From the IMG/VR virus record IMGVR_UViG_3300036782_000063, positions 1-25,723 of that record: a stretch of DNA of 25,723 nt; one strand, written 5' to 3'. Position 1 is the first letter of the stretch. Each line of letters opens with the position of its first letter. Shown piece by piece: positions 1 through 25,723 of the stretch. Source of the stretch: a virus. The translations under genes were made by a program, and so were the position numbers. The notes under the pieces were generated by a model. It did no database searches and was not told the DNA's origin. It was given only the letters and a program-made list of their open reading frames with translations.

Positions 1-2
1 CC

Positions 3-1574
3 TGGCAAGCATCGAGCTCAAGTGGGACTGTCAATCCTGGTCTAATAAATGAAGTAGCTTATTACGCAAACCCAGGTACTACAGTAAGTGGTCTTGCGAC
101 AGGTAATGATGGGGTTTTAGTAACAGATGCTTCTGGTGTCCCTTCTATATCATCTACGCTTCCTTTTGCAGTACAAACAAATATTACTGAACTTGGCACG
201 ATAACTTTAGGCACCTGGCATGGTTCCACGATAGATGTTCCACACGGAGGAACTGGCGATACATCATTTACTGCTTATTCGGTCATTTGTGGAGGCACTT
301 CAAGTACAGGTGCCTTACAGAATGTTTCAGGAGTTGGATTATCAGGCCAAGTATTAACTTCACAGGGAGCAGCCGCTTTACCCATATGGGCCAATGCTAC
401 TGGCACCGGCACAGTCAATACTGGAACTGCTAATGATTTAGCATATTATGCTACAAGTACTAATGCCGTTTCTCCATTAGCAAGTGCTAATAATGGATTA
501 TTGGTAACCAGTGCTTCAGGAGTTCCTTCTATATTAGGTGGGCCTGGAACTTCGGGAAATGTTCTGCAATCAAATTCTGGTGCTGCTCCCTCATTCTCAA
601 CAGCTACTTATCCCTCAGTTGCATCTAGTGCGGGGACTATTTTACGAGCTAGCGGCGGCAATTGGTTAGCTTCCACTGCTACTTATCCAGATACCGCTAC
701 CAGTAGTGGGACTTTACTTCGGGCTAATGGTACAAACTGGGTTCCATCTACTTCAACTTTTGCCGATACCTATTCTATTAACACACTACTTTATAATTCT
801 TCAGCCAATACAGTGGTGGGATTGGCCACCGCCAATAATAGTGTTTTGGTAACGAGCGCTGGAGGAGTTCCTAGTTTAAGTACCACTCTGCCATCAGGCC
901 TTACTATTCCAGGATTTGCAAAATCAGGTGCAAATTCTGATGTTACATCCATGACCGGTCTCACAGGGACTTTACAAGCACCAACTGGTGTTACAAGTAG
1001 TACAGGGGCAGTATTACTTGGATTTAGTTATATTGCATCTGCAGTAAATTCAATTACTTTTCAAAATAATACAACTGGAAGCGCACCGGTAATATTAGCA
1101 GCAGGCTCCGATACAAATATTACATTAAATTTACAAGGTAAAGGTGCAGGAGGGGCTGCTCTTAGAGGAACGCAAACTAATGACAATGCAGTAACAGGAT
1201 TTGTTGGTGAATTTATTTCAAGCGTTATTACTTCTGGATCACCCGTCAGTTTTTCAACTACTGTTACAAGAAATGTTACGTCTATAAGTTTAACGGCTGG
1301 TGATTGGGATGTATGGGGAAATGTCACATTTGCATATGATACAGGATCGTCTAATCAAGGAGCATGGATTAGTTCCTCCTCTGCTACCTTACCTGATAAT
1401 AGTTTAGATTGTATTGTTAATACTACAACAGCTCTATTTGCTGTATTAGGTATTTCAGTGCCTTCTTTAAGATTTTCCTTATCCGCCACTACTACTATCT
1501 TTCTTTCTGCATATTCAGTATTTGCAGGAACCGCCGTGGGAAGTGGAGGAATTTATGCCAGACGTAGACGTTAA
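3..1574 (+). CDS. Phage tail fibre / receptor-binding protein, 5' end missing
   Basis: The frame is open from base 3 to the stop at 1572-1574, about 523 codons, with no start that is clearly the first; the gene begins outside the window. The protein is rich in Gly, Ser, Thr, Ala and Asn. It carries degenerate repeats such as GVLVTDASGVPS, GLLVTSASGVPS and SVLVTSAGGVPS, and a segment with the fibre-type motif HGGTGDTSF followed by YSVICGGTSSTGAL. These are typical of long phage side-tail fibres. The last ~120 residues lack the repeat and contain LTAGDWDVWGN, ending in GIYARRRR, which suggests a compact C-terminal receptor-binding head. An internal ATG at 501 is not the true start because the frame is open and repeat-bearing upstream. 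Fibre assignment is firm; the receptor is unknown. Confidence 0.85.
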   Translation, partial: WQASSSSGTVNPGLINEVAYYANPGTTVSGLATGNDGVLVTDASGVPSISSTLPFAVQTNITELGTITLGTWHGSTIDVPHGGTGDTSFTAYSVICGGTSSTGALQNVSGVGLSGQVLTSQGAAALPIWANATGTGTVNTGTANDLAYYATSTNAVSPLASANNGLLVTSASGVPSILGGPGTSGNVLQSNSGAAPSFSTATYPSVASSAGTILRASGGNWLASTATYPDTATSSGTLLRANGTNWVPSTSTFADTYSINTLLYNSSANTVVGLATANNSVLVTSAGGVPSLSTTLPSGLTIPGFAKSGANSDVTSMTGLTGTLQAPTGVTSSTGAVLLGFSYIASAVNSITFQNNTTGSAPVILAAGSDTNITLNLQGKGAGGAALRGTQTNDNAVTGFVGEFISSVITSGSPVSFSTTVTRNVTSISLTAGDWDVWGNVTFAYDTGSSNQGAWISSSSATLPDNSLDCIVNTTTALFAVLGISVPSLRFSLSATTTIFLSAYSVFAGTAVGSGGIYARRRR

Positions 1575-1644
1575 TTTGCTTTCTCTTTATTCATTATGAG
1601 ATAATTTGTTCACATGGATTTTAAACGATAAGGACGTCTGAATC

Positions 1645-1779
1645 ATGAAACATCATAGCCATCATTCCTCGAAAGCAGAACACCATCATAAAATGAGTGT
1701 TAAACATGCAAAGCTTTCTCATCAACACCATAAAAAAGCCCATCATGAAATGAAGCATCACGAAAAAAAACGTAAATAA
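1645..1779 (+). CDS. His/Lys-rich 44-aa mini-protein
   Basis: ATG at 1645 follows an AAGGA ribosome-binding site at about 1630-1634. The product is 44 residues, with 15 His and 11 Lys, in repeated HH/HHH clusters. There is no signal peptide or membrane segment. Such composition could bind metal (Ni, Zn, Cu) or nucleic acid, but I recognise no family. It lies 70 nt after the fibre gene on the same strand, and its stop codon directly abuts the stop of the convergent gene ending at 1780. Coding status rests on the good RBS, uninterrupted frame and tight packing. Confidence 0.55.
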   Translation: MKHHSHHSSKAEHHHKMSVKHAKLSHQHHKKAHHEMKHHEKKRK

Positions 1780-2046
1780 TTAATTTAATACTTCAGGTTT
1801 AATTTCATCTTTTACTTTAACGTCATCAGTAATGGCTTCTCCTGGTGACGCAGGTTCTTCTGCTTTTGGTGGTTGTATTAACTCAATAGCTTTTTGTATC
1901 CACATAATTCCTTGATCTAGATTTTGATAAGCATAATTTTTGAATTGTAGATTAAGCGGTGCATTCTGTAAAAACGCTATGAGATTTTTATACTGAACAT
2001 TTAACTCTGCTAATAAATCAGCTTTTAATTTTGCAAGCGCATCCAT
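1780..2046 (-). CDS. Acb2/Tad1-hairpin-like small protein (possible cyclic-nucleotide sponge)
   Basis: This 88-aa protein starts at an ATG with an AGGGAG site upstream. Its N-terminal ~60 residues form a predicted helical hairpin: MDALAKLKADLLAE, then a helix containing YKNLIAFLQNAP, then the segment YQNLDQGIMWIQKAIE at about residues 40-55. The A/N-L-D/E-x-G/A-x-M-W-x-x-x-A-I pattern resembles the hairpin domain of phage anti-CBASS Acb2 and anti-Thoeris Tad1 proteins, which sequester cyclic-nucleotide signals. The last ~30 residues (PPKAEEPASPGEAIT onward) are acidic and probably disordered. It is separated from the next upstream minus-strand gene by a strong hairpin. The family match is from memory of motif pattern; it may simply be a virion-associated helical protein. 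Confidence 0.4.
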   Translation of the reverse strand: MDALAKLKADLLAELNVQYKNLIAFLQNAPLNLQFKNYAYQNLDQGIMWIQKAIELIQPPKAEEPASPGEAITDDVKVKDEIKPEVLN

Positions 2047-2081
2047 TATTAATTCTCCCTGTAAAGGGATAAATAATAAAC

Positions 2082-2111
2082 AAAATCCACTCTTAATGAA
2101 AGTGGATTTTT
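2082..2111 (-). terminator. Hairpin terminator, likely bidirectional
   Basis: AAAATCCACT at 2082-2091 is perfectly complementary to AGTGGATTTT at 2101-2110, a 10-bp stem with a 9-nt loop, with T-rich flanks on both strands. It lies in the 70-nt gap between two minus-strand genes and would end the transcript of the gene at 2117-2347, so the downstream Acb2-like gene may have its own promoter. Confidence 0.75.
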
Positions 2112-2116
2112 AGGAT

Positions 2117-2347
2117 TTATTTATTACCGTAACGATAATTCTCAGATGCACCTTCAGGGCCTAATTGAGCATTCTTGCGTTCTTTACCCATATCAACTGG
2201 AAAGGGTTTAGTATTAGCAAGATCAGCCATATCGTGATAACCCATCTTTGCATTCATAGAATCAGTATTTTCTTTCTGCATAGAAGGCATGCAATATGCT
2301 TCTCTCTCAACTGCACCTTCTGCACCTATGCCATATCTTTGAGCCAT
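2117..2347 (-). CDS. Unknown 76-aa phage protein
   Basis: ATG at 2345-2347 is preceded by a strong GAGGAGA site. The product is polar, with many Gly, Asn, Met and Glu residues (starts MAQRYGIGAEGAVEREAYC, ends ASENYRYGNK), no hydrophobic segment and no motif I recognise. It starts 16 nt after the stop of the fibre-like gene 2364-3542, so the two are probably co-transcribed, and a strong hairpin follows it. That position is compatible with a minor virion or fibre-associated protein, but this is only context. Confidence 0.7.
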   Translation of the reverse strand: MAQRYGIGAEGAVEREAYCMPSMQKENTDSMNAKMGYHDMADLANTKPFPVDMGKERKNAQLGPEGASENYRYGNK

Positions 2348-2363
2348 AATATTCTCCTCAATT

Positions 2364-3542
2364 TTATTTCATAATAATGTAGTTTAAAGTGGAAGCACCT
2401 GGATCACCTGAACTTAATACTGTGAATGAACCATTTCCAGGTGTAACTTTTTGTATATTTACTGCATTAGCACTTGTATTCCATTGAGCTAGAATATTAC
2501 TAGCCGATGATGAAAATGCATCAGTAACTGTAGTCGTTGCAGAGCCACCGGCATTCACAGCTCCTGCTACTGATTTCATTCTAACCGCTGAGGTTGAAAC
2601 TACGATATCACCAGTGGAAGCACCAATATCAGGTATTGTATACACAGTGGACTGACCCATTACACCACTTGAAATAGTGGTATTGAATGCACCACCTGCA
2701 TTTACTGCGGCAAGTATTAGAGAGCCATTGGCAGCAGTAGGAGGAAATGAAGTTACTGTGCCTGGATGGCCAGAGCTACCAGCAGTTAGATTTCCTTGTA
2801 GAGCTTGGAGATTTCCTAATGCTAGCGACAAACTTCCAGTTGCAATACTTTGAGTTCCTGCTGAATCTGCCAATATGAATTTTGAAGTGGCAACACCTGG
2901 ATCGGGAATGCTAATAACAGATGACTGACCCATTACTGAATTATTGATAGTGGTATTAAAAGCGCCACCAGCATTAATAGCAGCTAAGATTAAAGAACCA
3001 TTAGCAGCGGTTGGAGGAAATGATATAAAACTTCCTGCTGTCCCACTTGTACCGGCTGAGATATTGCCAAGATTATTGACGTTTGCTGCTCCTCCATCAA
3101 TAGTCCCTGCGGTATCACTAAAATGAGCTAATCTATTAACAACTTCAGCACCTGATGCCATAACTACTTTAGTCTTTGTAGGATCAGATGGTGAATAACC
3201 AGCATCATAGAGTTGGCCTAAAGTGCCAGAGAAATTCACGAAATCATTATTAGTTACAGGAAGGGTCACGCCACCAGCACCCGCTGTTGAATAAAGAATT
3301 AAGCTATGGGTGGTCATATTTACTTGATATAAAACATCATCATTATCTGCTTGTGAATATAGCAATACTAAATCACCTGGTTGCCATACCCATACACCAC
3401 TGTTGGCAAGCTCAATACTAGCGATTGTTGATGCAAGTCCAAGCCATCCCGTTGCAGCAACGGTCGCTTGAGAATCCGTGACGCTCATATTTACTATTTG
3501 AGGAACGTCATTAAAATTACGTTGGATAGAGATTACTGACAT
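2364..3542 (-). CDS. Fibre-like phage surface protein with two internal repeats
   Basis: The 392-aa protein starts after an AAGGAGAT site and is rich in Gly, Ala, Ser, Thr and Asn. Residues ~159-216 and ~249-307 are two copies of one module, each with SFPPTAANGSLILAA, NAGGAFNTTI and an IPD motif. A C-terminal region (about 328-392) with VNAGGSATTTVTDAF and ending NYIIMK is probably a trimerising or receptor-binding tip. The N-terminal ~110 residues contain GVWVWQPGDLVLLYSQ, possibly the virion attachment domain. This composition matches phage tail or head fibres. It is on the strand opposite the fibre at 3-1574, so the phage may carry two adhesins expressed from separate promoters. Confidence 0.7.
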   Translation of the reverse strand: MSVISIQRNFNDVPQIVNMSVTDSQATVAATGWLGLASTIASIELANSGVWVWQPGDLVLLYSQADNDDVLYQVNMTTHSLILYSTAGAGGVTLPVTNNDFVNFSGTLGQLYDAGYSPSDPTKTKVVMASGAEVVNRLAHFSDTAGTIDGGAANVNNLGNISAGTSGTAGSFISFPPTAANGSLILAAINAGGAFNTTINNSVMGQSSVISIPDPGVATSKFILADSAGTQSIATGSLSLALGNLQALQGNLTAGSSGHPGTVTSFPPTAANGSLILAAVNAGGAFNTTISSGVMGQSTVYTIPDIGASTGDIVVSTSAVRMKSVAGAVNAGGSATTTVTDAFSSSASNILAQWNTSANAVNIQKVTPGNGSFTVLSSGDPGASTLNYIIMK

Positions 3543-3583
3543 TTCGATCTCCTTATCGATAAGTTCTTTCCCTAGGTGAGCAT

Positions 3584-3589
3584 ATTATA
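3584..3589 (-). promoter_or_regulatory. Candidate -10 box for the minus-strand fibre operon
   Basis: On the minus strand TATAAT is found about 45 nt upstream of the start codon at 3542. No clear -35 element is visible at the proper spacing, so this may be a regulated late promoter or chance in AT-rich DNA. Confidence 0.3.
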
Positions 3590-3607
3590 CGATATAATTT
3601 GACTAAA

Positions 3608-3775
3608 TTAACTAGCTTCTTCTGGCATCTTATTACATTTTATGCAAAGGGTTTCGTAAATCTCTGTATTTTGATAACGTTTCATATCTATCAAATTTCT
3701 AGTAGCACCTTTATCAAAATCTCTCTCTGATATGAATCTACCGCAATTATCACATCTGTAGCTAATCTGTCCCAT
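3608..3775 (-). CDS. Zinc-ribbon-like 55-aa protein
   Basis: ATG at 3773-3775 opens a 55-aa frame that ends at TAA 3608-3610. It has CDNC at residues 8-11 and CIKC at residues 44-47, a four-Cys arrangement that suggests one zinc site with a 32-residue insert. Its first 14 nt overlap the end of the upstream gene 3762-4022, a typical translationally coupled arrangement. No enzyme signature is visible. Zinc ribbons of this size in phages often serve as nucleic-acid or protein interaction modules; the target here is unknown. Confidence 0.65.
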   Translation of the reverse strand: MGQISYRCDNCGRFISERDFDKGATRNLIDMKRYQNTEIYETLCIKCNKMPEEAS

Positions 3776-4022
3776 ATTCTATATTTCGTCCTTTAAATTG
3801 TCTATATTCTCCTTTACGAGACCAAAGAACACAGCACATCCTATTATTAACATCTTGGCGCACTCGAGGATGAGTACAATATCTTTCTTTTATATATTTA
3901 CAATTTCCACAATTTGTACCATCTATATCTAATGGCAAAGTAATAAGATCCACATTTTTAGCGCGTTGTAATTCCTTTTCAGTCTTAGCAAGAACACCGC
4001 CTAACTTATTTAATTCAGCCAT
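3762..4022 (-). CDS. Cys-rich 86-aa phage protein
   Basis: It starts after an AAGGA site. The N-terminal ~25 residues (MAELNKLGGVLAKTEKEL) are a charged helix. The core has NCGNCKYIK, YCTHP and MCCVLW, giving Cys at about residues 38, 41, 49, 63 and 64. A CxxC-x7-C-x13-CC layout suggests a metal site, zinc or iron-sulfur, of a type common in small phage proteins but with no assigned function that I can name. It is followed with overlap by the zinc-ribbon gene, and preceded by a 219-nt non-coding interval that separates it from the SSB/Sak4 operon. Confidence 0.7.
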   Translation of the reverse strand: MAELNKLGGVLAKTEKELQRAKNVDLITLPLDIDGTNCGNCKYIKERYCTHPRVRQDVNNRMCCVLWSRKGEYRQFKGRNIEYGTD

Positions 4023-4241
4023 AAGATATCCTTATTCATTGGCCTATTTTCCTATGTTAATGCTCAACAGACTTAACGAGCTTTTAACCGCAGCCTGACG
4101 GGACATAGTATCGTCGGCCCTAATCTTAGACACTAGGAAGATTTTCACTTCCGGCTTTAGGAAAGGAGCGCGTTCACAAACTGTCAAGTAAACTTGCTTA
4201 AACCCACTACACGCGTAAGTAGTACGCTAGTGCCATTAGAA
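4023..4241 (-). other. Structured non-coding interval in the minus-strand operon
   Basis: No credible ORF lies in these 219 nt. Local GC is higher than in neighbours. Several hairpins can be drawn: CACTA 4205-4209 with TAGTG 4228-4232 enclosing CGTA 4214-4217 with TACG 4223-4226; GGAAG with CTTCC near 4136-4152; and CAAG with CTTG near 4184-4196. No T-tract follows the first on the minus strand, so it is not a canonical terminator. It could be a 5' leader RNA or a processed spacer for the gene at 3762-4022. It does not fold as a tRNA by eye. Confidence 0.35.
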
Positions 4242-4697
4242 CTAAAATGGTATGTCACTATCCCCTATATTATCAACTGGTTTAGGAGGTAAAGATGTTT
4301 GTGAAACATTAGCACCATTCACTATATAATCCTTCACGCTATTTTTATCAGGATAATAACCACCCGTGTCTTTAGCTCCTCCTTGTTGGACAATCAGTTC
4401 AACCTTCCCACATTTTCCAATACAATGAAGATCACATAGTTCATCACTTTCATATTGACTTATTAGACCTGTAGCTTTGGCAAAATGTTGAAGTTTAAAT
4501 GCCATAGCTTCTAATAGGTAATCAAATACTACTCGTCGACTGCCAGTTAAATCATAAACTCCTAGTTTCAGTTCTAACATTTCATTACCAGCTTTTGATA
4601 AGCGTTCCTTCGCATCTAATACTTCAAAGTCATAAATTCCTTCTGGTAGTAAGTTCATTTTTTGTAACTCTTCATCGCTTTTATGGACAAATTTCAT
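4242..4697 (-). CDS. Single-stranded DNA-binding protein (DUF669-like, DIPF tail)
   Basis: The 151-aa protein has a beta-rich N-terminal core (GIYDFEVLDAKERLSKAGNEM, typical of DUF669-type phage SSBs) and ends in NIGDSDIPF. The acidic C-terminus with a final DIPF is the hallmark tip of bacterial SSBs that recruits replication and repair partners. It probably coats ssDNA during phage replication and recombination. Its start codon overlaps the stop of the Sak4-like ATPase gene upstream (4 nt), and Sak4-type recombinases are commonly encoded next to, and work with, an SSB. This pairing reinforces both calls. Confidence 0.75.
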   Translation of the reverse strand: MKFVHKSDEELQKMNLLPEGIYDFEVLDAKERLSKAGNEMLELKLGVYDLTGSRRVVFDYLLEAMAFKLQHFAKATGLISQYESDELCDLHCIGKCGKVELIVQQGGAKDTGGYYPDKNSVKDYIVNGANVSQTSLPPKPVDNIGDSDIPF

Positions 4698-5572
4698 GCG
4701 GCTTTATCTCCTTTAGTTTTAACTTCCATTTTGGGTTTTGATTTATTTTCCATATGTATAATGAGCTTCGTAATAACTATTTCATTCATTTCTTCAAAAC
4801 TTGTAGCCTCAGCTTTAGTTAACCATTTTTGTACTATCTCATCTGGTTCTTTGTAAAGCTCAATTAATTCCTTTAAGCGAGCTACTTGTTGCGTTGTAGC
4901 TAACTTCTCTGCTATTGCATCTTTCTCTAGTATTTTTTTACCATAACGTTTTGAGATTTCTTCGTAATCAAATGGAAAAGTTTCTCCATCCGGGAATGAT
5001 TCAAGTCTAGATTTTTTAATAATCCCAACTCGAGATGCTCCACGCTTTTGAATCTCAAATACTAAATCAAAAAGATAATCTAACTTTTTATATCCGTCAA
5101 AAGTTTGACCAAGTACAGACAAATTATCACCATACAAATTTTTAGAATGGCATGTGATAATGACATTCATGTCTAAGCGTAATAATAAATTTAATAAATG
5201 TTTAACTTTTTTATTAGCTTCTCCATAATGTCTACCAAATTCTGATCCTACATCTTTTTCTGCTTTATCTAATAAGTCATTATAAAGTGTAGTAAATGGA
5301 TCAATGATTAAAGTTTTAAATTCATGCTTTTCTGTTAATAAAGATTTTACTTCGATAAGCAATTCATCAAAATCATTAGTTTGATAAACTACTCCTCCTA
5401 ATTTTTTTATAATCTCTACATATTGATCATTGGTTGCGCCTTTTTCTGTATCGATTAGATATGGTTTTGGAAATTTAATTGATGCTGTAGTCTTACCAAC
5501 ACCTGGTGCTCCATAAAATAATGCTTTTAATCTTTTTTCAATCTTCTCTGGTGATATTCCACGTAACTTCAT
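4694..5572 (-). CDS. Sak4-like RecA-fold ATPase (AAA_24), recombination/annealing
   Basis: I chose ATG at 5570-5572 (292 aa) because AGGAGG lies 8 nt upstream and the preceding gene stops at 5574; a longer in-frame start at 5590 lacks that site. Residues 21-28 are a Walker A motif, GAPGVGKT. TLIIDPFT, with D91, is Walker B. NVIITCHSKN at ~136-145 is a typical beta-strand with a polar end as in RecA-fold ATPases. The C-terminal third is helical and charged. Sak4-type proteins are phage single-strand annealing or RecA-like recombinases of similar size. It is followed with overlap by an SSB-like gene, as expected for this module. Confidence 0.75.
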   Translation of the reverse strand: MKLRGISPEKIEKRLKALFYGAPGVGKTTASIKFPKPYLIDTEKGATNDQYVEIIKKLGGVVYQTNDFDELLIEVKSLLTEKHEFKTLIIDPFTTLYNDLLDKAEKDVGSEFGRHYGEANKKVKHLLNLLLRLDMNVIITCHSKNLYGDNLSVLGQTFDGYKKLDYLFDLVFEIQKRGASRVGIIKKSRLESFPDGETFPFDYEEISKRYGKKILEKDAIAEKLATTQQVARLKELIELYKEPDEIVQKWLTKAEATSFEEMNEIVITKLIIHMENKSKPKMEVKTKGDKAA

Positions 5573-5573
5573 C

Positions 5574-5822
5574 TTAAAATCCTCCTGCATAAGGAAATCT
5601 ATCTAAACATTCAACTTTTAGTTTTCTTTCATTAATTAACATCTGTGCATAATCAAGCATTACAGATTTAATATTTTCAGGATCGTATTGAAGAATTAAA
5701 TTAATAAGAATGTTTTGTTCTTTATCATCAAGATCACATCCAATCTCTAAATCGTAACTATTATAGTTTTCATTGAATGTGCGGATGATATTATCTATAT
5801 GAGTTCTTAATTGATTATTCAT
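5574..5822 (-). CDS. Unknown 82-aa acidic protein
   Basis: Starts at ATG 5820-5822, overlapping by one base the stop of the upstream gene (TAATG), with GGAGG 8 nt upstream. The protein is largely helical (begins MNNQLRTHIDNIIRTFNEN; a later helix SVMLDYAQMLINERK) and acidic. I recognise no family. It sits between another unknown and the Sak4-like gene, all translationally coupled, so it belongs to the early DNA-metabolism operon. The end of this gene contains the ribosome-binding site for the ATPase. Confidence 0.7.
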   Translation of the reverse strand: MNNQLRTHIDNIIRTFNENYNSYDLEIGCDLDDKEQNILINLILQYDPENIKSVMLDYAQMLINERKLKVECLDRFPYAGGF

Positions 5823-6025
5823 TATATTCCCTCCTTGGAATCAAAATGATCATCCCATGATTCAATCTTATTGATCAAATCAATAATAAATGTCTCTTCA
5901 TAAATTTCTGGATAGGAAAATGCTAAATAATCTAAAAGAGTTTGTAAACTCCATCTTAAATCCATTCCTTTATTAACCAATTGACGATTTGCAAACTGTG
6001 TGTTACTAATTAAAGCGCTACTCAC
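5822..6025 (-). CDS. Unknown 67-aa protein, GTG start
   Basis: The start is GTG at 6023-6025 with AAGGAG about 10 nt upstream; an ATG just upstream runs into a stop after four codons. The protein (begins MSSALISNTQFANRQLVNK) is predicted helical with a DLRWSLQTLLDYLAF segment. No signature was recognised. It is the first gene of the coupled block that leads into the Sak4/SSB pair, following a hairpin-containing spacer. Confidence 0.6.
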   Translation of the reverse strand: MSSALISNTQFANRQLVNKGMDLRWSLQTLLDYLAFSYPEIYEETFIIDLINKIESWDDHFDSKEGI

Positions 6026-6068
6026 GATACATACTCCTTAAAGTTATATTGTGTTTAAGTGACCTGTC

Positions 6069-6117
6069 CTAAGGGGAGTTTGTCCCTCCCCTTAGACTAT
6101 GCCGTCATACTGGCATA
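6069..6117. other. Two adjacent hairpins between minus-strand genes
   Basis: CTAAGGGGAG 6069-6078 pairs perfectly with CTCCCCTTAG 6086-6095 (10 bp, 7-nt loop). TATGCC 6098-6103 pairs with GGCATA 6112-6117 (6 bp, 8-nt loop). Neither is followed by a T-run on the minus strand, so these may be an attenuator, an mRNA-processing or stabilising structure, or an operator, between the ribbon-helix-helix gene and the recombination operon. Confidence 0.5.
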
Positions 6118-6123
6118 AATACT

Positions 6124-6303
6124 TTATTCTGTCAATACATTTTCTTGTGATTTCTTTAATTTTCTTACTGCGCGCAAAATAACTTCATTAAAGCTTATAT
6201 CTTGCTCATATGCTATTTTATTGGCATATTTCCAAGTTTCTTCATCTAAGCGAATAGTGGTTTTTTTTACAACTGGCGTTACTTTCCAATCTGTTTTTTT
6301 CAT
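6124..6303 (-). CDS. Ribbon-helix-helix transcriptional regulator
   Basis: The 59-aa reading from ATG 6301-6303 is preferred because AGGA lies 8 nt upstream; an in-frame ATG at 6312 lacks a site. KKTTIRLDEETWKYANKIA is a beta-strand plus helix of the Arc/MetJ/CopG type, and ISFNEVILRAVRKLKK is the second helix. Such proteins dimerise and place paired beta-strands in the major groove. It is the first gene of the minus-strand block and faces the divergent control region with an inverted repeat over its own promoter, so autorepression or an early switch role is likely. Confidence 0.75.
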   Translation of the reverse strand: MKKTDWKVTPVVKKTTIRLDEETWKYANKIAYEQDISFNEVILRAVRKLKKSQENVLTE

Positions 6304-6339
6304 TATACTCATCCTAATGGTTGGTAATATATTGCCATC

Positions 6340-6367
6340 ATGATAGCATAATATTCATCTATCACAA
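6340..6367 (-). promoter_or_regulatory. Promoter with overlapping operator for the RHH operon
   Basis: On the minus strand TTGTGA (6362-6367) and TATCAT (6340-6345) are spaced by 16 bp. An inverted repeat, TGATAG 6341-6346 with CTATCA 6359-6364 and a 12-bp centre, lies over the core promoter. This is well placed for the regulator encoded just downstream. Confidence 0.45.
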
Positions 6368-6439
6368 GATTAATATTTAGACGTATTAACGTGACAAAAA
6401 AGAATGAAGTAAATGGGAAAGTGATTAAAGGTAAAGTAA

Positions 6440-6574
6440 ACTAGATTTTTGGTCGTTGCGCCCAGCGGTTCAGGCTGAGCGCGACATAAAACTAACTGGG
6501 TTCCTACCCTGGCCATACCCGCAATTATAGCGCAGGCCACCGGAAGGTCAACCCATAACAAGAAGGAATCTCGT
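6440..6574 (+). other. GC-rich structured leader before the initiator-like gene
   Basis: No ORF. This segment is clearly more GC-rich than the DNA around it. A strong hairpin pairs GCGC 6458-6461 and CAGC 6463-6466 with GCTG 6474-6477 and GCGC 6479-6482 across one C-A mismatch. GGGT/ACCC (near 6499-6510) and GGCC/GGCC can form further short stems. It may be a 5' leader or antisense control RNA for the gene at 6575; no T-run follows the main hairpin. Confidence 0.4.
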
Positions 6575-6913
6575 ATGAGTCTCGCATTAGATATCGCTTT
6601 ATATACCCGTGAAAACAAAATTGATGGTTTAACTCTAAGTGATCGTGGCTTTTTATATACCCTTGCATTTAGGTGTGGGAGCAATCCTTTTACATGGGTC
6701 ACGCAGAAAGAATTAGCTTTTGAGTTAGATATTCATGAAAGAAAAATTAGACAACATATTTCAAAACTTAAAAAATTAGGTCTCATAGAATCCCGACCAG
6801 ACCCCAAAGATAAACGACGTAATATTACGAAGCCAAGTCAATTTCTAATCAACTATCATCAATCTAGACGTACTAAAAAACATCCTAAAAAAGCTAAGGA
6901 GTCAGAACAATAG
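6575..6913 (+). CDS. Winged-helix replication-initiator-like protein
   Basis: The ATG follows AAGGA by 8 nt. In this 112-aa protein, LTLSDRGFLYTLAFR is followed by WVTQKELAFELDIHERKIRQHISKLKKLGLIESR (about residues 41-74), a winged helix-turn-helix with recognition helix near ERKIRQHISKL. The C-terminus is Lys/Arg-rich. Small wHTH proteins at this place in phages and plasmids often open replication origins or load helicase. Its stop codon lies inside the first copy of a 27-bp direct repeat, followed by an AT-rich tract and two DnaA boxes, which supports a role at that origin. A transcriptional regulator is the alternative. Confidence 0.6.
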   Translation: MSLALDIALYTRENKIDGLTLSDRGFLYTLAFRCGSNPFTWVTQKELAFELDIHERKIRQHISKLKKLGLIESRPDPKDKRRNITKPSQFLINYHQSRRTKKHPKKAKESEQ

Positions 6914-6968
6914 GGGACGAAAAGGGCCTATATTATCGAAAATAGGGGACGAAAAGGGCCTGTATTAT
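6910..6968 (+). repeat. Two 27-bp direct repeats (iteron-like)
   Basis: Copies at 6910-6936 and 6942-6968 match at 26 of 27 bases. The 32-bp period puts both on nearly the same face of the helix. The first copy overlaps the stop codon of the wHTH gene. Confidence 0.85.
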
Positions 6969-7075
6969 TTTTTTATCCACAAGATAATTTATTGATAAAT
7001 AACAGAAATCGAGAAATTCGATGTTGCTAAAGTAAAAGCGTTATTAAAGTAAAAGCGGGTTTTGCATGTGGATAA
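6910..7075. other. Candidate replication origin (iterons, DnaA boxes, AT-rich tract)
   Basis: Two 27-bp direct repeats differing at one base lie at 6910-6936 and 6942-6968, 32 bp apart (about three helical turns), both with GGGGACGAAAAGGGCC. A perfect DnaA box TTATCCACA is at 6973-6981 and an inverted one, TGTGGATAA, at 7067-7075. Between them are an AT-rich stretch, an inverted repeat ATCGA/TCGAT at 7008-7022, and two 13-bp direct repeats (TAAAGTAAAAGCG) at 7028-7040 and 7045-7057. The combination is typical of a Rep/DnaA-dependent origin. Confidence 0.65.
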
Positions 7076-7094
7076 CTTAAAAACGGGAAGGATT

Positions 7095-7316
7095 ATGGGC
7101 ATCTACAAAACGCCATTTGAAATTTATTACGATAAGCAGAAAAAATCTAAGCCAAAGCCTCAAGCTGCTAATTTAGCTAATTGTGCTAATGAGTTTTGGG
7201 AAGCATCGCCTGATTGGGTAGAGAAATATAAAAAAATGGATTGGGCAAAACATTGGCAAGAGTTGAAAGAGCATTTGAAGAAATCTAACAGGAATACTCC
7301 TCTTAAAAAAATTTGA
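7095..7316 (+). CDS. Unknown 73-aa basic protein
   Basis: I place the start at ATG 7095 with GGAAGGA just upstream; an in-frame TTG at 7062 would put the N-terminus inside a DnaA box and has no site. The protein begins MGIYKTPFEIYYDKQKK and has many Lys and Trp residues (FWEASPDWVEKYKKMDWAKHW). It ends where the nuclease reading frame begins. No family recognised. The Lys-rich N-terminus and the position between an origin and a nuclease suggest a DNA-linked role, by context only. Confidence 0.6.
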   Translation: MGIYKTPFEIYYDKQKKSKPKPQAANLANCANEFWEASPDWVEKYKKMDWAKHWQELKEHLKKSNRNTPLKKI

Positions 7317-7363
7317 GGAATGTTCCTGTAGGTAAAGTTTCACGTATAACATGGAGGCCAAGG

Positions 7364-7735
7364 ATGGCTGAGTTAACAGCAACTGAGCGACAAGAGCATT
7401 TAAGCTTAATGGCATGGATTAGAACGCAGCCACGAATAGCGCCTTATTGGATACACATAGCAAATGAAGGTAAACGCAATGTAGTACAGGGTTATCACTT
7501 AAAGCGTATGGGTTTAAGAGCTGGCGTTAGTGATTTCTTCTTGGCTTATCCTTGTGGCCAATATGCTGGTTTATGGCTAGAGCTAAAGCGTAAGTGCGGA
7601 GGATTTGTAACTTTGCAGCAAAGGGAGTGGCTAGCGCTTATGAAAGGGATTGGCTATGCTGCTTATGTAGGTTATGGCTGGGAACATGCTACAGAGGTCA
7701 TAAAGTCATACCTGGATGATAGAATGGATTTCTAG
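7364..7735 (+). CDS. VRR-NUC domain nuclease
   Basis: ATG 7364 has GGAGG 6 nt upstream and gives 123 aa; the frame is open further upstream from a TTG at 7313, but without an equal site. The core reads HIANEGKR, then LKRMGLRAGVSDFFLAYP, then GLWLELKRK, then QREWLALMKGIGYAAYV. GVSDFF supplies the Asp and LELK the E-x-K of a PD-(D/E)XK active site, in the VRR-NUC arrangement. Length fits a stand-alone phage VRR-NUC. These enzymes cut branched DNA, such as replication forks or Holliday junctions. Its place next to the origin and initiator fits DNA processing during replication or packaging. Confidence 0.85.
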   Translation: MAELTATERQEHLSLMAWIRTQPRIAPYWIHIANEGKRNVVQGYHLKRMGLRAGVSDFFLAYPCGQYAGLWLELKRKCGGFVTLQQREWLALMKGIGYAAYVGYGWEHATEVIKSYLDDRMDF

Positions 7736-7811
7736 CGGGTAAATTTTACGTATGGACAGATTTTATTGTAAGGTAGTGCACTTGGATGGGTAAAAATTGG
7801 AGGGCTTAGGA

Positions 7812-8063
7812 ATGGATTACAGTACGTTTAAAGAGGTGTTCGCTGATGTTATGCCAATTCTCCTTAGAGCCGCCCCTATTATTGGCACCTATGTTGGCAG
7901 TCCTAGCACGGGGCTTATAATGGGGTTGCTAGGCGCTGTAGCTGGGGAAAATCCATGTGACCATTGTGCGCTAGCTGATAAGCTTAAAAACGATCCTGAT
8001 TTGTTCCATAAACTGCAAAAACTTGAGAGTACACACTCGGAATGGCTTAAAAAAGAAAGTTAA
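7812..8063 (+). CDS. Holin-like small membrane protein
   Basis: ATG 7812 follows GGAGGG with good spacing, so the 83-aa form is chosen over a TTG at 7797. One hydrophobic stretch, about residues 15-44 (PILLRAAPIIGTYVGS and GLIMGLLGAVAG), is broken by a PS turn and could form a short membrane hairpin. It is followed by CDHC and a charged tail with DPDLFHKLQKLESTHSEWL. The hydrophobic Gly/Ala core plus DP-x-x-x-K-L tail resembles phage 3TM-holin-type proteins. No endolysin is next to it, so lysis function is not certain. Confidence 0.45.
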   Translation: MDYSTFKEVFADVMPILLRAAPIIGTYVGSPSTGLIMGLLGAVAGENPCDHCALADKLKNDPDLFHKLQKLESTHSEWLKKES

Positions 8064-8365
8064 AAAACTTTACACAATTTGCCAATAATTAAGCCTAATG
8101 GATAAGACAATAAAAGTATTATTATTTGCCACATTCTACTGTCAAGTTTATTAACGACGCGCTCTAAAAACTCTATTTTTTTATCAATGGTATCAAAACG
8201 TAATCCAATGTTTTCTGTGAGTGACGTGAACTGATAGTCTTGATGTTTCCATCTGAGGTCAAACTTTTCGCCGAGTATTTGAAGGGCGTTATTAATTTCT
8301 GTGAGTGTATTGTTTTCAATGATTGTAAAGCCTTTTTTATCATCATCTTTTGGTTGCGCATTCAT
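8060..8365 (-). CDS. Coiled-coil protein with C-terminal membrane anchor
   Basis: I prefer the ATG near 8363-8365 (101 aa, MNAQPKDDDKKG start, AGGG upstream). Residues ~20-75 form a heptad-rich helix (LTENIGLRFDTIDKKIEFLERVVNKL). The last ~23 residues, WQIIILLLSYPLGLIIGKL, are a single membrane segment. This plan resembles XhlA-like phage membrane proteins. It is repeated in the next gene (8434-8643) and at 22663-22878. The stop overlaps the convergent holin-like gene by 4 nt, which places all of them at a lysis-type locus, though no lysis enzyme is seen. Confidence 0.6.
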   Translation of the reverse strand: MNAQPKDDDKKGFTIIENNTLTEINNALQILGEKFDLRWKHQDYQFTSLTENIGLRFDTIDKKIEFLERVVNKLDSRMWQIIILLLSYPLGLIIGKLCKVF

Positions 8366-8433
8366 GATAAACCCTATTTGGCATAAGTATTTACCATTAG
8401 AACATAAAGTGAGCATCCATGCTCAAGATTTGA

Positions 8434-8643
8434 TTAACCTATATGAAATACTTTCATTAAAATAGGAATTACTATTGAGCTTATGACTAGGTAATAAAGT
8501 TTATCGATTTTAGCATCAAACTTTTTATCCATCTCTTTTATTTCTTTTTCAATTCTAATTAAGGCTTCGCATACATTATCATTTAATATTTCAAGTTTAG
8601 TGATCCTATGTTCATAATAATTGTCATTAGGTTGAGTTTGCAT
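8434..8643 (-). CDS. Small coiled-coil/transmembrane protein (XhlA-like plan)
   Basis: 69 aa, starting MQTQPNDNYYEHRITKLE. A helix with heptads (LNDNVCEALIRIEKEIKEM) is followed by a hydrophobic C-terminus, LYYLVISSIVIPILMKVF. The topology is cytosolic coiled coil plus one membrane helix, as in XhlA-type proteins. It starts 14 nt after the stop of the gene 8658-8969 and precedes a protein of the same plan, so it is probably co-transcribed. Function not shown. Confidence 0.6.
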   Translation of the reverse strand: MQTQPNDNYYEHRITKLEILNDNVCEALIRIEKEIKEMDKKFDAKIDKLYYLVISSIVIPILMKVFHIG

Positions 8644-8657
8644 TTTATAATTCCTCG

Positions 8658-8969
8658 TTAATTAGACTTTTTCTTGTTTAATTGTATTATAGTATTAACT
8701 TGTTTTTTTATAGTTTTAAACAAACTATCCATTATTTGATTACGTTCTTCCATTGCGTTTGAGTTATAAAAAAATGTTAATAAATTTTCTCTCATAAACA
8801 TAATCAAACATGATATTACTATATCAGTCAATATTTGACCGTCCTCGGGGAAAAAATTATTTTCCATTAATGTAGATGGTAAAGCATCCATTAGTTTATC
8901 CATTATCTTGCCTTTTATTTCCTTTTGTTTTTCATTTAAAAAATGTCCTGATTCCATTTTAACTTTCAT
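8658..8969 (-). CDS. Unknown 103-aa helical protein
   Basis: ATG 8967-8969 follows GAGGAG by 6 nt. The protein is helical with Lys-rich ends and a hydrophobic middle (ILTDIVISCLIMFMRENLLTFFY), which is probably a buried helix rather than a membrane span because of its Asp, Arg and Glu. No domain recognised. It heads a three-gene minus-strand block with the two coiled-coil membrane proteins. Confidence 0.65.
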   Translation of the reverse strand: MKVKMESGHFLNEKQKEIKGKIMDKLMDALPSTLMENNFFPEDGQILTDIVISCLIMFMRENLLTFFYNSNAMEERNQIMDSLFKTIKKQVNTIIQLNKKKSN

Positions 8970-9052
8970 TTTTACTCCTCATTAAAATTAATTATAATTT
9001 CTACAATTCCGCTAAACATAATTATCACTACAAAAATATAAAATATTAGCAT

Positions 9053-9241
9053 TTATGTTAACTCACATTTATCTAAACAATTTTTACATGTGTAATCTTC
9101 AGTACGTCCCCACTCGTGATGATTAACATATGCAATTGTATTTTTACATCCACAATCTTTTTCACAATAACATTGCATTTCAATTTCATCGTATTCATAT
9201 AAACTCATAGTTCTTATATCCTCTAGAGTTAGTTTATGCAT
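9053..9241 (-). CDS. Cys-rich zinc-binding-type 62-aa protein
   Basis: The protein begins MHKLTLEDIRTMSLYEYDE and has Cys at about residues 24, 26, 30, 32, 52, 55 and 59 (QCYCEKDCGCK and CKNCLDKC) plus paired His. This number of Cys in 62 residues suggests one or two zinc sites. No known family was recognised. It is divergent from the terminase operon and shares the 114-bp control interval, so it could be an early regulator, but nothing in the sequence proves DNA binding. Confidence 0.6.
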   Translation of the reverse strand: MHKLTLEDIRTMSLYEYDEIEMQCYCEKDCGCKNTIAYVNHHEWGRTEDYTCKNCLDKCELT

Positions 9242-9296
9242 GACATTATAATGGCATCTAGTTTTTATAGCAATATCTTTCTTACATTTATTTTTA

Positions 9297-9325
9297 TTGA
9301 GATAATGTAAGTCCTAAATTATACT
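9297..9325 (+). promoter_or_regulatory. Sigma-70-type promoter for the terminase operon
   Basis: TTGAGA (9297-9302) and TATACT (9320-9325) are separated by exactly 17 bp, giving a start near 9332, 24 nt before the terminase small-subunit ATG. AGGA lies 5 nt before that ATG. Confidence 0.55.
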
Positions 9326-9355
9326 TGAATTAAAATTATACAACTTAGGATATTT

Positions 9356-9727
9356 ATGACATTAGATTGCTATAAAGGTTATGACAATCCTCATGAACCG
9401 ACGGAATTTACGCGTGGTAAAGTTGCGGGCTTATACATCGCTGGTATTAAAAAGGAAGATATCGCTAAGCGTCTTAATATTTCTGATGATACATTACGTA
9501 AATATTATAAAGATGAATTAGATCATGCTAAGCAAGATGTTCAAGAAGGATTAGTGAAAATATTAATTTCTAAAGCTTATGAAGGAAATATGAAAGCTAT
9601 TATGGCGTGGCTCACACATCAAGGTAAATGGTATCCTGAACCTGCGCCAAAAGATATTAATCATCAGATAGAATCTCCTTTTCTGAAAAATGCGAATGAG
9701 TTAGATGACAAATCCTCTCTTAAATGA
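9356..9727 (+). CDS. terS: Terminase small subunit
   Basis: 123 aa. Residues ~21-50 contain a helix-turn-helix: GKVAGLYIAGIKKEDIAKRL followed by NISDDTLRKYYKDELDHA, then KILISKAYEGNMKAIMAWLTHQGKWYPE, a segment common in phage small terminases. The protein recognises the packaging site and guides the large subunit. It is directly upstream of the large subunit gene and overlaps it by 23 nt, so the two are translationally coupled. It is preceded by a well-formed promoter. Family call is strong; the actual pac site is not identified here. Confidence 0.85.
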   Translation: MTLDCYKGYDNPHEPTEFTRGKVAGLYIAGIKKEDIAKRLNISDDTLRKYYKDELDHAKQDVQEGLVKILISKAYEGNMKAIMAWLTHQGKWYPEPAPKDINHQIESPFLKNANELDDKSSLK

Positions 9728-11213
9728 TTTTTTAGAATTTTGTCCTAATTTTCTTAAGATTAAATTAAAGTCTGGAAAAACAATTCCTTTCCAATTAAAT
9801 AGAGCTCAACTCTTTTCTCATCAGAGATTAGAAAATCAATTAAATGAAATGGGAAGAGTAAGAGCCATTGTATTAAAAGGTAGGCAAGTAGGATTTAGTA
9901 CTCTTATCCAAGCACGTTATTTTCATAAAATTGTAACTCGAAAAGGTCAAAAAGCTTTTATTCTTTCTCATGAAACTGAAGCTACTAAAAATATATTTGA
10001 TATGACAAAAAGATTTTATGAAAACTTACCAAAGGGATGGTGCCCTCCTGCGGATAAATCATCTAGTAAAGAACTTAAGTTTAATTCTTTAGAATCTGAA
10101 TATGCAGTTGGTACAGCTAGAAATAAAGGAGTAGGACGTGGTCAAACGGTACAATTATTTCATGGAAGTGAAGTAGCTTTTTGGCCAGCCGCTGAAGATC
10201 ATGGTAGAGGAATTTTGCAAGCAGTTGCAGATGAAGATAATACAGAAATTATTTTAGAAAGCACAGCTAATGGAATGGGAAATTATTTTCATAGTATGTG
10301 GTTAGCAGCTATGTCCGGAAGCAGTGAATATCAAGCTATATTTTTACCTTGGTATTGGATGTTAGGTTATAAAAATTATGATTCTGGTTTCAAGCCCGAT
10401 GAAGAAGAAAGATTGTTATTAGATTGTTATGAAGATGATGGATTAAGTGAAGAACATTTAGCATGGCGCCGTGTAAAAATAGCAACTCTATCCAAAGACA
10501 TTGGCGCTGGAATAGAGCTCTTCAAGTCTGAATATCCTATGAATGCAGAAGAGGCTTTCCGTAATGCCATAGATAATGTATTTATATCATCTCAATATGT
10601 ATTAAAGGCGAGAATGAATGATGTTGATAGCGAAGCTAATCTTATTATCGGTGTTGACCCTGCTATCGCTAATTCTGATCGAACTGCAATTATCCGTAGG
10701 AAAGGGAGATTGGCGTACAATCTTGATGCTTTTAGAAATTCGAACACTATGGAAACGGTAGGTAAGGTACGACATATAATCGAGACTGAGCGTCCTACTA
10801 AAGTATTTATTGATTGCATAGGTATAGGTGCAGGTATAGTTGATCGCTTACGTGAGATGGGATTTAATCAAGTAGTTGGTGTGAACGTAGCACGTTCTGC
10901 CAACTTAAAGGACAAGTTTCGTAACCTTCGAGCAGAGTTATGGTCAGATATGCGAGAGTGGCTAGCTCAAGAACTGCCTGTACAAATACCAGACTCAGAC
11001 GAACTTCATGGTGAGTTATGTTCATTGGGGTATAAGTATAATTCCAATGGTCAATTAGTTATAGAGTCTAAGGATGATCTACGAGCTAGAGGCATGCCTA
11101 GTCCTGATCTAGCAGATGCTCTTGCATTAACATTTTATAATGGTCAGTATGCGAATGAGAATGCATTTACGCCTAACATAATACCGCAACAGCATAGAGG
11201 AATGTTTTATTGA
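9705..11213 (+). CDS. terL: Terminase large subunit (packaging ATPase/nuclease)
   Basis: 502 aa, normal for the family. An atypical Walker A, LKGRQVGFST, is at ~57-66. Walker B with the catalytic Glu is EIILESTANG at ~181-190. The RNase H-like nuclease has IIGVDPAIANSD (D318), VFIDCIGIGAG (D370) and SPDLADALALTF (D468/D471). It powers DNA translocation into the prohead and cuts concatemers. The small subunit precedes it with overlap, and its stop overlaps the ATG of the next gene (TGATG). The portal gene is not next; 3.6 kb of accessory genes and arrays lie between. Confidence 0.93.
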   Translation: MTNPLLNDFLEFCPNFLKIKLKSGKTIPFQLNRAQLFSHQRLENQLNEMGRVRAIVLKGRQVGFSTLIQARYFHKIVTRKGQKAFILSHETEATKNIFDMTKRFYENLPKGWCPPADKSSSKELKFNSLESEYAVGTARNKGVGRGQTVQLFHGSEVAFWPAAEDHGRGILQAVADEDNTEIILESTANGMGNYFHSMWLAAMSGSSEYQAIFLPWYWMLGYKNYDSGFKPDEEERLLLDCYEDDGLSEEHLAWRRVKIATLSKDIGAGIELFKSEYPMNAEEAFRNAIDNVFISSQYVLKARMNDVDSEANLIIGVDPAIANSDRTAIIRRKGRLAYNLDAFRNSNTMETVGKVRHIIETERPTKVFIDCIGIGAGIVDRLREMGFNQVVGVNVARSANLKDKFRNLRAELWSDMREWLAQELPVQIPDSDELHGELCSLGYKYNSNGQLVIESKDDLRARGMPSPDLADALALTFYNGQYANENAFTPNIIPQQHRGMFY

Positions 11214-11467
11214 TGAGACCGGATCATTCGATTAGAAATATTGATATCTTTATTGATTTCTTATTGGGAAATACATTGGGCGTAATAGGTACTATCCACA
11301 ATTTAAGCAGAGAAAGGGTAAGGCAAATCATAGCAAAATCTATAATAAGATTATTGAAAATAAATTATGACCAATTAAAATCTCCTAGAAAAGTATATAG
11401 AACAGAAGATAATATGAAATTAGCATTAGAATGGAAACAATTTTTATTAAATGAAGGTTGTAAATAA
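11213..11467 (+). CDS. Sigma-70 region-4-like HTH protein
   Basis: The ATG overlaps the terminase stop by one base (TGATG), giving 84 aa. Residues ~18-48 read LLGNTLGVIGTIHNLSRERV then RQIIAKSIIRLL, a close match to the helix-turn-helix of sigma-factor region 4, where the R-E-R-V-R-Q-I segment is characteristic. It lacks regions 2 and 3, so it cannot be a full sigma factor. It may bind promoter DNA or RNA polymerase as a phage transcription regulator. It is directly before the GT-NNN array, which makes it a candidate regulator of that locus. Confidence 0.65.
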   Translation: MRPDHSIRNIDIFIDFLLGNTLGVIGTIHNLSRERVRQIIAKSIIRLLKINYDQLKSPRKVYRTEDNMKLALEWKQFLLNEGCK

Positions 11468-11488
11468 AATGATGTTTTATTAGTTACT

Positions 11489-12039
11489 GTCTGGTGATGT
11501 GTAGTTGTGTGCTGATGCGTACTGTAAAGTCGTGTTATCCAATGATTTGCAATGTAAGGATTTTAACTTAATGGTGTGTCGTGTAGTAAAGTAAAATGTT
11601 GTGGCGTAATCTCGGGAATCGTAATGTAAGGATTTTTAATGAAGCAATGTATTGGAATGTAATGTTTTGTTCTCAAAAGTTAGGTAAGGATTTTTTATTT
11701 ATTCTGCATTGTCGCGTTGGGTCTTGTCTTCATTTGTAATGTGAAGTAATGATTTGTACCGTAAGGATTTTTAATCATCTTTTGTATGGTGAGGAGAGGT
11801 ATTGTGATGCCCTGTTGTGTTTTGTACGGTAAGGTTTTTAAATGATGTGTTGTATAGAGATGTTGGGTTGTGTAGGGTGCTCTAAAGTAAGCTAAGGTAA
11901 ATATTATAAATGACGTTCTGTTGTGTTAAGGAATGTCCTGTTTTGTAAACTAATCTAAGGTAATGATTTTTCATTTTGTTAAGCTACGTAAAGTCTTGTC
12001 GTGTGAGGTATAGTCCAGCTAACTAATCTAAGGTAAGGA
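11489..12039 (+). repeat. Upstream GT-NNN pentamer array, eight units
   Basis: Eight units of GT-N3 pentamers in strict 5-nt phase: 11489-11560 (15 slots), 11576-11632 (12), 11644-11690 (10), 11706-11767 (13), 11779-11835 (12), 11847-11898 (11), 11915-11966 (11), 11978-12039 (13). Of 97 slots, 65 are exactly GT; the rest are mostly GA, CT, GC or GG, and only three (CC, CA, CA) lack both G-first and T-second. Units usually end GTAAGGA followed by an A/T-rich linker of 11-16 nt (consensus GTAAGGATTTTTAAT). Phase is kept within a unit and reset between units. The triplets are varied and AT-leaning. No credible protein gene fits here. Confidence 0.9.
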
Positions 12040-12045
12040 ATATTC

Positions 12046-12627
12046 ATGAAATTACATGTTGAGATATCGGGAGTTACATCGTTGTTGATGAATCGTTTTA
12101 ATATTGATGAACAGCAAGTAAAGGTTAAAGAGAAGAATTTAACACCCAGAGAGTCTGCAAAAAAAGTATGTTATGAAGATGAAGAAGGTAAACTTTATTA
12201 TCCTACTATGAATATATTTGCTTGTATTATTGAGGCTGGTAAATTTCATAAAGACGGTAAAATCAAAATCACCACTGCAAGATCGTCTATTATTCCAGCA
12301 GGATTAATAATTGAAGGTGAGACAGTATATTTCAAAGATACTAGTAATAAAGAGAGTGGAGAGATTGAGAAACAAACGTGGGAGGTTGACTCTCGTGCTG
12401 TTGTTGTGCCTTCTACGGGGGGTCGTATTGTATGTCATCGTCCTAGGCTTGATAATTGGTGTCTCAGTTTTACATTAATATTGGACACAAAGATGTTTAG
12501 TCCTAAATTAGTTAGGACTATTGTTGATGATGCTGGTTGTAAGGTAGGGCTTGGAGATTTTAGACCTGCTCGTAAAGGAATATTTGGTAGATTTGTAGTA
12601 ACAAATTGGCAGGAAGAGAATTCATAA
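12046..12627 (+). CDS. RAMP/Cas7-like phage protein inside the array
   Basis: 193 aa. It starts with a beta-strand, MKLHVEISGVTSLLMNRF. YYPTMNIFACIIEAGKF at ~51-67 resembles the Pro-x-x-x-hydrophobic-Gly/Ala helix of RAMP folds. RPRLDNWCLSFTL at ~132-144 precedes a strand. GLGDFRPARKGIFGRF at ~168-183 is a glycine-rich loop as in RAMP proteins. I recall related single-domain proteins as common uncharacterised phage proteins. By analogy it could polymerise along nucleic acid. It is flanked by eight array units upstream and four downstream, and the end of unit 8 (GTAAGGA) is its ribosome-binding site, which links gene and array. No nuclease motif is visible. The fold assignment is inference by motif; a structure prediction would decide. 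Confidence 0.5.
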   Translation: MKLHVEISGVTSLLMNRFNIDEQQVKVKEKNLTPRESAKKVCYEDEEGKLYYPTMNIFACIIEAGKFHKDGKIKITTARSSIIPAGLIIEGETVYFKDTSNKESGEIEKQTWEVDSRAVVVPSTGGRIVCHRPRLDNWCLSFTLILDTKMFSPKLVRTIVDDAGCKVGLGDFRPARKGIFGRFVVTNWQEENS

Positions 12628-12636
12628 TCGTATATT

Positions 12637-12893
12637 GTCGTGTCCTGTATAGTAGAGTGTTGCCATCTGGTGTCGTGTCTTCTACTCTAAAGTAAGGATT
12701 TTTAATTTTGTGTGGCTCTGTCTTGTAGTGTCTAGTGTTGCATTGCTTTGGAAGGTTATCTAAGGATTTTAATTAATGCGTACGGTAATGTAGAGTTCTG
12801 TTTTGTAAGGTAATGTTTTTAATATTGAGGCGTCATGTCGTGTTTTGTCGAGTCTGCTTGTATCCTGTTTTGTATTGCTTGGAAATCTAAGGT
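12637..12893 (+). repeat. Downstream GT-NNN pentamer array, four units
   Basis: The pattern resumes 9 nt after the stop of the RAMP-like gene: units 12637-12698 (13 slots), 12710-12766 (12), 12780-12816 (8, all exactly GT) and 12827-12893 (14). Of 47 slots, 30 are GT and every other one keeps G first or T second. Unit ends are (G/C)TAAGGA, GTAATGT or CTAAGGT followed by A/T linkers of 10-13 nt. The last unit runs into the ribosome-binding site of the gene at 12917. Confidence 0.9.
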
Positions 12894-12916
12894 TTTTATA
12901 TAAAGGAGAAAGGAGA

Positions 12917-13099
12917 ATGATAGTGGAAATTTCTATAGTAAATGGTGAAGATGTTAATACACTTCTCTTAGGAAGCTGTATAAATGATCAAGAAGTGAGA
13001 GTAACAATTAAAGAAGCGAGTGAAAATGGATTTGCATTATCTGCAACAGTATCTATTGAAGAGTTAAAACATGCATTACGAAAACTTACTACTAAGTAA
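12917..13099 (+). CDS. Unknown 60-aa protein
   Basis: The start is ATG 12917, after AAAGGAGAAAGGAG, a very strong site. The frame is open further upstream, but that part is array DNA. The protein, MIVEISIVNGEDVNTLLLGS onward, looks like a small alpha/beta fold with a C-terminal helix (SIEELKHALRKLTTK). No family recognised. It begins 23 nt after the last array slot and is the first of a compact operon of small genes. Confidence 0.7.
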   Translation: MIVEISIVNGEDVNTLLLGSCINDQEVRVTIKEASENGFALSATVSIEELKHALRKLTTK

Positions 13100-13101
13100 C
13101 T

Positions 13102-13278
13102 ATGCCAATAACAGTTAAGCGTTTAATTTCTGCATTAGAGACCATTGAGAACAAATTACTTGAAGTTGAGGTATACGCTCTTGAGAGTAAGCATATTATG
13201 TTACAGATTCATGGCGTCTCTAAAGTAGATAAGAAAGTACTGATATTAACTGAAGACCCAAAGAAGAGATATAAATGA
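13102..13278 (+). CDS. Unknown 58-aa protein
   Basis: The ATG lies 2 nt after the stop of the preceding gene and the stop overlaps the next ATG (ATGA at 13275-13278). The product starts MPITVKRLISALETIENK and is mixed alpha/beta and basic at the C-terminus (EDPKKRYK). The opening resembles small phage proteins of unknown role that begin with a T-V-K-x-L-I/L motif. Coupling at both ends supports coding. Confidence 0.65.
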   Translation: MPITVKRLISALETIENKLLEVEVYALESKHIMLQIHGVSKVDKKVLILTEDPKKRYK

Positions 13279-13559
13279 ATAGAAATGAGTTAATAAAAAT
13301 ATCACACGGTCAGATTTCATTTAGTAGGCGTATTTTAAAAACTAACTATAGTTTATTTATACTTAATGCCGGTTTATCTCTATGGAATATTATTAATATT
13401 TATTACCATCAAGATAATTTATCCTGGATACCAGCTATAGCAACAGGATTTGGCACATGTTGTTGTGCGTGGATTTGGCTGAACATATGGGAAACTCGTC
13501 TTGATATTAAAATAGAAAAACAAAAATTAAGTTATCTAGAGAAAGAATATGATCATTGA
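13275..13559 (+). CDS. Two-span membrane protein, unknown
   Basis: 94 aa. Two hydrophobic segments, about residues 25-44 (YSLFILNAGLSLWNIINIYY) and 51-71 (WIPAIATGFGTCCCAWIWL), are followed by a charged helix KIEKQKLSYLEKEY. This gives a small inner-membrane hairpin with a C-terminal coiled tail. Its ATG overlaps the previous stop and its stop overlaps the next gene by 11 nt. A role at the membrane, such as superinfection exclusion or lysis control, is possible but not shown. Confidence 0.65.
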   Translation: MNRNELIKISHGQISFSRRILKTNYSLFILNAGLSLWNIINIYYHQDNLSWIPAIATGFGTCCCAWIWLNIWETRLDIKIEKQKLSYLEKEYDH

Positions 13560-13911
13560 ACAACAAGTATGTTCATTAGAATTAGCAAAGCGCTTAAAGG
13601 AATTAGGTGTCAAACAAGAAAGTTTATTCTATTGGCAATTTTTTCCTGGTCATAATTTTATTATCCATGATAAAGATAAATCTAATCATTATGAAACTGA
13701 AACATATTCAGCCTTCACAGTAGCAGAATTAGGTGAAATGTTACCAGATTGGAATGAAAGTGTTAAACGTGCATATAAAGATTGGGTATGTATTATAAGA
13801 AATAAAAATACAGACATTAATTGGCATTCATTTGGAGAAACTGAAGCAAATGCTAGATCTAAAATGCTTATTTACCTTTTAGAGAATGGGTTAATTAAAA
13901 ATGAAAAATGA
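13549..13911 (+). CDS. Conserved phage protein of unknown function, 120 aa
   Basis: It contains CSLELAKRLKELGVKQESLF near the N-terminus, AFTVAELGEMLP in the middle and EANARSKMLIYLLENGLI at the C-terminus. This combination is one I know from many phage and metagenome proteins of unknown function, usually in early or accessory operons. The C-terminal part resembles an EAxAxAKxLIxLxENG helix. It overlaps both neighbours. The protein at 21937-22332 has a similar opening (SPQYSNKLLKLGI) and may be a distant relative. Confidence 0.7.
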   Translation: MIIEQQVCSLELAKRLKELGVKQESLFYWQFFPGHNFIIHDKDKSNHYETETYSAFTVAELGEMLPDWNESVKRAYKDWVCIIRNKNTDINWHSFGETEANARSKMLIYLLENGLIKNEK

Positions 13912-14143
13912 TATTGATACTGCTGAGATTGCAAAGCTAGTAATAGAGTTAGGAAAAATAAATATGAATATATTGAAATTATTTCCTGATCGCAATGATA
14001 AAAGATTAAAGCATTTAGCTGCATCTGCGATACATACTACATTATTCATAAAAGATGTTTATGAAGATAAAGAAGATTTAAAACTTGTATTAGATGAACA
14101 AATAAAAGAATTCCTAGATAAATGTGGGTGTAAAAATGACTGA
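13901..14143 (+). CDS. Unknown 80-aa helical protein
   Basis: The ATG overlaps the preceding stop by 11 nt. The product is nearly all helix (DTAEIAKLVIELGKINMNIL and LVLDEQIKEFLDKCGC). The ending CGCKND has two Cys. No family recognised. It is one of the translationally coupled genes after the array. Confidence 0.6.
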   Translation: MKNDIDTAEIAKLVIELGKINMNILKLFPDRNDKRLKHLAASAIHTTLFIKDVYEDKEDLKLVLDEQIKEFLDKCGCKND

Positions 14144-14405
14144 CGATAAAATATTAACATATAATCCTAATTACACAGCTCCAGAATGGGCACAAGACAA
14201 ATGGATCAGGGTTAAGGACAAATTGCCCTTAAAAAGAGTTACTGTTCATTTTATAGCAAATAAAAAATTATATATTGGAGATATGTCTTGTAAAACAGAT
14301 AATAACAATTGGATATGGGTTTCTTTTTATCCTGAGTCTCATCAATTTATTAGTTATAATATTTCACATTGGCTGCCGTTACCGGAAGTTCCTGATGAAA
14401 TTTGA
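14136..14405 (+). CDS. DUF551-like phage protein
   Basis: ATG 14136 (89 aa) is preferred; GTG 14124 is also in frame. The sequence WIRVKDKLPLKRVTVHF, a central YIGDM segment, then ISYNISHWLPLPEVPDE match the DUF551 pattern (W-x-x-x-x-x-x-L-P at the start and HWxPLPxxP at the end). DUF551 proteins are small, common in phages, and their function is not known. The start overlaps the end of the preceding gene, and the stop is overlapped by the next ATG. Confidence 0.75.
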   Translation: MTDDKILTYNPNYTAPEWAQDKWIRVKDKLPLKRVTVHFIANKKLYIGDMSCKTDNNNWIWVSFYPESHQFISYNISHWLPLPEVPDEI

Positions 14406-14571
14406 AGAAGCATTGAAAGCTATGCGGGAAGGTAAAAAGATTTTTATACCGGGGACAAATTATCGCTTATCTTGTATTTCCAAAATTTACTATAATAATG
14501 ATGAGAATAGACCTGTAGAAGCCATTCCAACTGAATATATATTAAGTGAAGATTGGAAAATTATAGAATGA
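14395..14571 (+). CDS. DUF2829 / Tad2-like protein (possible Thoeris inhibitor)
   Basis: ATG 14395 gives 58 aa; a longer in-frame form from TTG 14275 would be a shadow of the DUF551 gene. MKFEEALKAMREGKKI at the start and ILSEDWKIIE at the end are the conserved edges of DUF2829, the family of the anti-Thoeris protein Tad2, which sequesters the cyclic ADP-ribose signal. Family members usually have an Arg/Trp segment after GKKV; here it reads FIPGTNYRLS, so the pocket may differ. Length is at the low end. The call as DUF2829 is moderate; inhibition of Thoeris is inference. Confidence 0.5.
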   Translation: MKFEEALKAMREGKKIFIPGTNYRLSCISKIYYNNDENRPVEAIPTEYILSEDWKIIE

Positions 14572-14759
14572 ATGATATTGAGAAAATGAAATGTCCCTTT
14601 TGTTTATCAGATGCAAAGTTTATTTATCTTAAAACATTGCATGGTTATCTTTTGAATTGTGAATCTTATTGTGAAGATACTGGCACTATTTTTAATATAC
14701 AGAAAAATGTAAAGAATAACTGGGCTAGACGTCTAGTAAATTACTTTAAATCCCTCTAG
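14568..14759 (+). CDS. Small zinc-ribbon protein
   Basis: The ATG overlaps the previous stop (ATGA), 63 aa. KMKCPFCLSDAKFIYL followed by LLNCESYC gives two Cys pairs, a typical small Lar-like or zinc-ribbon arrangement. Phage proteins of this type are often called restriction-alleviation-like, but the pattern is too short to claim that here. It is the last gene of the accessory operon. Confidence 0.6.
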   Translation: MNDIEKMKCPFCLSDAKFIYLKTLHGYLLNCESYCEDTGTIFNIQKNVKNNWARRLVNYFKSL

Positions 14760-14775
14760 CTCCGATAAATAGCTT

Positions 14776-14790
14776 AATAAGTTACTTATT
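14776..14790. promoter_or_regulatory. Inverted repeat upstream of the portal gene
   Basis: AATAAG and CTTATT form a 6-bp inverted repeat around TTA in the 79-nt gap before the portal gene. It may be an operator or part of a weak terminator; no T-run follows. Confidence 0.3.
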
Positions 14791-14838
14791 CCCCTATTAT
14801 TGCTAGAATATTGGTAATTATTAATCCATGGATGGGTT

Positions 14839-16929
14839 ATGCCAAGATTATCACGGAGCCAATGTCAGGACATACGGGTAGAAATACGCAAGTGGGATGA
14901 CTACTGGCGCTTTAATATTGACCAGTATCATGAAGTCACTCAATTTGTCATGGGAGACCAATGGCGTGAAGATGAAGCAAGAGTTTTCGAAACCTATAAA
15001 AAGATCCCCCTCACCTTCAATAAGCTTGCCCCTTTACTCAATCACTTACTTGGAGAGCAGCGGCAGAATACTCCGGCTCTTCAGATTAACCCCTCCGCGA
15101 ATGTCCCGGAAAAAACGGCAGAAATCCGCACAGCCTTAGTTAAGGACATATCCTTAAATTCAGAAGCTAAGATAGTTTATCAAAATGGCTTTGCTCAAGC
15201 CGCTATTGGTGGCTTTAGTGCATGTTTAGCCATTAATGACTATGAAAATACTACTAACTTTGAGCAGATCATTAAGATTAAAGGCTTTAAAGACCCGACC
15301 CGTTGTTATTGGGACATATCAGCCGAAGATATATGTAAGGTAGACGGCATACATTCAGGATTTAGAACTAGAGTTTCCCGTAAGAAGTTCAAGCAGATGT
15401 ATGGTCGTGATCTTGAGCAAAGTATTGGTTCTGAAGGTAATGATGAGACTTCACAAGGCTTTTGGGACGATGATCAGATTACGGTTATTGACTGGTTTGG
15501 CCGTAAGTACAACAAAGTTAAATTACTCCAGCTTAGTAATGGCATAGTTATTGAATCTAAGGATATGGACACTTTAGAAAAGGTAGTTGTAGAAGGATTT
15601 GAGCTGCTCCTTTGGGATGGTCAGCCGGTAACAATAATCAATGACCGTATAACTTACCGTTATAAAGTTCAGCATAAACAGATAGCGGGGGACTATATTC
15701 TTGAGTCATCAGATTTACCCTGTCAATCGCTCCCTATGCCATTTGTAGACCAGAATAGCTTTTATGATAAGCATGGCAAACAAATCTGTAGACCTCTTGT
15801 TAAAGACGCTAGAGATGCTCAACGTCTAATTAACTTCCTGGGCACTCAAGGGGCTTATCTCATAAAGATAGCCCGTAATGATCAATTCTTAGTCTCTAAA
15901 GAGAATATACGATCTCCAGACACTATGCAGGTATGGCGTGATCCAGCGGTAGTTCAAGGAGGTTTATTTTATGATGAATCGCCTTCGGGATCAAAACCAG
16001 AGCAGTTAAGACCCCCTGAGATATCTCAATCTCTTATGGCCATGTATGAACGTGCTGAACGTGATATTCATACTTGTCTTGGCATGTACGACACACAACT
16101 TGGAGACCAAGGTAATGAGATATCTGGGGCTGCAATTGATGCTAGGACTAAGCGTGGAAGCTATAACAACTTTGTTACTTTTGATGCTCTTAACAGAACC
16201 ATAACCTGCATTGGTCAGATCATAGATGAAATGATCCCTAAGGTTTATGACACTGAGCGTCAGCTTAGTCTCTACATGCCTGATTCGGGTCTGCGTAATG
16301 TCACGCTTAATAAGCCTATGGATGATTACGGGATGAACATTGAAAACAACATGGCTGAAGGCTCATATAAGATTCGACTCTTACCTGGCCCATCCTATGA
16401 AGGCCAGAAGATGGAAGGCTTAGAAGCCTTACAGATGGTGCTTAAGAATGATCCCTCACTCTTTAAACTTGTAGCTGACATGTACGCTGAGAATCTACCT
16501 TTAGCTAATAGTCTAGAGATTCGAAACAGACTTAAGACCATAGTGCCACCTGAGATTATCCAAGCAGGTAAGACAGGCCAGCCCATCCAACAACAAAATA
16601 AGCCCACACCCGAAGAAATACAGATGCAAATGGCTCAGCAGCAAATACAAGTTCAAGCAGCCCAAAAAGAAAAAGAGCTAATGTTGAAAGAAAAAGAGCT
16701 AATTCGTAAAACGCAAGAGATGCAGCAGCAGATGATGAATGAACTCCAACGATTAGAGACAGAACGACTAGAAGCAGCAGCCCAACTTCAAGAACAAGAG
16801 TTGCGTTACCAAGCAGAAGTAAATAAGACATCATCTGATTTAAGCATTGCGCATGCAAATAATCTAGTAAAAATCTTAACGCACCATCCGCACTATCCGC
16901 ACCATCCAAAGGAACCAAAAAGAGAATAG
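14839..16929 (+). CDS. Portal protein, P22 gp1-like
   Basis: 696 aa, close to the size of P22-type portals. The N-terminus has WRFNIDQYHEVTQFVMGDQW and a LGEQRQNTPALQINP segment, hallmark portal features. The clip/stem region includes LGMYDTQLGDQGNEISGAAI with DARTKRGS (about residues 415-440), the strongest P22-portal signature. The C-terminal ~120 residues are a Gln/Glu/Lys-rich coiled coil (MAQQQIQVQAAQKEKELML), as in the P22 barrel. It forms the dodecameric DNA entry vertex. The scaffold gene follows 9 nt later. Confidence 0.92.
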   Translation: MPRLSRSQCQDIRVEIRKWDDYWRFNIDQYHEVTQFVMGDQWREDEARVFETYKKIPLTFNKLAPLLNHLLGEQRQNTPALQINPSANVPEKTAEIRTALVKDISLNSEAKIVYQNGFAQAAIGGFSACLAINDYENTTNFEQIIKIKGFKDPTRCYWDISAEDICKVDGIHSGFRTRVSRKKFKQMYGRDLEQSIGSEGNDETSQGFWDDDQITVIDWFGRKYNKVKLLQLSNGIVIESKDMDTLEKVVVEGFELLLWDGQPVTIINDRITYRYKVQHKQIAGDYILESSDLPCQSLPMPFVDQNSFYDKHGKQICRPLVKDARDAQRLINFLGTQGAYLIKIARNDQFLVSKENIRSPDTMQVWRDPAVVQGGLFYDESPSGSKPEQLRPPEISQSLMAMYERAERDIHTCLGMYDTQLGDQGNEISGAAIDARTKRGSYNNFVTFDALNRTITCIGQIIDEMIPKVYDTERQLSLYMPDSGLRNVTLNKPMDDYGMNIENNMAEGSYKIRLLPGPSYEGQKMEGLEALQMVLKNDPSLFKLVADMYAENLPLANSLEIRNRLKTIVPPEIIQAGKTGQPIQQQNKPTPEEIQMQMAQQQIQVQAAQKEKELMLKEKELIRKTQEMQQQMMNELQRLETERLEAAAQLQEQELRYQAEVNKTSSDLSIAHANNLVKILTHHPHYPHHPKEPKRE

Positions 16930-16938
16930 GGAGATTTT

Positions 16939-17751
16939 ATGACCATCGTAACAACAGTAGATGAAAAATTAACACAGCCAGTAGTTCAAGAAGAGCCGAT
17001 TAAAGAAGAGGTCAGTTATGAAGAATCTAAAACTGAAGAACCCAAAGCTGAAGAAGTTAAAGTTTCAGATGAATCTTTACCTAAAGATATTTCTTCTGAA
17101 CCTAAACAATCTTCTCCAGAAAAACCGCATACAGATGAATTTGGCAATGAGGTCGCTCCGTCAAAGACTTACACGGAAGAAGAAGTAAATCAATTAATGC
17201 GTGAGCGCTTTAATAGAACTGCTAAGGAAGCGCAACGTCAAGATCCAAAACCAGAACAATCTCAAACAGATGAAAACTGGGAAGCACAACTTGAAGGCTT
17301 TGTAGAAAATACAGTTAAGAAGATGACACATAAGGAACAGGAAGCATTGCGTCGTCATCGGGATGAACAAAATCATCAAGAATTTCAAGTTAAATTCACT
17401 ACTGGAATGAACAAATATAAAGACTTTCAGGAAGTAGTCTCCCAAGCGCCAATTTCAGATGATATGTTACTCTCAACAAAAAAGATGAAAGACCCAGCAG
17501 GTTTTATTTATGCAGCATCAAAGACCCAGAAAAAAGAATTAGAACGTATATCGCAAATTGATGATGGTTTGTCACAAGCTTTAGAAATGGGAAAACTCGA
17601 AGAGCGTATGCGTAAGGTACGTACAGGAACATCCACCCCAAAACCAGTTGGAGAGATTAAAGGTGATGTTGAGAACAAATCTTACATAAGACCATCAGTA
17701 GATGATCTAATACGTAAAGACCAACTTAAGAAATTTGGAAGGAGAGCATAA
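16939..17751 (+). CDS. Scaffolding protein
   Basis: 270 aa, after GGAGA. The N-terminal ~90 residues are acidic and disordered (many EE, EPK repeats). The centre holds a long helix with TYTEEEVNQLMRERFNRTA and THKEQEALRRHRDEQN. The C-terminus is basic (DQLKKFGRRA), as needed for coat binding in P22-type scaffolds. Position between portal and coat is the P22 order, although coat here is 5.4 kb away. It directs coat assembly and leaves the prohead. Sequence identity of scaffolds is low, so the call depends mostly on composition and place. Confidence 0.75.
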   Translation: MTIVTTVDEKLTQPVVQEEPIKEEVSYEESKTEEPKAEEVKVSDESLPKDISSEPKQSSPEKPHTDEFGNEVAPSKTYTEEEVNQLMRERFNRTAKEAQRQDPKPEQSQTDENWEAQLEGFVENTVKKMTHKEQEALRRHRDEQNHQEFQVKFTTGMNKYKDFQEVVSQAPISDDMLLSTKKMKDPAGFIYAASKTQKKELERISQIDDGLSQALEMGKLEERMRKVRTGTSTPKPVGEIKGDVENKSYIRPSVDDLIRKDQLKKFGRRA

Positions 17752-17792
17752 TGGGTGACAATCAGGATTTATATTCTAAGAGGATAAGATAA
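17751..17792 (+). CDS. Possible 13-aa minigene coupling scaffold to next gene
   Basis: TAATG joins the scaffold stop to an ATG at 17751, giving MGDNQDLYSKRIR and TAA; a second TAATG then starts the next gene at 17792. GGAGAG precedes the first ATG and AGAGGA the second. Double start-stop coupling suggests translation, possibly only to keep ribosomes on the message. Confidence 0.3.
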   Translation: MGDNQDLYSKRIR

Positions 17793-18034
17793 TGTCAGAT
17801 AAAATTGATTATTTAAAATATAGACTTCATCTATATCAAGAATCTCGTAAAAAAGTAGATGAACTTAATTTTCAACCACCTTCTGATTTGATTTGTTTAG
17901 TAGCAGATTTATTATTAGAAATTGCTAAAGATTTACCTGAGAAGTATTTAGCATTAAAAGTCCTACTTCAATATGTGGCAGAATTATTAAAAACATTTTG
18001 TGCTAAAGCATTAAAGGGTAATGATAATGGATGA
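17792..18034 (+). CDS. Unknown 80-aa helical protein
   Basis: MSDKIDYLKYRLHLYQESRK onward is all-helical, with a hydrophobic helix LICLVADLLLEIAKDL that is amphipathic rather than membrane-like. Its start is coupled to a 13-codon frame by TAATG and its end overlaps the next gene. Unknown role, in the late operon after scaffold. Confidence 0.65.
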   Translation: MSDKIDYLKYRLHLYQESRKKVDELNFQPPSDLICLVADLLLEIAKDLPEKYLALKVLLQYVAELLKTFCAKALKGNDNG

Positions 18035-18404
18035 AAATATATGTACAGAATCATTAGCTTTATGTTCACATGGAGTACCAGTAAAACTACGTTGTTTAGA
18101 TTGTATTGTTGATAGAGCCCAATCAACTAAGAGCATGAGTTTTAGGTTATTCAAGATAGAAGAACTTCTAGCGCACTATTTAAAACCTAATACTCGTGAT
18201 GATCTTGACAGATTAGAACAAAGATTTAAAGTTATTGAATATAGGTTAAGTACATTGAAGCATGAAGAAATGGATGAATTTAATAAAAAAGTTTTTTTTA
18301 AATGTCAAGAATGTAAAAAGCCATTAGGAAATTTTAAAGTGCTAGAAGAGTATGATGGATTTTGTTTTATATGTAATAAATGTTATACCAAACTAAAGGA
18401 ATAA
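18027..18404 (+). CDS. Zinc-ribbon protein with coiled coil
   Basis: Start at ATG 18027 with AAAGGG 8 nt upstream (another ATG two codons earlier is possible), 125 aa. A first Cys group, ALCSHG with LRCLDC, is followed by a helix with heptads (LDRLEQRFKVIEYRLSTL) and a second group, FKCQECKKPLG then CFICNKC. The second group is a treble-clef/zinc-ribbon arrangement. Probable nucleic-acid or protein interaction module; no family named. Confidence 0.65.
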   Translation: MDENICTESLALCSHGVPVKLRCLDCIVDRAQSTKSMSFRLFKIEELLAHYLKPNTRDDLDRLEQRFKVIEYRLSTLKHEEMDEFNKKVFFKCQECKKPLGNFKVLEEYDGFCFICNKCYTKLKE

Positions 18405-18408
18405 TTTT

Positions 18409-18558
18409 ATGCCGATACCTGGAGATAATGGCCAACCAAAAATGGAACGCCAGAAGTGGGAAAAAGAAATTAGAGAAACAGCTCTTCACGGTGGAGATTT
18501 AAAACCTGAATTGAGATTTAATTCTCCACCACCTGATGAGAAGATAGGATTAAAATAA
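18409..18558 (+). CDS. Unknown 49-aa protein
   Basis: ATG 18409 is 8 nt after AAAGGA. The product, MPIPGDNGQPKMERQKWEKE onward, is polar and Pro-rich at its end (NSPPPDEKIGLK), with no membrane segment. It starts 4 nt after the previous stop and ends 11 nt before the next ATG, so it sits tightly in the operon. Confidence 0.55.
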   Translation: MPIPGDNGQPKMERQKWEKEIRETALHGGDLKPELRFNSPPPDEKIGLK

Positions 18559-18569
18559 GGAGAGTTATC

Positions 18570-18782
18570 ATGGCAGAAAGAGAAATCATGCAGATTAAGG
18601 ATATTATTGAATATCCTCGTAAAGATTATTCACCTAACCAACCATGTTATGAATCTGATGTTTATGACATTCCTGAAGTCATAGCGCAAAATAAACGTCA
18701 TATGGGTTTGAATGGGAAGCCAAATGAAATCATAGCTACTAAGATTAATTTTGCTGCCAGAAAAAATAACAGGAGGGAATAA
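18570..18782 (+). CDS. Unknown 70-aa protein
   Basis: Preceded by AAGGAGAG. The product begins MAEREIMQIKDIIEYPRKDY and has a basic tail (INFAARKNNRRE). No motif recognised. The strong site and the packing (11 nt from the upstream gene, 2 nt from the downstream gene) support it as coding. Confidence 0.65.
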   Translation: MAEREIMQIKDIIEYPRKDYSPNQPCYESDVYDIPEVIAQNKRHMGLNGKPNEIIATKINFAARKNNRRE

Positions 18783-18784
18783 TC

Positions 18785-18949
18785 ATGCCATTATTTCATG
18801 GAAAAAAAGCACGTACTCATGCAGGTTTTAGGCATAATGTTGAACGAGAAGCAGCTTCGGGGCGCCCGTTAAAGCAAAGTGTTGCGATCGCTTACTCTGA
18901 AGCACGGCGTGGTAAATCATCCCGTCATCATGGAAAAGGTAGGGGATAA
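18785..18949 (+). CDS. Small basic phage protein with KQ-x-x-AIA motif (DUF6496-like)
   Basis: 54 aa, after a GGAGG site. The sequence has HNVEREAASGRPLKQSVAIA and YSEARRGK, the well-known small phage motif N-x-x-x-E-x-x-x-G-x-P-x-K-Q-x-V-A-I-A-x-S-E-A-R. The tail is Gly/His/Lys-rich (SSRHHGKGRG). Proteins with this motif are common near head genes in large and medium phages, but the function is unknown. The stop overlaps the next ATG (TAATG). Confidence 0.75.
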   Translation: MPLFHGKKARTHAGFRHNVEREAASGRPLKQSVAIAYSEARRGKSSRHHGKGRG

Positions 18950-19131
18950 TGAACGGAACAAGGAAGAAAATTATGAGCAAAAGACAGCTAGGAAATGTTG
19001 ATGAAAAGCTAAAGAGTATGGATAGGAAGTTAAAACATCATGAAGAAGAAGATGACGATCGTTTCATGAAGATTAAGAAGAAGAAGAAAAAGAAGAACCT
19101 TAAAAAAGAACATATGATTTATAGAGTTTAG
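18949..19131 (+). CDS. Lys-rich coiled-coil small protein
   Basis: TAATG couples it to the previous gene; ATG 18973 with AAGGA 8 nt upstream is an alternative start. A helix with heptads (NVDEKLKSMDRKLKHHEEE) is followed by a run of Lys encoded by an AAG/AAA-rich tract at about 19069-19100. The tract is a candidate site for slippage. The protein could bind nucleic acid through the Lys run. A terminator hairpin follows about 90 nt later. Confidence 0.5.
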   Translation: MNGTRKKIMSKRQLGNVDEKLKSMDRKLKHHEEEDDDRFMKIKKKKKKKNLKKEHMIYRV

Positions 19132-19222
19132 TGTTATTAGCTTATTAGTATAATTACATCTAATAGGGTTTAGTGTTATTACATAATACATATAACATGA
19201 TGATTTTTACGTTAAAATATTA

Positions 19223-19254
19223 AAATTCATGATTACCCAAATTATCATGAATTT
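19223..19254. terminator. Bidirectional terminator between convergent genes
   Basis: AAATTCATGAT 19223-19233 pairs perfectly with ATCATGAATTT 19244-19254 (11 bp, 10-nt loop). CTATTTTTA follows on the plus strand and an A-rich tract precedes it, so it could end both the plus operon (18949-19131) and the minus gene (19266-19661). Confidence 0.75.
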
Positions 19255-19265
19255 CTATTTTTACA

Positions 19266-19661
19266 CTATGCAGGATTAGCACACGATTCACAGCCTAATG
19301 GTGGATTGTAAGCGACACTTCCATAACCTGCTGCATTACTATAAACACAAATCCACTGATTAAGATTCACATGAATTGGGCCTGAGACTAATTGTATGGT
19401 TGGTAAAGTGGCATTGATCATGTTATAGGCTTGCGTTGAGCCTGTAGCTACGATTCCCCCCACTACAAACGTCCATTTATCCATGGTTCCTGCATTTTGA
19501 GATAAGAATCCTCCATACCAGAGTCCACTAACTATATTTTGTGACAGGTAAGGAGATATTCCGGTAGCGATTATCCAAGAGCGAGGAGGACAGATAAGAG
19601 GTTGAGCGCAGATATTAGCAAATAATCCTAACAATCCTAATCCTAATAACCATTTCATCAT
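19266..19661 (-). CDS. Secreted DUF4949-like (Hbp-type) protein
   Basis: 131 aa with a clear signal peptide (MMKWLLGLGLLGLFANICAQ). The mature part has CPPRSWIIATGISPYLSQ, WYGG, WTFVVGG and WICVYSN, ending near CESCA. This layout (CP, WY/F, WTFV-x-G, W-x-C-x-Y-x-N) also occurs in the protein at 21530-21940, so the two are paralogues. It resembles the DUF4949 family that includes the Legionella hemin-binding protein Hbp, as I recall it. It would act in the periplasm or outside the cell. Such a gene in a phage head operon, on the opposite strand, is typical of a moron. Confidence 0.55.
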   Translation of the reverse strand: MMKWLLGLGLLGLFANICAQPLICPPRSWIIATGISPYLSQNIVSGLWYGGFLSQNAGTMDKWTFVVGGIVATGSTQAYNMINATLPTIQLVSGPIHVNLNQWICVYSNAAGYGSVAYNPPLGCESCANPA

Positions 19662-19716
19662 GATCCATCCTTTGATAAGATATTCTCATTATAAACACTA
19701 TCAAAAGGATTTGATA

Positions 19717-19929
19717 ATGGCTAAATTATCCTCCCAAACTCGAAATAGACTATCTAAGAAAACATTTGGCCTTCCTGGTGAACGTAAATATCCTATGCCT
19801 GATAAATCTCATGCCAAAAATGCTAAGGCTAGAGCCACACAAATGGTTAAGAAAGGAAAATTAAGTCCCTCATCTAAAGCAAAGATTGACGCTAAAGCAA
19901 ATAGGATATTGGGAAAAGGAAGGGGTTAA
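19717..19929 (+). CDS. Small basic phage protein (LPG-x-x-YP-x-PD-x-SHA motif, DUF6582-like)
   Basis: ATG 19717 follows AAAGGA by 7 nt; an in-frame ATT/ATG further upstream is not supported. The 70-aa product has KTFGLPGERKYPMPDKSHAK followed by ARATQMVKKGKLS, a motif widespread in small phage proteins near terminase, portal and capsid genes (DUF6582-like, from memory). The C-terminus is Lys-rich and ends GKGRG, like that of the small protein at 18785-18949. Function unknown; it may be a capsid-associated protein. It is the one plus-strand gene inside the minus-strand moron block. Confidence 0.7.
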   Translation: MAKLSSQTRNRLSKKTFGLPGERKYPMPDKSHAKNAKARATQMVKKGKLSPSSKAKIDAKANRILGKGRG

Positions 19930-20105
19930 GATTTTTTAACTTCATTAAATGTAGTATTGAATAATTTAATTAATTTATCTCTTTCCATCTGACGATTGTC
20001 TTCAAGGATTTTAATTACACTTAAAATAGCAGCCATAAATCCTTTCTTAAATTCATCTGAAATCATTTCAACTTCAGGTATATTTTCTGAATCATCTTTA
20101 TTCAT
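19926..20105 (-). CDS. Unknown 59-aa acidic helical protein
   Basis: ATG 20103-20105 is preceded by AGAGG 6 nt upstream. The product (MNKDDSENIPEVEMISDEFK onward) is helical with GFMAAILSVIKILEDNRQM and a polar tail. It overlaps the stop of the convergent gene at 19929 by 4 nt. No family recognised. Confidence 0.55.
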   Translation of the reverse strand: MNKDDSENIPEVEMISDEFKKGFMAAILSVIKILEDNRQMERDKLIKLFNTTFNEVKKS

Positions 20106-20204
20106 AATTACCTCTAGATGATAGCTGCATAAGTCCTCAGGTTTATCCCGATTTCAAGGACAGCATAAACTAAATTATTATACAGCATCTCATCATTGAC
20201 GCAC

Positions 20205-20633
20205 TCAACTCACTAACCTTATAACACATTTACTCTCTGTATGCTCCGAGATATATTTTTTATTCCCTTTTAAATCAGTTATTACGCGATAATAATATTT
20301 ACCAGTTGTTTTTTGATTAAATTTTGAATATAAATCCCACATTTCACTATGATAATATTCATGAGGATTGATTTTAATATCTTCTTTCTTGGTAACACAG
20401 GATGAATTTATAGGGCATAGACTATATGCTAATTTTAAATTAATAATTTCATTGCTAGTATTTTTATACTTAAAATGATGTGTACTATGAATGAATTTAT
20501 TATCTGCCCAATAGTTATATGTTACGTTTTGACATTCTGCATAAACTTTATTTTCATTAAAAGTTTTATACATGTCATAACCGCATAATCCCCATGAGCC
20601 TAGAAAGAATAAATAAAATCCTATTAAAAACAT
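20205..20633 (-). CDS. Secreted or membrane-anchored protein, paralogue of 20691-21086
   Basis: 142 aa. The hydrophobic N-terminus MFLIGFYLFFLGSWGLCGYD is a signal peptide or anchor. The body has a pattern shared with the next gene: F-x-Y-x-N-x-S, a Y-x-L-x-x-CP-x(4)-C segment (YSLCPINSSC), PHEYY, a G-x-Y-x(4)-V stretch and a final EH-x-x-x-C-V-x-x-R. The four conserved Cys suggest disulphides outside the cytoplasm. I recognise no family. Two neighbouring paralogues on the phage suggest tandem duplication and divergence. Confidence 0.65.
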   Translation of the reverse strand: MFLIGFYLFFLGSWGLCGYDMYKTFNENKVYAECQNVTYNYWADNKFIHSTHHFKYKNTSNEIINLKLAYSLCPINSSCVTKKEDIKINPHEYYHSEMWDLYSKFNQKTTGKYYYRVITDLKGNKKYISEHTESKCVIRLVS

Positions 20634-20690
20634 ATTACCAACTTTGTATACATTGATTGATTGAATAGATACAAACTACTATACTTTGTA

Positions 20691-21086
20691 TCATCGTATC
20701 GTCATCACACAACGTCTATGTTCATCCATAGTAATATCGCCTCTTACATTATAATAAACATCAATCCAGTAGCTCCCATACGCAGATGTAGATGTCATAG
20801 CTTTGGCATATAGATAAGGGGCTACATATGTCGCATGAGGAATAGCTTCACCTTGAGCACTTTTGACTTCACAAGCCGCGCCAGGTGGACATACAAGTAA
20901 TGTATATGTGAATTTTAATGTCTTATCACTATCATTTCTATAATTGAATGATCCTGAGCCTTCTGCATAATTACCATGTTCATCAGGCGCAAATGACATG
21001 TCATAACAATTTAATTCATTGATATCGGCATAAGAAGATATAGAAATTGAGGATAACAAGGCTAATAAAAACAGTTTAGACTTCAT
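20691..21086 (-). CDS. Secreted small protein with four Cys, paralogue of 20205-20633
   Basis: 131 aa with a classical signal peptide (MKSKLFLLALLSSISISSYA, cleavage near A20). The mature part is beta-rich with Cys in LNCYD, LVCPPGAACEV and RRCVM. The order F-x-Y-x-N-x-S, CP-x(4)-C, PH-x-x-Y, G-x-Y-x-x-x-V, EH-x-x-C-V repeats that of its neighbour. Periplasmic or exported location is likely. Probably a moron whose product acts on the host surface or on competing phages; the role is not shown. Confidence 0.7.
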   Translation of the reverse strand: MKSKLFLLALLSSISISSYADINELNCYDMSFAPDEHGNYAEGSGSFNYRNDSDKTLKFTYTLLVCPPGAACEVKSAQGEAIPHATYVAPYLYAKAMTSTSAYGSYWIDVYYNVRGDITMDEHRRCVMTIR

Positions 21087-21151
21087 AAAAATAATTACTC
21101 CCTAAATTAATTGGCGAGAGTATCATAATTTTGAAAAAATGGAAGCATTAA

Positions 21152-21292
21152 TTACCATCTATTTTTATATCTAAAATATATACAGATATAATAAATATTA
21201 GCCATGATAAAAATTATTATATATAGGAAAATTAATAGAACAATAAGACCTAATATCATAAAATGGGCCCAATCGGGCAAACTATTTAGCAT
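21152..21292 (-). CDS. Possible 46-aa single-span membrane protein
   Basis: The ATG at 21290-21292 has only weak AAAG upstream. The product has one strong hydrophobic helix (MILGLIVLLIFLYIIIFIM) and a basic Tyr-rich tail (IYYICIYFRYKNRW), a plausible inside-positive membrane peptide. AT-rich sequence can give such frames by chance. Confidence 0.35.
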   Translation of the reverse strand: MLNSLPDWAHFMILGLIVLLIFLYIIIFIMANIYYICIYFRYKNRW

Positions 21293-21310
21293 CTTTGCAA
21301 ATAATTTCCT

Positions 21311-21517
21311 TTATAATATGCAACCTTTAGTAACTATCTGTTCTATAAATTTATCAGGCTCATCGCCGCATAGAATATCTTTTAATTGACTCATTGCGAT
21401 GCCCAGCATATGTGGGTGATTATTTTCTGTCATTTTATCTTTCCATTCTAAATACCAATCACCTAATACATAGCATAGCCAATTTTCTTGTTCTCTAGTA
21501 AATTCAGGTCTATTCAT
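21311..21517 (-). CDS. Unknown 68-aa phage protein
   Basis: The product begins MNRPEFTREQENWLCYVLGD and continues WYLEWKDKM; the middle HPHMLGIAMSQLKDILCG looks like a compact helical domain. Codon content and charge pattern look coding, unlike the overlapping plus-strand frame. The ribosome-binding site is weak. It follows the DUF4949-like gene closely, so it is probably co-transcribed. The opening F-T-x-E-Q-x-x-W-L-x-Y is one I have seen in small phage proteins without known function. Confidence 0.6.
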   Translation of the reverse strand: MNRPEFTREQENWLCYVLGDWYLEWKDKMTENNHPHMLGIAMSQLKDILCGDEPDKFIEQIVTKGCIL

Positions 21518-21529
21518 TTAATTATTTTC

Positions 21530-21940
21530 TCAATAAGTTATCTTTATGAATGGTGGTTCATTAATAGGAGGGTATATTGCACCTGATGGTAATCCTTCAG
21601 CATTTTTATATAAGCAAAGCCATTTACCAGATGGTGCTGCAACGGGATCACCCATGGAGACTAATGATTGCAATGCTTCATAAGCTTCAGCCAATGCATC
21701 CACTTGAGAACTTGCAAATATATCTCCAATAACAAATGTCCATAACTGATCAGTGTTATAAGCTTCTGCTGTTCTTCCTGCATACCATTTACCATTACTA
21801 TCACGCGCTAGATTTTGGCTTAAGCCTCTAGATTGGATAACAGATACATCAGGACATCTTTCTGGTTGTGCTGGACGTGGAAGAGCTTCACTATTATTGA
21901 AGAATCCTAGTAATATTAAGAGCAAAATACCTTTTTTCAT
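21530..21940 (-). CDS. Second secreted DUF4949-like protein
   Basis: 136 aa, signal peptide MKKGILLLILLGFFNNSEAL. The mature region contains CPDVSVIQSRGLSQNL, KWYAGR, WTFVIGDIFA, then GKWLCLYKNAEG and a Pro-rich end. These elements line up with the 19266-19661 protein (CP, G-x-S, WY, WTFV-x-G, W-x-C-x-Y). Exported, probably small beta-barrel or mixed fold. Its start overlaps the previous gene by 4 nt, so it is in the 22878-to-21311 operon. Same family reservations as for its paralogue. Confidence 0.6.
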   Translation of the reverse strand: MKKGILLLILLGFFNNSEALPRPAQPERCPDVSVIQSRGLSQNLARDSNGKWYAGRTAEAYNTDQLWTFVIGDIFASSQVDALAEAYEALQSLVSMGDPVAAPSGKWLCLYKNAEGLPSGAIYPPINEPPFIKITY

Positions 21941-22332
21941 AAATTTTCCTTATATACATATAAGTTATCTTGAATTAATTTTAACAACAATTTAGCCAAA
22001 CAATCTAGAAATTTAACATCCCAAATATTCTTTAATAGAAGTTTTCTTTCTAACCATGCATCTGAACCACTACCTTCAGTTGAATCACAGTGATAGTTGG
22101 CTATATAAATAGTTTGCGTTTTAATGTTTCCTTTCTCTGTCGATATCAAATCTTTCACTATGAATGATTTCTGTATGCGTAATAGGAATGAATTAAAGGG
22201 CAATCCTTCTTGGATGGTAATTCGATTAGGTAAAATATCCATTAATGTAATGGCATCTAGAGGTACAAAAATTCCTAACTTTAATAATTTATTACTATAT
22301 TGAGGGGAAAGATGATAATCATCATTATTCAT
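21937..22332 (-). CDS. Unknown 131-aa phage protein
   Basis: It starts MNNDDYHLSPQYSNKLLKLGI and has VPLDAITLMDILPNRI, YIANYHCDSTEGSGSDAWLE and a helical C-terminus. The opening and the final E/A-x-L-x-x-L helix recall the phage protein at 13549-13911, so it may be a remote relative. It overlaps both neighbours by 4 nt. Function unknown. Confidence 0.65.
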   Translation of the reverse strand: MNNDDYHLSPQYSNKLLKLGIFVPLDAITLMDILPNRITIQEGLPFNSFLLRIQKSFIVKDLISTEKGNIKTQTIYIANYHCDSTEGSGSDAWLERKLLLKNIWDVKFLDCLAKLLLKLIQDNLYVYKENL

Positions 22333-22640
22333 TGTTGAGTTTCACTTTGGTTAGCTTTTAAAGCATATCTTGCAGTTAAGAGAACATTAGATTGAGTGAA
22401 GATATCTTCAACCAATCTTTTAGATAAATCAGGATTATCTTTATTGATAATGGCATAACAAAAATCAGCTACTAAGGAAGCTAATGCAATAGCACCGATC
22501 TTGAATTTATATTCAAGTGGCATCTGTGATAATGAAAGCATCATATTGCCACCCAGTTGAGATGCTAAGTTAGCAGCATTCTGGAGATACTGTTCTTCTA
22601 ATAAATTTTTATGACTATCATTTTTTGGCTTCTTCTTCAT
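22329..22640 (-). CDS. Unknown 103-aa helical protein
   Basis: A basic start (MKKKPKNDSHKN) is followed by long helices, including LEEQYLQNAANLASQLGGNM and KIGAIALASLVADFCYAII. The latter is amphipathic, not a clear membrane span. It overlaps the next gene by 4 nt. No domain recognised; part of the moron operon. Confidence 0.6.
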   Translation of the reverse strand: MKKKPKNDSHKNLLEEQYLQNAANLASQLGGNMMLSLSQMPLEYKFKIGAIALASLVADFCYAIINKDNPDLSKRLVEDIFTQSNVLLTARYALKANQSETQQ

Positions 22641-22662
22641 CCGGTACCTATCCTTTTGGTTT

Positions 22663-22878
22663 TTAAATTAATTTTGCTAAATGCAAAACTATACCACCTA
22701 ATAATGGATAAATAACGCCAAAAAAACCAATCATAGTTCCCAGAGTCCATTTAAAATGGGAATCTATTTTCTCATTTAGGTTAATAATTGATAACTTAAG
22801 ATCCGAATATGATTCTTCCACTTTTCTTATTCGGACTTCATGATCGATATAATTTTCTTCTGTTTTGCTAAAGGTCAT
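22663..22878 (-). CDS. Coiled-coil plus transmembrane protein (XhlA-like plan)
   Basis: 71 aa after an AGAGG site. YIDHEVRIRKVEESYSDLKL and IINLNEKIDSHF form a coiled coil, followed by a membrane segment (WTLGTMIGFFGVIYPLLGGI). Same plan as the genes at 8060-8365 and 8434-8643. It is the first gene of the minus-strand operon, divergent from the coat promoter. XhlA-like lysis accessory or a stator-like membrane protein are both possible. Confidence 0.6.
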   Translation of the reverse strand: MTFSKTEENYIDHEVRIRKVEESYSDLKLSIINLNEKIDSHFKWTLGTMIGFFGVIYPLLGGIVLHLAKLI

Positions 22879-22920
22879 ATTTCACCTCTTCTAGTGTTAG
22901 TCTTCATGGTAGACAAATCA

Positions 22921-22941
22921 GGCTGGTGAAGATTGCCAGCC
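22921..22941. other. Hairpin in the divergent control region
   Basis: GGCTGG 22921-22926 pairs perfectly with CCAGCC 22936-22941, with a 9-nt loop; a short GCTC/GAGC stem follows. No T-run. It lies in the leader of the minus operon, upstream of the coat promoter, and may insulate the two. Confidence 0.4.
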
Positions 22942-22995
22942 GTTCGCTCCGTCGAGCTAGATTTGGTAATTGAATCATAACATTCTGGCGCCTCA

Positions 22996-23025
22996 TTGCA
23001 AGATTAACCGTTTTATGTGTATAAT
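22996..23025 (+). promoter_or_regulatory. Strong promoter for the coat gene
   Basis: TTGCAA (22996-23001) and a perfect TATAAT (23020-23025) are spaced by 18 bp, giving a start near 23032 and a leader of about 130 nt before the coat ATG. The leader can form a GGCG/CGCC stem-loop near 23070-23095. An independent promoter makes sense for the most abundant virion protein. Confidence 0.6.
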
Positions 23026-23163
23026 TTTTCCAGACGAGTAGCAAAAGGAAAGGCACCGTCTCCTTCCAAGGGCGAGTATTTAGTCTTCCGCCGGACAAAT
23101 AAATGAAAGATAGCAGTTAACGCTGTTCAAACTTAATTAATTTGTCAACGGAGTGACTAATTT

Positions 23164-24441
23164 ATGAGCACCAATCGCTTTGAAACTACTGCGTATGTAC
23201 TCGATGAAGTACTGATTCGATTTATCAATTACCTAAATTTTGCCAAAGTTGCCAATCGTAACTTTGAAGATGACTTCAAAAATCTCAAATATGCTACTGG
23301 CCAGACTATTAACTACCGTTTAGAGGAAAGATATCTTCCTGGACGTGGTGCTACTGCTGTATCTCAAGCACGCGTACAAGTCATTAGGCCATTAACTATT
23401 AATACTCAATTCAATACCATGGTTGAGTTTACTGGAATGCAGCTTACTTTTGATCGCGCTCGAGATGAGCCCTATTTGGACATGATGTTAAATCCAAGGG
23501 CTAAAACTCTGGCCAATGATGTTGAAAAATTCATTGCGATAGAGAATTTCCAAACCCAAGTTTACCAAGCAATTGGTACGCCTGGAGTGCCGATAGATTT
23601 CTTAACAGTGGCTAATACTGATGCTTACATGACGGAGCTTGGTATTCCTGATGACGGTAACAGATACTTTGCTAACTCCCCATTTGTATCTGCTGGATTG
23701 TCTGACAGCTTAAAAGCTGTATTCAATATGACCGTCAACCGAGGCGCATTGTTAGATGGGTTTATCGGTCACTTATCAGGTTTTGATTTCTTCAAGACCA
23801 ATTTCTTAACTAGACAGATAGCAGGCGCTGGTCAATTAGGTGGTGGGCCTTTCCCAGCAGGATTTGTTGGCGCAGGAACTGTCACTAATGGCCCTATTAC
23901 TGGAGGCAATACTATATCTGTAACAGGATTAGGCCAAGCTCCAGGGACAGTTGTATTCCATTTGGGTGATATTTTGGAAGTGGATGTTTCAGCCGCCGTA
24001 TTTATGATTAATCCATTAACTTATGAACCTATAGATGGGTCGGCTGCTGGTACTGTTAGCCAAAGAGCTCAATTTGTTGTGACTGCTGATGTTGTCTCAG
24101 CTAACGGTTCTACTGCTGATATTCCAGTCAATCCAACAATTGTAGTATCTGGTGCCAGACAAAATATCTCTGCTGCCATTCCAAATGGTGCACAGATGTT
24201 ATTGTCAATGAGCTTTAATAGATCAATAGCTTTCCACAACCAAGCTATTGTCTTTGCAGCTCCTCCCATTAAGGAATTAAAAGGTGGTGTTGAAGTAGTC
24301 ACTGCCTATTCCGATCTCTACAAGTTAGCAATCACATATACATTGGGCGCTGATATTCGTAACTATCTGCAACTCGATCGTATTGATGCTATCGGTGGTG
24401 TTTCCATTAATCCTGAGTTTGCGGTCATTGTTCGTTCTTAA
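23164..24441 (+). CDS. Major coat protein, P22 gp5-like
   Basis: 425 aa, nearly the length of P22 gp5 (430). The start has VLDEVLIRFINYLNFAKVAN, then YATGQTINYRLEERYLPGRG and VEFTGMQLTFDRARDE, a pattern typical of P22-type coat proteins. The middle (about 225-345) holds an inserted domain rich in Gly/Thr/Val, as in P22. The end, YTLGADIRNYLQLDRIDAIG and VSINPEFAVIV, is the conserved C-terminal strand region. It builds the HK97-fold shell. It has its own promoter and a terminator immediately after it, unlike the operon genes around. Confidence 0.9.
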   Translation: MSTNRFETTAYVLDEVLIRFINYLNFAKVANRNFEDDFKNLKYATGQTINYRLEERYLPGRGATAVSQARVQVIRPLTINTQFNTMVEFTGMQLTFDRARDEPYLDMMLNPRAKTLANDVEKFIAIENFQTQVYQAIGTPGVPIDFLTVANTDAYMTELGIPDDGNRYFANSPFVSAGLSDSLKAVFNMTVNRGALLDGFIGHLSGFDFFKTNFLTRQIAGAGQLGGGPFPAGFVGAGTVTNGPITGGNTISVTGLGQAPGTVVFHLGDILEVDVSAAVFMINPLTYEPIDGSAAGTVSQRAQFVVTADVVSANGSTADIPVNPTIVVSGARQNISAAIPNGAQMLLSMSFNRSIAFHNQAIVFAAPPIKELKGGVEVVTAYSDLYKLAITYTLGADIRNYLQLDRIDAIGGVSINPEFAVIVRS

Positions 24442-24452
24442 CTCTCTGGTTC

Positions 24453-24486
24453 GGGGTGCTTGATGCAACAGGTGCCCCTCTTTTTT
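24453..24486 (+). terminator. Rho-independent terminator after the coat gene
   Basis: GGGGTGC 24453-24459 pairs with GTGCCCC 24472-24478 (four G-C pairs, two wobbles, one C-G), then TC and six T. It would limit read-through from the strong coat promoter into the gp4-like gene. Confidence 0.8.
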
Positions 24487-24495
24487 AGGTGCTCT

Positions 24496-24732
24496 ATGAA
24501 ACAAAATGATAGTGATGCTCAGAAACAAGTTAAATATTTAGATCGCTGGGTAGACAGTGAATTTTTTCGTGCCTTTGTTTACAAAGATGGCAGTAAAAAA
24601 TTAGCAGAATCTTATGATGAATTTAAGAATTTAATTTCATCAGGTATTTGGTTTGATGATGTTAAAAATATTCCCAAGGCTGACACAAGGTTAAGGAAAC
24701 CTAAAAATGGCGATGCCAAGTCAGAGTGTTAA
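24496..24732 (+). CDS. Unknown 78-aa protein between coat and gp4
   Basis: ATG 24496 is preferred; the longer TTG form at 24460 would lie in the terminator. The product begins MKQNDSDAQKQVKYLDRWVD, is charged and helical, with DGSKKLAESYDEFKNLISSG and WFDDVKNIP. It overlaps the gp4-like start by 26 nt. No family recognised. It may be a small head protein or regulator of late expression. Confidence 0.6.
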   Translation: MKQNDSDAQKQVKYLDRWVDSEFFRAFVYKDGSKKLAESYDEFKNLISSGIWFDDVKNIPKADTRLRKPKNGDAKSEC

Positions 24733-25435
24733 GGAATTTATTTCTGATTCATATCAGTTAATTACCGCTTCTTCCCCAACAGTTCCACTTTACGGGAACG
24801 ATACTTTTTTTGCATTAAAAAGATTAAACAAATTAATTTCTGCTTATAGTGGTACTGCTTTAATGACTACAATTGCTCAAGAAGCTATTTATCCTTTAGC
24901 TATTGGTCAGATGAATGTTACATTTGGCTCCCCCGCATATACTCCACTTCCTAATGTTGTATTAGGACGTTTATCGAATTTAATTAATGCCTGGTTATTA
25001 TTGGATGGCGTTACATATCCATTAATAGATCAATCTAGAAATGAATTTCTAGCTAGTTATAAATATGATCCGCAATTGGGATTACCGCGCTATTGCATTA
25101 TTTATAATCAAACTGATCTAACAACAATGAGATTATTTCCAGGCCCATCTCAATTCTTTGAGCTTCATGTCTATGGCAAATATGAACCTCAACCATTAAC
25201 TGAAAATTCAGATATGAGTTCATTTCCTGAATATTTCTTACGCTTTTTAAACTTTGCATTAGCAAGAGACTTAGCAGCTTTTAAAGGACGTTTATCTGCC
25301 TGGACGCAGGAATTACGAGATTTATATCTTGAAGCTAAACAAGATATGGATGCAACTTCAACTATTAATTTAGCAATAGAAGCTGATCTTGATAGTAGCT
25401 TAAATGGATCATGGCGTGTTAAAGCAGGAATATAG
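24707..25435 (+). CDS. Head-completion / tail accessory factor, P22 gp4-like
   Basis: 242 aa. It starts in the end of the previous gene with AAGGA about 10 nt upstream. The N-terminal half is a helical bundle (AMPSQSVKEFISDSYQLI and FFALKRLNKLISAYSG), the middle has LRLFPGPS-like TTMRLFPGPSQFFELHVYGK, and the C-terminus has FPEYFLRFLNFALARDLAAF. This is the pattern of P22 gp4, which binds the portal after packaging and joins it to gp10. P22 gp4 is shorter (166 aa). The gp10-like gene follows 2 nt later, as in P22. Confidence 0.8.
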   Translation: MAMPSQSVKEFISDSYQLITASSPTVPLYGNDTFFALKRLNKLISAYSGTALMTTIAQEAIYPLAIGQMNVTFGSPAYTPLPNVVLGRLSNLINAWLLLDGVTYPLIDQSRNEFLASYKYDPQLGLPRYCIIYNQTDLTTMRLFPGPSQFFELHVYGKYEPQPLTENSDMSSFPEYFLRFLNFALARDLAAFKGRLSAWTQELRDLYLEAKQDMDATSTINLAIEADLDSSLNGSWRVKAGI

Positions 25436-25437
25436 AT

Positions 25438-25723
25438 GTGCAAGCAAGAACCGAAGAATTACCGATTATTGGTTATTATGATAAACAGAGATTTAGACAA
25501 TATAATCCATCTGATGCTGCTAATTTTTTCATCCTTCCCAATGAACTTGGTAAAAAGAAATTTGCTCTCTATCCAACTCTAGGCCGTCATCACATAAATT
25601 TTCTAGGTGTTAATAGATTAATATTTAGCGCAGAAGCACGACTTCTATTTAAGTCTAATAATTACTGGTATGCAGTAATAGTAAATTCAATATTTAGGAT
25701 TGATGCTAATTATAATACGGTAG
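25438..25723 (+). CDS. Packaged-DNA stabilisation protein, P22 gp10-like, 3' end missing
   Basis: GTG 25438 begins two bases after the gp4-like stop and the frame is open to the window end (95 codons). It reads VQARTEELPIIGYYDKQRF, then QYNPSDAANFFILP, LYPTLGRHHI and NRLIFSAEARLLF. The start with LPI-x-GY and the P-S/T-x-G-x-x repeat suggest a beta-propeller-type tail hub like P22 gp10, supported by gene order (portal, scaffold, coat, gp4, gp10). An ATG at 25436 in another frame stops early. Only the first part is visible. Confidence 0.65.
   Translation, partial: MQARTEELPIIGYYDKQRFRQYNPSDAANFFILPNELGKKKFALYPTLGRHHINFLGVNRLIFSAEARLLFKSNNYWYAVIVNSIFRIDANYNTV

Follow-up and report, generated by a model that had tools for sequence, protein, structure and literature searches.

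A phage locus with phased TGY/NN repeat arrays around a RAMP-family gene is very probably a variant of the VIPR system

Organization of the locus

The window, which is the whole stretch of 25,723 nucleotides of viral DNA analysed here (IMG/VR record IMGVR_UViG_3300036782_000063), carries a plus-strand gene at 12046-12627 encoding a RAMP-family protein of 193 amino acids (phrog_4652, unknown function). This gene, designated vipr, is flanked on the same strand by arrays of pentamers, which were parsed in phase into 12 units, with eight units upstream of the gene at 11489-12045 and four downstream at 12637-12896. The upstream group begins with unit 1 (11489-11563), which contains approximately 13 repeats and the tail GTAAGGATTT. 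In the same in-phase parse, it is followed by unit 2 (11576-11635, approximately 10 repeats), unit 3 (11644-11693, approximately 8), unit 4 (11706-11770, approximately 11), unit 5 (11784-11838, approximately 9), unit 6 (11847-11901, 7-9) and unit 7 (11915-11969, approximately 9), each ending in a tail. Unit 8 (11978-12042) has 10-11 repeats at 11978-12032 and a tail that also contains AAGGA, a ribosome-binding-like site of the vipr gene. The downstream group, parsed in phase and likewise tailed, consists of unit 9 (12637-12701, 10-11 repeats), unit 10 (12710-12769, approximately 10), the short unit 11 (12780-12819, approximately 6) and unit 12 (12827-12896, approximately 12). The number of repeats per unit ranged from 6 to 13 and varied with the chosen tail start.

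The unit ends were mostly recurrent, consisting of GYAAGGR followed by TTTTTAAT, or were GTAAGGATTTTTAAT-like, and the linkers between units were A/T-rich (AAGGATTTTT). This architecture agrees with the twelve units separated by A/T linkers that an earlier note, made from the sequence of this DNA, had counted. No significant structure was predicted for the units and tails of the window, unlike GG-type loci such as L040, where hairpin separators were found (z -3.0). Open frames running through the array regions did not exceed 49 codons, and an Rfam search of the window array region returned nothing relevant. Comparison of the upstream array with the phage collection by DNA similarity gave no match, which we attribute to the fact that hypervariable guides are expected to differ.

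A small ORF with a weak match to sigma-70 region 4 (E 1.8e-4) lies just upstream of the array at 11210-11467. A gene annotated as "sigma factor" is likewise located upstream of the array in phage LESphi2, and the small ORF of the window was not conserved across the clade of loci with GT-type arrays.

The five-nucleotide register

The occurrence of GT pairs at a lag of five nucleotides was compared with 1000 dinucleotide shuffles. We observed 41 such pairs in 11460-12045, against a shuffled mean of 10.6 (sd 2.8, maximum 19), and 21 pairs in 12628-12905, against a mean of 5.6 (sd 2.1, maximum 14). The GT excess was seen again at lags 10 and 15 in the array regions. The signal was confined to these two plus-strand intervals and was found neither in the rest of the window, nor on the minus strand, nor within the gene at 12046-12627. 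The 5-nt GT register proposed in the earlier note was therefore borne out by the shuffle check suggested there for both strands, with an excess above every shuffle and on the plus strand only. The note had drawn the array as one span (11489-12893); its flanks are indeed periodic, but the gene enclosed in that span is not. The longest runs of exact GT comprised 6-8 slots, and shuffled sequences reached up to 7; because the shuffles nearly match the longest run, significance resides in the total count and in conservation rather than in single runs.

The composition of the repeat was examined in 872 slots from 12 loci. The two bases following the GY pair were hypervariable, with an entropy of 1.88 bits per base, while the fifth base of the repeat was T in 61% of slots, and C replaced T in approximately 14% of the GY slots. 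Since the NN pair is hypervariable and the fifth base is mostly T, we read the repeat as TGY-NN, that is, the published GGY-NN repeat with an altered first base. The earlier description of three diverse bases between slots holds for two of them but not for the biased third.

The vipr gene product

A Pfam search with the product of 12046-12627 returned no match. Searching with a profile built from 37 family members gave a match to 36pp_D, the Vipr protein of phage SUSP1 (PDB 36pp), with an E value of 1.8e-53, and the window protein alone, as a single sequence, matched it with an E value of 2.2e-6. An AlphaFold2 model of the window protein had a mean pLDDT of 83, and its best solved structural matches were Csm3/Cas7 subunits (Foldseek E 3.9e-6). 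Structural alignment of the model with Csm3/Cas7 using VIA-align revealed a Z-score of 11.9 and an rmsd of 4.2 over 165-167 residues. We identify the product of 12046-12627 as a Vipr protein, which is a small RAMP of one domain with kinship to Cas7/Csm3. The best structural matches listed for the window protein were all RAMPs, with neither TRAP nor RecT-type families among them. The earlier note had taken this product for an oligomeric nucleic-acid binder with approximately 5 nt per subunit; the kind of protein was correctly anticipated, but the likeness to TRAP or annealing proteins gave way to RAMP homology and fold.

VIPR (Viral Interference Programmable Repeat), a system of a RAMP protein and vrRNAs, was described in a 2026 preprint and has been known since April 2026 (PMC13142463), so the earlier statement that no described system has this layout does not stand. 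According to the text of the preprint, vrRNAs from SUSP1 and P. fulva carry a 3' tail and contain 9-16 repeats of YNNGG, in which GGY is invariant and NN hypervariable, and the consensus is given as GGY/NN "or a related consensus (fig. S17)" (PMC13142463). The same text describes DNA targets that are read as xNN, with one base skipped at wobble positions, and an effect by transcriptional repression, and it locates natural targets within competing phages and satellites; an accessory vap gene is typical and not required (PMC13142463). The preprint reports VIPR to be the first RNA-guided system whose code is noncontiguous and proposes that the CRISPR RAMPs are rooted in it (PMC13142463). Our window contains a single-domain RAMP homologue, a TGY/NN register that fits a related consensus, and arrays adjoining vipr in a phage. 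The strict GGY triplet is absent from the window clade, in which most slots begin with T. A reading of the locus as a CRISPR-like system new to science was dropped after the match to PDB 36pp had led to VIPR (PMC13142463).

Relatives of the locus

Among viral contigs with 71-80% identity to the window protein, all nine close relatives had the gene flanked on either side, and on its own strand, by GT arrays, with array sequences that differed among them and a phase that was kept. All 46 remote viral relatives had a GG period-5 array near the gene, with periods 4, 6 and 7 falling short. The check on relatives called for in the earlier note was consequently passed in both groups. GG period-5 arrays also lie beside the gene in the Felix O1-like phage wV8, in Mycobacterium phage LittleE and in the Gordonia phages UmaThurman, Ecliptus and MakoManhole. 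The 46 remote loci are relatives of a homologue in Pseudomonas phage LESphi2, which shares approximately 25% identity with the window protein and has an array reading GGYNN beside it; LESphi2-type homologues are approximately 30% identical to the window protein. Every homologue inspected, down to approximately 25% identity, had a period-5 array beside the gene.

A low-complexity or slippage-derived microsatellite would account for the short repeat period of the units. However, the bases between the anchors are diverse, and Tandem Repeats Finder reports next to nothing for the array region. We regard this explanation as already refuted, with a negligible residual probability, because the phase is conserved without sequence conservation; the earlier note had likewise discounted slippage, and phase retention across relatives with differing arrays supports that judgement.

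In the protein tree, the 12 TGY loci formed one clade with support of 90/95. Its sister, L021, has approximately 51% identity and carries G as the first base in 23 of 33 slots. Open frames within 2.5 kb were compared across the clade; the homologues common to the neighbourhoods were mainly terminase and portal genes, and no conserved accessory gene was found beside vipr. As nothing is conserved directly beside the gene, no conserved vap gene was found within this distance; a non-conserved or more distant accessory gene could exist. No GT-clade Vipr was found in bacterial genomes, and the host was therefore not found by this route.

Another explanation is that the arrays form a DNA element for replication, packaging or recombination, with an annealing or packaging protein recognizing its 5-bp register on the duplex. 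Annealing proteins can bind approximately 5 nt per monomer, and the locus is situated between the terminase and portal genes in several close relatives. In remote relatives, however, the array-gene pairs are located elsewhere in the genome, as in the immunity/integrase region of LESphi2, and the arrays always accompany the gene. The protein, moreover, has a RAMP fold and is a Vipr homologue. We consider a DNA element highly improbable.

Several observations were made in individual loci. The wV8 record annotates parts of its arrays merely as direct repeat DR_4, and these repeats (L078:3759-3816 and 5152-5209) lie within the VIPR array regions flanking the vipr homologue gp95. The separators between GG-type units of MakoManhole (L080:1640-1780 and 2880-3240) and LittleE (L079:5140-5520) resemble a tRNA T-arm (GGTTCGAGTCC, GGGGTTCGACTCCCC); ARAGORN and Rfam called no tRNA in them, and the MakoManhole separator can fold as an acceptor/T-arm minihelix with a z-score of -1.6, which is not significant. 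Processing of these separators by RNase P is possible. The GT-type array region of L018 (3263-6584) is very long, with more than 20 units broken up by other sequence, and contains a tRNA gene at 6266-6337.

In L007 (IMGVR_UViG_3300028806_000002), guides at 1903-2096 and 2992-3212 are near duplicates within one locus, which suggests that a unit was duplicated and its repeats subsequently changed. A single CRISPR repeat, GTCGCGCTCTTCACGAGCGCGTGGATTGAAAC, is copied exactly at 2757-2788 of the same locus, in the position expected for a vrRNA unit tail. We take this repeat to be type I-C-like. In two gammaproteobacterial MAGs, the same 32 bases occur as genuine arrays of 17 and 31 copies; the CRISPR spacers of these two genomes had no match to the analysed phages, and the genomes had no vipr match. 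The L007 copy may represent an anti-CRISPR RNA of the solitary-repeat kind, a hybrid of VIPR and CRISPR, or a chimera created during assembly.

Guide composition and predicted targets

The NN pairs of TGY guides (96 units) best fitted codon positions 1-2 of phage genes in the sense orientation. This fit exceeded those of the five other phase models by 37-78 nats, and the bootstrap intervals for these margins lay above zero. The same result was obtained with 98 units of the GG type, which served as a control since wobble skipping is published for them. A mutational bias of the arrays could contribute to this composition.

Viral contigs were scanned with 16-base cores of window units 4, 8, 9 and 12 and of one L007 guide, using the rule of a 1-nt skip. 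The unit 8 core was present in eight contigs, and in two of these, which come from related phages, the match extended to 22 of 22 read bases. Both full matches are on the minus strand (G016:36997-37028 and G017:1773-1804) and correspond in frame to the codons of YYNLRDMPYN(K) near the start of a 67-residue ORF, with all skipped bases at wobble positions. Within the target, G016 and G017 differ at skipped bases only (CTC/CTG and CCT/CCC). Because they are homologous, the two hits count once. Counting the four extension bases outside the tail, approximately 0.03 (8/256) to 0.07 such 20-base matches are expected by chance for this guide, an estimate that precedes the coding-frame condition, which is a further factor of approximately 3. 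The target phages are P22-like, with portal and coat proteins 23-26% identical to those of the window phage. The spaced match is suggestive of, rather than proof of, a target in a rival P22-like phage.

A full-length target was found for one of the four window guides scanned; units 4, 9 and 12 and the L007 guide had none in the viral contigs, and the 8-repeat core of unit 9 had no match there at all. The other window guides had no matches in the target phages of unit 8. Against GT-clade phages, guides at skips of 0-3 showed no excess over shuffled guides, no guide matched other phages of its own clade, and the excess at skip 3 among these phages reflected arrays matching one another. A guide made up of the whole triplet that follows GT was also considered and rejected, as its third base agreed with the skipped base in no more than one of ten slots at the unit 8 target.

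These results bear on the alternative of an autoregulatory role for the arrays as binding sites within the vipr mRNA, with the protein coating its own transcript in the manner of TRAP and making no use of guides. Such a role would suit arrays that flank the gene on its own strand and a last upstream unit that reaches into the ribosome-binding region of the gene. A pure binding site, however, needs neither bases between anchors that are hypervariable between phages nor a codon position 1-2 composition, and unit 8 has a perfect spaced target. Related vrRNAs are, in addition, reported in the preprint text as working guides (PMC13142463). We judge autoregulation alone to be very improbable.

Proposed function

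With the period, the protein family and fold, the arrays beside the inspected homologues, the TGY/NN register, the codon composition of the guides and one candidate target in hand, we consider it very probable that the locus is a phage-borne VIPR of a TGY/NN type whose vrRNA guides repress genes of competing phages. RNA processing, RNP assembly, DNA binding and repression would be expected of the window locus by analogy with the published homologues. In this model, the 12 array units would be transcribed as vrRNAs, and Vipr subunits would line each vrRNA, one per 5 nt, gripping the fixed TGY and exposing the two variable bases. The variable pairs would then read double-stranded DNA as xNN, skipping one base for every two read, with the skipped base normally at a codon wobble position, and binding would repress the targeted genes. 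The phage thus probably uses the locus to silence genes of its rivals.

More tentatively, and at somewhat below an even chance, the clade may constitute an uncatalogued VIPR type in which the anchor changed from GGY to TGY and which dispenses with an accessory protein and a structured tail. It would be situated in the terminase-portal interval of P22-like phages, be aimed at genes of rival P22-like phages and be perhaps the smallest natural RNA-guided DNA-silencing locus. The change from GGY to TGY in the clade, together with its G-first sister L021, provides a natural experiment on scaffold bases versus guide bases, and the window offers a minimal locus with a concrete predicted phage-versus-phage target.

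Comparison with known systems

TRAP and Redbeta/RecT have in common with the window protein an oligomer that advances along nucleic acid with a regular step, but no homology or fold match to them was found, and they have no spacer code. The class 1 CRISPR effectors (Cas7/Csm3 with crRNA) share the RAMP fold, with a Z-score of 11.9 to Csm3, and the arrangement of subunits along a guide RNA. Whereas CRISPR has a 6-nt register with five of six bases read, the window has a 5-nt register with two of five read, and it lacks CRISPR repeats, cas genes and a second RAMP domain; neither CRISPR-type direct repeats in the array region nor further cas-like genes among the examined neighbours were found.

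The closest comparison is with the type II VIPR of Escherichia phage SUSP1 and a Pseudomonas fulva prophage. Unlike these, the window has TGY in place of GGY, 6-13 repeats per unit and a very short, A/T-rich tail without predicted structure, and its clade has no conserved accessory gene beside vipr and often lies between terminase and portal genes. By the main-text description of the published GGY system, the TGY loci appear to be a variant of their own. Common to both are a homologous Vipr RAMP protein, 5-nt repeats in tandem that join an invariant triplet to two hypervariable bases, the presence of multiple units next to the gene, a recurrent unit 3' end and the codon position 1-2 signature of the guides.
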